IMG/VR virus record: IMGVR_UViG_3300031669_000048
Span: 1-47,914 of that record
Source: a virus
Length of the DNA stretch: 47,914 nt
Reading direction: 5' to 3' (one strand)
Part shown: positions 1-47,914 of the stretch, one piece after another
How positions within the stretch are numbered: position 1 is the first letter of the stretch
Layout: every line of letters starts with the position of its first letter
The notes under the pieces: model-generated
What the model was told of the DNA's origin: nothing
Database searches by the model: none
The model's input: only the letters and a program-made list of their open reading frames with translations
Translations under genes and position numbers: made by a program

Positions 1-47
1 CAGTTAGTGCGCGGTTTGTGTTGCGGTTAGTGTCGCACTTAGTTTCG
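1..47. repeat. Iteron array, second half (candidate replication origin)
   Basis: Units of about 12 bp with consensus CGGTTWGTGTYG run in tandem: 1-11 (one base short), 12-23, 24-35 and a weaker unit 36-47. They continue the two units at 47764-47787. The period of 12 bp equals four codons, so the initiator keeps its frame and encodes a T-N-R-N-like repeat. Iterons inside an initiator gene are a classic phage origin layout. Confidence 0.6.
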
Positions 48-127
48 TTTAAAACGACACAAGTCTCAAATGCCTTGATAGAGTAGAGTGCTGACTGTTG
101 CCCAGAACGGCTTTTAAATTCAATTCT
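1..127. repeat. Terminal direct repeat (contig overlap)
   Basis: The first 127 bases are identical to 47788-47914. An exact overlap of this length is typical of a de Bruijn-graph contig of a circular or circularly permuted molecule, so it is read as the closing overlap rather than a physical terminal repeat. An open reading frame continues cleanly across the joint, which supports circularity. Confidence 0.9.
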
Positions 128-343
128 GTTTAGTTGCTGTAGCCTGTGTCTGGCCCTGATTATCGCATCCTTTTTTAACCCTGTTTTTGTTTCCAGTGTC
201 GATAAAGCTACTGCAAATTCTGTTACCCATCCCGTCTTGTTGTTTATGTGCATCAATGCGTACCATAAAGCAATCGCGGAATCAGATATGGAATTTGTTT
301 CGAGCCAATCATAGAATGCGTTAATCTCCCGGATGTAGTTCAA
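1..343 (-). CDS. Replication initiator protein, N-terminal part (crosses the contig junction)
   Basis: This is the N-terminal half of a phage replication initiation protein that continues at 47435-47914; joined across the overlap it is 231 residues. The start is a TTG (MNYIREINAFYDWLE...) with a GGGAGG site eight bases upstream. Residues 1-85 form a helix-turn-helix domain of the kind found in Gram-positive phage initiators (WYALMHINNKTGW, GLKKDAIIRARHRLQQL). A short Thr/Asn-rich linker follows, encoded by the iteron array, and leads to the C-terminal domain at the other end of the window. It probably binds its own coding-region iterons to open the origin, as lambda O-type initiators do (inference). 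Confidence 0.85.
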   Translation of the reverse strand, partial: MNYIREINAFYDWLETNSISDSAIALWYALMHINNKTGWVTEFAVALSTLETKTGLKKDAIIRARHRLQQLNRIEFKSRSGQQSALYSIKAFETCVVLNETKCDTNRNTNRALT

Positions 344-359
344 TCCCCGCGCCTCCCGC

Positions 360-500
360 TTATATCTGATCTCCACCCCGGCCCTTAACAGGGCTACATT
401 TTGCACACGGCTTTCCTTTTGCGCCGTTATGCAGTTTTTTACATTCAGGGCACCGATGACGCTTCCCGTATGACCAACCAGTTCGCTTGCGAATTACCAC
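360..500 (-). CDS. Small zinc-ribbon protein
   Basis: A 46-residue ORF begins at a GTG preceded by GAGGAGG. It contains CPEC followed after 15 residues by CAKC, a four-cysteine zinc-ribbon pattern, in a very basic context (KRTGWSYGKRHR). It overlaps the 3' end of the upstream 60-residue gene in another frame and ends 17 bases before the initiator start. A nucleic-acid-binding role is likely but unproven. Confidence 0.6.
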   Translation of the reverse strand: MVIRKRTGWSYGKRHRCPECKKLHNGAKGKPCAKCSPVKGRGGDQI

Positions 501-627
501 GCCGCACCTCCTCGTTGAAGTGACATTCCCCGCACTCCCGCCGGTGCAACTCCGTCTCCCGCGACACCGTACACTTTGCGAGGCAACCCTCGCGGCGGTG
601 GAGGCAGCGGCAGGTTGGGGCGGTCAT
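445..627 (-). CDS. Small Cys-rich hypothetical protein
   Basis: This 60-residue ORF starts at an ATG that overlaps the TGA of the ASCH-type gene upstream (ATGA), indicating translational coupling, and has a GAGAGGA site. It carries seven cysteines in CRC, EGC, AKC and ECGEC motifs, which suggests a metal-binding fold. No family was recognised. Its tail overlaps the zinc-ribbon ORF in a second frame, so one of the two may be untranslated. Confidence 0.5.
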   Translation of the reverse strand: MTAPTCRCLHRREGCLAKCTVSRETELHRRECGECHFNEEVRRGNSQANWLVIREASSVP

Positions 628-1376
628 GGCTGCGTCCTCTCAAACTCCACAATCCACACCCAGGGGTTATCGTTCCAAAATGGTAGTTTTAATAGCTCAT
701 CCCAGACAAAAGCAAACTTAAACCGATATGGTTCGGGAATTTTATCATCTCTTAACTCAAAACTACTTCCACAGCCACACGACCATTGAAACCGTGTCTC
801 TTCATCATGTCTCCATCCACATGTTTCTCTTTTACCTGTTATGGGGTTATGGTGGGTGCAATCATGGCAATTTCCTGATATCCATTTATCATTCCAGTCT
901 TTATGTCTATAACTAGGGCAACAGTGATCTACACCCTCGGCCTTTGCATCTTCCTCGCTGATATCCTGCAACCGTTCCACCCTGACGTTTTTAACTTTCA
1001 GGAATATCCGGGCTGCTTTCCGGGGCATGTGGATGGAGGATTTCCATTTAAGGCCAGAGCGATCCCATCCATCGGCTTTGTAAATAAAAACATCTTTATG
1101 ATTTACGTTTTCCTGTGCCCACGTTTCCCGCACCCAGAGAACAGTTCCCTCCGACCCATAAGGGCAACGGAGATAAGAAGGAGATTCCATAGCTCGATCA
1201 ACGCCTATAAATAGATAGCCGGGAACCACAAGCGGTTTTCCCCATGCCAAACATTTATGGTCGCCAAAATCGTGCATAGTCGGTTGCGGCTTAATCACGC
1301 GCCTCGTTTGAGTCTTGCGACCCTCAAGGATTGCCTTGACCATCTCTGTTGAAAATAGTATTGGACGCTCCTTCAC
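624..1376 (-). CDS. ASCH/PUA-like phage protein
   Basis: This 250-residue protein opens with RPILFSTEMVKAILEGRKTQTRRVIKPQP, the N-terminus of a very common phage family related to the ASCH fold and often labelled morphogenetic protein. Later blocks (LWVRETW, IFLKVKNVRVERLQDISEEDA) are also family hallmarks, and there is a Cys-rich segment near residues 150-200. ASCH domains are beta-barrels that bind RNA or modified nucleotides; the phage role is unknown. The GTG start overlaps the stop of the upstream zinc-ribbon gene (GTGA), so it is translationally coupled. Confidence 0.8.
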   Translation of the reverse strand: MKERPILFSTEMVKAILEGRKTQTRRVIKPQPTMHDFGDHKCLAWGKPLVVPGYLFIGVDRAMESPSYLRCPYGSEGTVLWVRETWAQENVNHKDVFIYKADGWDRSGLKWKSSIHMPRKAARIFLKVKNVRVERLQDISEEDAKAEGVDHCCPSYRHKDWNDKWISGNCHDCTHHNPITGKRETCGWRHDEETRFQWSCGCGSSFELRDDKIPEPYRFKFAFVWDELLKLPFWNDNPWVWIVEFERTQP

Positions 1377-1498
1377 GCCTTCTCCCCCTCCTTCGGCGGC
1401 GGGATCTCAGCTCCGCACTCTACACAGCGCCAGGTACCCTCCGCATCTTCCGACCAGCGTTCCTCCCCGCATCCGGGGCAAATCCGTTTAACTGCCAT
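1373..1498 (-). CDS. Small zinc-ribbon protein
   Basis: This 41-residue ORF (MAVKRICPGCGEERW...) has paired CPGC and CVEC motifs, a compact zinc ribbon. It starts inside the 3' end of the upstream gene and its TGA overlaps the GTG start of the ASCH-type gene. The four-base overlaps on the early-operon side support translation. Function is unknown; nucleic-acid binding is the default guess for such ribbons. Confidence 0.6.
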   Translation of the reverse strand: MAVKRICPGCGEERWSEDAEGTWRCVECGAEIPPPKEGEKA

Positions 1499-1826
1499 CT
1501 TCTGGTACCTCCAGGGCGGCTTTGGCGATACAAGGCAAACAGTATTCCGTTAAACAGTCGAAACTTGGGAGGCATGAGCCGAACATCTCTTTGTTTTTAG
1601 AATTATCACAAGGCTGATAAGAGATAAGCCTTAATGCCTCTTCCATGCGCTTAACCCTCTCGGCATACTCCCGCCCATTCGCGGCGGCGAGTTCTTCGCG
1701 GAGGCGGGTGTTTTCAGCCTCGGCAGCCATTGCCCGGCGTATTGCATGTTTTGCCAACTTATGTGTATCAGATGTCAACCGTTGAATCCATTCTAGGTCT
1801 TGAGTTAAATCGCGTTTCTCACTCAT
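1488..1826 (-). CDS. Hypothetical coiled-coil protein
   Basis: This 112-residue protein starts at an ATG that overlaps the previous stop (ATGA), eight bases after GGAGG; a GTG three bases earlier is a poorer choice. The first 65 residues are heptad-like and charged (AEAENTRLREELAAANGREY), followed by a Cys-containing tail (DCLTEYCLPCIAKAA). No family was recognised. Confidence 0.6.
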   Translation of the reverse strand: MSEKRDLTQDLEWIQRLTSDTHKLAKHAIRRAMAAEAENTRLREELAAANGREYAERVKRMEEALRLISYQPCDNSKNKEMFGSCLPSFDCLTEYCLPCIAKAALEVPEDGS

Positions 1827-1981
1827 CACGACACCCTCCTTTTCATCTCCAGCGCCCGGTAATACTCCATCACCAGCCGGTCAACTACCAGACTCTGCCG
1901 GTACGCCTCCGGGGCTCCAAGCGTCATCTTCCGCAACTTGTCTCGCTCTCGCAGGAGCTCGCGGTATATGCGGTCAATCAT
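1826..1981 (-). CDS. Small helical protein, possibly Spo0E-like
   Basis: This 51-residue ORF starts with ATG 11 bases after GGAG and is coupled to the next gene by an ATGA overlap. It is predicted to be two amphipathic helices, with SLVVDRLVMEYYRALE in the second. The length and helix-turn-helix-hairpin pattern resemble Spo0E-family Asp phosphatases (usual signature SQELDxLI, here degenerate). That resemblance is weak, and a generic coiled-coil protein is equally possible. Confidence 0.5.
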   Translation of the reverse strand: MIDRIYRELLRERDKLRKMTLGAPEAYRQSLVVDRLVMEYYRALEMKRRVS

Positions 1982-2034
1982 AAATATTCACGCTCCTTGT
2001 GTGGGATTGGCGCGGGGTGGCCGCGCCTGGGGTG

Positions 2035-2709
2035 CTAGAACGGTACTTCCGAATCATCAAACCAAACTTCCTTGCCGTTTTCCAACTTCTCGAGAAATTC
2101 AATGAAATCGCTGGCTTGTTTCTTCGTTAGTTGCTTGCTGTCGTCAACCTTATATCGCTGACGCATCATCTTTTTAACATCTTCCGGCTTAATGCTCATT
2201 TTTGTCGTCACGGCATAGATTTTCTTGCGTTGTGGATCAGATAATAAGTCTCCGTTTTGCGTTAGTGGTTTACTGGTTGCCTCTGTGGTTGCTGTGGCTG
2301 CTTTTTTGTCTGTTGGTTTCGTGGCATGGTTTCCGTCATCGTCGTCCTCGGAGCTAATACCCAGAACAGCAGACAGCGCATAACGCCTGCCGTATGTAAT
2401 GGCACTACCAGCCCCCTGTGCCGTTGCTTTGTCTGCCTTAAGGATAAGGGGACAAGTCTCTATCCATTCCCCGGATTCGTGCATTAGTAGCGTTGTGATC
2501 ACGATCTTGTCACCATCACCGCTAGGAGCCTGCAAGAGTGATAATCCATGCTTGGCTAGAAGTGGACGGACATCGTTTAGAATGTCGGGAAGTGGAGCAT
2601 ATTTGCTTTTAAAGAAGGGGTTTTCTGCTGTGTTGGTAGGGTTTTTGACTTCGGACTGAAAGCCTACAAGTGCCTTGGCAATATTTTGGATACTTTCGGA
2701 TTTATTCAT
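2035..2709 (-). CDS. erf: ERF-family single-strand annealing protein
   Basis: This 224-residue protein matches the ERF superfamily of phage recombinases: AKALVGFQSEVKNP near the N-terminus, NPFFKSKYAPLPDILNDVRPLL, LSLLQAPSGDGDKIVITTLLMHESGEWI, and GAGSAITYGRRYALSAVLGISSEDDDDG around residues 98-125. ERF proteins anneal complementary single strands in phage recombination and genome circularisation. A Lys/Thr-rich linker leads to a helical C-terminal domain ending in WFDDSEVPF. That acidic-Pro-Phe tip is like the SSB C-terminal tail, so it may recruit SSB-binding host proteins (inference). Confidence 0.9.
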   Translation of the reverse strand: MNKSESIQNIAKALVGFQSEVKNPTNTAENPFFKSKYAPLPDILNDVRPLLAKHGLSLLQAPSGDGDKIVITTLLMHESGEWIETCPLILKADKATAQGAGSAITYGRRYALSAVLGISSEDDDDGNHATKPTDKKAATATTEATSKPLTQNGDLLSDPQRKKIYAVTTKMSIKPEDVKKMMRQRYKVDDSKQLTKKQASDFIEFLEKLENGKEVWFDDSEVPF

Positions 2710-2713
2710 GCCG

Positions 2714-3208
2714 TTACCTGATCCTTAAAGATTTTTCCTGCACTATTTCACACCCTGCCACATTTTCCCCGGCCTTTAACGCCGCCGCTATGAGTTTTTT
2801 ATCGGGAACCGTAGTCTGTGGGACTATCGTCAAAAATTTGGCCGGTATAGCTTTTTCGTCTAAAACTTTAACTGAGCCGGGTTTCTTCTGGAGCGAGATT
2901 GTAAATAACGGTGTTTTAACTTTGTCTAGTTTTAAATTCTCCAAGTGGAATTGAAGGTGATTTTTGAGCCAATCATGTTTGTTTTTAATGGAATCCTTGC
3001 GATTTTTCAGGCGTTGTATTTCAGTCTCAATAATATTAATATCTGCATCCATACTGTTTAGGATAACGGCAATATTTTGGCTCTTAGTGGCAATGTCGCC
3101 CTCTATGGTTTTAAGGGCGATACTTAAAGTTTCAGGCTCGATTGTGTCATCATCCATTAAAGCAGCGATGTTTTTGTAGTTTTCGGCTAATTCGTTCAAT
3201 GTTGGCAC
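2714..3208 (-). CDS. Siphovirus Gp157-like protein
   Basis: This 164-residue protein belongs to the Gp157 family found beside annealing proteins in many Gram-positive phages. A long coiled coil spans roughly residues 5-85 (LKTIEGDIATKSQNIAVILNSMDADINIIETEIQRL), then the typical W-L-K-x-L and KTPLFTISLQKKPGSVKVLDE blocks with a beta-rich tail. The family has been linked to phage resistance phenotypes in streptococci. It lies just upstream of erf in the same operon. Confidence 0.8.
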   Translation of the reverse strand: MPTLNELAENYKNIAALMDDDTIEPETLSIALKTIEGDIATKSQNIAVILNSMDADINIIETEIQRLKNRKDSIKNKHDWLKNHLQFHLENLKLDKVKTPLFTISLQKKPGSVKVLDEKAIPAKFLTIVPQTTVPDKKLIAAALKAGENVAGCEIVQEKSLRIR

Positions 3209-3219
3209 ATTATCAGCTC

Positions 3220-3366
3220 CTATCTGTACTCAATCACGCAAATGTCCAACCCGTTTGCGCATCGGCCATCCTCATTAAACCGGCAATAGGCTATGTTGCA
3301 GCGGATATCTTCCTCATAAACAGGTGGACCCTGTGCGATTTGGTCAACGATTTCCCAAAGCAACAT
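3220..3366 (-). CDS. Small Cys-rich protein
   Basis: This 48-residue ORF starts with ATG after a GAGGTGA site and ends 12 bases before the gp157-like gene. Four cysteines (IRCNIAYCRF, GRCANGLDIC) suggest metal or disulfide binding. No family was recognised. Its position within the tightly packed operon is the main support. Confidence 0.5.
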   Translation of the reverse strand: MLLWEIVDQIAQGPPVYEEDIRCNIAYCRFNEDGRCANGLDICVIEYR

Positions 3367-3376
3367 CGGTATCACC

Positions 3377-3574
3377 TCACAATCTCAAATTCTCCCGCAG
3401 CGCCGGTACTTCGCTTCCATCCGGTCGCTGCACCCTGTACACATCGCCCCGCAACCCTCGCTCCGGGCCACTGATGACCACCAGCGCCACCCCAGGTAGG
3501 AGTTTGTGTTCTGCGATTGTGCCCGGGGAGAGGCGGGTGGCTTGTGGGTGTTGCAGTGTTGGGTATCCGTACAT
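3377..3574 (-). CDS. Hypothetical protein, possible KOW/SH3-like fold
   Basis: This 65-residue ORF contains LLPGVALVVISGPERGLRGDVYRVQRPDG, a beta-rich stretch resembling KOW or SH3-like barrels. An overlapping frame from a GTG at 3584 gives a low-complexity Pro/Gly protein, so this frame was preferred. The start ATG sits close to an AAGGA site. Its stop overlaps the ribosome binding site of the next gene. Confidence 0.5.
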   Translation of the reverse strand: MYGYPTLQHPQATRLSPGTIAEHKLLPGVALVVISGPERGLRGDVYRVQRPDGSEVPALRENLRL

Positions 3575-3591
3575 ATTCCTTCACCCCTTAT

Positions 3592-3614
3592 GGGGATTGT
3601 TTTAAAAGTTGCCG
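3592..3614. repeat. Direct repeat with paired hairpins, copy 1
   Basis: The 23-bp sequence beginning GGGGATTGTTTTAAAAG recurs at 4280-4302 with one mismatch. Each copy is bracketed by two hairpins: here 3584-3595 (CCCC-TTAT-GGGG) and 3611-3630 (GCCGGG...CCCGGC). On the reverse strand the second hairpin is followed by ACTTTT, like a weak terminator. The two copies flank the 203-residue gene between them. Confidence 0.7.
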
Positions 3615-3642
3615 GGACCGTAGCCCCGGCATATTGGGAGAA

Positions 3643-4245
3643 CTAAACTTCTTTATCTCCATCCAAAAGTGCAGCTTTTTCCTGTAGGTTCTTGAGCATA
3701 TTGGGTATGTTTAATCTCTTGATTATGTCAACGGATAACTGGTTCCTTAAGTTTTCTTCCAACGTCTTGATAATTGTGTCTTCAGCTTCTTTTCTAGCAT
3801 TTTGGATTAAGTTACTGACCTTTGAGCCAAGTTCTTTTTCGAGATATTTATTGATAAGATATTCATTTATGGAAAGTTTCCTGTCGCTGTCATGCCTTGG
3901 AGTACATCCGTCTTTGTCGAAAACCTTTTTATTTAAAAATTCCTCATATCGCTTACCGACAAATTCACTTAAAGGCATAAATTGAACATTAGAGCTAAAA
4001 GTATCTTTCTTGTAAGGGATTTTCATATTTTCAACGCTGTTTTGTAGCGTCTCACCAAGGAAATTGTCAACAATTTCAGTTGTCTTTTGTTGAATCACCT
4101 CGCCCAATTTCTTAGTCATTTCTTTTGTAGCATCCGAAGTGATTTTTGTCTTGATAGATGAAATAATTTCCTCTTTTATTACCTCGTCTATATCGACGCC
4201 TTCGTCTAGCCAGCCTAAATCAACCTCAATTTTAAATTTAGCCAC
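3643..4245 (-). CDS. Hypothetical helical protein flanked by direct repeats
   Basis: This protein of about 200 residues is almost all alpha-helical and charged, with heptad-like stretches (KEEIISSIKTKITSDATKEMTKKLGEVIQ). No family was recognised. The GTG start is preferred because AAAGGATG lies seven bases upstream; an ATG at 4254 would sit on that site. The gene is visibly more A+T-rich than its neighbours and lies between two 23-bp direct repeats, which suggests a separately acquired cassette. Confidence 0.65.
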   Translation of the reverse strand: MAKFKIEVDLGWLDEGVDIDEVIKEEIISSIKTKITSDATKEMTKKLGEVIQQKTTEIVDNFLGETLQNSVENMKIPYKKDTFSSNVQFMPLSEFVGKRYEEFLNKKVFDKDGCTPRHDSDRKLSINEYLINKYLEKELGSKVSNLIQNARKEAEDTIIKTLEENLRNQLSVDIIKRLNIPNMLKNLQEKAALLDGDKEV

Positions 4246-4279
4246 GCTTATCATCCTTTCGATTAACCCCGGCCACGCC

Positions 4280-4302
4280 GGGGATTGTTTTAAAAGGTGC
4301 CG
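4280..4302. repeat. Direct repeat with paired hairpins, copy 2
   Basis: Second copy of the 3592-3614 repeat (22 of 23 bases identical). Its hairpins are 4267-4283 (CCCCGGC-CAC-GCCGGGG) and 4299-4312 (GCCGC-TAAT-GCGGC). The stems differ in sequence from copy 1 but keep the same geometry, which implies that the RNA fold matters. Confidence 0.7.
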
Positions 4303-4331
4303 CTAATGCGGCTAGTTGGGAGAGAGATTAA

Positions 4332-4514
4332 CTAATCCGTTACAATTAAAATACTTGCTGGCCCAGTTTCATTAATGTCTACCGGTCTATCGTCCCCGTC
4401 TCCATTTACATGCACCGAGTAACCCACGTAGGGATAAGCAATTACCTCTTGAACGCCTTCCCTGGTTCTTAACTCGTTGAATAAATCAGCAGTGCTAACG
4501 CCTTTTAAATCCAT
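4332..4514 (-). CDS. BC1881-family protein
   Basis: This 60-residue protein starts at an ATG with AAGGAGG 10 bases upstream; a longer frame upstream lacks a good site. STADLFNELRTREGVQEVIAYPYVGYSVHVN followed by GPASILIVTD matches the small BC1881 family common in Bacillus and clostridial phages and prophages. Its function is unknown. It lies next to the repeat-flanked gene in the early operon. Confidence 0.7.
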   Translation of the reverse strand: MDLKGVSTADLFNELRTREGVQEVIAYPYVGYSVHVNGDGDDRPVDINETGPASILIVTD

Positions 4515-4561
4515 GATTATCCTCCTTGGTATCAAATTTGAAGGGACGGCGCCGCAATGGT

Positions 4562-4855
4562 TTATTTCAGAACAATCTCCTTTTCGCCGTTCACCCAGCC
4601 TTCCTGATAATCGACCGGTTCCGGTTCTTCTTCGACCTTAACGGCACATTCGGCAACGTCTGACCAGTCCATGTTGTTTTCGGCCCAGTCAATTAACTTA
4701 TAGTCACTTGATAAGGCTTGATAATACAAATTTTCTTGCGATATGCCAAAATCTTGATCGTAGTAATAATCAGCCCTACTTGTAGCTATCACTCGGGCCG
4801 GCACATCCCACTTTGAACCGTCCGGCATCGTTACCCGCAGGTATTTTTCAGGCAT
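4562..4855 (-). CDS. Hypothetical protein
   Basis: This 97-residue acidic protein begins MPEKYLRVTMPDGSKWDVPARVIATSRADYYYDQD, a small beta-strand start, and ends with a Glu/Pro-rich tail. The start ATG follows AAGGAGG at good spacing. The opening is common in small phage early proteins, but no functional family is known to me. Confidence 0.65.
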   Translation of the reverse strand: MPEKYLRVTMPDGSKWDVPARVIATSRADYYYDQDFGISQENLYYQALSSDYKLIDWAENNMDWSDVAECAVKVEEEPEPVDYQEGWVNGEKEIVLK

Positions 4856-4902
4856 CCTGCTTCCTCCTTATTTCCACTCTGGACGCACCGAAATGTCGCC
4901 AG

Positions 4903-5151
4903 TCACCTCAGAAGGCAATGAAACTTGACGCCCTCGTATATCTTATAGGCCTCGCTGGTATACTGCGGATAGTCTCCCACCGCCCACGGCACTATGACTA
5001 CATCCCCCGGAACCTGCTCCATGTCACGCAAGCCAAGCACCTGAACGGAGATATTGTCATTGTTGATATACACAGAAATTGGATTTACAATAGCCTTTAC
5101 GGCCTTTAACGCCGCCTTTAGAGAATCTGTGGCTTCTGTGGCTTTGGACAC
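4903..5151 (-). CDS. Hypothetical protein
   Basis: This 82-residue ORF starts with GTG after AGGTGA. An N-terminal helix (TEATDSLKAALKAVKAI) is followed by beta-rich sequence. No family was recognised. A rightward promoter begins at the base after its start codon, so the two transcription units are divergent here. Confidence 0.6.
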   Translation of the reverse strand: MSKATEATDSLKAALKAVKAIVNPISVYINNDNISVQVLGLRDMEQVPGDVVIVPWAVGDYPQYTSEAYKIYEGVKFHCLLR

Positions 5152-5180
5152 TTGCTTTCACCTGCCCTTTCGCATATAAT
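5152..5180 (+). promoter_or_regulatory. Rightward sigma-A-type promoter for a short transcript
   Basis: TTGCTT and a perfect TATAAT are separated by 17 bases. No rightward gene follows; a strong terminator begins about 30 bases downstream, so the product would be a short RNA of about 55-60 nt. The -35 box is only a half match. Confidence 0.5.
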
Positions 5181-5186
5181 AGAAAT

Positions 5187-5243
5187 AACTTTAAACCAAG
5201 TTTTTCTTCAACGGACCGCTTCTCGCAAAAGCGGTCTTTTTAT
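5187..5243 (+). ncRNA. Candidate short RNA ending in a terminator
   Basis: The predicted transcript starts about seven bases after the TATAAT box and ends at a hairpin (GACCGCTT with AAGCGGTC, 5213-5234) followed by TTTTTAT. It contains no ORF. It lies between two leftward genes, antisense to the early-operon mRNA if that is read through. Its role is unknown. Confidence 0.45.
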
Positions 5244-5256
5244 ATTGCTGGCATCC

Positions 5257-5346
5257 CTACCACTCCCCCCGGAAGAATGCTCTCCATTGTCTATCCCGTT
5301 CGGACAGTTTGCGCTCGGCTAACCAACGCTTTATACGCTTGAGCAT
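5257..5346 (-). CDS. Very small basic protein
   Basis: A 29-residue ORF (MLKRIKRWLAERKLSERDRQ...) follows AAGGAGG at nine bases. It is Arg/Lys-rich and amphipathic. The good ribosome binding site and position in the operon support translation, but no homology is known to me. Confidence 0.4.
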   Translation of the reverse strand: MLKRIKRWLAERKLSERDRQWRAFFRGEW

Positions 5347-5360
5347 GAAATCACGCCTCC

Positions 5361-5651
5361 TTAAAATGGTTTAGGCTGTCTAAGCCCCTGGTTTGCATAT
5401 GCCGATACTATGCCGTTAGACTGCTCACACTCGGCGGCTCTCCGTAACCGTTTAAGCAGTGCTATGTCGTCCAGAACTTGCGGATCTCCGGATAAAACAT
5501 CTTGCACCTCTGAAATTATTACTTCGTATCCACTGTGTACTAGTGCCCGGACAATTCCGTCCGCATGATGAGAATCGCGAATCTCCACATCGACAGCCAG
5601 CTTCTCTTCTATGCCGCCCTTCTTGAGCATAAAAACCTGGATTTTAAACAT
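5361..5651 (-). CDS. Hypothetical protein
   Basis: This 96-residue protein starts at MFKIQVFMLKKGG, after an AAGGGGG site; an earlier ATG at 5690 has no such site. It has mixed alpha/beta character (VDVEIRDSHHADGIVRALVHSGYEVIIS). No family was recognised. Confidence 0.6.
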   Translation of the reverse strand: MFKIQVFMLKKGGIEEKLAVDVEIRDSHHADGIVRALVHSGYEVIISEVQDVLSGDPQVLDDIALLKRLRRAAECEQSNGIVSAYANQGLRQPKPF

Positions 5652-5683
5652 AATCAACCCCCTTATTTCTCCGGCCTCGCCGG

Positions 5684-5818
5684 TTACCATAGTTTAAATA
5701 GCCCGTTGAACGCCCACAGTATGCCTGTGATGGCTACCGCTGCCACCAGAACGTTGAACCCCTTATCGACGATGTACCCGATTAACGCATATCTAGCCAA
5801 CGTCTTGAGGGTTTGCAC
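5684..5818 (-). CDS. Small membrane protein
   Basis: A 44-residue ORF starts at GTG six bases after GGAGGTGG. One hydrophobic segment (FNVLVAAVAITGILWAF) makes a single-pass membrane protein likely. It overlaps the 3' end of the upstream zinc-ribbon gene. No family was recognised. Confidence 0.55.
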   Translation of the reverse strand: MQTLKTLARYALIGYIVDKGFNVLVAAVAITGILWAFNGLFKLW

Positions 5819-6179
5819 CTTGCTCCACCTCCTTGTCGCGAAACTTAAACACTACGCCGCAATTCCGACACCCAGCAACGATCACCTTGTCACCTTCGAG
5901 GTATCCGGGTTTGCCACCGCACTCCGGGCAATTCGGGCCGTCTGCCGTTCGGTGGGCCTCGATATGAACCACGGGCCACTCGCCTATAGGGGTCTGTATC
6001 GGTTCCCCCCTGCGCACGGTATAGCCGTCCATGTGTATCTTGCTAAGTTTGTAATTGTATAAAATCTGCGAGATAACTTCGTCCATGTGTACCCGGGATA
6101 GTTTGCCGTAAGCGTTAAGCCGAACGAGATCGTGGATTCTGGCGCGATCGGTTTTGGTTGGGAATGCGTGGATATTCAT
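5793..6179 (-). CDS. Zinc-ribbon-containing hypothetical protein
   Basis: This 128-residue protein has a helical N-terminal half and a C-terminal zinc ribbon (CPECGGKPGYLEGDKV..., CRNCGVVFKFRD) at residues 84-112. A ribbon at this place suggests nucleic-acid or protein contacts. It is the gene directly downstream of cro in the early leftward transcript, a usual place for early regulators. Confidence 0.6.
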   Translation of the reverse strand: MNIHAFPTKTDRARIHDLVRLNAYGKLSRVHMDEVISQILYNYKLSKIHMDGYTVRRGEPIQTPIGEWPVVHIEAHRTADGPNCPECGGKPGYLEGDKVIVAGCRNCGVVFKFRDKEVEQGANPQDVG

Positions 6180-6189
6180 GGCGATCCTC

Positions 6190-6432
6190 CTATTCTGTGC
6201 CAGTAGACCGGTTCAACAACTTGCCGTTGTTGTTTAAGACTAAAAAAATGATATAGTCCGTACTAACTCCGTATATATCTGCCAGCCTCTTTATTTTTTT
6301 TGCTTTCAATCCTCGCTCACCGCGCTCAATAGCACCATAACCTTGCGGTGTCATGTCTAACAATTTTGCAATATCCGCTTGAGACAAATCCTTGCTTTCT
6401 CTTAGTTTGGCAAGGGTTTTAAATTCGTTCAT
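6190..6432 (-). CDS. Cro-like HTH regulator
   Basis: This 80-residue XRE-type repressor reads LSQADIAKLLDMTPQGYGAIERGERGLKAKKIKRLADIYGVSTDYI, a complete helix-turn-helix. The second ATG is chosen because AAGGAGGGG lies six bases upstream. It is the first gene of the early leftward operon, divergent from the CI-like gene. The operator ACAACTTGCCGTTGT occurs inside its 3' end and others lie at its promoter, so it and CI probably compete for the same sites. Confidence 0.8.
   Translation of the reverse strand: MNEFKTLAKLRESKDLSQADIAKLLDMTPQGYGAIERGERGLKAKKIKRLADIYGVSTDYIIFLVLNNNGKLLNRSTGTE
6216..6230. promoter_or_regulatory. Operator-like site inside cro
   Basis: ACAACTTGCCGTTGT differs by one base from the promoter-spacer operator at 6474-6488. 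Its location within the last codons of cro resembles a downstream auxiliary operator. Confidence 0.55.
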
Positions 6433-6448
6433 TTCCATCCCCTCCTTG

Positions 6449-6463
6449 ACAACGTGTCGTTGT
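6449..6463. promoter_or_regulatory. Operator in the cro leader
   Basis: ACAACGTGTCGTTGT is a near-perfect 15-bp palindrome that lies between the leftward -10 box and the cro ribosome binding site. It shares ACAAC and CGTTGT arms with the other two strong sites. Confidence 0.65.
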
Positions 6464-6467
6464 AACA

Positions 6468-6496
6468 ATAATAACAACTTACCGTTGTAATGTCAA
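6468..6496 (-). promoter_or_regulatory. Early leftward promoter with embedded operator
   Basis: On the reverse strand TTGACA and TATTAT are exactly 17 bases apart. The operator ACAACTTACCGTTGT (6474-6488) fills the spacer, so repressor binding would block RNA polymerase directly. This is the main promoter for cro and the early operon. Confidence 0.8.
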
Positions 6497-6543
6497 CAAC
6501 TTTTTGTTAAAGTTATTTATCTAAACAAAATGTTGTATATAAT
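6496..6543 (+). promoter_or_regulatory. CI promoter region with weaker operators
   Basis: A TATAAT box at 6538-6543 precedes the CI ribosome binding site, but no good -35 lies 17 bases upstream. Two degenerate operators (ACAACTTTTTGTT from 6496; ACAAAATGTTGT from 6525) overlap it. The arrangement fits an autoregulated repressor promoter. Confidence 0.5.
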
Positions 6544-6562
6544 ATTTTAAAGGGGTGGTTTC

Positions 6563-6958
6563 ATGTTTGGTAAAAGACTAAAAATGCTTAGAGAAGAAAA
6601 GGAAATGTCTCAGGATGATCTTGGGAGGGTTTTAAATGTTACACAACAAACAGTGAATAATTATGAAAATGCGAAGAGAGCACCAAACCTAGAAATGCTT
6701 TGTAAAATAGCTGACTTTTTTGAAGTTAGTAAGGATTATCTCCTTGAGCAATCGGACGACTTTCGCTTCCAACCAAAACTAAACATCCTATCTTTGTTTA
6801 ATTTCAAGTCAATCGAAATCACTGCAAAGAAAGAACAGCGCATAAAAAAACTTCTGGAATTATCAGAGGATAGCCAAGTAGACGTGGAAAAGATTATAGA
6901 TATTTTTGCGCAAAAAGACAAAGCGAGGGACGAGCAGGCAGCCGCAATGGGAAGTTAA
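6563..6958 (+). CDS. CI-like XRE repressor
   Basis: This 131-residue protein has an N-terminal helix-turn-helix (MSQDDLGRVLNVTQQTVNNYENAKRAPNLEMLCKIADFFEVSKDYLL, residues 14-60) and a helical C-terminal segment without a LexA-type peptidase motif. The ATG follows AAAGGGGTGG. Divergent transcription from cro across shared operators identifies it as the likely lysogeny-maintenance repressor. Lacking the self-cleaving domain, it may respond to induction differently from lambda CI. Confidence 0.8.
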   Translation: MFGKRLKMLREEKEMSQDDLGRVLNVTQQTVNNYENAKRAPNLEMLCKIADFFEVSKDYLLEQSDDFRFQPKLNILSLFNFKSIEITAKKEQRIKKLLELSEDSQVDVEKIIDIFAQKDKARDEQAAAMGS

Positions 6959-7020
6959 TTCTTTTTCTCCCAAAATGGATAAGGAGAATCTTGAAGAAAT
7001 AGCCGAAACATAAAACAAAG

Positions 7021-7048
7021 AACCCCCGGCGCCGAGCCGGTGGGTTCT
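7021..7048 (+). terminator. Hairpin downstream of the CI gene
   Basis: GAACCC-CCGGC pairs with GCCGG-TGGGTTC, followed by a short T-containing run. It lies between the repressor and the next rightward gene and probably attenuates read-through. The U-tract is poor, so termination may be partial. Confidence 0.5.
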
Positions 7049-7070
7049 TGTGTAAGGAGAGTGATAGTTA

Positions 7071-7304
7071 ATGTCAAAAGAAAGTATTAGAGATTTAAAA
7101 ATAGGCATTATTGCAGGAATTATCATCATACCTTTCCTAATTTTAGTGCTGAATTTTGTGAATAATTCACCTGTCTCAGGAAATAGAAGCAACTCATCTC
7201 CTTCGGTTCAAACCACCAATGATCCTGCAAAGGAATTAAAGGAAGAAGTGGGCTTACTCAAGAAAGATGTCGAGAAGTTAAAAAACAATCCTAAATTACG
7301 GTAA
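7071..7304 (+). CDS. Single-pass membrane protein with coiled coil
   Basis: This 77-residue protein has one strong transmembrane segment (IGIIAGIIIIPFLILVLNFV, residues 11-30), a Ser/Asn-rich linker and a short C-terminal coiled coil (KELKEEVGLLKKDVEKLKN). The ATG follows AAGGAGAG. It lies in the repressor-proximal rightward region, a usual place for lysogeny-expressed morons such as superinfection-exclusion proteins. No family was recognised. Confidence 0.6.
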   Translation: MSKESIRDLKIGIIAGIIIIPFLILVLNFVNNSPVSGNRSNSSPSVQTTNDPAKELKEEVGLLKKDVEKLKNNPKLR

Positions 7305-7356
7305 ACCGATCAGGCAGGTTCTTGTTGTATAAAAAACTATAAGGAGGTGATGAAAA

Positions 7357-7695
7357 TTGAAGAAATCAATCGCCGTTTTAATCTTGGCAATATTGACCAT
7401 GTTTGTCTTTGCATCAGTCGCAGACGCCGCAGTGAGAGTTAGCGGATATTACAAAAGCAATGGAACCTATGTCGCGCCGTATTATCGCAGTAATTCGGAC
7501 GGAAACTTCTACAATAACTGGAGCACGAAAGGGAACATAAACCCATACACAGGCAGTATTGGCACGAAAACAACGCCCTCTTACAACTACTATACGCCAA
7601 GTTACAGAAGCTATTATACGCCTAGTTATAACTATTACACGCCAAGCTACAGAAGTTATTACACGCCAAGTTATTACAGCGGCTATGGTTGGTAA
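7357..7695 (+). CDS. Secreted Tyr-rich repeat protein
   Basis: This 112-residue protein starts at TTG after AAGGAGG. A signal peptide (residues 1-24, KKSIAVLILAILTMFVFASVADA) precedes a domain with VRVSGYYKSNGTYVAPYYRSNSDG and GNINPYTGSIGTK, a motif seen in small secreted bacterial proteins. The last 40 residues are tandem YYTPSY repeats. It is likely cell-wall associated and expressed from the lysogen, perhaps altering the surface (inference). Confidence 0.7.
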   Translation: MKKSIAVLILAILTMFVFASVADAAVRVSGYYKSNGTYVAPYYRSNSDGNFYNNWSTKGNINPYTGSIGTKTTPSYNYYTPSYRSYYTPSYNYYTPSYRSYYTPSYYSGYGW

Positions 7696-7702
7696 ACAAA
7701 AG

Positions 7703-7729
7703 AACCCCCTCACGTGAGGGGGCTTTATA
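7703..7729 (+). terminator. Rho-independent terminator
   Basis: CCCCCTCACGTGAGGGGG followed by CTTTAT ends the repressor-side rightward unit. The stem is perfect; the T-run is short. Confidence 0.7.
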
Positions 7730-7739
7730 CTGTCAGATA

Positions 7740-7768
7740 TTGACGCTATTACAATATTCCTCTATAAT
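7740..7768 (+). promoter_or_regulatory. Strong promoter for the second replication-like block
   Basis: TTGACG and TATAAT are 17 bases apart, close to consensus. The transcript would start near 7775 and carry a leader of about 190 nt before the first gene. Confidence 0.7.
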
Positions 7769-7782
7769 ATAAAATAACTGAA

Positions 7783-7869
7783 TAAATAAGTAATCCCCCG
7801 ATGTTACCAGCATCAAGGGATTGCAGTGGATGACTTCTGCTAAAGCCACCACTCGTCAGCTGTGTGACT
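7783..7869 (-). ncRNA. Antisense small RNA opposing the replication-block leader
   Basis: On the reverse strand TTGACC and TATAAT (7876-7904) are 17 bases apart with an extended TGC before the -10. The predicted RNA starts near 7869 and ends at a hairpin (7792-7822; AATCCC/GGGATT with an inner GATG/CATC stem) followed by ACTTATTTATT. It is about 80 nt long, has no ORF, and is completely complementary to the leader of the opposite transcript. It probably controls that transcript by antisense pairing, as in plasmid copy control or type I antitoxins. Confidence 0.65.
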
Positions 7870-7910
7870 TGTTCTATTATAGCAAAAACGGGGCACATGG
7901 TCAATACGAG

Positions 7911-7950
7911 AATAACCCTTGCGGGAGAATCCGCAGGGGTATTTTGATTT
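7911..7950 (+). terminator. Leader terminator (possible attenuator)
   Basis: ACCCTTGCGG pairs with CCGCAGGGGT, then TATTTTGATTTT. It sits between the leader promoter and the first gene's AGGAGGG site, so it can switch expression of the downstream genes on or off. This fits regulation by the overlapping antisense RNA. Confidence 0.6.
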
Positions 7951-7964
7951 TAGGAGGGTAAACA

Positions 7965-8522
7965 TTGGATAACAAGACTATCTTTAGAATTGAGAAAGAC
8001 AAGAAAAACCCTTTCGCTATGGTTGATAAAGGTGTTCTTTCCGATTCAACAATATCATGGAAGTCAAAAGGCATACTTGTGTATTTACTTAGTAAACCAG
8101 ATGATTGGAATGTTGTTATGTCCGACATTATAAATAAGGCTAAAGACGGAAGGGACGCTGTTTATTCTGGCTTAAAGGAACTAATAAAAGCAGGTTATAT
8201 AAAAAGAACAAGGAGGCGCAATAAAGAAGGACGCCTTGAAGGGCATGAGTATATTGTGTACGAGAAAAAACAAATTCCTACTAATAAAAAACCATGTATG
8301 AAATATATGGATTATCTAAACACGGAACACTGGCAAAAAGTTAGGAATGATGCTTTGAAAAGATCAAATTATTCATGTCAACTATGTAATAGTAAAGATA
8401 GTCTAAATGTCCACCATCGAACTTATGAACGGAAAGGCGAAGAATTACCGTCTGATGTCATAGTATTATGCCAATTTTGCCATAAAAAATTCCATGATGT
8501 TGATGTAGCATCAAATGAGTAG
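7965..8522 (+). CDS. Replication-type winged-helix protein fused to an HNH domain
   Basis: This 185-residue protein starts at TTG after GGAGGG. Residues 1-90 match helix-turn-helix proteins of Gram-positive phages and plasmids (NPFAMVDKGVLSDSTISWKSKGILVYLLSKPDDW). Residues 110-180 form an HNH nuclease domain: two zinc CxxC pairs (CQLCNSKDSLNVHHRTYERKG..., CQFCHKKFHD) around the catalytic HH. The fusion is unusual; an HNH homing domain may have been captured by a replication gene. It overlaps the next gene by eight bases. Confidence 0.7.
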   Translation: MDNKTIFRIEKDKKNPFAMVDKGVLSDSTISWKSKGILVYLLSKPDDWNVVMSDIINKAKDGRDAVYSGLKELIKAGYIKRTRRRNKEGRLEGHEYIVYEKKQIPTNKKPCMKYMDYLNTEHWQKVRNDALKRSNYSCQLCNSKDSLNVHHRTYERKGEELPSDVIVLCQFCHKKFHDVDVASNE

Positions 8523-9090
8523 ACTCTTATTTAATTCTAGACCGCTTGTAATTGACCCTACACTTGCAAAACTGATCGGGCTTAACGAGGCTATAATAAT
8601 TCAGCAAATCCATTATTGGCTAGAGAATAAGCGTGAAGCTGGTAAAGAGAAGAAAGTAAACGGCTTTTATTGGGTTTACAATACCTTTGAGGAATGGCAT
8701 GAACAGTTTCCGTTTTGGAGCGAAAAAACCATTAAGAGAACAATAAGCAAGTTAGAGAATAATGAATTGCTTGTCACTGGTTGCTTTAATAAGATCCCCA
8801 CAGATAGGACAAAGTGGTATAGAATTAACTACCAAACCCTGTTTACCCTTGAAAGTAGCCCATCGGGACATATTGACCCAATGGAAAGGGACAATACGGG
8901 ACAATCGAAAGGGACAACCTGCCCCGATGCAACGGGACAAAATGACCCGATGTTACCAGAGATTACTACATATATAAACAATAATGATGATATAGCTAAA
9001 AAGTTATCCACAAGAAAAGCTGAATTAAACGCCTTCCGGGAGGAGATACGATGCACTACCTCACAACAAAAGAAGCCGCCGCAATATTAG
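8515..9090 (+). CDS. Phage replication initiation-type protein
   Basis: This 191-residue protein has the opening typical of phage replisome organisers: LFNSRPLVIDPTLAKLIGLNEAIIIQQIHYWLE and then GFYWVYNTFEEWHEQFPFWSEKTIKRTISKLENNELL, a winged-helix DNA-binding domain. The C-terminal third is a polar linker without a clear helicase-loader domain. It overlaps the HTH-HNH gene, so the two are co-translated. It would be a second initiator beside the iteron-linked one at the junction. Confidence 0.7.
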   Translation: MSRLLFNSRPLVIDPTLAKLIGLNEAIIIQQIHYWLENKREAGKEKKVNGFYWVYNTFEEWHEQFPFWSEKTIKRTISKLENNELLVTGCFNKIPTDRTKWYRINYQTLFTLESSPSGHIDPMERDNTGQSKGTTCPDATGQNDPMLPEITTYINNNDDIAKKLSTRKAELNAFREEIRCTTSQQKKPPQY

Positions 9091-9557
9091 GTTGTAGCCC
9101 CAAGAATGTCACCCTACTTTGTGCCGCTGAAAAGTTTCCCGGTTGCAAGAAAGTCCCTGGCCGCAAAACCGAGGAATGGCGCATACCTGCACAGGCCGTA
9201 ATTGACTACCAGGCCAGCCGGGAAGTCGAAGTGGACGTCCTACCACCTGAGTCCTACGAGCTTGTGACGCGTCGATCCCTGCTTGATCTGATCGCGGAAG
9301 TGGTAAGCAGGAACGAAGCGGAAAACGCGGAAACAAGGAAGATGATCGAAGAGGTCAGTCAGAGGTACGAGGAAGAAGCCAAAAGGAATGAAGAAGAAAT
9401 CGAGGAGTTACGCGGAAGGCTAACGAAGCAGGAGGAAGAATTCGCGGAAACACGGAAGGAAGTCGCGGCGGTTTGGGGGAAGGTTGCGGAGATGGAAAAA
9501 AAGAAGCCCGGCTGGATTGCCAGGTTGTTAGGGATTGGGAATATTAATTTTTTCTAG
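9051..9557 (+). CDS. Excisionase/MerR-type DNA-binding protein with coiled coil
   Basis: This 168-residue protein starts with LTTKEAAAILGCSPKNVTLLCAAEKFPGCKK, a MerR/excisionase-like helix-turn-helix (residues 4-50). A charged coiled coil spans residues 85-150 (EEEAKRNEEEIEELRGRLTKQEEEFAETRKEV). The C-terminal WIARLLGIGN could touch membrane. The ATG follows GGGAGGA and overlaps the previous gene. The build resembles plasmid-borne DNA-binding coiled-coil proteins used in maintenance. Confidence 0.6.
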   Translation: MHYLTTKEAAAILGCSPKNVTLLCAAEKFPGCKKVPGRKTEEWRIPAQAVIDYQASREVEVDVLPPESYELVTRRSLLDLIAEVVSRNEAENAETRKMIEEVSQRYEEEAKRNEEEIEELRGRLTKQEEEFAETRKEVAAVWGKVAEMEKKKPGWIARLLGIGNINFF

Positions 9558-9830
9558 TTCTGCTTCTGCTCTCAGCGCCCGATCATGGGCCTTCTCGAAC
9601 AGTTCCTTATATTTGGCTGCCTCAGCTCGGAGATCGGCGTTTTCGGTTATTGCTTCAATTATTGGGCATACTCCGTTTTTAGGTTCGCATTTAAAGGTAA
9701 TTGGCTTACTGATATGGATCATTTCAAACTCTTTTTGTAGTATCTGGCTTGCCTTGGTCAAGCCTTCCCTGTATCCCTCATGATAACCTTGTTGATATTC
9801 AGGTGATTGCCTTATGTCGATAGAACTCAC
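9528..9830 (-). CDS. Hypothetical helical protein
   Basis: This 100-residue protein includes a repetitive opening (YQQGYHEGYREGLTKASQIL) and a C-terminal coiled coil (RAEAAKYKELFEKAHDRALRAEAELEKI). The GTG start overlaps the previous stop (GTGA). Its 3' end overlaps the converging DNA-binding gene by 30 bases. Confidence 0.6.
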   Translation of the reverse strand: MSSIDIRQSPEYQQGYHEGYREGLTKASQILQKEFEMIHISKPITFKCEPKNGVCPIIEAITENADLRAEAAKYKELFEKAHDRALRAEAELEKINIPNP

Positions 9831-9997
9831 TTCTCCACCTCCTTGTCCTTTTCATACTCATCAACCCATTTTTCCATCAGTTCACCCAATAGGCGTTGTA
9901 CTGACTTTATCCCTTCTAATGCGGCGTATGATTTACATTTCCGGATTGCTTCGGCGGTTGTTTCTATTTTTACGGTGCGGGTGATTAGTTCTGGCAT
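9827..9997 (-). CDS. Small ribbon-helix-helix-like protein
   Basis: This 56-residue ORF begins MPELITRTVKIETTAEAIRKCKSYAALEGIKSVQRLLGELMEKWVDEY, a strand followed by two helices as in ribbon-helix-helix repressors. AAGGAGATG lies upstream, and a strong promoter follows at 10033-10061. It is coupled to the next gene by GTGA. It probably regulates this two-gene unit. Confidence 0.55.
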   Translation of the reverse strand: MPELITRTVKIETTAEAIRKCKSYAALEGIKSVQRLLGELMEKWVDEYEKDKEVEK

Positions 9998-10032
9998 ATA
10001 GTCATCTCCTTCTATAAAGTTATCTTGTCTAC

Positions 10033-10061
10033 ATTCTACAACATATATAACTCACGGTCAA
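10033..10061 (-). promoter_or_regulatory. Leftward promoter
   Basis: TTGACC and TAGAAT are 17 bases apart on the reverse strand, immediately after the lysis-unit terminator. It drives the two small genes at 9528-9997. Confidence 0.65.
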
Positions 10062-10076
10062 GCATAAAACAGAAAA

Positions 10077-10096
10077 ACCCCCTCCGAAGAGGGGGC
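10077..10096 (-). terminator. Terminator at the end of the lysis unit
   Basis: On the reverse strand CCCCCTC-TTCG-GAGGGGG is followed by TTTTTCTGTTTT, a textbook intrinsic terminator. It ends the long leftward unit that runs through the structural and lysis genes. Confidence 0.85.
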
Positions 10097-10111
10097 AGGG
10101 GAGGGAACGTA

Positions 10112-10357
10112 TTAACATGTAGTAAATGGTGGTTGCGGTAAAGGGGTTCCGCTGTCGCTGGTCTGTTGTTGTCGCTGATTATCCCTTGGGATATACTGGC
10201 CGCCATAAGGATAAGGGGGATTTTGGCAGTTCCCATAATGGCTGCACTTTAATTCAGTGCTGAACATCCCTTCGGTTTTCGGAAGTTTTTCTTCGAGTTC
10301 GGCGTATTCCTGTTTGTGACCGCAAACCTTGTTATGTGTGCATGAATCGCATTTCAT
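10112..10357 (-). CDS. Small Cys-rich protein
   Basis: This 81-residue protein begins MKCDSCTHNKVCGHKQEYAELEEKL, a Cys-rich opening common in phage proteins, with further cysteines near residues 37-43. The internal ATG is preferred because AAGG lies nine bases upstream. It is the last gene before the terminator. Function is unknown. Confidence 0.55.
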   Translation of the reverse strand: MKCDSCTHNKVCGHKQEYAELEEKLPKTEGMFSTELKCSHYGNCQNPPYPYGGQYIPRDNQRQQQTSDSGTPLPQPPFTTC

Positions 10358-10362
10358 TTTTA

Positions 10363-10602
10363 TCATCCCTTCTTTACTAGGCTATAAGCCGCCTGCATAA
10401 ACAGGCCGGTCACTACGCCGAAACCGTAGTTGATGTACTCCCTCGCCTCTGCGTTGAAGTCCACCGGCAGGGCTCCAGCAGCCTTTCCAGCGATTAGGCC
10501 GGTTACGATAACGGCAAGCCAAATGGGTACCCACTTGGGGGCTGTACCGGGTTGTGGGGTCGGTTGCGGTTCCGGAGTTAACGGGGTTTGTTCGTCTCCC
10601 AT
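10363..10602 (-). CDS. Holin-like membrane protein
   Basis: This 79-residue protein has a Pro-rich N-terminus (PLTPEPQPTPQPGTAPKWVPIW), a transmembrane segment (LAVIVTGLIAGKAAGAL) and a second hydrophobic helix (YGFGVVTGLFMQAAYSLV). Size, topology and position next to the amidase fit a class II holin, which would let the endolysin reach the wall. The assignment rests on context. Confidence 0.55.
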   Translation of the reverse strand: MGDEQTPLTPEPQPTPQPGTAPKWVPIWLAVIVTGLIAGKAAGALPVDFNAEAREYINYGFGVVTGLFMQAAYSLVKKG

Positions 10603-10608
10603 AGGTAA

Positions 10609-10743
10609 TCACTCCTTTTTCTTAATGATTTTCCCTGTCCTATCGTTGTAAATCGTTTTGCACCGTGGGCATTCCCAGGTGTAAATGTTGCTGCGGACAG
10701 TAATCGCGGGTAGCATCTCGGCATTGCACTCAGGACACCGCAT
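10609..10743 (-). CDS. Small zinc-ribbon protein in the lysis cluster
   Basis: This 44-residue ORF (MRCPECNAEMLPAI...WECPRCKTIYNDRTGK) has CPEC and CPRC pairs 25 residues apart, a complete ribbon. AAGGAGG precedes the start. It sits between the amidase and the holin-like gene, which is unusual; a role in lysis is not implied. Confidence 0.6.
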   Translation of the reverse strand: MRCPECNAEMLPAITVRSNIYTWECPRCKTIYNDRTGKIIKKKE

Positions 10744-10764
10744 CACAGTCCCCCTCCTTACTAC

Positions 10765-11448
10765 CTACAGCGCAAACGGGGCCAGGACGCCGTAAGCCTG
10801 CTTAATCTTCTGCCGCAACATTTGGTTCTCGGCGTAATAACCGCCTGGTATAACCGTCACTGTTTTATTGGCCTCATCCCAGGCCACAACCCCACCCATA
10901 GCCTCTGCGATTGCACGCACCGGTCCGGTGGTGGTGTCGCCGCCGAGCTGGCCGGTGATCGTTGTGGATCCGATTTTAATTGTGATAGGGTCCATCTTTT
11001 TAGCCTCCAACCTTTTCATTAATTCACCCCATGGAAAGGATTTGCCGGGGCACGACGTAGCCATTAGGTCCCGGTGCCGCACTACCTGCGCCGCCGGGTA
11101 TTGCCCCTTGAGACTTCGCAGGAGGCCCACCAGGGCGTCAAATTGTGCCGGGGATGGTACAGCCTTGGTGAAATCCCCGGCCAGGACAACGCCAAGGCTG
11201 CGCTGGTTAAATCCTTGTGCGTGGGCGCCCATCTTGTTATCCGGACGGCCTTTTTCGATTGATCCGTCAGCGCGAACAATATAATGGTATCCGATTCCAA
11301 CCCATCCCTTGCTTCGGTGCCATTGATCGATTGTCTCGGCGGATACATCGGCGCTGTAGGAATGATGGACAACAAGGTAATCAACGCCGTTGATAAAGCT
11401 CATCTGATTAAGGCGTTCATTTGTCCAGGGGAACGGCTTTATCTCCAT
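10765..11448 (-). CDS. Endolysin: N-acetylmuramoyl-L-alanine amidase
   Basis: This 227-residue protein has an N-terminal amidase_2 (PGRP-like) domain: VVHHSYS with the first zinc histidine near residue 28, GIGYHYIVRADG, GRPDNKMGAHAQGFNQRSLGVVLAGDF, and HRDLMATSCPG carrying the other zinc ligands. Residues 150-205 form a copper-amine-oxidase N-terminal-like domain, common in clostridial wall hydrolases. It cleaves the stem peptide from muramic acid to release progeny. The ATG is preferred over a TTG at 11469 because AAGGGGG lies nine bases before it. Confidence 0.9.
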   Translation of the reverse strand: MEIKPFPWTNERLNQMSFINGVDYLVVHHSYSADVSAETIDQWHRSKGWVGIGYHYIVRADGSIEKGRPDNKMGAHAQGFNQRSLGVVLAGDFTKAVPSPAQFDALVGLLRSLKGQYPAAQVVRHRDLMATSCPGKSFPWGELMKRLEAKKMDPITIKIGSTTITGQLGGDTTTGPVRAIAEAMGGVVAWDEANKTVTVIPGGYYAENQMLRQKIKQAYGVLAPFAL

Positions 11449-11452
11449 CAAT

Positions 11453-11743
11453 TTAAGCCCCCTTAACAAGATTCACAACCAGTGTAACGGCCACCCCTAC
11501 CGCCGTGCTCATGATCCACCACTGGAGCCTGTCGAGTTTTTTGCCCATTTCCTTCATATCCCCCTCCAAATTGGTAATTTTAGTTTCAGCCGTGGCCATG
11601 CGTTCACAACTTGTGCAATAGCCAGTCAATGCCCCACCCCCTGGTAAATAGTTACAAAAAGGGAAGCGTTGGTTAGACACTCCCCGGTGATCGTGGTATT
11701 CTGTTTTTGCAGGAACGGGGTCACATCCCGTAAAACCCGCCAT
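11453..11743 (-). CDS. XhlA-like coiled-coil/membrane lysis protein
   Basis: The C-terminal half has the layout of hemolysin XhlA-type phage proteins: a coiled coil (ETKITNLEGDMKEMGKKLDRLQWWIM) followed by a transmembrane helix (STAVGVAVTLVVNLV). It is the gene immediately upstream of the amidase, the usual position. The ATG has GGGGTGG six bases upstream (96 residues). An internal TTG at 11629 behind AGGGGGTGG would give a 58-residue version starting at a CxxC motif, closer to the usual family length. Confidence 0.6.
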   Translation of the reverse strand: MAGFTGCDPVPAKTEYHDHRGVSNQRFPFCNYLPGGGALTGYCTSCERMATAETKITNLEGDMKEMGKKLDRLQWWIMSTAVGVAVTLVVNLVKGA

Positions 11744-11775
11744 AGGGTCCCACCCCGGGCGGGGCCTGCGCTGTT

Positions 11776-14700
11776 TTACTTAAACTTGTAAATGTCTATA
11801 TATTCCTTAACTTCCTTCTTCGGCACGTTAGTGATCGCCCTCTGTGTCGGCAACATTTTCTTCTTCTTCATTTCGTCCATAACCCGCTGAGGCGTTATGC
11901 CCATCTTCTCCAGCGCTTTAACCTGATTCAATGCCGCCGCCCTATCCTTGCTTTGCACCGTCTTAATAAACCCGTCGATGGCCTTCTGCTCCGATTCCTT
12001 GCGCCGCTGCTCAGAATAGACGATCGCCTTTGACTTATCCCTTTCAATCGCCTCTCCAGATGTGGTAAAGCCAAGTGCCTTCATCGCCTTTTCTTCCGGC
12101 TTTAACTTTGCCTTTAGCCTTCCACGGTTCCAGGGATCACTTATTTTCCCATCTGTTTCGAGCATTAAGGCGAGGTTGCCGGCAGCCGGAGAGATAGCCC
12201 TCAACATTTCGACCCATTCCTTTTTCGCCGCCAACTGTGCCGCGTTTACAACTGTACTTACAGTTGGTCCCATAAAGTCTCTTCCTTGACTCGGGACATA
12301 GTCGCCCGCGCCAATACGACGGGAAATATCCACGCCGGCATTGGAAGTAATACCATACATAATGGTTTTGGCTATTTTCTGTTTTGTGGGATCATCACTG
12401 GCCCAATCCATAAGATGTTTTTTTACTTCCAGGTCAATATCGACATTAAACATAGATTTGACCGAACTTTTCAGCAACTCAAACCCTGGCATAGCATAGT
12501 ACCCGCTAATAAGGGCAAATGGAATCCAAAAGCGAACATTTTCGGCTCCTTTAAGTTGGGTTATGAATTCAAGTTGTTTAATTGGATACTTTTTAAACTG
12601 AAACAGGACTTGCCCCACCGGACCAGAACGTCGAATAAAAGCCGGAGCCTCGGCAATACTGTAGTTAAATTGCGTCTGGTCGATAATCTGTTTTGCGTAT
12701 TCAAGGGCCTGTTGCCTGGTCTTCCCTTCGGATATGGCCTTGTGATAAGCACCAAGACCAGATGTGCGGCGTAGAAACGTATCTACTCCTTTAAAAAGGA
12801 CAAGGGAATTTTGAAATAATTTGCCCATCTGCCCAGCCTTTGAATAGCCCGCTCCGGATTCCAAGCCTAACTGTGTATCAACTCCAATCTGCTTCAATAT
12901 GCCCCTGTCAGTTGGCGTCAGTCTAGTTGCCATTTTCAACCCTTGCGCCGTCCACTTTTCACCTAACTTGGCGTAGGAGTTAATCAACTGCGTGGCGTTT
13001 ACCATGGCCGAAGAAACGTTGTATAAGCCTAATTTTGCGATTGCCACCGCGTTGGTGGTCATAGAAGCGAGCTGTAAGGATGGACGGTCCCCCAGGAATG
13101 TACCGAGAAACTTAGAAAACCCCGGCACTTTGGCAAGGCTGTTGTTAAGTAATTCTTCAACCGCTGTCGGGTTGCCGTTTATGTCGTTGATATAGTCTTT
13201 GATGTACTTAGCGGTACCAGTATGATCCTTGTCAAAAGAGCCAAACGTTCTCTCAAATTGGGTTATGGCCTTCGACTTGAACTGATCTAAGGCCGCATAC
13301 CGGCTTATCATATTGAAGTAATGCCGGTTCACCCAATCAAGGTTCTTTTCCCAGCCCTGTACACCCTTGCGCTGAAGAAAGTTACCCACAAACCGGGAGC
13401 GTCCTTTCATCCTGGCCACGCCTTCAAGCAATGCCTGCGCGTCTGCCGCCGATATACCAAACTCTTTTTCAACCTTGCTTTTCAATTTGAAATATTTCAT
13501 ATCACCAAGTACCGCGGCTTGGACATCTGCGCCGGGAAACTCAAAAGTCTTTGGCACTATCTTGATGTCGATTCCCTTTTCTCTCACCACAGGATTACTG
13601 ATAGAAACAGCTTCACGGAGAGTTTTGGCACTCCCTACCACCTGTCCATCAGCAACAATAAACCAACTATGAAAGAAATGCGGGATATAGCCTTCGCGGT
13701 AATTAACTGGTGTTTTCCCGCGCAATTCTCTCACGCTACTGGCAATTGTATGAGCGTGGTCATAAGCGGAGCGGGTAAGATTATAGGCCCGGATTACCGC
13801 ATCGTTGGCGCCAAACTCAGAACGTAATTCCGCGGCAGTAAATTTCTTGCCCATCATGTCGCCGGTGAGAAGGATTTCTTGCAACGCCGACTTATTTTCC
13901 TTGTAGGACTTAACCCCGGCAATTGCCTTGACCTTCTCCAGTGGCTTAGTGATCGGTATGGTACTACTCCCGCCAAGGGTTTTATCAATCTCAGCAAAGC
14001 GTTTATTGAACACGTTTCTGAGACGTTCCTGTACCTCCGTGGCCTTGTTTCCGCTCTCGACGTATGGTTTTATCTCTGGGTACTTCTGCGCTACCCGGGA
14101 AGGAGATTTAAACGGCGTCAATAATCCCGGCTGCTGTGCTTCCGCCCTCTGGACTATTTCTACCTTACCGCCCTTCTCAGGGATACCAAGGGCATCCTGA
14201 AGCTTTATAGCGGCCTTCTGAACACTCTCGGCAATCTTTTCTGCTGGGATGCCGGAATAGAGCATGATCGGACCTTCTGGCGTTTCGTTGACTTTCAAAA
14301 CATCATCCATGCTCTGGATTTCAGCGCGGGTAGTTTGGATGTCTTTTGGTTTTAGATCAGGATAATCCTTTAATACCTCTGGGGGAACTGGTTTGCCTTT
14401 GGAAAGTGCCAGGTCAATGGCGTTTTTGTGCCCGGACCAATAATCTACGGCCTGCTTATTCACTGTCTCTAAAGGTGCCCCACTCTTCAGAGTACCTACT
14501 GCCAGTTCCAGGTTCCTGATATGTCTACCCCTGGTTGAATCGGGGTCTTCTTTATTCTTTGTCAGGAGTCTCTTTTCCCTGTTTAATTCTCCTTCGTATT
14601 CATTAAGTCTGCCTTGTGTCCATTCTTCCCTCGTCATTTGCCACGGTTGTTTCGTTTCTATACTTTCAAGTACTCCCCCCCCTGTAATCAGTTTGGAGAG

Positions 14701-16272
14701 GCCTGTTTTTTCGCTTGCCCCAGTTCCAAACAAAACATCAACTATCCCCTTTACCTGCCTTAGCAAAGGTTCAGGACTTTTACCATACGCAGAAGAATGA
14801 AAGTCCCTAGCCACACTTAAAGCTAAATCAAGATCACCGGCAAAAGCCTCTGGCAGTTCTCCTTTAGCGGCCAATTTATGGGAAAGACTGACGTAAATTT
14901 TATTTACAGTTTCCTGCAAGTTATCCGGCTTAGTATGACCAAAGATATCTACCAGTTGCTTATCTTTCATTAATTTCTGCAAGGTTTCTTTAACCATATC
15001 GGGGGTTGCAGGACCATCTTTAGGCATCCTTGACATAGCCGAATCTAAAACCGCCTTATCTTCATTCGCCCCTATTTCATCTCTTTGATGGTACATTTCT
15101 TTTAACTGACCAAGCTCATCATCTGTTAATTTTGTTTCTTTACCTGTGATAGGATTCCTTCTCGGAGAAACACCTTTAAATGCTCCGATTAGTCCAGGCA
15201 CAGGGGCACCTAAAACTTCGCTTTCGCCATATTTTTTAATCAGGGCATCTTCATAATTATCAATTGCACTCTGTACTTCGCGGTAAGTTTTTGGACCACC
15301 GGTGGTATTCTGTCCTTGCATGGGCGTCTTGGAACTGATACTTTCAAGTTTTTCCCCCCGACTCCGTGGCGGTGCTTTTAAAAATCGTTCCATTTCAGTT
15401 GGTGGTAACTGTGCCGATTGTTTTGCTGTTGTATCTACCAATTCCCTTACAGTTGGTGGAACTGTTCTTCCCCGAACTGGTCTACCAACTGGAATAAAAG
15501 CCCCCCTACCGCCAAACATATTGATAATCAAATCTGCCGCCGCTATAGTTGCCCCTGATTTTATGAGTTGTTCCTTCATATTTTGCCGTTCTTCTGGCTC
15601 TAAAAGAGGATATGTTGCACCTGTGCCCGTTACCGCACCGGTAGCGGCTTTGGATGGACTTGATACTATGCGAGGTAGATTTTTTGGTAACAATTGTCCG
15701 GCGGTGCGAGCTCCAAACTCAAACCCCATTGCTGCAAGGATATCTTTGTTTACATCAGTAATTGTTGGTTTTTCCTCTTGAGGTGCCATTATTGTTTCAT
15801 ATGCAGCGTGCCCTAGTCCAGTAACCGCTCCTTTTTTGGCAAGATTAGAAATCAACGACAATCCTGTTCCTGCTGCTTTAACTCCTAATAATTCAGGAAC
15901 TAACGCTGCGCCCACCCAAGGAAGTGATTGGCCGACAAACTGCCCGACTTGTCCAGCTTTCTCAGCCGCTGGGATATTCATATCAGCTTGGTATTCCGGG
16001 GAAGGTTCTTGCCAGCCGTGCAGTTGGCCGTATGTTTTTACGGCATTATCCAGGTGTGCACCCTTCATTACTTCCTCGCCAAAGCGGTTTACGGCACCGA
16101 GAGCTTGTCTCCAAAACGGTATAGGTGTCTGCTCAGGTTGCGGTTCAGGGGCAGGTGTTTCTTGCTCCGGCAAGGCAGGTATACCAAAATTTCCTTCAAG
16201 GAAAGTTTTTTGTTGCTGACCGGTTGGCGGTGCACTAAAAGGCGTCCATTTTCCACTTTTATCGAAAGGCAT
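11776..16272 (-). CDS. Large polyvalent internal virion/ejection protein
   Basis: This 1498-residue protein is the largest in the genome. It opens with a Pro-rich segment, then hydrophobic Gly/Ala-rich stretches around residues 100-200 (VGQFVGQSLPWVGAALVPELLGVKAAGTG). Residues of roughly 1150-1330 (RRSGPVGQVLFQFKKYPIKQLEF, WIPFALISGYYAMPG) resemble the LPD38 domain found in polyvalent phage proteins. Such proteins are packaged and injected in podoviruses, building the DNA-ejection conduit. AGGAGG precedes the ATG. Proteolytic processing cannot be judged from sequence. Confidence 0.7.
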   Translation of the reverse strand: MPFDKSGKWTPFSAPPTGQQQKTFLEGNFGIPALPEQETPAPEPQPEQTPIPFWRQALGAVNRFGEEVMKGAHLDNAVKTYGQLHGWQEPSPEYQADMNIPAAEKAGQVGQFVGQSLPWVGAALVPELLGVKAAGTGLSLISNLAKKGAVTGLGHAAYETIMAPQEEKPTITDVNKDILAAMGFEFGARTAGQLLPKNLPRIVSSPSKAATGAVTGTGATYPLLEPEERQNMKEQLIKSGATIAAADLIINMFGGRGAFIPVGRPVRGRTVPPTVRELVDTTAKQSAQLPPTEMERFLKAPPRSRGEKLESISSKTPMQGQNTTGGPKTYREVQSAIDNYEDALIKKYGESEVLGAPVPGLIGAFKGVSPRRNPITGKETKLTDDELGQLKEMYHQRDEIGANEDKAVLDSAMSRMPKDGPATPDMVKETLQKLMKDKQLVDIFGHTKPDNLQETVNKIYVSLSHKLAAKGELPEAFAGDLDLALSVARDFHSSAYGKSPEPLLRQVKGIVDVLFGTGASEKTGLSKLITGGGVLESIETKQPWQMTREEWTQGRLNEYEGELNREKRLLTKNKEDPDSTRGRHIRNLELAVGTLKSGAPLETVNKQAVDYWSGHKNAIDLALSKGKPVPPEVLKDYPDLKPKDIQTTRAEIQSMDDVLKVNETPEGPIMLYSGIPAEKIAESVQKAAIKLQDALGIPEKGGKVEIVQRAEAQQPGLLTPFKSPSRVAQKYPEIKPYVESGNKATEVQERLRNVFNKRFAEIDKTLGGSSTIPITKPLEKVKAIAGVKSYKENKSALQEILLTGDMMGKKFTAAELRSEFGANDAVIRAYNLTRSAYDHAHTIASSVRELRGKTPVNYREGYIPHFFHSWFIVADGQVVGSAKTLREAVSISNPVVREKGIDIKIVPKTFEFPGADVQAAVLGDMKYFKLKSKVEKEFGISAADAQALLEGVARMKGRSRFVGNFLQRKGVQGWEKNLDWVNRHYFNMISRYAALDQFKSKAITQFERTFGSFDKDHTGTAKYIKDYINDINGNPTAVEELLNNSLAKVPGFSKFLGTFLGDRPSLQLASMTTNAVAIAKLGLYNVSSAMVNATQLINSYAKLGEKWTAQGLKMATRLTPTDRGILKQIGVDTQLGLESGAGYSKAGQMGKLFQNSLVLFKGVDTFLRRTSGLGAYHKAISEGKTRQQALEYAKQIIDQTQFNYSIAEAPAFIRRSGPVGQVLFQFKKYPIKQLEFITQLKGAENVRFWIPFALISGYYAMPGFELLKSSVKSMFNVDIDLEVKKHLMDWASDDPTKQKIAKTIMYGITSNAGVDISRRIGAGDYVPSQGRDFMGPTVSTVVNAAQLAAKKEWVEMLRAISPAAGNLALMLETDGKISDPWNRGRLKAKLKPEEKAMKALGFTTSGEAIERDKSKAIVYSEQRRKESEQKAIDGFIKTVQSKDRAAALNQVKALEKMGITPQRVMDEMKKKKMLPTQRAITNVPKKEVKEYIDIYKFK

Positions 16273-16285
16273 ATTTAAGCACCTC

Positions 16286-16641
16286 CTATCCTATCCCGGC
16301 ATCCCTCATAACATTGGTTACATATGCCTGTGTCTCTTTGTATGGTGGGATACCGTTGTATTTTTCTACCGCACCAGGTCCGGCATTATAGGCAGCAAGG
16401 GCAAGATCCCAACTGCCGAAACGGTCAAACTGCTGGCGAAGATAACGGGCTCCACCGAGTAGGTTTTGTTCCGGGTCGTATGGGTCAACACCAAGTCCTT
16501 CGGCGGTACCTGGCATTAGTTGAGTTAAGCCGATTGCACCGGCAGGAGAAACGGCCTCAGGGTTTCCACCGGACTCATTTTTAACAAGGGCAGACAACAG
16601 TTTTTCGGGAACCCCGGCTGATTGTGCTGCCTGCCCTACTG
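16286..16641 (-). CDS. Lytic transglycosylase (SLT) domain, -1 frame extension
   Basis: This frame encodes an SLT domain: [39 protein letters not shown], then [38 protein letters not shown]. The Glu of KNESGG is the catalytic acid. No ATG/GTG/TTG precedes the N-terminal helix of the fold ([16 protein letters not shown]); the only in-frame start, TTG at 16597, lies inside it. A slippery A-AAC-CCT in the upstream gene leads directly into this frame, so it is best read as the C-terminal part of a frameshift fusion that digests peptidoglycan during entry. Confidence 0.8.
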
Positions 16642-18219
16642 AGGGTTTTCCCCTGATCCACCTAAAAGATCATCCCATGTTGCTTGCTGACTAAAATATT
16701 CTGGAAAACGAAGGCGCAAAGTTTGCATTGCTTTACTTAAATCTGCTCCGCCAGTTGCCGCATTTTGCCCATTTTCTCCAGCAATATATGAGAATGCTTC
16801 TGTTGGAGAACTAAGCCTCATTAAATCATTTATAAGATTGTTTGTTGCAGTATTGGAACTATTTTTTATAGCTGCAAGTTCTTTTTGTGCCTGAATATTT
16901 GCTTGTGTCCTTGCATTTGCCCCCGCCTGAGTTACCTGCGTCCGCTGCAAGTCTGCGACATTATTCATTTTGGCAATGTTTAGCTGATTAACCAACGTGT
17001 CATAAGCCTTTTGCGCTTCCAACGTAGGGGTGTTAACCGGCAAGCCAAGAACGACAGAGGCCGTGTTGTCCACGTATCCGATATTTTTAACCCTTTCCCA
17101 TGCGTTTTTCAGTTTGGTCTCAGCTTGATCTATTGCAGTTTTTTCTTTAGCAAGTGCGTCCTGCTCCGCTTGCCGCTGTCGCGCATATAAAGTATTTTCC
17201 CTTGCAAGCGCATCCTGATCGGCCTGCCTCCATCTTGTGTAATCCTGACCCTCAAGACCAGCATAAGCATTAAGCATACTAAGTATGTTTCCGGTCTCGC
17301 CCTGCCGCATCTGATAAGCCTGCGAAATAGCCCCCGGCAGTCTTTCCGTCCTGGCCTGCTGCATAGCTTGCGCTACACGGTCGGCGGTGATAGTGCTGTT
17401 TAAGATTCCCCTTTCATTTAATTCCTCCATAGACTGCTGACTGGCCTGTTGTCCTTGCTGTTCGGCTAATTGCACCTGGGACTGATAATACGGATCGGTT
17501 GTATAGTCATAATTCTCGTTGAGACGCTGCTTTATTTGGGTGAGGATGTCCTGCATAGGCTGTTGATATGGACTCTGGTAAGGTGGTGCAGCCGGAAGAG
17601 TGTTTTGAACAGGTTGATTTCCCTGACCTGGTATGCCTTTTGCGGCAGTTGCAAAATATTGCGGATACATCGCTTTAAACGCTGCCGCAGAAGCGGGATC
17701 AGATAAAGTTTCACCTCTTCCCTCTCGGGCTAAAATAGCATCTGCATAATTCTGCGGCGAACCGAACCAGTCAATGTTTCCCTGATATGCTGGCGTGGTT
17801 TGAACAGTAGGTGCGGCAGTTGCAAAGTATTGCGGGTTAGCAGACTTAAAAGCTGCGGCAGAAGTTGGATCTGATAATCCACGACCACTGGGAGCTTCTG
17901 CCTGTTGGATGGCATTAGCGTAATTTTGCGGACTGCCAAAATAGTCAATATGTTCCTGATATGCCGGTGTGCTGGTTTGATATGACGGCGTAGTAACCTT
18001 CGGCGTAGTAACGGGAGCAATTTTCGTTTTACTACCCGGTATCGCCGGGTTGGTCTGTGGTGCTGCAGTTGCAAAATATTGCGGGGAAGCAGACTTAAAA
18101 GCTGCGGCAGAAGTTGGATCGCTTAATCCACGACCACCAGGAGCTTCGGCTTGCTGGATAGCAGTTGCATAAGCCTGTGGCGAACCGAAGAATTGAATGT
18201 GCTCATCATAAACTGCCAT
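16636..18219 (-). CDS. Virion structural protein with three internal repeats (zero frame)
   Basis: This 527-residue protein starts at an ATG eight bases after AAAGGGGG. The N-terminal 210 residues hold three copies of a module of about 50 residues (FGSPQxYAxAI, [22 protein letters not shown]). A long Gln/Ala-rich helical region follows (residues 240-440), as in podovirus internal proteins. The last codons hold the slippery heptamer, and -1 slipping would give a 644-residue fusion to the SLT domain. Confidence 0.75.
16642..16648 (-). other. Candidate -1 ribosomal frameshift site
   Basis: Read on the reverse strand, A AAC CCT fits the X XXY YYZ slippery pattern in the zero frame, two codons before the TAG stop. 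Four bases downstream AGGGCAG can pair with CTGCCCT about 35 bases later, enclosing a CGGG/CCCG hairpin, which is a suitable stimulatory structure. After slipping, translation enters the SLT frame without a gap. Confidence 0.65.
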
Positions 18220-18239
18220 TTCTAAATCCCCCTTTCTAT

Positions 18240-18245
18240 TTGACA
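18240..18245 (+). promoter_or_regulatory. -35 element for the lone rightward gene
   Basis: A consensus TTGACA lies 78 bases before the gene start, but no good -10 is found at the right spacing (best is TTTACT-like). The promoter is therefore tentative. Confidence 0.3.
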
Positions 18246-18322
18246 AATGGGAAATTCGTCCTACTTTACTTTTACCTGGAACGGTGAGACAATAAGAAAA
18301 ACCCCCAAAGGAGGTCTCTCTC

Positions 18323-18994
18323 GTGCGAATGCGAAGAATCATTGTTATGTTGTGCGCTGTGGCGGTGCTGGTTGGTTTTAGTGTGATTGCCTCGGCTAAT
18401 GTTCCTTCTCCTGTTGTTACGGCTACTGTTACAGGCCCAACAAGTGTCGAATTGAGTTGGGAACCGGCTTCTGGTGAAACTACTGGCTACGAAATAATTA
18501 GAGGCAGGGCAGATATGCCAGGTTGGTTGCCGTCAATAGGTACAGTTTCGGCTAATGTTTATAGTTTTACCGATAATACTGTTGAGCCAAATACAAATTA
18601 TGTCTATGCAGTTGCCCCAATTTACATAGAAAGTATTTCTCATGGAATGACTTACACAAAAACCACTATTACAACCCCCGCAGAAACTGGAACAAAATCT
18701 TCGGCAGCGACGACAACTACTACTACCACACCGGCAATTCAACCAACCACAACCACCGCCCCTCAACCAACGGTAATTACTCCGACACAAACTACTTCAC
18801 AAAACACTCGACAAACAAAAGTCACCATAGGTTCAAACCAGATTATGGTAAACGGGAACCCGGTAACACTAGATGCCGCACCGGAAATAAAAAATGGGAG
18901 AACAATGGTTCCGTTGCGGGCTATCTCGGAAGCTCTCGGTGCGACCATTGAATGGGATGAATTAACTCAAACAGCTACAATTACCTTAAAGTAG
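18323..18994 (+). CDS. Secreted fibronectin III / copper-amine-oxidase-N-domain protein (moron)
   Basis: This 223-residue protein starts at GTG after AAAGGAGG. A signal peptide (residues 1-26) precedes a fibronectin type III domain (PSPVVTATVTGPTSVELSWEPASGETTGYEIIRG..., residues 28-115). A Thr/Pro-rich linker (116-165) connects to a copper-amine-oxidase N-terminal domain (QIMVNGNPVTLDAAPEI, GRTMVPLRAISEALGATIEWD). Clostridia use these domains on surface proteins. It is the only rightward gene within 28 kb of leftward structural genes and has its own terminator, marking it as a moron probably exported by the host. Confidence 0.8.
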   Translation: MRMRRIIVMLCAVAVLVGFSVIASANVPSPVVTATVTGPTSVELSWEPASGETTGYEIIRGRADMPGWLPSIGTVSANVYSFTDNTVEPNTNYVYAVAPIYIESISHGMTYTKTTITTPAETGTKSSAATTTTTTTPAIQPTTTTAPQPTVITPTQTTSQNTRQTKVTIGSNQIMVNGNPVTLDAAPEIKNGRTMVPLRAISEALGATIEWDELTQTATITLK

Positions 18995-19014
18995 GGGCAC
19001 TAAGCCCCTGCTTT
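18991..19014. terminator. Bidirectional terminator
   Basis: AGGGGC-ACTAA-GCCCCT is followed rightward by GCTTTTCCTGTTT. Leftward it is followed by ACTTTAAGG. It separates the rightward moron from the leftward structural gene. Confidence 0.7.
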
Positions 19015-19986
19015 TCCTGTTTCTACGGTTATTTTCTTCATAACCATTCTACGTCTAACAACCTGGACGACCTCGACAGCTTCCTCTTTGGTTGCCAATT
19101 GTTCTTTATCTTTCTTGAAATTACCTGTTGTTTCACAGAAGGAATATCCTTCTTTTAGTCGGTAGATGTTTTCTGTTGCTTCTTCAAATTTAACCGTCTT
19201 GTAAGATTCAACATTTCCGTCTTCTTTAAACATGAATTTTTCTTCAACTTCAGGCATTTCCATCTCAAATTTCGCTGTTTTACCTTTACATCTTTCGTGA
19301 ATTGGTATTGTTAAAGTACCGTAATCTTCGTGTATTTCTTTAACTAATAAAACTAAACTTTCACCACTTTTAAACTGTTCCCCGCAAACGGCACAAGTCC
19401 TTTCTTCAAATCCCAAATCCCCTGGTGTTATGGTTACTGCCCTCACCAAAGCCCATTTACAAGCATTTGTACCAACACTACCGGTTGTAGTAGCACTTGG
19501 TATTATATCTGCACTCGAAACAACATTGGTACCAGATAAACTTATGGATCTATTTATACCCTGGATGCCAAGAACAAGGGAATCAACCTTTATTTGTCCA
19601 CAAAAAGTATCATCCACATAGAAATCAACCCCGCCGCCGCCACCTGTTAACGGGGCCGCGATCTCAAGTTGTAATTTAGCTACCCCGGCTACGCTGCTCC
19701 ACACCTGCAATAAGTTCGGTGGAACCATGGCAATGTAGGTTGTGGCCGTTTCTGTGCCAGTTCTAAACGTAGTGGAATATATTTCGCCTTGCGTAACCTT
19801 TATCCCATATGTTTTGTTGGATAAAAGCCCTATTAATACCCTCAAAACATTGTTTTCGTCATAGACAGTTAAACCCTTAATGCAATCCTGCCCTAAATTA
19901 TCCTGCATATAGCTTAACTGCCGCGCCCACCTGATAAGCGTACTTTCCGGATCACCCCTAATAACCTGAAAATTTTCTAAAGGCAC
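19000..19986 (-). CDS. Virion protein with C-terminal zinc finger domain
   Basis: This 328-residue protein begins with phage appendage-like sequence (residues 1-190, Gly/Thr/Ser-rich and beta-prone, TGGGGGVDFYVDD). Residues 195-235 form a CxxC...HxxC zinc-binding module (CAVCGEQFKSGESL, IPIHERC), and a charged tail follows. Its place beside the tail propeller gene suggests a fibre or adaptor. The zinc module on a structural protein is unusual. Confidence 0.55.
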   Translation of the reverse strand: MPLENFQVIRGDPESTLIRWARQLSYMQDNLGQDCIKGLTVYDENNVLRVLIGLLSNKTYGIKVTQGEIYSTTFRTGTETATTYIAMVPPNLLQVWSSVAGVAKLQLEIAAPLTGGGGGVDFYVDDTFCGQIKVDSLVLGIQGINRSISLSGTNVVSSADIIPSATTTGSVGTNACKWALVRAVTITPGDLGFEERTCAVCGEQFKSGESLVLLVKEIHEDYGTLTIPIHERCKGKTAKFEMEMPEVEEKFMFKEDGNVESYKTVKFEEATENIYRLKEGYSFCETTGNFKKDKEQLATKEEAVEVVQVVRRRMVMKKITVETGKAGA

Positions 19987-19990
19987 AGGA

Positions 19991-21958
19991 TCACCTCTTC
20001 CTTATCCTCATATTTTTTTGCAGGTAGTGAACCGTCGCCTTACCCGTTCCCACAAATCTCAACCTGTACCAATTTTCGTTAGGGATAGCCGTTAAAGGTA
20101 ACTGAATCCGGTTGTTCTGCATTTCACTCGAACCGGCCATTGTTGACAGGGAGGTAAAACTGGTACTGTTGTTGTTGAATACGTTGGTGCTGTAGCCAAC
20201 AGAAAAGCTGGTGCTGCCGGTTGATACGTCGGCAGTCAAATACATGTCGGTTAGCGTTTTCTTTTCGGCAATGGCGTTTTCATTGAAAGGCTTGGTGATA
20301 AATTCCCAGGATATTGGGGTTGTTGAGTCAATGCCCTCTACTACTGACAGATTGCGCATATTCCAAATCTGCCCCACGGAATCAACGCCATATAAAGCAT
20401 TTGCGATTAATGAAAAATCGCTAAACGATCCCGTTTCAATATGCCAAATTTTTTTGTTTGTGTCATATTTCAAAATAAGATTATTCAACATTGCGTCCCT
20501 TGACCTTGAATATGCAGACGGCGATGATTTATTTTCTAACTGCACACCCCAGAAAATAGCCGATCCGGTGGCCGCTGCACTTGGCGTTCCAAAAACCGTT
20601 CCATCGGCAGGAAGGGTAGATACGGTTGCGGTTGTGTTTCCGGTTGAGTTGTTGGTGGCGGTTATTGAAAGCCTCCAATAATCGCCAACCGATTCCACGG
20701 GCTGTATTGCAACAGTTCCTACACTTGTTCTTGCCACGGTCGCCCCGGTTTTAGTATTTATTTGTGCGGAGATCTGGACAGCGGTTCCCCCTGCTAAAAA
20801 TAGACTAAACGCAGGGAATCTGGTTTCGTCAGTATCTTTTTTGATGTAAACCGATGCCGTCCATGATGTACTGTCATTAGATATTGTTAATGCTTGAGAA
20901 ATATATTCCCAGGCGGCGGCACTGTCATCGGTTAATGTGTCTGCCGTAGTCGTTCCGTCAGGCGCAACTGTTGAATTTGCGGTTATTACAGGTGTCCCAC
21001 TCAGCGTCCACACCGCATTATCCAACTGCTGGCTGTATGTTAAATAATTTTGGCCGTAAGGAATTGCTAGATATAAATAATCACCACTTGATCCAACAAC
21101 ACATTTTGTCTTACTGTTTAAAAATATGTTTTCGATATAATGCTTCACTGGATCGGATATTTTAACAGGACTTGCCCCGTTATATTCATAAACCCCGTCA
21201 TACCAAAGCCAATAAAGCCTCCCGCGGCAGACGGCAACGGAGCGGTTGCTGATGCAGCCAGTGCCCCCTTCTATGTCGATAAGATCATAGTTGTAAGGCC
21301 CGGTACCATGCAGTTCATGCATGGAATACTCCGTCCAGACAATTACAAAGTCGTTGTATTCGCACATGGCAATTATCGGGCCTTTTGCGCGGGTAACATC
21401 TATACTTCCGGCGTCGTTGGCAGTCGTCCAGTCGGTTGTCTTATTCAGGGCACAGAATTTTATGTCGTTGTTCCGGGCCGCGTAAATGCGCCCTTTGTGA
21501 ACGGCAAATATCTTCGTCAAAGGGGTGTCTGAAGTTCCAAGAACTAACGCCGTCGAAGTGCCGTCCCAGATCAATTTCTGGGTGCTGTTCATTAAAAGGG
21601 TGTAGCGGTTCGTCCCCGTGGCAAACTCCCCGATCTCCGCTTCGGTGCTGGAAAGCGTGGTAGTAAGGTTAATATAGGCGTTCGTCGGAGGGTTCCAATA
21701 CTTCCAGGTGTTACCCTCGACGACATGCAGGTATTGGTTGTTCCTCTGGCCCAGGGCGTTTACGGTAGTAGAATTAACCAGGCCATAGGTGCTCCTTGGA
21801 GGCCGCACTGTGATCGACGGCCATTCCCTGGAGTCCATATTGCGTAGATAGGTTAGCTCTGAATCTTTTATCTTCATGGCAGGCAGGCCGGTATTAATGC
21901 CATCGAACCACTGTTGAACCGATTTCTTTTTTGAGCCAACATCTTTCCAGTAAGCCAT
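19991..21958 (-). CDS. Tail stabilisation/propeller protein with inserted sugar-binding domain
   Basis: This 655-residue protein has repeats typical of P22 gp10-like propeller proteins (FAVHKGRIYAARNNDIKFCAL, RGRLYWLWYDGVYEYNGASPVKISD). About residues 310-490 (YLTYSQQLDNAVWTLSGTPVITANSTVAPDGTTTADTLTDDS to FWGVQLENKSSPSAYSRS) form a carbohydrate-binding-like module common in phage head or tail fibres, inserted into the propeller. It probably plugs the portal channel and touches the host surface. Confidence 0.7.
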   Translation of the reverse strand: MAYWKDVGSKKKSVQQWFDGINTGLPAMKIKDSELTYLRNMDSREWPSITVRPPRSTYGLVNSTTVNALGQRNNQYLHVVEGNTWKYWNPPTNAYINLTTTLSSTEAEIGEFATGTNRYTLLMNSTQKLIWDGTSTALVLGTSDTPLTKIFAVHKGRIYAARNNDIKFCALNKTTDWTTANDAGSIDVTRAKGPIIAMCEYNDFVIVWTEYSMHELHGTGPYNYDLIDIEGGTGCISNRSVAVCRGRLYWLWYDGVYEYNGASPVKISDPVKHYIENIFLNSKTKCVVGSSGDYLYLAIPYGQNYLTYSQQLDNAVWTLSGTPVITANSTVAPDGTTTADTLTDDSAAAWEYISQALTISNDSTSWTASVYIKKDTDETRFPAFSLFLAGGTAVQISAQINTKTGATVARTSVGTVAIQPVESVGDYWRLSITATNNSTGNTTATVSTLPADGTVFGTPSAAATGSAIFWGVQLENKSSPSAYSRSRDAMLNNLILKYDTNKKIWHIETGSFSDFSLIANALYGVDSVGQIWNMRNLSVVEGIDSTTPISWEFITKPFNENAIAEKKTLTDMYLTADVSTGSTSFSVGYSTNVFNNNSTSFTSLSTMAGSSEMQNNRIQLPLTAIPNENWYRLRFVGTGKATVHYLQKNMRIRKR

Positions 21959-21970
21959 AAGATCACCCCC

Positions 21971-22675
21971 TTACCCGTTCCACCAATTTGCCTTATATGA
22001 AAACTTATCGCTTGGATTCTTGGCTTTTTTCTTGTAATAATTCATCTTGATTTTCTTAACGATTTCGTCCACTTCAGCCTGGCAGTTATTTGCTATTTCC
22101 ACGTCGGGACTAGCCCCGGCAAGGGCCACTCTACGCTTAACCTTCCAACTGACAATGTTTATATAATCTTTGCTGATGTTGGGAATAGAGGTGGTATCTG
22201 TAGTGGAGGCATAAGTTATGGGAATGGCTTCGTACATGGCCATAAGCCCCTTGCCGGCATCATCGGTAGTCGGCACGCTGTAGATGCCAACTCCACCGCC
22301 GGCCTTGTAATACTGCTTATCAGACAACTCATCATCCTGCCCGACAGGAGTATAAACTGTCCAGTTCTCCGTTGAACTCCTGGCGGTAGAATCAGACACG
22401 GCGAAGTAGTTGATTTTGTCATGTCTCGCATCACTGGGCAGCGTATAAATAGCTTTCGCGGCCGTAAGCGAGGTAGAGAAAAGCTTGGTTGAAGCAATCC
22501 AGCGCCATTCCTCACGTATGGCTAAATTCATCCAGTTTATCTTGTCGGTGCTGGCTACTGTATTGGGCAATTCTGCGTCAATACCCTGAAAAAGCGATAA
22601 AAAAGTCGGTGACGTATCGGACGTATACACCAACTGAGTGCTATATTTTGCGATTTGGTCGCGTGGAGAAACCAA
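21971..22675 (-). CDS. Head-tail connector (gp4-like) protein
   Basis: This 234-residue protein has the features of podovirus head completion/adaptor proteins: an N-terminal helical segment (INWMNLAIREEWRWIAS), a beta-rich centre (AIYTLPSDARHDKINYFAVSDS), and a C-terminal YKIVKKIKMNYYKKKAKNP-like basic helix. It lies between the tail propeller gene and the capsid cluster, the usual place for the adaptor. Confidence 0.65.
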   Translation of the reverse strand: MVSPRDQIAKYSTQLVYTSDTSPTFLSLFQGIDAELPNTVASTDKINWMNLAIREEWRWIASTKLFSTSLTAAKAIYTLPSDARHDKINYFAVSDSTARSSTENWTVYTPVGQDDELSDKQYYKAGGGVGIYSVPTTDDAGKGLMAMYEAIPITYASTTDTTSIPNISKDYINIVSWKVKRRVALAGASPDVEIANNCQAEVDEIVKKIKMNYYKKKAKNPSDKFSYKANWWNG

Positions 22676-22687
22676 AGGGATCCCCCC

Positions 22688-23416
22688 TTATTGTGTTCTT
22701 TTTAAAATTTCCTGGTAGGCTTGTTTAGCCCCCCTGATCTCGGCCTGTGCTATTTCAGCCTGATGCGAGGCCTGCTGGGCCTGCATCTGTTGTTGTGCAA
22801 ACTGCTGAGTACGTTTACCAAGTTCGCCAACTTGCGCCTTCATCCAAGATCGGTTACGGTTGTTTGACTCAAAACCGTAAAGTTGGGTGCATTTTAAAAG
22901 ATCGCTGGAAGATGGAATATTTATCTTGATTCCCATTCCTTCGGCAATACCTATCCAATATTCAGCCGACGGCCTTTGCCAACCATATTCTGAATCGGTC
23001 GCCATATCGACTCCGGTTACAGAAATTTCCTTAAATCCTTCGTATATTGCCAGGGCAATAAACCAGGAGATGGAGTTTGTAAAATACTGCGCCCCTTTAC
23101 AGCCCTTCTTTTCAAAGAAATCAACTATTGCTTCCCTTGGAAAGCGGACACTGTTAGGGATGTCATCGTATTTGTCCCACATGTATACCGGAACCGGACA
23201 GGTTTGCAAAAACTGAGTGTGTTCCGGCGTGGCCTTGCTCTTGCTGTTTCTGTCGTGAATTTCAAACCACCTGTCCGCATGGAAATTCGGCACAGTCTTG
23301 CCAATCTTGTAAAATTCGTTCAGGCACCAGATTTCTGCGTCCGGGTCCTGCCAATTCGTTTCCGCCCAGCTCGGGGCGAAGCCGACTATGTAGACTTTGC
23401 TTTTTTTCTCGCTCAT
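22688..23416 (-). CDS. MptE/DUF115-like Rossmann protein in the structural cluster
   Basis: This 242-residue protein opens VYIVGFAPSWAETNWQDPDAEIWCLNEFYK and contains NSISWFIALAIYEGFKEISVTGVDMATDSEYGWQRPSAEYWIG, which matches phage relatives of the DUF115/MptE-like family, some of them glycosyltransferase-related. A C-terminal Gln/Ala coiled coil (QQFAQQQMQAQQASHQAEIAQAE) suggests virion association. The enzymatic role is uncertain; modification of virion sugars is possible. Confidence 0.6.
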   Translation of the reverse strand: MSEKKSKVYIVGFAPSWAETNWQDPDAEIWCLNEFYKIGKTVPNFHADRWFEIHDRNSKSKATPEHTQFLQTCPVPVYMWDKYDDIPNSVRFPREAIVDFFEKKGCKGAQYFTNSISWFIALAIYEGFKEISVTGVDMATDSEYGWQRPSAEYWIGIAEGMGIKINIPSSSDLLKCTQLYGFESNNRNRSWMKAQVGELGKRTQQFAQQQMQAQQASHQAEIAQAEIRGAKQAYQEILKRTQ

Positions 23417-23427
23417 AAATCCTCCTT

Positions 23428-23456
23428 AAAAATAAGGAGGGGGATAAACCCCTCCC
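23428..23456 (-). terminator. Intercistronic terminator-like hairpin
   Basis: On the reverse strand GGAGGGG-TTTAT-CCCCCTCC is followed by TTATTTTT, ahead of the next gene's AAGGAGG. It probably limits read-through from the capsid genes to tail genes. Confidence 0.55.
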
Positions 23457-23459
23457 CGA

Positions 23460-23996
23460 TTAGGTTGTAAATGTCGGTAGTGCAGTTGTGCCCACCAAGG
23501 TAGTACCAACGCTGAGTACATCCCATTGGGCAGTTGTAATTCCAAGTAAGGTTACAGTTGCTGGTCTAGAAAAGACAATTCTACGGTAAGCATCGGTTGT
23601 AAGCACCGTCCCGATCGCTACAGCGGTTGAAACATTTATAGTTATGTTTGTTGAGTTAGCCGCCACGTAGAGAAACTTCATCACGCCAGCTACTGGTGCA
23701 TCCAAGACATACGTCGAAGCGGCAGCAGAAGCGGCAATCCGGGTTAATCCGTAGTTTGGTATTGTGGCGGCTCCAGTGCTATCGGTGGTGTTGAAAATAC
23801 ATCCTGTGCCGAAAGTTTTGTTTTCCAATGTCTGTGCCGTTGTCGTATCTGCAACGGTAAAAGCCAGCGTTGAACCTGGAGTCATTTTAACCCCGCCGGG
23901 GTATAACGCCCCGGTAGTGTCCCACAGTTGCCGCTCAGTGTTGCTGCTGTCCTTGACGTAACCATCGGCTATAAAAGGACCGGTTTTTAGAGTCAT
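23460..23996 (-). CDS. Virion decoration/fibre-like protein
   Basis: This 178-residue protein is Thr/Ala/Val-rich and beta-prone (TGPFIADGYVKDSSNTERQLWDTTGALYPGGVKMTPGS), like trimeric fibre or decoration proteins. It is the gene directly downstream of the coat protein, the usual site for decoration proteins. No enzyme motif is seen. Confidence 0.55.
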   Translation of the reverse strand: MTLKTGPFIADGYVKDSSNTERQLWDTTGALYPGGVKMTPGSTLAFTVADTTTAQTLENKTFGTGCIFNTTDSTGAATIPNYGLTRIAASAAASTYVLDAPVAGVMKFLYVAANSTNITINVSTAVAIGTVLTTDAYRRIVFSRPATVTLLGITTAQWDVLSVGTTLVGTTALPTFTT

Positions 23997-24012
23997 GTTG
24001 TTTCACCCCTTT

Positions 24013-24040
24013 CAAAGAGAAACACGGGGATTAACCCGTG
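24013..24040 (-). terminator. Partial terminator after the coat gene
   Basis: CACGGG-TTAATC-CCGTG is followed by TTTCTCTTT on the reverse strand, overlapping the end of the coat gene. A weak terminator here would raise coat over downstream products. Confidence 0.55.
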
Positions 24041-24921
24041 CTTCCGACGATACCGATGTTGTTAAGACATCCCGTCTGATAAATCGCGACCGCATTGTAA
24101 TAGAAGTTCTTTGTGCTGATCTTGTCCTGATCCTGGTCAAAGTCGTTTTTCATGAACCATTGGAACAGGATATGCTCGAACTTCTTGTCCCAGATAAACC
24201 ATGCGGTTTCACTGCTCATAAAGGTGCTGTAGTGCCAGTTGAGGCGCATTACTTTATTGGCAGTATTGGAAAGTTCGTAAGCCTTCAGGGTGCTGGCAGC
24301 GATTTCTTCCACCGTCTGCATATTAACCGCGTGGGTCAGACCATCGGATGGAGTTGATTTCATCGGATTGCCGGCGTGGTTTTTGAACCGCGCAAACATC
24401 TGCCGCGCAGTCTTCAGGTGGTCCGGATCCAGCGCGCCGGTGGTCAGGGTATCATTAAGAGTTCCAGGCGCATTGAGACACGGACGGCTGTTAGTGCAGA
24501 GAGGTACGCCATCTGCCAGGTTGGTGGCGAAGGCGTTATCCACCCAGCGTACTGCATTGGTTTCCTCAAGATCGCGCATGGTGTGAGAAAGTTCTTTGGC
24601 CTTTACGTCATTGACACAGCCATAAAGATCGTACTTAATTGCCTCCATGGTGTGAGAGTAACCATTGGCCCAGGTCTTGTTTGTAATGGTAGTCTGATAG
24701 GCTTGCCCTACCGAACCATACGAGATCGCGCCGCCCTCTGTTTTCTCAGAAGCAGCTTGTAAGTTGCCAATACTATCGTAGGTCTCAGCCTGCTTGGTGG
24801 CCTTTTTGGGAGTCGTAAACTCGGGGTACTCCACAGCAATCAAGTCCAGGTTCTTCGTAAAGATTTCCTTTTGTCCCGCCACAAGCATTCTGCTAATATC
24901 TGCGGTTACTGTGTATGCCAT
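24031..24921 (-). CDS. Major capsid protein
   Basis: This 296-residue protein has the size and motif pattern of an HK97-fold coat subunit of the Mu gpT-like group: an N-terminal arm, AETYDSIGNLQAASEKTEGGAISYGSVGQAYQTTITNKTWANGYSHTMEAIKYDLYG, a central GLTHAVNMQTVEEIAAS, and a C-terminal region with LNWHYSTFMSSETAWFIWDKK. Position after scaffold and portal in the order portal-scaffold-coat supports it. The ATG follows GAGGTGA. Confidence 0.8.
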   Translation of the reverse strand: MAYTVTADISRMLVAGQKEIFTKNLDLIAVEYPEFTTPKKATKQAETYDSIGNLQAASEKTEGGAISYGSVGQAYQTTITNKTWANGYSHTMEAIKYDLYGCVNDVKAKELSHTMRDLEETNAVRWVDNAFATNLADGVPLCTNSRPCLNAPGTLNDTLTTGALDPDHLKTARQMFARFKNHAGNPMKSTPSDGLTHAVNMQTVEEIAASTLKAYELSNTANKVMRLNWHYSTFMSSETAWFIWDKKFEHILFQWFMKNDFDQDQDKISTKNFYYNAVAIYQTGCLNNIGIVGSTG

Positions 24922-24949
24922 TTAAATCACCTCTTTATTCGTTAGTCAG

Positions 24950-25468
24950 TTACGATAATGCTAGGTGGGAACTGTTGATCAGGCCCCATGCCTTGTATTC
25001 CTTGGTGCTATAGCCTAGCAACTTGAAAAACAAGCCGTCAGTAGTTCCGGCAGCGGTTCCGGCCACAGTCACATCGAGTGTCGCGGCCCCGGCAATGGTT
25101 GTGGTATTGCTAATTCCGAAGAAATAGCCGATATTGCTAGTCGCGAGCAAAATACTGGTACTCTTGGCAACAGAAGTGCTGTAGGTTGCTTCTACCACGT
25201 CATACTGAGTAACTGGCTGAATATAAACCAACTCAGTGCTGCCGGGCGTAGAGGCTGCCGGGACAGCGGCCACGATGCCAAGGATGCCAATTGCCTTAGC
25301 ACGGTCAGCAGTAGTACCAACGGCCAGAGAAGCGCAGTCTGTGGTTTGTACCATCAACTTGCCAATATCAGATGAACCAACAAAGTTGGCTAAACCAGTG
25401 CTGGTACCGATCCTAGTAGGAATCAAATAAGGCGCCACGCCTTTTTCGTACTTTAATCTCCAGGTCAT
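24950..25468 (-). CDS. Capsid-associated structural protein
   Basis: This 172-residue protein is rich in Ala/Thr/Gly with beta-prone stretches (GKLMVQTTDCASLAVGTTADRAKAIGILGIVAAVPA). It lies between the scaffold and coat genes, which suits a head decoration or stabilisation protein. No catalytic motif is visible. Confidence 0.55.
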   Translation of the reverse strand: MTWRLKYEKGVAPYLIPTRIGTSTGLANFVGSSDIGKLMVQTTDCASLAVGTTADRAKAIGILGIVAAVPAASTPGSTELVYIQPVTQYDVVEATYSTSVAKSTSILLATSNIGYFFGISNTTTIAGAATLDVTVAGTAAGTTDGLFFKLLGYSTKEYKAWGLINSSHLALS

Positions 25469-25482
25469 TCATAATCACCCCT

Positions 25483-26235
25483 TTACTCTGTTTGTTTCAG
25501 TGCTTTCCAATATTTTTCAGCCGTCCATCCGGAGTCAGGCTGGGCCTTTTGCAACCCGGCCAGGGCCTTCTTGTCGTGGTCGTCGAGTTTGTACGGAGAC
25601 TTCGTCGCAGACGGAGCGGCATTTTCAACCTTCTTGGTTGTGGTCTGCCTGCGTTTGGCTGCTGCCCGTTGCTCCTGCTCAAGTTGAAACTCGCGTCTTC
25701 TGGTCTTGCCGCGAAGAAGCTCGTAAGCATCCTCAGCAGAACACCTAAATTCCCGCATCTTGTCTTTGATCTCGTCCTTATAAGATTCAGCGTCAGCAAA
25801 AAAAGGATCGCTCTTGGAGAGATCCTTCACCTCGAAATCGAGAAGCTTCGACTTTACCTCGTCGGACTCTTGCTTTTGCCGGACCTTATCAGTGGCCTGC
25901 AATTCCGCTTCATATTCCGGCCAGCCGCGGTTGATTAGTTCTTGTTTGAGTGTGAGTTTTTCGCGCTCGACTGCTTGTTGGGCAAATGCCTTTTCAAGTT
26001 CCTGCCGGCGCTTTTTCTCGGCCATGTACTTGTTTAGAGGAACATGGTCACTCTTCGGTGGTGTAGGGTCCACTGGATCGGCAGGTTCTACCGGATCGAG
26101 CGGCTCATTAGGATCCGGATCAACTGGATCCGCAGGATCGGTAGGTTCCATCGAATCTACGGGATCAATTGGATCAATTGGATCAATAGGATCTACCGGA
26201 TCCATCGGATCTACGGGGTCAATGTTCTGACTCAT
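25483..26235 (-). CDS. Scaffolding protein with Asp-Pro repeat N-terminus
   Basis: This 250-residue protein has a C-terminal helical region rich in Lys/Glu/Gln (residues 62-220, EKKRRQELEKAFAQQAVEREKL) like podovirus scaffolds. The first 60 residues are (D/E)-P dipeptides (DPVDPMDPVDPIDPIDP), encoded by repeated GATCC-containing units at about 26065-26225. The ATG after GGGAGG is chosen. Position between portal and coat fits a scaffold that directs procapsid assembly. Confidence 0.7.
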   Translation of the reverse strand: MSQNIDPVDPMDPVDPIDPIDPIDPVDSMEPTDPADPVDPDPNEPLDPVEPADPVDPTPPKSDHVPLNKYMAEKKRRQELEKAFAQQAVEREKLTLKQELINRGWPEYEAELQATDKVRQKQESDEVKSKLLDFEVKDLSKSDPFFADAESYKDEIKDKMREFRCSAEDAYELLRGKTRRREFQLEQEQRAAAKRRQTTTKKVENAAPSATKSPYKLDDHDKKALAGLQKAQPDSGWTAEKYWKALKQTE

Positions 26236-26369
26236 AAAAACCTCCCTGGCTGTTCGCGTTGCCAACGCAGATAAGTTTTTAACGGCACTCAGCCGGATTT
26301 AGTAGCGGGTTTACTCCCGCATAAATGCGGATATGCTCCGCACGGGCAAAATAAAAACGCCTTGCGGCG
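26236..26369 (-). other. Structured intergenic leader with a terminator
   Basis: This gap has a terminator at 26351-26369 (reverse strand CGCC-GCAA-GGCG then TTTTTATTTT), ending the upstream portal-proximal transcript. Three further hairpins follow toward the scaffold gene (GCGGA/TCCGC, GCGGG/CCCGC, CGGC/GCCG). They may stabilise the scaffold-coat mRNA or set its processing. Confidence 0.5.
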
Positions 26370-26693
26370 CTACTTCCCTTCAAGTTTGGCGATCAAATCT
26401 TCCTTTTTCGGCATGTGTTCAAACGTGATTTTCCGCTTCTTGCATAGTTCTTTGATAAACTTAATACCGATGTTATCCAGTTTTACCGCACCGGTGTCAA
26501 TGATTCTACTGCCCGCATCTTTGCGGTTATCATAGATTAGTAGAACATCAGAGTCCGTTTCCCCGATGTGCGTACACCTGCCGCCGTAGAACCCGGCTTC
26601 AAGGCCGAATACATCAGCCGGAATCAGTTTTCTCAGGTCGCTTTCGTTATACTCCTTGTCAAGTTTCAGAACGCCAAAAGTGTAAATAACCAC
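26370..26693 (-). CDS. Hypothetical protein
   Basis: This 107-residue protein starts at GTG after GGAGTGG. It has alpha/beta character (VIYTFGVLKLDKEYNESDLRKLIPADVFGLEAG) and ends with a charged helix. It lies between a zinc-ribbon gene and the scaffold leader. No family was recognised. Confidence 0.6.
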   Translation of the reverse strand: MVIYTFGVLKLDKEYNESDLRKLIPADVFGLEAGFYGGRCTHIGETDSDVLLIYDNRKDAGSRIIDTGAVKLDNIGIKFIKELCKKRKITFEHMPKKEDLIAKLEGK

Positions 26694-26705
26694 AGTTCCA
26701 CTCCT

Positions 26706-27032
26706 TTATAAAATTAATTGTCTTGCCGCCATCTCAGGCCCCTTATCCCTACCAAGACCGGTGGGATCAATATCGTACCCCGCCACGTAATATTCAGAGA
26801 ACCGCAGGGGATTTTTAGTAATCGTCCCGCAGTGTCTGCAGTAACAGGTATGGCCATGGTGCCACAGTCCAAGGCGTTCACATGCGCCACAGACAGGTAG
26901 TTTGGACACGGCAAACCGGTTTTCCATGTTGGTAATTCGCAGTACGTCGCCATTGGTCAGGACGTGCTTATAGTGGTTGTTGTTTCCAAACATTACCTTG
27001 ATAAGGTTGTTATGCTGTTTTATCGTCGCCAC
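26706..27032 (-). CDS. Zinc-ribbon protein next to portal
   Basis: This 108-residue protein starts at a GTG that shares a base with the portal stop (TAGTG), so it is coupled to portal translation. Residues 48-72 carry CGACERLGLWHHGHTCYCRHC, a zinc-binding cluster with Cys and His. It may be a minor structural or regulatory protein. Confidence 0.6.
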   Translation of the reverse strand: MATIKQHNNLIKVMFGNNNHYKHVLTNGDVLRITNMENRFAVSKLPVCGACERLGLWHHGHTCYCRHCGTITKNPLRFSEYYVAGYDIDPTGLGRDKGPEMAARQLIL

Positions 27033-28852
27033 TATAGTGCGCCCCCAATCCTACCACCTTGCGGCAGACTACCCATCATCGGTGCTCCCCCTGGTGTCAT
27101 TCCCTGCACATTGGCGTTTTGCATCGGTTGCGCCGGCCCGGGGAACGGAACCTGGCCGGGTGCTCCAGGCATTCCAGGCGGCAACATCATGGGTTGATTT
27201 TCATCCAAGGGTATTCCGAGATAGTCATTGATAAATGCCCTGAACTCCTGCCAGGTAAGAACCGGTTGTCCGGCTACTACCACACGGGAAAGAGACTCCA
27301 TCATCTGCCATAAGAAGGCCTTGTTTTTCGGCAGTCCGGCGCCAAAACTAATTTCAATATCCAGGTCAACACTCTTGGTCATACCGTTGCCTGATTCGTC
27401 AGCCAACTGCATCCACTTCGGCATTTCCGTGCCTGGATTCTCAGCGCGATATTGCTGTGAATAGGCGTCATTTGGCGGGACAAGTACCGGGAGTTCGTTC
27501 AGTTGGCGGAAGTCAACCCAGACATAATCTTCCTTATCCTCATCAATCCGGAAGGCGCGGCCTTCGGTGTAATTCTCCATCATTAAATCAAGGATATATT
27601 CCGCTACCTCGGGCATGGTTTCTCCCAGGTCAAGTTTCTTGCTGTCCGTGGCACTGTTACCCTGCTGGTGCTGGATGGCGCTTTCCGTGGCGGTCTGAGC
27701 CTTGGTGCTTTGCCCCATCATCAATTCTGAGAAGCGAGTAACCCGCTGAATCTCCCGGTGTACGCTTTCAAGGAGTTGCCACAGTGCGGGATTGACACGA
27801 CCGGCTTCAACAACGCGGATATTTGTGTTTGGATCTGTGCATGGTATCGGCCCATCATCTTCATCCAAATCCTCTAACTCAACCTCAGAGTTTGGATCAA
27901 AAAAGATCCGGTTTGGCCTCGCGGCTCTCCGAATCTGATCGTAAAGGTCATTCAGCATGTCTTGGAGCGGCCTCAGTAACTTGCCATCGCCAAAGCCATA
28001 TAATTCCCCCTCTTCCGGGTACATGATAGTCAGGAAATATGGATATTTGTTGTACCGGTTAAACGGCTTCTTGCCTATCTCGGGATCCTCAAAGGAGTCA
28101 TACAACAGCACGCCGTCGTCCGAAAACTCTTCCAACCTCAGCATGCCGTCCGTCATTGTCCATAGTTGGATAAGCCAGAAGGTGTCCTCGTCGTCTGTAG
28201 TTTTCTCTTTTTGGAAAATCGAAGCTTTGTCAGAACCGCCATAAAGAATATTTTTAGCTCTGTCGCCGTACTTCTCTTGCCTTTCGGCCCATGACTTGGA
28301 ACGTTGAATTACTTCCGCGATATATTCCGCGTCCTGCACCTGAGAGGGATCGTTTATGGCCATGTCGATGAAAATATTCTGTAAGGGAGGAGTGGTCAGT
28401 CGTACCATGCCGAAGCCATTTATTGCATCCGGATCAAAGTAGATTTTCAGCCAACCCCATCCAAACAGTTCGCGCCGACGCTCGTGGGTTTTTAGAACAC
28501 GTTTGATTTTATTCTTCCGGAAAGTCCAATCAAGCCCGATCTGCGCCCACTTTGCAAATGGGTGGTCGCTCGGTCCCTCACCCTTGCACACAACGGCAAG
28601 ATTCTGTTCAACCAGTGCCGACACTTGCCCCTCTATGTTGGCGTTGACGATGTTCACCCGGGTGTTGGGGCGGTTGTCCTTCAGCTCCTGGTCGCCGGAA
28701 TATGCTTCCTGTTCGGCCTCCATGCGGTCGTATATGTCACCTAGATTGCCCCGGTTTTGTTCTATCTTGGTCAGATAGTTATCAATCCGGCGCATCTGTT
28801 CTTCTGTCATGAAGTCCAACCGACTGCTCCGACTATCTTCCTTCTTCGCCAA
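27032..28852 (-). CDS. Portal protein
   Basis: This 606-residue protein has the size and sequence pattern of podovirus portals: an N-terminal wing region with DNRPNTRVNIVNANIEGQVSALVEQN, LFGWGWLKIYFDPDAINGFGMVRLTTPPLQNIFIDMAIND, GELYGFGDGKLLRPLQDMLNDLYDQIRRAARPNRIFFDPNS, and a Gly/Pro-rich tail. It forms the dodecameric channel for DNA. It starts at TTG after AGGTGAT. Confidence 0.85.
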   Translation of the reverse strand: MAKKEDSRSSRLDFMTEEQMRRIDNYLTKIEQNRGNLGDIYDRMEAEQEAYSGDQELKDNRPNTRVNIVNANIEGQVSALVEQNLAVVCKGEGPSDHPFAKWAQIGLDWTFRKNKIKRVLKTHERRRELFGWGWLKIYFDPDAINGFGMVRLTTPPLQNIFIDMAINDPSQVQDAEYIAEVIQRSKSWAERQEKYGDRAKNILYGGSDKASIFQKEKTTDDEDTFWLIQLWTMTDGMLRLEEFSDDGVLLYDSFEDPEIGKKPFNRYNKYPYFLTIMYPEEGELYGFGDGKLLRPLQDMLNDLYDQIRRAARPNRIFFDPNSEVELEDLDEDDGPIPCTDPNTNIRVVEAGRVNPALWQLLESVHREIQRVTRFSELMMGQSTKAQTATESAIQHQQGNSATDSKKLDLGETMPEVAEYILDLMMENYTEGRAFRIDEDKEDYVWVDFRQLNELPVLVPPNDAYSQQYRAENPGTEMPKWMQLADESGNGMTKSVDLDIEISFGAGLPKNKAFLWQMMESLSRVVVAGQPVLTWQEFRAFINDYLGIPLDENQPMMLPPGMPGAPGQVPFPGPAQPMQNANVQGMTPGGAPMMGSLPQGGRIGGAL

Positions 28853-28857
28853 CTACA

Positions 28858-29037
28858 TCACCTGCTTTCCTTGGACGCCTTAACTGCTTTTCGGGAATAA
28901 AGCCCTTCAGTAGTCTTGTATTTCTCATAGGGATTTTCTGCCTTCTTTTCTTGCGCCGGTAGATACTTAGGAGCAAAATAGCCAATCGCCCCCCCTATAA
29001 TCATTCCTGCCAATAGAATTACAGCGCCTTCGATCAA
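28858..29037 (-). CDS. Small membrane-anchored protein
   Basis: This 59-residue protein starts at a TTG that overlaps the stop of the CMP-sugar synthetase-like gene (TTGA), with GGTGAG upstream. A transmembrane segment (GAVILLAGMIIGGAIGYFA) is followed by a basic tail. It may be a small membrane adapter. No family was recognised. Confidence 0.5.
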   Translation of the reverse strand: MIEGAVILLAGMIIGGAIGYFAPKYLPAQEKKAENPYEKYKTTEGLYSRKAVKASKESR

Positions 29038-29726
29038 TTTAACTCACCTCTGGTTTTCAGGATTGACTCAACTATGAGCAAGTCTTCATAGTCGTCAATG
29101 TCGATGGAACGGGATTTTGGCATAAGATAAAGTATCGGGCATATTCCCCAAAGGCTCCCCTCTTCAAGAAAGTCCCTGCGGGTTATAAAAATCGCTCCGT
29201 TTCTTGTAAAACATTTATGTTTGTGTTTATCGTAAGGATTTTTATATGCCTTTTCTATAAACTCATCTCCATTTGGCAAATAAGATTTAGTTGGATGTAT
29301 TCCATGGCAAACAGAAACCAAACTACCCCATGCTGGAGCTCGGCTAAACTCCTTGTTTTTTTCAACAAACACTTGTATTGCACCATCTATATCCTCAGTC
29401 AGCCGCAGGGGACTTGTTGGCTGGAGTGTCATCACGGCGTCAACATGAACGCCCATGTGGGCCATCTCATAGACCGCGACGGCGTGTTGAATTACCGGAA
29501 GCATAGGCGTGTCGTCCTGTGCCAGTTCGACCGGCCGGCATATCCGCTTGTACCCCAAAGTCATCTCGGGTTTATCGGTGGATATAACGCAGTCGCTCAG
29601 CATCTTGCTGCCTTTCGCCGCATCAAGGGTATACTGGATCATGGGAATGCCGCATAAAGGGTAGGTATTCTTGGATGGGATGCCCTTCGATCCGCCTCTT
29701 GCCGGGATAACGCCCAGGATAAACGT
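29034..29726 (-). CDS. neuA: NeuA-like CMP-sialic (nonulosonic) acid synthetase, ACG start
   Basis: Read from a putative ACG start, this is 230 residues with the N-terminal nucleotide-binding signature ILGVIPARGGSKGIPSKN, then MTLQPTSPLR and DIDDYEDLLIVE near the C-terminus, all hallmarks of CMP-N-acetylneuraminate synthetases. The enzyme joins CTP and a nonulosonic acid. No ATG/GTG/TTG is in frame before the signature; AAGGAGG sits seven bases before ACG, where an ATG would be expected. An internal ATG at 29642 would delete the signature. It follows a terminator, so it may have its own promoter. Confidence 0.75.
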   Translation of the reverse strand, partial: TFILGVIPARGGSKGIPSKNTYPLCGIPMIQYTLDAAKGSKMLSDCVISTDKPEMTLGYKRICRPVELAQDDTPMLPVIQHAVAVYEMAHMGVHVDAVMTLQPTSPLRLTEDIDGAIQVFVEKNKEFSRAPAWGSLVSVCHGIHPTKSYLPNGDEFIEKAYKNPYDKHKHKCFTRNGAIFITRRDFLEEGSLWGICPILYLMPKSRSIDIDDYEDLLIVESILKTRGELN

Positions 29727-29749
29727 ACAAATTCCTCCTTCTGGGGAAA

Positions 29750-29782
29750 ATAAAAAAGCCCACCCCGTTAAGGAGTGGGCTT
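29750..29782 (-). terminator. Intrinsic terminator upstream of the neuA-like gene
   Basis: On the reverse strand AAGCCCAC...GTGGGCTT is followed by a T-tract (TTTTTTATTTT). It ends the small-gene group at 29768-30741 before the sugar gene. The stem overlaps the end of the zinc-finger gene. Confidence 0.75.
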
Positions 29783-29932
29783 GCTAGAAGCGCTTAAATC
29801 TATTATTCCTTTTGATGTTGTCACCACATGGGTATATTCTTTACACTTCGGGCATTTCTTCTTGACTTCGCCCTGTGCCTCAAGGAGAATCTTGCCGTCA
29901 CAGGCAGGATTGGTGCATTTAATTACCTGCAA
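29768..29932 (-). CDS. Com-like zinc-finger protein
   Basis: This 54-residue ORF starts at TTG inside the preceding gene's end. MQVIKCTNPACDGKILLEAQGEVKKKCPKCKEYTHV is the pattern of Com-type translational regulators (Mu Com), with C-x4-C and C-x2-C zinc ligands. Com proteins bind mRNA to control translation. The target here is unknown. Confidence 0.6.
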   Translation of the reverse strand: MQVIKCTNPACDGKILLEAQGEVKKKCPKCKEYTHVVTTSKGIIDLSASSKPTP

Positions 29933-30171
29933 TCACAACACCGCCTTAAATAATTGGTCATTCCAAGAGACAGTCCCTTGTTTAAGACAACAAACTCAAT
30001 ACCCTTATATTCTGAAAGTTTGCCCTCTAAAGCAAGCATTAGGGCTTCGTTGTTTTTTTCCTTGAGAATATCCTCCATAATTCCTTCTCCGTATAAAAGG
30101 CAGGCTATATGGTATTTGTTCCGCACCCATTCAATAAGCCTATCAACTGATTCTTGGCATTCGTCCATCAC
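29923..30171 (-). CDS. Hypothetical protein
   Basis: This 82-residue protein is helical (ECQESVDRLIEWVRNKYHIACLLYGEGIMEDILKEKNNEAL) and ends with a Cys pair. It overlaps its upstream neighbour by four bases, suggesting co-translation. No family was recognised. Confidence 0.55.
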   Translation of the reverse strand: MMDECQESVDRLIEWVRNKYHIACLLYGEGIMEDILKEKNNEALMLALEGKLSEYKGIEFVVLNKGLSLGMTNYLRRCCDCR

Positions 30172-30569
30172 AGCGCCTCCTTTACTGCCGCGAATAGGGC
30201 GTCGATTAACTCTGTTTTACCGTTTGTGCCTATGTTTAAAACACTGACATAATAATTATTGATGAAAAAATCGTACTCTATTTTCTGTAATTTATGACCT
30301 AGCAGTTCAATGCACTGGCCGACGGAGAGAAGAGGAAGGCAGTCTTTATACAAAGAATATCCATATCTTTCCGCATTATAAAATTCTATTTCTTGTTCAT
30401 CATAACTCCATACGCTTACAACATTTCTGGGGTCTGGAGGGGAACAATTGCATCTTGTATATACTAAATCCCCGAAGTGAACTTTACCATTTTTCCACCA
30501 CTTCCTAAGTCGTTCCTTCTGCTCATCCGTTAGCTCATTTAACTGGTTAATAGATATTCTCTGTCTCAT
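30168..30569 (-). CDS. Clostridial phage hypothetical protein (LTDEQKERLRKWW family)
   Basis: This 133-residue protein opens INQLNELTDEQKERLRKWWKNGKVHFGDLVYTRCNCSPPDPRN, an N-terminal block that recurs in proteins of clostridial phages. The rest is mixed alpha/beta. A hairpin bearing the AAGGGAG site precedes the start. Function is unknown. Confidence 0.6.
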   Translation of the reverse strand: MRQRISINQLNELTDEQKERLRKWWKNGKVHFGDLVYTRCNCSPPDPRNVVSVWSYDEQEIEFYNAERYGYSLYKDCLPLLSVGQCIELLGHKLQKIEYDFFINNYYVSVLNIGTNGKTELIDALFAAVKEAL

Positions 30570-30571
30570 TT

Positions 30572-30594
30572 AGACGCTCTCCCTTCGGCGTTCA
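30572..30594 (-). promoter_or_regulatory. Hairpin presenting the ribosome binding site, copy 1
   Basis: Reverse strand: ACGC, then CGAAGGGAGA, then GCGT, immediately before the start codon at 30569. The loop contains AAGGGAG. The same element at 30743-30765 has ACAC/GTGT arms, so the stem has covaried while the loop is conserved. Confidence 0.6.
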
Positions 30595-30741
30595 AAGTTT
30601 AATTCTTATTGTTTTTCTTTGGGTTTTTCTACTGTCACAGGTATTTCGAGGACATCTTATTTCAACCAAAACCGATCTTTCCGGAGATTCTTCATACTTG
30701 AAAAACAACTTGCCGCAGTAGGGGCAGCGAAATTCCTTCAT
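30592..30741 (-). CDS. Small zinc-finger protein
   Basis: This 49-residue ORF begins MKEFRCPYCGKLFFKYEESPERSVLVEIRCPRNTC, with a CPYC and a later C-x4-C, like Com-type zinc fingers, and a basic tail. It lies between the two hairpin elements, each of which provides a ribosome binding site in its loop. Confidence 0.6.
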   Translation of the reverse strand: MKEFRCPYCGKLFFKYEESPERSVLVEIRCPRNTCDSRKTQRKTIRIKL

Positions 30742-30742
30742 T

Positions 30743-30765
30743 AGACACTCTCCCTTGGTGTTCTA
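30743..30765 (-). promoter_or_regulatory. Hairpin presenting the ribosome binding site, copy 2
   Basis: Reverse strand: ACAC, then CAAGGGAGA, then GTGT, immediately before the ATG at 30741. It is the covarying partner of the element at 30572-30594. Confidence 0.6.
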
Positions 30766-31794
30766 ATATTGTAGTTTCTTCTCCTTCATTTCCACCTTCG
30801 CCAATATGTCGGCGATCTGCTTCCCGGCTGTGCCGTCGCCAAAACGGTAGTCTGGTAACGGCCTTGCCATCGTAAATATGTCTATGGCTTCCAATATGTC
30901 ACTTTTATTGTAACCCCTAGATACCACGTTGTAGCCACATTCACGTCCTTCTTGCCTTCCACCAACCAACACGGCAGGAACCCCGAGAAATGCACCCTCT
31001 TTGATAAAACTGGACGAATTACCAACCGCACAAATACAGTTATTAAGCAAGTTTGCATATTTTTCAGGCGGCAGATTCTTCACGAACTCAACGTCCTGCT
31101 GGTGGACTAACTTCATCATTGCCTTACTACCGGGATCAACATTTGAATTTACCCACACTTTATGGATCGGTATCGACATGACAGCCTCAATCAGTGGCAC
31201 TATGTCCTCGGGGCTGGTCGTATTAGGATGGTGCAGGACGACGATGTAAGGTTCCCTGCGGCTGTTGGTCAGGTCGATACCTAACAGGGAATCCAGGGCC
31301 GTACTTCCCACCGTGAACACCGTCTCGGGACGCTCACCCATCTTAATGATGCGCTGCCGGGATAACTTAGTTACCGGAAAATGTATGTCGGCTAATTTTG
31401 TGATGGCGTGACGTACGCGATCATCAATGCTTCCAGTTGATTCTCCCCCCTCTGTATGGAGTAGTGGGAGATTCATGTACGCCGCTGTAATCGCCGCTGC
31501 AAGGACTTCGTAGCGGTCTCCATGTACGAGTATCATGTCTGGCTTTAGACGCTCCAGGACGCCGCCTAACTGAGTTAAAAATAACCCTGTTGTCAGGGTC
31601 ATGGCTTGCAGGTTGTCTCCTTCAACGAAACATTGAACAACGGCATCAGGTTTATACTCCATCGGCAGATCGAATGCTGATGCACCCACGACTAGTTGAA
31701 GTTCTAGGTCGGGGTGCTCAGTGATGGCTTTGCAAACGGATTTGAGCCGGCCGTAGTTTGCGCGGGAGGCTATTACTATGCAGATTTTACGCAT
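30763..31794 (-). CDS. neuC: NeuC-like UDP-GlcNAc 2-epimerase (hydrolysing)
   Basis: This 343-residue protein belongs to the WecB/NeuC family: KICIVIASRANYGRLKSVCKAI at the N-terminus, DMILVHGDRYEVLAAAITAAYMNLPLLHTEGGESTGSIDDRVRHAITKLADIHF, and GNSSSFIKEGAFLGVPAVLVGGRQEGRE in the C-terminal half. NeuC converts UDP-GlcNAc to ManNAc and UDP, the first step to sialic acid. It is somewhat shorter than typical homologues (about 370-390). AGGTGAG precedes the ATG. Confidence 0.85.
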   Translation of the reverse strand: MRKICIVIASRANYGRLKSVCKAITEHPDLELQLVVGASAFDLPMEYKPDAVVQCFVEGDNLQAMTLTTGLFLTQLGGVLERLKPDMILVHGDRYEVLAAAITAAYMNLPLLHTEGGESTGSIDDRVRHAITKLADIHFPVTKLSRQRIIKMGERPETVFTVGSTALDSLLGIDLTNSRREPYIVVLHHPNTTSPEDIVPLIEAVMSIPIHKVWVNSNVDPGSKAMMKLVHQQDVEFVKNLPPEKYANLLNNCICAVGNSSSFIKEGAFLGVPAVLVGGRQEGRECGYNVVSRGYNKSDILEAIDIFTMARPLPDYRFGDGTAGKQIADILAKVEMKEKKLQY

Positions 31795-31823
31795 ATCTCA
31801 CCTACTAAAGTATTTTCATATAG

Positions 31824-31922
31824 CTAAGGCCTATCCCTGTAATTTGGATAATTTCTAGAAGTTAAAAAAGTTAAAAAGACGACTACTAGAAATATAGACA
31901 AACATCCAATAAAGTCAATCAC
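31824..31922 (-). CDS. Tiny membrane peptide
   Basis: A 32-residue ORF (MIDFIGCLSIFLVVVFLTFLTSRNYPNYRDRP) starts at GTG five bases after GGGGGTGG. It is one transmembrane helix plus a basic tail. It lies just after a partial duplicate of the neuC start. Support is the good site and the hydrophobic core only. Confidence 0.4.
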   Translation of the reverse strand: MIDFIGCLSIFLVVVFLTFLTSRNYPNYRDRP

Positions 31923-31933
31923 CCGTTCCACCC

Positions 31934-31954
31934 CCTATGCAGATTTTACGCATA
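31934..31954. repeat. Partial duplicate of the neuC start
   Basis: The 21 bp beginning CTATGCAGATTTTACGCAT repeat exactly at 31776-31796, where they encode the first codons of neuC (MRKICI). Here they lead to a 12-codon dead-end ORF. This looks like a recombination scar or gene-conversion remnant. Confidence 0.65.
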
Positions 31955-32110
31955 TGACCTCCAACTGGAAGGAATAGCAGTACATCTACTACAATCATAA
32001 CAGCATACTTCAAACAGACTTACGGTTGCAGAACAGGGCATGCCATCATATGGGCAAATTTTGTTTTTATTACATTCAATTATTTGTTCAAATGTGATGG
32101 TTTCATCCAT
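31946..32110 (-). CDS. Cys-rich small protein
   Basis: This 54-residue protein begins MDETITFEQIIECNKNKICPYDGMPCSATVSLFEVCCYDCSRC, with eight cysteines in a cluster. Metal binding is likely. The ATG overlaps the neuB end. No family was recognised. Confidence 0.55.
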   Translation of the reverse strand: MDETITFEQIIECNKNKICPYDGMPCSATVSLFEVCCYDCSRCTAIPSSWRSYA

Positions 32111-32912
32111 TCCACCGCCCCCGATACTTCTCCCGATTCGCCAACTCCTCCGGCGACAACTCGCGGACACCGCTGCCCATCATCACAGCCACCTTGTCGC
32201 GCCAGGCCACAAGTTCGGCAAACTCCTCCGGGGTGCTACTGAAAAAGTGATCCTTCCCGGGGAGGTACCGGGACAATGTAAAATGGCGCTCGATGTAGTC
32301 GGCGCCAAGGGAGATGGCCAGTTTTGAGGCGTCAAGGGTAAGGGTGTGGTCGGAGAAACCAGCATGGTACGGCCAATTTTCAACCCAAGCACTCATATTT
32401 GTCAAATTAACTGCTGCCAATGGAGTTGGATACAAAGAAATACAGTGCAATAAAACGACTCCGTACCTAGATGAAGTATAGCGCCTTAATGTTTGGGTTT
32501 CTTCATCCGTATGTAGGCCAGTGCTAATTATTATAGTTTCAAACTTCTCCAAACACTTATCAATCAGCGGCCAATTATTCGCGTCCGACGAAGCAATCTT
32601 CACCTGCTTCAATCCCAGGTCGTTGGCCAAAAAATCAACCGTCTCCAGGTCGAAGACGGTCGTTAGGAAGTCTATTCCGTTTTCGTGGCATTTCTCCATC
32701 AGCCACAGGTGATCGCTCTCCGAGAGTTCGTGTCGCTTGTAGTATTGGTAGGCGTTTTCGTAATCCGGCCAGTCCTTGCGGAGTTTGTCGGCCTTGAAAG
32801 ACTGAAATTTGATGATATCCACGCCTACGGAACTAGCCGCCTTGATCATGGACTCCATGATTCGACGGTCGCCCAGATGATTGCAGCAGACATCGGCTAT
32901 GATTTTAGTCAT
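32103..32912 (-). CDS. neuB: NeuB-like N-acetylneuraminate synthase, lacking the SAF domain
   Basis: This 269-residue protein is the TIM-barrel part of NeuB: ADVCCNHLGDRRIMESMIKAASSVGVDIIKFQSFKADKL, KIASSDANNWPLI, GFSDHTLTLDASKLAISLGADYIERHFTLSRYLPGKDHFFSSTPEEF. The metal and catalytic residues of the family (HFT, GFSDHT, GKDH) are present. Full-length homologues are about 345 residues with a C-terminal antifreeze-like SAF domain that completes the active site of the partner subunit; here it is absent. It condenses ManNAc and PEP. Confidence 0.8.
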   Translation of the reverse strand: MTKIIADVCCNHLGDRRIMESMIKAASSVGVDIIKFQSFKADKLRKDWPDYENAYQYYKRHELSESDHLWLMEKCHENGIDFLTTVFDLETVDFLANDLGLKQVKIASSDANNWPLIDKCLEKFETIIISTGLHTDEETQTLRRYTSSRYGVVLLHCISLYPTPLAAVNLTNMSAWVENWPYHAGFSDHTLTLDASKLAISLGADYIERHFTLSRYLPGKDHFFSSTPEEFAELVAWRDKVAVMMGSGVRELSPEELANREKYRGRWNG

Positions 32913-33078
32913 TTAACACCTTCCTATTTATTTCAAGATCACCTTTACATATTTCAAGATCACCATTAATTTTCATGTGAATCGTATTTAATTTTTTATT
33001 CCCATTATTATCTGTTGTAACCATCTTTGGAACATACCCCCAAATTAAGACCCCGCAATAAGGGCAGTTGCCAGCCAT
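32905..33078 (-). CDS. Small zinc-finger protein with a duplicated segment
   Basis: This 57-residue ORF begins MAGNCPYCGVLIWGYVPKM, a CPYC half-ribbon. Near the end GDLEI is tandemly repeated, encoded by a direct DNA duplication (GGTGATCTTGAAATA twice). It overlaps the methyltransferase stop and the neuB start, supporting co-translation. Confidence 0.5.
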   Translation of the reverse strand: MAGNCPYCGVLIWGYVPKMVTTDNNGNKKLNTIHMKINGDLEICKGDLEINRKVLND

Positions 33079-33950
33079 TATCGTATCCCTCCGTTCAAAA
33101 CAACATCCATCACGAATACCCTGTCCACGTATTCAAGAAACATCTTTGTAAACTCAATCCTCTTTTCGATATTATCATCAAATTCAACTTCCACCGGTTC
33201 CGACTTCTTCGCCAGCATGTAAATTTTCTTTCCCATCTCCTCCGATACGGAGAACATTTTAACCGGTTTCAGGCCGCATTTCTGAGCCATGATACCCAGC
33301 GTGGCCGCCGTGAAGTTGAAAAGATGGGCGTTGCTTAAAAACGCGTCCACCGGGATGTTGATATGGGTGCTCAGTAGGTTCGGAACGCTGATCAGGACGT
33401 GGCCTCTGTCGTTTAGGAGGCTGTGAATCTTCTGTAATACCGTCGTGGGGCTGATAACGTGCTCCAAAGCGTTAAGCATGGTGATGATGTCGAAACGAAG
33501 GTCGAGGTTGTAGTTCTCTATGGCGCAGTTTTTAATGATCAGCCCGGCGTTTCTAGCTATTTCATAATGTTCGCGGTTAGGTTCGATGCCGTGACCGCCC
33601 GTCAGATTGATCAGTTGTCCAGTACTACAACCAATATCAAGGTGATTACCCTTCGGCATCAGGTTAAAAGCCAGTTCTGCATGCCTTTTTTCGGCCTCCA
33701 AACTCGCCTCACCGCCGTAAATCTTCCGGTAATCCTCGGCGTAGAAGCGATCCAATTCCGTTTTACTTAGCCTCGGGTTGACATAGACGAGGCCGCAACG
33801 CTTACACATGACGTTACGACCCTGGACGATGTTGCCTTCCTTGTCGCGGATGACCGCGCTTCGCAGGACACCGACCTTTTCACGCTCGGTTTTGTCCCAA
33901 AGGACGATATAATCAGAGTTGCCACAGAGATCACAACTGCAATTTTCCAT
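33078..33950 (-). CDS. SAM-dependent methyltransferase
   Basis: This 290-residue class I methyltransferase has an N-terminal zinc cluster (CSCDLCGN, CKRCGLVYVNPRLS) followed by a Rossmann core: HLDIGCSTGQLINL motif I around residue 105, IEPNREHYEIA, DIITMLNALEHVISPTTVLQKIHSLLNDRGHVLISVPN. This domain order is typical of sugar-cassette methyltransferases. It probably modifies a sugar or nonulosonic acid made by the neighbouring genes. Confidence 0.75.
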   Translation of the reverse strand: MENCSCDLCGNSDYIVLWDKTEREKVGVLRSAVIRDKEGNIVQGRNVMCKRCGLVYVNPRLSKTELDRFYAEDYRKIYGGEASLEAEKRHAELAFNLMPKGNHLDIGCSTGQLINLTGGHGIEPNREHYEIARNAGLIIKNCAIENYNLDLRFDIITMLNALEHVISPTTVLQKIHSLLNDRGHVLISVPNLLSTHINIPVDAFLSNAHLFNFTAATLGIMAQKCGLKPVKMFSVSEEMGKKIYMLAKKSEPVEVEFDDNIEKRIEFTKMFLEYVDRVFVMDVVLNGGIR

Positions 33951-33958
33951 AAAACCTC

Positions 33959-34267
33959 CTATAAATCTAATACTGCAATCTGTGCTAACATCCCGGTAGA
34001 TGTACTGTACAATGCAACATAGTCGGTGAACCGCATGTCAAGCGGGTTCTGCCCGGACTGTAACCGCCAGCCGGTAATAGCAGTAGGCGCAGTCGAGGTT
34101 GTACAGATGTAAATTACTCCGGTGGTACACTGGAGTTTGATATAGCCAGGGCCACCCAGGTCGGACGAGTTATAAACTTTGGCGTTGCCGGTGCTGGCCG
34201 CGGTACTGACTGCAAATTCCGGAATAACGGATTTAATTGCGGGGGGGATGTAACGGGAATAGGACAT
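33959..34267 (-). CDS. Small virion-like structural protein
   Basis: This 102-residue protein starts at an ATG after GGAGGTGG. It is Ala/Thr/Ser-rich and beta-prone (EFAVSTAASTGNAKVYNSSDLGGPGYIKLQCTTGVIYICTTSTAP), like capsid decoration proteins. Its place inside the sugar cassette is odd for a structural protein. No family was recognised. Confidence 0.5.
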   Translation of the reverse strand: MSYSRYIPPAIKSVIPEFAVSTAASTGNAKVYNSSDLGGPGYIKLQCTTGVIYICTTSTAPTAITGWRLQSGQNPLDMRFTDYVALYSTSTGMLAQIAVLDL

Positions 34268-34268
34268 G

Positions 34269-35150
34269 TCAACCACCTCCAAGAATGAATTCCTTGATTT
34301 TATTCGCAATAAAAAGCTGAGTCTTTTCGCGAGACTCAGCGGTGTTACCTGCTATGTGGGGGGTTATGATCAGGTTATCGTCGCTATTGATATAGTCCAA
34401 TAAGCATTTGTCAAGTTCAGGTTCACCATCAACAACATCAAGTGCCGCCCCCGTTATTTCCCCAGTCATTAGAACATCCTCAAGGGCGTGATGGCTTACA
34501 ATGCCGCCTCTGCTTGTATTAATAAAATAAGCCGTGGGTTTCATCATTTCAAACTGTTTCCATCCGAAAATGCCGCGCGTACTCTCATTGAGTGGGACGT
34601 GGACGGTGATGATGTCGGCATAACGAAGTAACGTGTCAAGTGTGCAAAACTCAACCTTGTGGTTCTTATATGGTGCATCATGCCTATCTGACGGCAGATC
34701 GTTGGCAATAACTTTCATCCCAAACACCTCGGCTATCCGCGCCACCTGTTGCCCAACCCTGCCGTAACCCACAATTCCAAGGGTCTTCCCGTGCAGTTCT
34801 GTACCTTGAAAAGCCTCGCGTTTCCAGTTGCCGCACTTTACATCATCAAAGGCAAACGGGACTTTGCGGATCAGGGAGAGGATGAGCGCCCAAGTGTACT
34901 CTGCTGTGGCGTAGACATCCTGCAAGAAGTCGGTTTCGCCCTTAAGACTAATTAGTGGTATGTTTCGGTTTTCTATATGGTCAGTGCCGGTCGTAGGTGA
35001 TGCAATTAAATGAAATTCCTTCAGTTCGTCATAGTTGTACTTACGTTCAAGGGAAGTTACTAGGATATTAAACTTCGGCGTCCAGGTCTGCTCAATACCT
35101 TTGATAATTTCCAGTGCCTTATCACCCCAATTATCATCAACCCGAATAAT
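34269..35150 (-). CDS. D-isomer-specific 2-hydroxyacid dehydrogenase, apparent ATT start
   Basis: This is a 293-residue SerA-like dehydrogenase. GTDHIENRNIP is in the N-terminal catalytic half; GKTLGIVGYGRVGQQVARIAEVFGMKVIAND is the NAD(P)-binding motif; later come YINTSRGGIV and LIITPHIAGNT with the conserved His. The only in-frame TTG (34925) would cut away the first 75 residues, which clearly belong to the fold. AAGGGGG sits seven bases before an ATT where a start is expected. It may supply a modified sugar precursor or reduce a keto acid. Confidence 0.65.
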   Translation of the reverse strand: MIRVDDNWGDKALEIIKGIEQTWTPKFNILVTSLERKYNYDELKEFHLIASPTTGTDHIENRNIPLISLKGETDFLQDVYATAEYTWALILSLIRKVPFAFDDVKCGNWKREAFQGTELHGKTLGIVGYGRVGQQVARIAEVFGMKVIANDLPSDRHDAPYKNHKVEFCTLDTLLRYADIITVHVPLNESTRGIFGWKQFEMMKPTAYFINTSRGGIVSHHALEDVLMTGEITGAALDVVDGEPELDKCLLDYINSDDNLIITPHIAGNTAESREKTQLFIANKIKEFILGGG

Positions 35151-35162
35151 ACTAAAACCCCC

Positions 35163-35243
35163 TTATTTTTTCTTCCAGTTGATTTTCTTGATCCTCTTGC
35201 CCCAAGTGGGGTACTTGGTGATTTCGTAGGTTACTTTGGCCAT
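35163..35243 (-). CDS. Tiny basic peptide
   Basis: A 26-residue ORF (MAKVTYEITKYPTWGKRIKKINWKKK) starts with ATG after AAGTGA. It is strongly basic. The next gene's AAGGGGG overlaps its stop. Real status is uncertain. Confidence 0.35.
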   Translation of the reverse strand: MAKVTYEITKYPTWGKRIKKINWKKK

Positions 35244-35248
35244 GGCAG

Positions 35249-35467
35249 TCACTTCTTACTAACTGGCAAAACTGGCCGCGTAAAAGTAAACCCACCAAGT
35301 AGTTCAGGAGAATTTCCAATCGCAAACATTCCACGGTAACTCGTTATATGGCTGTCCTCTTTCTTGGAATAACGCATTGGCCCAAATATCGCGGTGCTTT
35401 CATCACAGCAAACGCATTGATAATCTTCGCCATTAGTTGTAATAATGTCGTTTTTGGCAAATACCAT
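35249..35467 (-). CDS. Hypothetical protein
   Basis: This 72-residue protein begins MVFAKNDIITTNGEDYQCVCCDESTAIFGPMRYSKKEDS, an N-terminal small beta domain with a CxCC. It is a member of the terminase-adjacent gene cluster. No function is recognised. Confidence 0.5.
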   Translation of the reverse strand: MVFAKNDIITTNGEDYQCVCCDESTAIFGPMRYSKKEDSHITSYRGMFAIGNSPELLGGFTFTRPVLPVSKK

Positions 35468-35471
35468 TCTA

Positions 35472-35711
35472 TTAACACCCTTTCTCTTTACAAATAAATT
35501 CATCTCTGCGAGCTAATTCATGTATTGTTCCTTCAGTTATCCCAGCAATAGCCACACCGTTGAAATACGAATAACAGTCATACACCGTCATGGTGGTGTC
35601 GTCCTTTAAGTGAAACGTAACCACAAACTCGTCGATTTCGTGGAAGTTTTCTTCCATCCAGTTAATGAGGCCGTTGATTGCGCCTGGGAAGATGCGCTTA
35701 ATGTCGCTCAC
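35472..35711 (-). CDS. Hypothetical acidic protein
   Basis: This 79-residue protein starts at GTG overlapping the previous stop. It has mixed alpha/beta character ([36 protein letters not shown]). Its small size and place next to terL suggest a packaging or head accessory protein, unproven. Confidence 0.55.
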
Positions 35712-35857
35712 TTACGTTTCCCGCCTTTCTTGCGAGACTTTCCAGCCTTATCCATGGCAATGGCGATACTTTGCTTCTGAGGTCTGCCAGATTGAACTAA
35801 TTCGCTAATGTTGGAACCGATAACTTTTTTAGACGAACCTTTCTTGAGGGGCAACAC
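35708..35857 (-). CDS. Small basic phage protein (PLKKG...SGRP family)
   Basis: This 49-residue protein ([48 protein letters not shown]) matches a short, very basic protein common beside phage terminase and portal genes. Its GTG start overlaps the terL stop region. It probably binds DNA or scaffold; the exact role is unknown. Confidence 0.65.
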
Positions 35858-35859
35858 AA

Positions 35860-37440
35860 TCACCGCCTTTTGCCAAGTATCTTAACCCCCTTCAACCGCC
35901 GTATCTGCGCGTCGCTGTAACCCATCAACTTTAATTCGCCGTAGTGGTAGGTGCCGGTTAACTCCTCTTTTGGAGCCCGACTAAATCCGTGATACATCAG
36001 ACGATTTAACGCCTGTGTCATGGCGTCCACCTGATCGTCATACTTACCATTTGGAAACGCGCTACACTCATCCAAGAACTCATATACCCACGGCGCTATA
36101 TTAGGGTGAGGTAGAAACACGTTTCCACTCTCGATGTCAGGAGACACAGCGTTTGCCCGTGCCACCTTTCCACCTTCCGGATTAACCTCAATCAGTCCCG
36201 ATATTTTGCGCTTCAAGATAGCGATAACAGCGGGTCCATTAGCTTTATCCTCTATCAACTTCGCCCGAGTCTGGGGCCACTTTTTAGTCATGCGTTCAAC
36301 CGCCGTGATGGTAGCCGGAAAATCCTTGCGCCCCCGGTCCTGATCTAGCAAATACTTGTTTGCAAGCAACCTGCCCCACGCTTGACCTACAACGTAATCA
36401 GGATTACCCGTTTTAGATGCCTTATCATCCTTAAACGTAGTGTCCCATGACTGTATCATCTCATCAAACCTGCCAGGCAAAGGTTCGGACTTGATATGAA
36501 TAATCTCACCATTTGGCAACTTAATTTGTACTGGAGACTGTTCTCTATCCTGATAATGCCAGTACCGCCACCAATTCCTCTTAATCAAACCACCCTCATC
36601 TGGCGATGGCCTTTGTTGATACAACGCAGTCCACCCACGTGAACCGGCATCAACCCGTAATTGCCTATACTCCTTCTCTGGATATCTCTCCGGCCATAAC
36701 CATTCACCGATTGACCGTCCCAAGGCGTCGTCTTCTTCCGCCTCTGCTGGGATAGATATTATCTCCCACTTGGAGCCTTCTTCATCTTCACTGGCATGTT
36801 TCAGAAGTCTGCCGGCCAGGTCATCTTCATGCCACCTGGTCATAACAAGAACAATAGCGCCCCCTGGCGCTAGACGTGTCCTTAAAGTAGTTTTATACCA
36901 CTCCCATGTCTTATGTCTAATTGTCTCTGAATCAGCGTCCTCTTGGTTCTTTACGGGATCATCAATAATAGCCACATGAGCACCGCGCCCGGTTATGGGG
37001 CCGCCAACACCAGAAGCAGTTAAACCACCCCTATGTTTTGTCAGCGTCCATCTATCAGCCGCGCCACTATCCTTGGCAACCGTAACGCCAAATATTTTCT
37101 GTCCCCACTCTTTAAGGGTATCCCTGGCTATCTTGCTATGGTCAAGCACCAAGTCGGCGGCATAAGACACCATAATTATCTCATTATCAGGATTACGGCC
37201 AAGATACCAAGCAGGAAACTTCTTTGAGATTACCTCAGACTTGCCGTGACGGGGAGGCATAAACACCATCAGGCGCTTAATATCGCCGCGCTCTACGGAT
37301 TCCAGCTTACCACAGAGCAGGTCAAGGTGCTTGGCACGGATCCACTTCCCGCCTGATTCGTAGACCATAAAGTCAGTTAGTCTACGCTTGGATAGGATAC
37401 AGTTAACTTCGTCAAGCGTAGGTGTTTTTAATTTAGCCAT
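35860..37440 (-). CDS. terL: Terminase large subunit
   Basis: This 526-residue protein has the ATPase motor ([18 protein letters not shown] Walker A near residue 58; [11 protein letters not shown] Walker [17 protein letters not shown]) and a C-terminal RNase H-like nuclease ([22 protein letters not shown]). It cuts and translocates genome concatemers into the procapsid. GAGGTGG precedes the ATG. The order terS-terL-portal is conserved, with the HNH gene and two small genes inserted between terS and terL. Confidence 0.9.
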
Positions 37441-37462
37441 AAACCACCTCTAAGGAGGAACA

Positions 37463-37475
37463 GGGTCCCCTAAAG
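37463..37475. repeat. Intergenic GGGWCYCCTA repeat, copy 1
   Basis: GGGTCCCCTAAAG lies at the end of the 62-residue gene. It is the first of five such motifs spread over 1.5 kb between terL and terS. Confidence 0.5.
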
Positions 37476-37658
37476 TAATAATCTGAACTTTTTCATAAGT
37501 ATAACATTGGAACAATCACGGCATTCATCAGCTATATTATCATTGCAATCATTATAATAACCTTCACAGAACTCGGAGCAGTAACCTTGTAATGATTGGA
37601 CGATATCTTCAAGTTGCTGCTTAGTAAGCTCTACTACAATCTTTTCCTCCTCGATCAT
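37470..37658 (-). CDS. Cys-rich small protein
   Basis: This 62-residue protein has six cysteines (GYCSEFCEGYYNDCNDNIADECRDCSN) in a compact, metal- or disulfide-binding pattern. GAGGTTT precedes the ATG. It lies between terL and terS among repeat-flanked accessory genes. No family was recognised. Confidence 0.5.
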   Translation of the reverse strand: MIEEEKIVVELTKQQLEDIVQSLQGYCSEFCEGYYNDCNDNIADECRDCSNVILMKKFRLLL

Positions 37659-37715
37659 ATTAAACCTCCAAGTTATTTTTGCATTCTCTGGGTACCTTTA
37701 AAGAGACTCCTTAGT

Positions 37716-37730
37716 GGGACTCCTACTAAT
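37716..37730. repeat. Intergenic GGGWCYCCTA repeat, copy 2
   Basis: GGGACTCCTACTAAT overlaps the 3' end of the neighbouring membrane gene. It shares GTACCTTTAAA upstream with copy 5, indicating a longer homologous block. Confidence 0.55.
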
Positions 37731-38079
37731 CTCTAAACCAAACCTTGTCATCTTTAATAAAATATAAAGTTCCATTACTCATTTTAACTACATCACCTAT
37801 TGGACCTATGAATGATTCTTTTCTGTCTCTAATTTTTACAATATGCCAACCCTCTTCATCTAGATTCCATATTTTTGCGCGTGAATTTGATATGAATTGA
37901 TCATCTTTTTCTCCTTGTGCAAGACCTTTTTTATATCCATCATTGTAACCCTCATAATAAGATGCTTTTGAGGTGTTTGCAAAAATAAGTAAAAATAAAA
38001 TTCCTATTGCTAACCCCGTAAAAATATATAATGGTATTTTTTTAGATATTTTTATGTTGTATCCAGTGTCATCAGACAT
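37726..38079 (-). CDS. Membrane protein
   Basis: This 117-residue protein has one transmembrane helix (KIPLYIFTGLAIGILFLLIFANTS, residues 14-37) and an extracytoplasmic domain with YEGYNDGYKKGLAQG and a C-terminal beta stretch. AGGTTC-like spacing supports the ATG. It is A+T-rich and flanked by the 15-bp repeat, so it looks like an accessory cassette. Confidence 0.5.
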   Translation of the reverse strand: MSDDTGYNIKISKKIPLYIFTGLAIGILFLLIFANTSKASYYEGYNDGYKKGLAQGEKDDQFISNSRAKIWNLDEEGWHIVKIRDRKESFIGPIGDVVKMSNGTLYFIKDDKVWFRD

Positions 38080-38171
38080 TTAAAGAACCTCCCGTGGAAA
38101 ATTTTTTATATTATACCACGGAATGTTAAAGATTAAAATTTTTATATGGAGTAGGTACTGTAGGGACGTTA

Positions 38172-38184
38172 GGGTCCCCTATTG
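38172..38184. repeat. Intergenic GGGWCYCCTA repeat, copy 3
   Basis: GGGTCCCCTATTG lies just before the end of the HNH gene, between it and the membrane-protein gene. Confidence 0.55.
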
Positions 38185-38188
38185 CAAG

Positions 38189-38770
38189 TTAAACAAATAA
38201 AACTAACTGCTGTTGCTGACCCTGATAGTGAAGATAATTTAAAATTGTTTTTTCTCTAAATTTCGAATAAAAAGGTTGTCTTGGATACCATTCAAAAAAG
38301 TCGTTGTTATATTTATTTATATTACAGGATGGGCAAGCAGGGACAATGTTATTTATAGTATACTCACCGCTTTTTGTGAGTGGTATAAAATGATCTTGTT
38401 GTAATATCACTTTTTCTCCACAATAACAACAATGATGATTGAAAACCTTTACACACTGTTCCCATTGTTCTTTCGTTAAAGTGCCAACCAATCCCGCTTT
38501 AGAGGCATCTCTCTTGTGATTATAGAATCTCTTTTTGGGATTATGTTTTTTGCGTCTAGCAACTTCGTTTTCAATGTTTGTCTTATAGTAACCCTTGCGC
38601 CATGACTTGATTTTTTGGTCATTGTTTTTTCTGTAAACACGCTTGAGAGATTTGTTACAGTCCTTACATTCAGTTTTTAAGCCGTCTTTCTTTGACTCAT
38701 CAGCGAAGAAATAACCTAATGTTGCAGGCAATTCTCTATTACATTTTTTACATAACTTCATTTCAGACAA
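38189..38770 (-). CDS. Free-standing HNH endonuclease
   Basis: This 193-residue protein has an N-terminal zinc module (CKKCNRELPATLG, CKDCNKSLKR) and a C-terminal HNH domain (CVKVFNHHCCYCGEKVILQQDHFIPLTKSGEYTINNIVPACPSC). It is likely a mobile homing-type endonuclease. The terminase region is a common insertion site for these. A pseudoknotted RNA-like element lies directly upstream. Confidence 0.75.
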   Translation of the reverse strand: MSEMKLCKKCNRELPATLGYFFADESKKDGLKTECKDCNKSLKRVYRKNNDQKIKSWRKGYYKTNIENEVARRKKHNPKKRFYNHKRDASKAGLVGTLTKEQWEQCVKVFNHHCCYCGEKVILQQDHFIPLTKSGEYTINNIVPACPSCNINKYNNDFFEWYPRQPFYSKFREKTILNYLHYQGQQQQLVLFV

Positions 38771-38812
38771 AGTAAAACCACCTTCCGCTTAAGTAGTATC
38801 CGCATTAATACA

Positions 38813-38870
38813 GTGGGAAGGTGCGCGGAACACCTTGTCGCGCCGGGTAATTACTCCGGGGCTATCCCAC
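38813..38870 (-). ncRNA. Candidate pseudoknotted RNA upstream of the HNH gene
   Basis: On the reverse strand an outer stem GTGGGA/TCCCAC encloses CCGG-AGTAATTAC-CCGG and an H-type pseudoknot: GCGCG pairs with CGCGC and AAGGT in its loop pairs with ACCTT just downstream. A TATAAT sits at 38877-38882. The close packing of interlocking helices suggests a functional RNA, perhaps the conserved 5' end of the HNH element. It matches no RNA family that I can name. Confidence 0.4.
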
Positions 38871-38884
38871 GTGTATATTATATC

Positions 38885-39340
38885 ATATTTTTATGTGTGC
38901 CAGGGACTTAAGTACCTTATTGGGACCCCTATTACATAATTTGTAAGTACCTTTAAAAGTACCAGTTAAGGGACTCCTACTATTTTTGTAGAATTATTAG
39001 TTAAGGAACCCGTTCACTCTTCCATCCAACCCCAGCCAGAGGAACAAGTACCTAAGGGCGGGTCGGCACCCATACCCAGGCCCACCCCTGCCACCCTAAC
39101 CGATCACCCAGCCTGTTCTAGCGAAACCACCACGCCCGATCCTATCGCCTTAATACAGTCTCACACACTACATATAGTATTTGGCATTGCATCAGTATAG
39201 TTGTATAGCAAGCGTAACACAGGAAGCCCACTATTCACGGCAATTGTTCCGTAGTCAGTGGGCTGTACTAGTTGACATAATACTCATTATAGGAACATAC
39301 TCTGTCTCTCAGCGAAATTAGGTATGTTTCTATAGGAATA
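38885..39340. other. Long non-coding region between HNH and terS
   Basis: This stretch of about 450 bp has no convincing ORF. It contains two copies of the 15-bp intergenic repeat (38922-38935 and 38970-38984), a reverse-strand G-quadruplex motif at 39069-39096, a long hairpin at 39225-39264, and a 13-bp inverted repeat (39288-39300 and 39322-39334, one mismatch) just after the small-terminase stop. Upstream of terS on the circular map, it is a candidate region for the packaging start site. Confidence 0.5.
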
Positions 39341-39817
39341 CTATTCAGCGTCGGCCTTTGCAAGTATCTCCTGAAGTTGCTTCAACTCTTCGTCGGTTAG
39401 GTTGTCCAGACTTCCGGATTGCTTGATATTTGCAGTTAGATCAATCTTTCTGGTATCATCCCAACCAAAATTCCTCAGAGCAAATGTAGGTCCGTTTGCA
39501 GACTTGGCTAAATAAAGCTGTTTCTCGGCGTAATTCTCACATTTGAGCTTCGCGCGCGTAACAGTGTCAAAATATTCTTCCCTATCCTGATAGTTTAATA
39601 ATCCTTCCCTGCTCGTATCCAGCGCCAAGGCTAACCCAGTAATTGTAAAAGGTTCTACTTGCTGCAATTCCCTAATTATGTTTCCATCCATGTCAATAAC
39701 GGCATGTCCGTCTTTATCCTTAACTATGACATTTGCATAGCAACTCTCAAAGTAAGCATCAATCTTACTCTGCAATTCCTCCACTGTCTTAAATTTCAAG
39801 GGCCGTCCTGCCGGCAT
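39341..39817 (-). CDS. terS: Terminase small subunit
   Basis: This 158-residue protein has the domain order of small terminases: an N-terminal helix-turn-helix-like region (PAGRPLKFKTVEELQSKIDAYFESCY), LALALDTSREGLLNYQDREEYFDTVTRAKLKCE, and a C-terminal helical tail (LDNLTDEELKQLQEIL). It recognises the packaging site. The ATG with GGAGGTGAAGGG is chosen; a longer frame upstream lacks such a site. Confidence 0.8.
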   Translation of the reverse strand: MPAGRPLKFKTVEELQSKIDAYFESCYANVIVKDKDGHAVIDMDGNIIRELQQVEPFTITGLALALDTSREGLLNYQDREEYFDTVTRAKLKCENYAEKQLYLAKSANGPTFALRNFGWDDTRKIDLTANIKQSGSLDNLTDEELKQLQEILAKADAE

Positions 39818-39851
39818 TCCCTTCACCTCCAAAAATATTTTGAAATATGTG

Positions 39852-39881
39852 TTGACAATCATCAGCTTGACATGCTACACT
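39852..39881 (+). promoter_or_regulatory. Promoter for the rightward ParB-like operon
   Basis: TTGACA and TACACT are 18 bases apart with an extended TGC before the -10. It is divergent from terS. Confidence 0.6.
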
Positions 39882-39913
39882 TAATTCAAGCCGAACAAAA
39901 GGAGCGATAAACC

Positions 39914-40225
39914 ATGGCAACGCTGATTTCCTCCCAAAGATTTGTTGACGACGAAATTGTAGCTCAAAAAATCACTATCCGGGACTTTGGAGTCCAACTC
40001 TCCCCGGTATTTACAATCGACGGAGAGGAGTATCAAGTAGTAATGGACGGCCACCACAGCTATCACGCAGCCCTTGAAGCAGGAGTTGAGCCAGAATACC
40101 ACGAGCAAACTGCATCCGAAAATGACAGAATCGCTCTATTAGATGAAGACGTCAACTTGTTCCTGGAATCCTGTTACCACGAGGATGATTGGTACAGCAT
40201 CGAAAAAGGATACACCATTTGGTAA
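39914..40225 (+). CDS. ParB/Srx-like protein
   Basis: This 103-residue protein has the ParB N-terminal fold signature DGHHSYHAALEAGVEPEYHEQ after a beta strand (VFTIDGEEYQVVM). Proteins of this fold act in partitioning or as nucleases in small phage and plasmid loci. The ATG follows AAAGGAGCG. It begins a rightward operon terminated at 40675. Confidence 0.65.
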   Translation: MATLISSQRFVDDEIVAQKITIRDFGVQLSPVFTIDGEEYQVVMDGHHSYHAALEAGVEPEYHEQTASENDRIALLDEDVNLFLESCYHEDDWYSIEKGYTIW

Positions 40226-40236
40226 GGAGGAACGAT

Positions 40237-40470
40237 ATGAAATCCTATTGCACACAGAACAACGGCAAATGCTCCACCTGCTCCCTGGTCAACTACAATC
40301 GCGACTGCTACAACAATCCTATCCATGGCGGTTACCGCCCAGGCTCCGGCTCCAAGAAACAGTCCCCGCCCGATGCAAAGCGCAGGACACTTTTGGTGAC
40401 TGACAGCGAACACGCTATAATAAAAGAACTTATTCAACAAATAAGAGGGGGTTACGTAAATGGGAAATAA
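40237..40470 (+). CDS. Cys-rich protein with C-terminal DNA-binding helix
   Basis: This 77-residue protein starts at an ATG after AAGGAGG. An N-terminal Cys-rich cluster (CTQNNGKCSTCSLVNYNRDC) is followed by a basic linker (GGYRPGSGSKKQSPPDAKRR) and a short helical region (SEHAIIKELIQQIRGG). A regulatory DNA-binding role is plausible. Confidence 0.5.
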   Translation: MKSYCTQNNGKCSTCSLVNYNRDCYNNPIHGGYRPGSGSKKQSPPDAKRRTLLVTDSEHAIIKELIQQIRGGYVNGK

Positions 40471-40666
40471 GCGTACAGAAAAGGCTATCACAGAGCTTAC
40501 CCTGATCCAAATGCAAGCGCGTATTAAATACCCTCAAATCGGGTATTGGAATCGCTTGCAATACGAGACAACCGACAGCCTATTCCAGCTCAAGCGAGTA
40601 ATGTCAACCCAAACCCCGGAAATAGCAGCTGCCCTGCAAGCATGGGGTGACAAATGGATAAGCTAA
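40460..40666 (+). CDS. Small helical hypothetical protein
   Basis: This 68-residue ORF overlaps the previous gene by 11 bases and ends the ParB operon. It is helical (EKAITELTLIQMQARIKYPQIGYWNRLQYETTDSLFQLKRV). No family was recognised. Confidence 0.5.
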   Translation: MGNKRTEKAITELTLIQMQARIKYPQIGYWNRLQYETTDSLFQLKRVMSTQTPEIAAALQAWGDKWIS

Positions 40667-40674
40667 GCATTAGA

Positions 40675-40697
40675 GCCGCCGAATAAGGCGGTTTCTC
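40675..40697 (+). terminator. Terminator of the ParB-like operon
   Basis: GCCGCC-GAATAA-GGCGGT is followed by TTCTCTATT. It separates this rightward operon from the converging leftward block. Confidence 0.6.
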
Positions 40698-40760
40698 TAT
40701 TCCCACGCCTCACAGCTTCCCCTACGCGCCCCGCAAACTATCGCGGTGGTATGTTTCTAC

Positions 40761-40970
40761 CTACAATCCCCATTCAGAATGCCGATATGCTTCATGAAAC
40801 AGTTTATTTAATTCATCGTCGCCCATCTTCCCCAGTTCGGTTTTATCCATCTGATATTCCCGTGCAATAAAATCAACCTGGTTCTGCCTCTCCTCATTCC
40901 ATTTCCGGAACTTATCTATAACCGTCAGTGGGCTGCATTCCCTGAAAGCCAATGCCATCTTCCTCACCAC
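40761..40970 (-). CDS. Hypothetical protein
   Basis: This 69-residue protein starts at GTG with AGGTAGG just upstream; an internal ATG at 40958 is an alternative. It is helical (LTVIDKFRKWNEERQNQVDFIAREYQMDKTELGKMGDDEL). No family was recognised. Confidence 0.45.
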   Translation of the reverse strand: MVRKMALAFRECSPLTVIDKFRKWNEERQNQVDFIAREYQMDKTELGKMGDDELNKLFHEAYRHSEWGL

Positions 40971-41025
40971 CCTACCTTTTAAGTGTTCTGCCAGTTGATT
41001 TGCATGGCTGGGTGCCAGGCTTTTT

Positions 41026-41274
41026 TTAAACTACCTTCAATCTTTTCCGTCTTGTCTGACTCACATCTTCCGTGTATTCTTGCTTTGCAAACTCCTTCGG
41101 CGAAACAATGAGATATCTGTCATCTCTGGCGTGTTTTTCTAGTTTCATTTCCTCGTCATATGTTTGGATGTAGACATTGACAGCGCCTATCACGATATTG
41201 TTATCTCTAATAAATCGTACAAACTCATCGGCGATCCTCTCAGGCGTCAGCCCTTTCTCATATTTAATTCTCAT
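41026..41274 (-). CDS. Hypothetical protein
   Basis: This 82-residue protein is helical at the N-terminus and beta-rich after (NNIVIGAVNVYIQTYDEEMKLEKHARDDRYLIVSPKEF). It overlaps the RepA-like gene stop by four bases, so it is co-translated. No family was recognised. Confidence 0.5.
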   Translation of the reverse strand: MRIKYEKGLTPERIADEFVRFIRDNNIVIGAVNVYIQTYDEEMKLEKHARDDRYLIVSPKEFAKQEYTEDVSQTRRKRLKVV

Positions 41275-41759
41275 TTCGCAACACCCCGCTTAATAAGTTC
41301 CCGGGAAATAAAATAACCTTCTTTTGTGTATGTAAGAAGGTCATGGTCTTTTAATGTGGCGATTATCGCCTGTGTTGTTTTGTAGCTCTTTCCGAATACT
41401 TTCATGATGTCGGCAAACTTCATTTGTCTTTTGTTTCTACCATGGATGAGTCTGCCGGTTCCCCATTCTATATACGGAACAAGGTAAATCAGATAGCCGG
41501 TTGATTCCGCTGGAAGCCCGCCTTTCATAAGTCGGATAAGTTCTTCCATCATCAGCATTGCATAGGGCTTCTTGCCGCCTGTATGCTTAGGCTTCTTGTC
41601 CTTTTTACGGGAACTCCAGAAGGCGTATATTGGCTCAGGAAGTTCCATGTGATGAACCTGGACATATTCACTGCCGCCACATTTCTCCCGGCTCACTATA
41701 AACTCGTCCTTTATGGCGTTTCGTTCGCCAGAGATATACTTTGCAATATCACTCCTCAC
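41271..41759 (-). CDS. RepA-like winged-helix protein
   Basis: This 162-residue protein has a C-terminal winged-helix region (YLIYLVPYIEWGTGRLIHGRNKRQMKFADIMKVFGKSYKTTQAIIATLKDHDLLTYTKEGYFISRELIKRG), as in plasmid replication initiators and MarR-type regulators. The GTG start overlaps the upstream gene and follows AAGGAG. Together with the ParB-like gene it supports a plasmid-like maintenance role. Confidence 0.55.
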   Translation of the reverse strand: MRSDIAKYISGERNAIKDEFIVSREKCGGSEYVQVHHMELPEPIYAFWSSRKKDKKPKHTGGKKPYAMLMMEELIRLMKGGLPAESTGYLIYLVPYIEWGTGRLIHGRNKRQMKFADIMKVFGKSYKTTQAIIATLKDHDLLTYTKEGYFISRELIKRGVAK

Positions 41760-41886
41760 ATAATCTCAGCTCCTTGTTTTGACCCCAAAGAAATACACTA
41801 TAAAAGGAATTGCAAGTCCGATTGCCCTTTGCGCTTACTGGCCGTAAGGCTGAATGATGTTTTTGCCATGGATAGATTTTATCCAT
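41749..41886 (-). CDS. Small hypothetical protein upstream of the RepA-like gene
   Basis: This 45-residue ORF starts at an ATG after GAGGAGG and overlaps the RepA-like start. MDKIYPWQKHHSALRPVSAKGNRTCNSF has no recognised domain. The strong ribosome binding site and overlap suggest a translation-coupled leader for the RepA-like gene. Confidence 0.4.
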   Translation of the reverse strand: MDKIYPWQKHHSALRPVSAKGNRTCNSFYSVFLWGQNKELRLCEE

Positions 41887-41940
41887 GCTCCTCCTCGGCG
41901 CTGCTTGCGAAAATAATTTAAAAAACTTTTGAAAAATGTC

Positions 41941-41969
41941 TTGCGTTATACTTTTGACTGTGCTATGAT
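41941..41969 (+). promoter_or_regulatory. Promoter for the PP-loop operon
   Basis: TTGCGT and TATGAT are 17 bases apart with an extended TGC before the -10. It lies 34 bases before the first gene of the rightward operon. Confidence 0.6.
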
Positions 41970-42002
41970 TTAGGCAAGACAAAATTCAAAGGAGTGTTGA
42001 AG

Positions 42003-42185
42003 ATGATTAACAAGCAAACTATTGACCAAATCAAAGGCGAACTTGAAAAAGGTAATAAATACTTCATCCACCAAAACATGCTCAATAAAAGGGTACTTGG
42101 TCAACTCAAAAAAGTTGAGGGTTTTAAAATGGAACCCGCCAACGAATACGGCCACATGGTACTTAGTGCCAAAAGGAATCAGTAG
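42003..42185 (+). CDS. Small hypothetical protein
   Basis: This 60-residue protein starts at an ATG nine bases after GGAG. MINKQTIDQIKGELEKGNKYFIHQNMLNKRVLGQLKKVEGFKMEP looks like a compact alpha/beta domain. Its TAG shares a base with the GTG start of the next gene, so the two are coupled. It resembles small adapter proteins of PP-loop loci, but no family was recognised. Confidence 0.5.
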   Translation: MINKQTIDQIKGELEKGNKYFIHQNMLNKRVLGQLKKVEGFKMEPANEYGHMVLSAKRNQ

Positions 42186-42964
42186 TGAAAACACTACACG
42201 TCGTTTTGCTATCGGGTGGTTTATCAAGTTCCTTCACCCTACATCATGTTGTAAAGCAATATGGCCGGGAAAGTGTCGTTGCCTTACACACAGATACCAC
42301 ATGGGAGGATGAGGACAATTACCGTTTTATTGATGAGGTAATTTCTCACCACAACGTCAATATCGCGCACAGAATCGACGGTCGCACGCCTCCCGAAGTT
42401 TGGTTTAAAACTCGCTACCTTGTCGGCAAGAACCTTGCCAAATGTTCGCTTGAGTTAAAGACGAAGCAAACCTTAAAATATGTCGATGACTTACAGTCCC
42501 AGGGCATTGAACCGATTCTCTATTTTGGCATCGGCAAGGAAGAAGAACATCGGGCCATTAACCTCTCTTATAGATACGCCCCGGTAGAATGTCGCTTTCC
42601 CCTGGTTGATAATCCGTTAAGTAAAGAATATATGAAGGCTACTTGTGAATCAAAATGGAAAATACAAATTCCCCGCATGTACCGCCTTGGTTTTAGCCAT
42701 TCAAACTGTGGAGGACGTTGCATAAAAGGTGGCCTTGGACACTTTGCCCGACTTTATGAAGTTTGGCCAGAACGATTTAAAGAGGTTGAACAATACGAAA
42801 AGCTGTTCCGGCAAAAGATTAATCCCAAGATTGCAATCCTCAAGGATCGCAGAGGTGGTAAAATAAAATATGTTACGCTTGAATCTTTCAGGAAGCGCAT
42901 TGTTAAGGGAACGCTTTTCGACATCCAGGAAATTGATTATACTCCCTGCGAATGTATGTATTAA
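42185..42964 (+). CDS. PP-loop ATPase (PAPS reductase/adenylyl-sulfate-type family)
   Basis: This 259-residue protein has the PP-loop SGGLSSSF (residues 10-17) near an LHVVLLSGG strand, typical of the PAPS reductase/DndC-like superfamily that adenylates substrates. Further motifs are HTDTTWEDEDNYRF and a C-terminal FSHSNCGGRCIKGGLGHFARLYEVWPERF cysteine cluster for a possible Fe-S or thiol function. Phages carry relatives of unknown role, some paired with ParB-like proteins, as here on the facing operon. Confidence 0.7.
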   Translation: MKTLHVVLLSGGLSSSFTLHHVVKQYGRESVVALHTDTTWEDEDNYRFIDEVISHHNVNIAHRIDGRTPPEVWFKTRYLVGKNLAKCSLELKTKQTLKYVDDLQSQGIEPILYFGIGKEEEHRAINLSYRYAPVECRFPLVDNPLSKEYMKATCESKWKIQIPRMYRLGFSHSNCGGRCIKGGLGHFARLYEVWPERFKEVEQYEKLFRQKINPKIAILKDRRGGKIKYVTLESFRKRIVKGTLFDIQEIDYTPCECMY

Positions 42965-42977
42965 AGGAGCTGACCAT

Positions 42978-43169
42978 ATGACACCCAAAGGCGGTAAGCG
43001 CCTCAATGCGGGGCGCAAACCTTCCGCAGATAAGCGGATTCAGCGCACGGTTAGACTTAGCCAGGAAGAATATGAAGCCATTATGCAAAGGGCCAGCGCC
43101 GAAGGCATCACCTTTAGCGAATACATGAGGCGCAAGGCACGCGAAGCCCACCCCCCCGAACAAAAATAG
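42978..43169 (+). CDS. Ribbon-helix-helix protein
   Basis: This 63-residue protein begins GGKRLNAGRKPSADKRIQRTVRLSQEEYEAIMQRASAEGITFSEYMRRKAREAH, with the RHH strand (RIQRTVRLS) and two helices. The opening is widespread in phage and plasmid regulators. The ATG at GGAGC is preferred. It could regulate this operon, as Aca-type proteins regulate anti-CRISPR operons, but no direct evidence exists. Confidence 0.6.
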   Translation: MTPKGGKRLNAGRKPSADKRIQRTVRLSQEEYEAIMQRASAEGITFSEYMRRKAREAHPPEQK

Positions 43170-43178
43170 GAAGGATGG

Positions 43179-43421
43179 ATGAAGATGAATAAACGTAAAA
43201 TATGCGGATACTGCCACGGATACCGTGATATGGAGTATATTGGAATACGGGAACAACACGTAGAAAAATATAGACCATACAGTGGACGTAGGCTTCTTGC
43301 ACCAAGGCCAGCAGTACACAAAGCAGAAATATGGCAATGCATAACTTGCGGCGGCCAGGGAACTTATAACGAAGAAACTATATATCATTCCGCTAAAAGA
43401 GGAGCAAAGAAAAAAGCCTAA
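43179..43421 (+). CDS. Zinc-binding small protein
   Basis: This 80-residue protein has CGYCHGYRDM and CITCGGQGTY, two CxxC pairs like DnaJ zinc modules, around a basic centre. The ATG follows AGGAAGG. It is the last gene of the PP-loop operon before the terminator. Confidence 0.55.
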   Translation: MKMNKRKICGYCHGYRDMEYIGIREQHVEKYRPYSGRRLLAPRPAVHKAEIWQCITCGGQGTYNEETIYHSAKRGAKKKA

Positions 43422-43445
43422 CCCCCCCCGGGGTTTTTCTTTTCC
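43420..43445 (+). terminator. Terminator of the PP-loop operon
   Basis: ACCCC-CCCC-GGGGT followed by TTTTCTTTT is a strong intrinsic terminator. It ends rightward transcription 150 bases before the converging small-RNA terminator. Confidence 0.75.
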
Positions 43446-43584
43446 CCTTGCGGGACCTCCGGCCTGGTCGCCCAGGTCGCGGAGATTATTATAATTTCCC
43501 GGCCTGCGTAACATGCCGGCATGGTTTCGCGGGGCCTGCGAACGCGCAAGCCCATATAATAAATCAACCGGTTGGGGTATATAC
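43446..43584. other. Non-coding gap with a palindrome and direct repeats
   Basis: No credible ORF was found. It contains the 12-bp palindrome CATGCCGGCATG (43512-43523) between two direct repeats of GGCCTGCG (43501-43508 and 43533-43540), possibly a protein-binding site. It lies between two converging terminators. Confidence 0.4.
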
Positions 43585-43587
43585 GCA

Positions 43588-43612
43588 CAAACAAAAGCAC
43601 CCTTGCGGGTGC
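43588..43612 (-). terminator. Terminator of the solitary-repeat RNA
   Basis: On the reverse strand GCACCC-GCAA-GGGTGC is followed by TTTTGTTTG. It is a strong intrinsic terminator, 60 bases beyond the CRISPR repeat. Confidence 0.8.
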
Positions 43613-43671
43613 GGTGGTCTCGTGTGGGGCTGTTGACGCAACCCCACGGGATGATGTCCAATGTCAATTTA

Positions 43672-43703
43672 GTTTCAATCCACGCTCCCGCACGGGGAGC
43701 GAC
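43672..43703 (-). CRISPR. Solitary type I-C CRISPR repeat (single copy)
   Basis: The 32-bp reverse-strand sequence runs from GTCGCTCCCC to GGATTGAAAC and is a recognisable type I-C repeat. It has the I-C stem (CGCTCCC with GGGAGCG, loop CGTGC) and the GTGGATTGAAAC 3' handle. There is only one copy in the window and no spacers or cas genes, so it is not an array. Translated, it gives VSIHAPARGAT, a well-known spurious product of this repeat. Confidence 0.9.
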
Positions 43704-43727
43704 TAAATGGGCGTGCTATACACCATT

Positions 43728-43757
43728 ACCATACCATGTCCACTATTCGACTGTCAA
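43728..43757 (-). promoter_or_regulatory. Promoter for the solitary-repeat RNA
   Basis: On the reverse strand a perfect TTGACA (43752-43757) and TATGGT (43728-43733) are 18 bases apart, with TGG just before the -10 (extended -10). The -35 overlaps the stop codon of the upstream gene. It would start transcription about 18 bases before the repeat. Confidence 0.65.
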
Positions 43758-44041
43758 CACTCCATATACAAACTCCTGAAGTTTTTCGGCGGCTTCTTGC
43801 GTTTTTTACATTTACTTTTGGAGCTCCTACCGGACGGCTCCCCCGGCGGCAACGCCTCCTTCTCCTTCCGATCCGGCGGGCTTGTCTTGGCCCACCAACA
43901 CCAAAACCCATCCGCTTCCCAGGGATCTTCCTGCTCGTTCCTCTCCCGGATAGCCTCCACACTGGCAGCAGCGGCGCGGTTAACGCCCCTCTTCGCCGCT
44001 TCATTTGCTAGTTGTAGATCCACCCTTTGGTCTTCGTCCAT
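43754..44041 (-). CDS. Hypothetical Lys/Pro-rich protein
   Basis: This 95-residue protein starts at an ATG after a GGGGGGGTGCGGGG stretch. MDEDQRVDLQLANEAAKRGVNRAAAASVEAIRERNEQEDPW is followed by a basic KRKKPP tail. No family was recognised. It is the gene directly upstream of the solitary-repeat RNA, whose -35 box overlaps its stop. Confidence 0.5.
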   Translation of the reverse strand: MDEDQRVDLQLANEAAKRGVNRAAAASVEAIRERNEQEDPWEADGFWCWWAKTSPPDRKEKEALPPGEPSGRSSKSKCKKRKKPPKNFRSLYMEC

Positions 44042-44066
44042 CCCCGCACCCCCCCCTGGATTTTGT

Positions 44067-44441
44067 CTATCGGCGAAGTATATATAAAAGCGCAGAAGCA
44101 ACCGCGTCCTCCCTGCTCTCACCTGTAAACGTCGCATACTTCGTGTGTACCGTAGCCGACAGCCAGTAGATGTCACAGCCGTATCCACCGTCTTTGAGCG
44201 ATACCGAGTCGGCGTTCCAGCCGCGCCGCTCGATCTCCGCCAGCAGTTGATCAAGGAGGGGAAGCCAGACAATATGCCCATCGCCAACCCATTTTTTGGC
44301 TGAGTCAGCATGGTCCTGCCGCATGATGCAAATCACTTCAGACCAAGGTTCCTCTGGATGGACTTGATATAAATCATATCTTTTCGGCTCCCACACTAGC
44401 CCCGCAGATTTCAGCGCCTTTGCTTTCTCCAGGCTAATCAA
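44067..44441 (-). CDS. Phage hypothetical protein
   Basis: This 124-residue protein starts at TTG overlapping the previous stop (TTGA), with GGAGGGGG eight bases upstream. SLEKAKALKSAGLVWEPKRYDLYQVHPEEPWSEVICIMRQDHADSAKK resembles a small phage protein family with a substrate-like beta region. No function is recognised. Confidence 0.6.
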   Translation of the reverse strand: MISLEKAKALKSAGLVWEPKRYDLYQVHPEEPWSEVICIMRQDHADSAKKWVGDGHIVWLPLLDQLLAEIERRGWNADSVSLKDGGYGCDIYWLSATVHTKYATFTGESREDAVASALLYILRR

Positions 44442-44632
44442 GGTAATACCCCCTCCACAACAGGCTTTAAAGGGCAGTCGTCTCTTCTTTTGTCTTTGCA
44501 AATTTCTATACCACCGCTCATTCGCGCTATTGTTAAAGCGCCGCAATAATACCCGGGAACCAATTGACTGCCGACACAAAAAGGACACTTCATGCAGTTT
44601 TCAGGCATTTCTATTTCGATTGTAGCCCTCAA
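44438..44632 (-). CDS. Small zinc-binding protein
   Basis: This 64-residue ORF begins MRATIEIEMPENCMKCPFCVGSQLVPGYYCG, with CMKCPFC and more Cys, plus a later CKDKRRDDC. It starts at TTG coupled to the upstream stop. It resembles small phage zinc proteins. Confidence 0.55.
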   Translation of the reverse strand: MRATIEIEMPENCMKCPFCVGSQLVPGYYCGALTIARMSGGIEICKDKRRDDCPLKPVVEGVLP

Positions 44633-44886
44633 GGTTCAACCCCCCTACTTTTGGCGAGTGCTGTGTCAAGCCCCTTAACCCACACCTCCTCGACCTTGAA
44701 GGTGTCACGCTCACTTTTTGGATCATAGTGGGCATGTTTTATTAATTCTTCCGACGCCTCCACCAGCGGCCAGAGGTCTATAGTTTCGAGAGCCACTTTT
44801 GCCACTGTGAGCGGGTCATCGCAACCCATATCCGCGAAGTGTATCTCTGCCGCCACCCGTTCAATAATCTCCTCGCGGCTGCTCAT
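44629..44886 (-). CDS. Hypothetical protein
   Basis: This 85-residue protein begins SREEIIERVAAEIHFADMGCDDPLTVAKVALETIDLWPLVEASEELI, an all-helical fold. The ATG overlaps the previous stop (ATGA). No family was recognised. Confidence 0.55.
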   Translation of the reverse strand: MSSREEIIERVAAEIHFADMGCDDPLTVAKVALETIDLWPLVEASEELIKHAHYDPKSERDTFKVEEVWVKGLDTALAKSRGVEP

Positions 44887-45056
44887 CCCAAACCCGCCTC
44901 CTTCGCTCCTGTTTCTTGACTTTGCGCTTCCCCTTCGGCTGCTTCCGCATTTTCTTCCACTTCTGCGTCTAGATCGATTCCGTTGAATACAAAAAACATT
45001 GGTTCAAGCGCCATCCCAGCGGCTTTTTCATGTGCTTCTCTATTGGTCAAATTCAT
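44883..45056 (-). CDS. Small acidic protein
   Basis: This 57-residue ORF (MNLTNREAHEKAAGMALEPMFFVFNGIDLDAEVEENAEAAEG) ends in an acidic Glu/Ala-rich tail. It is coupled at both ends (overlaps with its neighbours' start or stop). No family was recognised. Confidence 0.5.
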   Translation of the reverse strand: MNLTNREAHEKAAGMALEPMFFVFNGIDLDAEVEENAEAAEGEAQSQETGAKEAGLG

Positions 45057-45287
45057 GCACCACCTTTCTTCTCGGCTGTTTCCGCGTCTTCTTCCGCTTC
45101 CCCATCGGTTCCACTCGGTTCATCGCGATAATCGTCGGCGCTGGCTTCGGGGCCGGAGTGTATTCGCGCTCCATTAGCCGCACCACAGGCGGCTGTATCG
45201 GTTCGCCCAGCTTGCGCCAGGTCCGGAAGCCACAGACTGCGGCGACACTGATGAGGATTGCGCTGGCGGTATAGATGATGGTCATGG
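45040..45287 (-). CDS. Small membrane protein
   Basis: This 82-residue protein starts at an ATG after AAAGGAGG. A transmembrane helix (IIYTASAILISVAAVCGF) precedes a basic, Pro-rich tail (KRKKTRKQPRRK). A Cys in the helix may be a membrane anchor. No family was recognised. Confidence 0.5.
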
Positions 45288-45677
45288 CGTGTCCTCCTTT
45301 GGCTCTATCTTGCGAATCCACCCACTTGGTATATTTCCGAAAAATAAGTACCAGTGTTCACTACCTTCCCAATCAGTGATTAACCGTTGCGAATCTTTTG
45401 GTAGTTGTGGAAGATAATCATGGGCACGACATAAGACCGCACGGTGCGATTTCGGAATAGCCAATATAATCCTAAACGCGGTTCTGTCGTAGGTAACTAT
45501 ATTTCTCGTCGCCCAGCTTTGAGAGTTAAAGTTTTTTTCTTTGGTAAGCCACTGACACGGACTAAATAATCTCACGATTCCTTTTCCCTCGTCAATTATC
45601 GGTAGTTTTCCAAGTGTTAACCCATTAGCCTGGATAGACTCAACAAGATGCGCTGGAGAGAAATGATAAAGTTTCAC
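45282..45677 (-). CDS. Possible ADP-ribosyltransferase-fold (ART/KptA-like) protein
   Basis: This 131-residue protein opens VKLYHFSPAHLVESIQANGLTLGKLP, the strand-helix motif of ART/DarT/KptA-like folds (YHFT...L..I...GL). A later CQWLTKEKNFNSQSWATRN resembles the second motif. Relatives occur widely in bacteria and phages. If active it could ADP-ribosylate or dephosphorylate a target, but no catalytic residue is confirmed. The GTG overlapping the upstream stop is chosen over ATG 45704. Confidence 0.45.
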   Translation of the reverse strand: MKLYHFSPAHLVESIQANGLTLGKLPIIDEGKGIVRLFSPCQWLTKEKNFNSQSWATRNIVTYDRTAFRIILAIPKSHRAVLCRAHDYLPQLPKDSQRLITDWEGSEHWYLFFGNIPSGWIRKIEPKEDTP

Positions 45678-45898
45678 GGCCTTCCACCCCCCTCCATCAG
45701 CCACCTGTTTACAATAGCGTCGTTAGCGTCTACCCGTTCGGCTAGCTTTTTGTTGTCGGCCTGGAGTTGTTGGACTTCGGCCTGGAGCTGCTGGTTTGAT
45801 ATTGGCTGCTTCCCATCGTCGTAAATATAGGCCAATAGCAACAGAGAAAAACAAATAGCAATACATATTTTTAATGCTGTTTCTATCTTCACGCTCAC
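45674..45898 (-). CDS. Membrane-anchored coiled-coil protein
   Basis: This 74-residue protein has an N-terminal transmembrane segment (ALKICIAICFSLLLLAYIY) and a coiled coil (QLQAEVQQLQADNKKLAERVDAND). It resembles Rz-like or scaffold adapters but has no lysis context. It overlaps the next gene's GTG. Confidence 0.5.
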   Translation of the reverse strand: MSVKIETALKICIAICFSLLLLAYIYDDGKQPISNQQLQAEVQQLQADNKKLAERVDANDAIVNRWLMEGGGRP

Positions 45899-46362
45899 AC
45901 CACCTTTTTACCGTAAGTATCAGCATAAGTTACACCTACTGCTATAGCCGACCAGACATCTTTGCTTACTCCGTAAAACCAACCAGGTTTCTTTTTTACT
46001 CCTACCATACCAAACCGGTCTATTAATGCTTGCCTTATATTTGAGTCTTTTGCTTTCATATTGTGACATAGGTTTATCTTTACATCTTTGCGGTAAATTC
46101 TTTCCTTATTCTCTATATTTCCAGTTTCCTCCCAGAAACGTCCTATCCAAAACACTGTTTCAAATACATCCGCACCAACTGCCATTCCATAACTGGCAAC
46201 CATTTCTATGGCAAAATGGTCTATGCTTCTAAGTACATTGTTTGCTTGAATAACTTCTAAAACTAATTCATTATCAAACTTCCCGAAATCAACAGGTTTC
46301 AGTTCTCCGTCAAGGATTACATATGCCGACTCGGTTGGGCCTGGGTCAATGGCTAGTATCAC
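45895..46362 (-). CDS. RuvC-like Holliday junction resolvase
   Basis: This 155-residue protein has RuvC-fold motifs: ILAIDPGPTESAYVIL with the first catalytic Asp, HFAIEMVASYGMAVG with the Glu, and KDSNIRQALIDRFGMVG and SKDVWSAIAVGVTYAD with C-terminal acidic residues. Such resolvases process branched DNA before packaging. It starts at GTG after GGAGGGG. Confidence 0.75.
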   Translation of the reverse strand: MILAIDPGPTESAYVILDGELKPVDFGKFDNELVLEVIQANNVLRSIDHFAIEMVASYGMAVGADVFETVFWIGRFWEETGNIENKERIYRKDVKINLCHNMKAKDSNIRQALIDRFGMVGVKKKPGWFYGVSKDVWSAIAVGVTYADTYGKKVV

Positions 46363-46364
46363 CC

Positions 46365-46583
46365 CTACCCCTCCCCCGGCGTGTCGTTTAGGAGTTCAAG
46401 CACCTGCCTAAGTTTTTTATTAATAGCAGCACAAAATAGATTCATCTCATCCCAAACCGGATAAAGCAACTTCTCCACTTCCCGCCGTATCCGCTCCCGC
46501 TCGGCTTTCGCGCCTGACTCTATTCCCTTTGCAGCGGCCTTTTCGAGCATGTCTTTGATAACTGTCTCCATGACTTCGTCCAA
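46365..46583 (-). CDS. Hypothetical coiled-coil protein
   Basis: This 72-residue protein starts at TTG after GGAGGG. It is helical (METVIKDMLEKAAAKGIESGAKAERERIRREVEKLLYPVWDEM). The stop is 3 bases from the resolvase start. No family was recognised. Confidence 0.5.
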   Translation of the reverse strand: MDEVMETVIKDMLEKAAAKGIESGAKAERERIRREVEKLLYPVWDEMNLFCAAINKKLRQVLELLNDTPGEG

Positions 46584-46597
46584 CTTCTAAGCCCTCC

Positions 46598-46780
46598 TTA
46601 GACTGCGTGTTTGCCCCTGTTCGTGCCACACGCTCGACGTGGTGGCCTCACGGGTGTATTCTTGCGCATTGGGTACAGCCTCCTGTGTAGCCCGCCATCG
46701 GGATACTCGCCCATGGCACACTTCCGGCAAAACAGGTCCCCGGTTCTAGCCTGGTGCTTGCGACAGATCAGACAGAGCAT
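46598..46780 (-). CDS. Small zinc-ribbon protein
   Basis: This 60-residue ORF begins MLCLICRKHQARTGDLFCRKCAMGEYPDGG, with CLIC and CRKC pairs. The ATG after AAGGCGGG is chosen over an upstream GTG. It overlaps the preceding gene by 13 bases. Confidence 0.55.
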   Translation of the reverse strand: MLCLICRKHQARTGDLFCRKCAMGEYPDGGLHRRLYPMRKNTPVRPPRRACGTNRGKHAV

Positions 46781-47079
46781 CCGAACCACCCGCCTTCGCG
46801 GTCGCTGATCTTATTCTGCCGCCGCTGATCCATCACCAGCAGGCTGACCTCATCCTCATCCCTGCGAAGGTGCGCCGCTATTCCCGGGCCTGGCGTACCG
46901 GATTTCCAAAGTTCCCTAAAATCCCGTATCTGCACCGGCGTCCAGCAAAAGTCGATATCTTCCAGGATAATCACCATTTCACCCTGGGGTGCTACGGCTC
47001 CCACGGGGCGGCCTACTTTGCCGGTGTATGGCTTAGTTGCGGGGATGTTGTGTTTGTGTAAGGTGCGATGGGATTGCAA
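46768..47079 (-). CDS. Phage HTH-like protein (KIDEVTLLVMD family)
   Basis: This 103-residue protein ends with GIAAHLRRDEDEVSLLVMDQRRQNKISDREGG, a C-terminal motif shared by many Gram-positive phage proteins with a short helix-turn-helix. Its start, TTG after GAGGTGA, is within the initiator-adjacent cluster. Function is unknown; DNA binding is likely. Confidence 0.6.
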   Translation of the reverse strand: MQSHRTLHKHNIPATKPYTGKVGRPVGAVAPQGEMVIILEDIDFCWTPVQIRDFRELWKSGTPGPGIAAHLRRDEDEVSLLVMDQRRQNKISDREGGWFGCSV

Positions 47080-47085
47080 CGGTAA

Positions 47086-47424
47086 TCACCTCGCTCGCCT
47101 GTACTCTCGCTGCTTCGCCAGTGCTGCCAGCCTGGCGCAATCCTGGGAACAATACCGCTGATGGGTACATCTGTGATACTCGAATTTATTCCCGCATCCG
47201 GGCCACGCGCACTCACCGACCTCCAGGGGTATCCGCGGCCTTCCATTTTTCCGGTATTCCGTTGTGATATTGCGGTACTCTTGCATAAATCTGTTTACGT
47301 CCGGAGTTGGTGTATACTTTGCGTAGGCTACAATCGTCCGTAAAAAGGTGCGTACAGATGCGCATTGTTCAGCGGTTAGCGCTTCGGACATTGGGACGCT
47401 ATTATGGGTTTGTGGCATGGGCAT
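47086..47424 (-). CDS. Zinc-ribbon protein next to the initiator
   Basis: This 112-residue protein has ECAWPGCGNKFEYHRCTHQRYCSQDCARLAALAKQREYRR, a Cys/His zinc cluster with a basic tail (residues 76-112). The ATG after GAGGTG is chosen; an earlier ATG at 47442 overlaps the initiator stop. It follows the initiator, so it may assist replication. Confidence 0.6.
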   Translation of the reverse strand: MPMPQTHNSVPMSEALTAEQCASVRTFLRTIVAYAKYTPTPDVNRFMQEYRNITTEYRKNGRPRIPLEVGECAWPGCGNKFEYHRCTHQRYCSQDCARLAALAKQREYRRAR

Positions 47425-47434
47425 TGTTTTCACC

Positions 47435-47914
47435 TCACACATACAAACTGCGGATAAACTCCTTTTTCTTTTGCTCTTTCGGCGATTGCGCTGGGGGATC
47501 TCCTCTTGGCTTGGGTTGACCTGCCTTAGTTTCTCCGTCTTTCCTCAACCAGTTAAGGATCGTGTGATAATGCGATGAGTATTGTTTAAACTTTTTAGGG
47601 AATTGGTGCCCATAAGAATTAAGCCGCTCAATTATTTCATCCGTCTTGGATTGTCCAAATTGTTCAACTAATTTTCGATATTCGTCATCTGTGAGAAGGA
47701 CGAAGTCGAGATATAATGTTTTATCCTTTTTTAGTTTAGTTTTGTTTAGTTTAATAATGGACGCGGTTTGTGTTGTGGTTTGTGTCGCAGTTAGTGCGCG
47801 GTTTGTGTTGCGGTTAGTGTCGCACTTAGTTTCGTTTAAAACGACACAAGTCTCAAATGCCTTGATAGAGTAGAGTGCTGACTGTTGCCCAGAACGGCTT
47901 TTAAATTCAATTCT
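47435..47914 (-). CDS. Replication initiator protein, C-terminal part (crosses the junction)
   Basis: This is the C-terminal half of the initiator that starts at base 343 on the circular map. DFVLLTDDEYRKLVEQFGQSKTDEIIERLNSYGHQFPKKFKQYSSHYHTILNWLRKDGE is the conserved C-terminal domain of Gram-positive phage initiators. A basic tail follows (KPRGDPPAQSPKEQKKKEFIRSLYV). The iteron array sits between the two domains. Confidence 0.85.
   Translation of the reverse strand, partial: RIEFKSRSGQQSALYSIKAFETCVVLNETKCDTNRNTNRALTATQTTTQTASIIKLNKTKLKKDKTLYLDFVLLTDDEYRKLVEQFGQSKTDEIIERLNSYGHQFPKKFKQYSSHYHTILNWLRKDGETKAGQPKPRGDPPAQSPKEQKKKEFIRSLYV
47764..47834. repeat. Iteron array, first half (candidate origin)
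   Basis: Units CGGTTTGTGTTG (47764-47775) and TGGTTTGTGTCG (47776-47787) begin a 12-bp tandem array that continues across the junction; 47788-47834 repeats bases 1-47. Six units in all, about 71 bp, lie inside the initiator's linker. Confidence 0.6.
47788..47914. repeat. Terminal direct repeat (contig overlap), second copy
   Basis: Identical to bases 1-127; see the first copy. On a circle these bases occur once. Confidence 0.9.

Follow-up and report, generated by a model that had tools for sequence, protein, structure and literature searches.

How does a single CRISPR repeat come to stand in a phage genome, and could it act there as an RNA anti-CRISPR (Racr)? The question is raised by a DNA stretch of 47,914 nt (the window), whose minus strand, on which all sequences below are read, carries at 43672-43703 the sequence GTCGCTCCCCGTGCGGGAGCGTGGATTGAAAC, an exact 32-nt type I-C CRISPR repeat. 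In the parts of PMC10651486 available to us, 2,103 solitary repeats are catalogued in viral sequences, so that the kind of repeat seen here is already known, and promoter-adjacent solitary repeats are reported to inhibit CRISPR, with one I-C case (RacrIC1) tested. We favour, with moderate confidence, the reading that the window holds a host-type I-C repeat in a phage small-RNA gene and that this locus is a candidate Racr against a type I-C host. The new element is a comparison with and without the repeat in one conserved small-RNA gene, which we did not find described in the accessible portions of the literature.

An exact and solitary type I-C repeat

When the window was searched with the I-C consensus, allowing up to 3 mismatches, a single site with 0 mismatches was obtained, as a first-pass annotation of this DNA had claimed, and 100 shuffles gave 0 matches. 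The absence of a second repeat, also claimed there, was borne out, the next-best resemblance in an ungapped comparison over the whole window amounting to only 20/32, at 15617. The ends of the window carry an exact 127-bp direct terminal repeat, and it therefore probably represents a complete phage genome, so that the lack of a second repeat is likely genuine; recognisable phage proteins are a terminase, a portal, head proteins and a gp3 packaging protein. Rfam gave no match above the gathering score for the locus, and a sub-threshold CRISPR-DR9 match spanned exactly the 32 nt. In the folding check for which the annotation had called, the repeat stem formed, with -13 kcal/mol and a z of -2.5 for the repeat alone, and it was also predicted within the transcript.

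A solitary repeat unit in the sense of SRUFinder lies between genes, shares at least 90% identity with a known CRISPR repeat and has 100-bp flanks free of partial repeats (>70%). The repeat studied here is identical (32/32) to repeats of real I-C arrays, lies between an ORF ending at 43754 and a facing ORF ending at 43421, and has no other partial repeat near it; a 32-bp length difference among related loci argues against a reading frame across it. With regard to what is expected of a Racr, a stem-loop is predicted for the repeat and its sequence is identical to I-C repeats beside cas8c.

The same repeat in bacterial arrays

An exact match to the first 31 bases of the repeat occurs in 84 bacterial genome stretches, the majority of them belonging to arrays. 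Three arrays with this repeat adjoin Csd1 (Cas8c) and Cas7; two of the three also have a confirmed Cas1, and one a confirmed Cas4. Across 45 arrays, conservation is confined to exactly these 32 columns, the bases before and after being random. Judged by its sequence, the repeat is a genuine I-C repeat. Most arrays with this repeat have a GGTTCGC-type leader motif, which is absent upstream of the repeat in the window, and local alignments of this upstream sequence with 50 host leaders scored at the shuffled level. The upstream sequence is thus unlike leaders, which argues that the phage repeat is not an excised array end.

The best homologues of the terminase encoded in the window, with about 57-66% identity, were found in one genome, and the repeat was absent from 12 genomes of the order of that homologue; a second host query returned nothing. 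When spacers of arrays with I-C-like repeats (fetched loci) were compared with the window, there was no full-length match.

The same repeat was also noted in solitary form elsewhere. In a Dehalococcoidia MAG (L008, 2104-2134), where it ends in T, it lies just before a start codon between BKACE and short-chain dehydrogenase genes, both of them metabolic. In contig IMGVR 3300037104_000061 (L002, 3055-3086), an identical repeat directly follows the stop codon of the N-terminal half of a terminase, and a terminase-like C-terminal half resumes in the same frame past the repeat, as in a split gene or an assembly join.

Architecture of the small-RNA locus

Features of the locus are given in Table 1. 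The extended promoter and the terminator described in the annotation are indeed present; by count, neither was remarkable in a 3.5-kb scan, yet both are conserved in relatives, the promoter being kept in four loci and the terminator in three. The -35 element overlaps the stop codon of the upstream ORF, and the promoter lies about 25 nt upstream of the repeat, which itself stands about 18 nt downstream of the predicted transcript start. The predicted transcript extends from about 43721 to 43593, roughly 130 nt. Its body consists, in this order, of a 24-nt stretch with little structure, a 9-bp hairpin GTGGGGTTG...CAGCCCCAC, and the terminator.

Table 1. Coordinates of predicted and observed features at the small-RNA locus of the window.
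Feature	Position	Strand	Remarks
Upstream ORF, 96 aa	43754..44044	-	no known family; final gene of the leftward operon, ahead of the small RNA
Promoter	43728..43757	-	TTGACA, 18 nt, TATGGT; extended -10 (TGG TATGGT); kept in L088, L090 and L089
Predicted 5' leader of the transcript, ending CCCATTTA	43704..43721	-	from sequence and alignment; putative start at about 43721
Solitary type I-C repeat	43672..43703	-	one 32-nt array unit between ATTTA and TAAAT
Predicted Cas5c cut	between 43683 and 43682	-	3' base of the repeat stem
Predicted 11-nt 5' handle TGGATTGAAAC	43672..43682	-	deduced from I-C processing (PMC5965380)
Small-RNA body, 79 nt including the T-tract	43593..43671	-	96-97.5% identity in L089/L090; absent from L088/G001
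Intrinsic terminator GCACCC-GCAA-GGGTGC, then TTTTGTTTG	43597..43612	-	kept in L089/L090

No antisense target with a complement of at least 12 nt to the small RNA was found within the window, the sole 11-nt complement being a terminator-like sequence. An accessory cassette at 42185-43421 (+) faces the small RNA and encodes a PAPS-reductase-like enzyme (PHROG moron class, with a weak SspD match), a ribbon-helix-helix protein and an 80-aa protein of no assigned function.

Related phage loci with and without the repeat

For comparison, the viral collection yielded only three loci, which come from two JGI samples whose numbers lie close together. L090 and L089 are separate loci of one 80-kb contig (G002), and L088/L003 belongs to contig G001. 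At L090 the sequence reads CCCATTTA/TAAATTGACATTGGACATC... and at L089 CTTATTTA/TAAATTG..., the slash marking the site at which the window has its repeat; both loci possess promoter, hairpin and terminator and lack the repeat. Exactly the 32 repeat bases are missing from them, and ATTTA and TAAAT are directly joined, whereas in the window the repeat stands between these pentamers, with neither a target duplication nor microhomology. G001 has kept promoter and repeat but lacks the 79-nt body, with a deletion that begins immediately after the last base of the repeat. Since L090 and L089 have promoter, body and terminator but no repeat, the annotation was wrong in assigning the repeat its own promoter and terminator: both are parts of a small-RNA gene that does without it. 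Additional repeats or spacers in related phages, which the annotation had named as evidence for a degraded array, were found at none of the L088, L089 and L090 loci.

The small-RNA body is 96-97.5% identical among the window, L090 and L089 and the adjacent ORF only 81-86%, and the small RNA itself therefore seems to be under selection. In the adjacent ORF, the distance between L090 and L089 equals the distance of each from the window, so that a single gain of the repeat in the line of the window and G001 is simpler than two exact losses; we favour such a single gain, the rooting not being decisive. The window and G001 are 98% identical over 41890-44696, except in the 3' region of the small RNA and the stretch after it. 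They are mosaic relatives, and their structural genes show no match at the DNA level. From these alignments, the repeat forms a separate module inside an existing phage small-RNA gene, to which it was probably added, and the locus appears to show a solitary repeat arriving as a single intact 32-base unit.

A search of viral contigs for more distant copies of the small-RNA body retrieved only the two in G002; contig L194 shares an 18-nt hairpin motif of the small RNA. The two G002 copies (L190-L193), at 24731-24939 and 68351-68533, have diverged and are separated by about 43.6 kb, which looks like a tandem of two related phages.

How the hybrid RNA could inhibit a type I-C system

In the sections of PMC5965380 consulted, type I-C Cas5 (Cas5d/c) is described as cutting the repeat into an 11-nt 5' handle and a 21-nt 3' hairpin, on which it stays after cleavage. 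Placement of one complete host-type I-C repeat into the phage small-RNA gene would yield a hybrid RNA of roughly 130 nt. The repeat stem would be bound by Cas5c, which processes pre-crRNA in type I-C, and cleavage at the 3' base of the stem would release a piece of about 40 nt that ends in the repeat hairpin and a piece of about 90 nt that starts with the 11-nt handle and continues with some 24 weakly structured, guide-like nt, the 9-bp hairpin and the terminator hairpin. These pieces could keep Cas5c bound and seed Cas7/Cas8c assemblies that are incomplete or do not target, and thereby compete with real crRNAs, leaving Cas subunits occupied and nothing targeted. Transcription, cleavage, subunit capture and inhibition are steps that we infer for this locus.

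By analogy, the proposal matches the sequestration model for RacrIF1 and the RacrIC1 case, as far as both are set out in the parts of PMC10651486 at hand. RacrIC1, from a Bifidobacterium pseudocatenulatum prophage, is likewise a solitary type I-C repeat in a phage; it is transcribed and inhibits the type I-C system in PAO1::IC. For RacrIC1, transcription runs on from acrIC5 and gives a bicistronic RNA, whereas the present repeat lies in a stand-alone small-RNA gene with its terminator, close behind a promoter and with no recognisable acr beside it. RacrIF1, from a Thiocystis violascens prophage, belongs to type I-F and depends on Cas6f, while the nuclease here would be Cas5c. The effect of RacrIF1 comes chiefly from the long RNA that precedes the cleavage site and is coated by Cas7f; the corresponding upstream piece would measure only about 40 nt in our case.

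The presence of the repeat in two mosaic phages with differing structural genes speaks for a role as Racr. Against such a role, the persistence of the small RNA without the repeat in L090 and L089 indicates that the small-RNA gene does not require it, acr or aca families known to Pfam, PHROGs, PADLOC or NCBIfam were not found beside the repeat, and the flanks ATTTA and TAAAT can pair and could partly mask the handle. Of the Racr interpretation in the annotation, the portrayal of an exact, solitary, transcribable and intergenic I-C repeat fits published Racr candidates; the part resting on a dedicated promoter and terminator fell, and an acr/aca neighbour of known family is lacking.

Alternative explanations

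The alternative that survives best, although we regard it as unlikely, is that chance recombination with a host array put the repeat into a small-RNA gene, where it would ride along with no anti-CRISPR role while promoter and terminator serve the original small RNA. The occurrence of promoter, body and terminator without the repeat in L090 and L089 agrees with such a passenger, as does the fact that the conservation signal is carried by the body and not by the repeat; furthermore, the two repeat-bearing phages are 98% identical here, so that the identity of their repeats is no evidence of selection. However, the insertion comprises exactly one whole unmutated unit just after a promoter, as described for Racrs, and G001 has kept repeat and promoter although the body is gone.

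It is very improbable that the transcript provides a guide, i.e., that a crRNA formed from the repeat and the sequence downstream steers host I-C Cascade to repeat-less relatives. In favour of a guide, the phages without the repeat have an almost identical copy of the 79 nt that follow it in the window, and phage mini-arrays against relatives are on record in the available text of PMC11656645. However, the bases before the would-be protospacer in L089 and L090 are TTA and not the I-C PAM TTC, and with this wrong PAM a guide against relatives was rejected. In addition, a second repeat is missing, the guide-like stretch before the hairpin (24 nt) is shorter than the 27 nt needed in one I-C system, and a different sequence follows the repeat in G001. 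Viral CRISPR mini-arrays such as those of SPV1/SPV2 (PMC6858448 and PMC11656645, as far as available) share with the window a host-type repeat in a virus; unlike them, the window has no spacer between repeats, no second repeat and no PAM at a would-be target.

We give equally little credence to a remnant of a CRISPR array or mini-array carried by the phage, or to a site through which the phage would recombine into host arrays. The repeat is of exact host type, and the consulted part of PMC10651486 mentions a proposal that links solitary repeats to phage integration into arrays; against this, the window contains no second or decayed repeat and no leader motif, and relatives have the same site empty rather than with more repeats. 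A degraded array or mini-array was rejected for want of a second repeat and a leader: both the window and the G001 locus have a single repeat, and the window shows no array leader.

Least probable, and barely credible, is an assembly chimera in which a host array was joined to phage sequence via a shared spacer/protospacer; such joins may exist in the collection (L109 is an example), but the window has no flank duplication. The repeat stands at an identical base position in the window and G001, which differ by a substitution about 24 nt upstream and in the sequence that follows, so that one position would have had to give rise to separate chimeras; the exact 127-bp overlap of the termini points to assembly with k=127. 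A spacer/protospacer chimera was rejected on the missing duplication and the site common to two phages. In L109 (8600-8950), an I-C repeat interrupts, by eye, a transposase-like frame, with a copy of a 34-bp duplication on either side and TTC in front of the upstream one; it looks like a spacer/protospacer chimera and is a warning for surveys of solitary repeats.

Movement of solitary repeats

With thousands of viral solitary repeats catalogued, the relatives of the window bear on how such repeats arise. They form a natural set at one site, with promoter and body, promoter, repeat and body, or promoter and repeat. If the repeat is inhibitory, this would be a matched set for determining the contribution of the repeat by itself and whether a small RNA already in place acts as scaffold. 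A caution follows as well: where a solitary repeat is enclosed by a promoter and a terminator, these may have evolved for something else. As a speculative generalization, to which we attach a low probability, complete repeats with exact boundaries may be transferred into phage small-RNA genes, giving in one step an anti-CRISPR hybrid with conserved hairpins as scaffold, the boundaries perhaps being set by host Cas1-Cas2.

The insertion point in the window is the centre of the 10-bp palindrome ATTTA/TAAAT. A perfect 10-bp flank palindrome was seen at 2 of the 49 solitary repeats (at 43672 in the window and, as TCCTT/AAGGA, at 2801 in L119), where about 0.05 would be expected, the comparison being post hoc. 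Contig IMGVR 3300031673_000079 bears three dispersed solitary copies of a different I-C repeat (L094, 6125; L096, 358 and 955), and two of the three share nearly the same upstream sequence of about 21 nt, GGTGATATCTTCARTATCTGCG.
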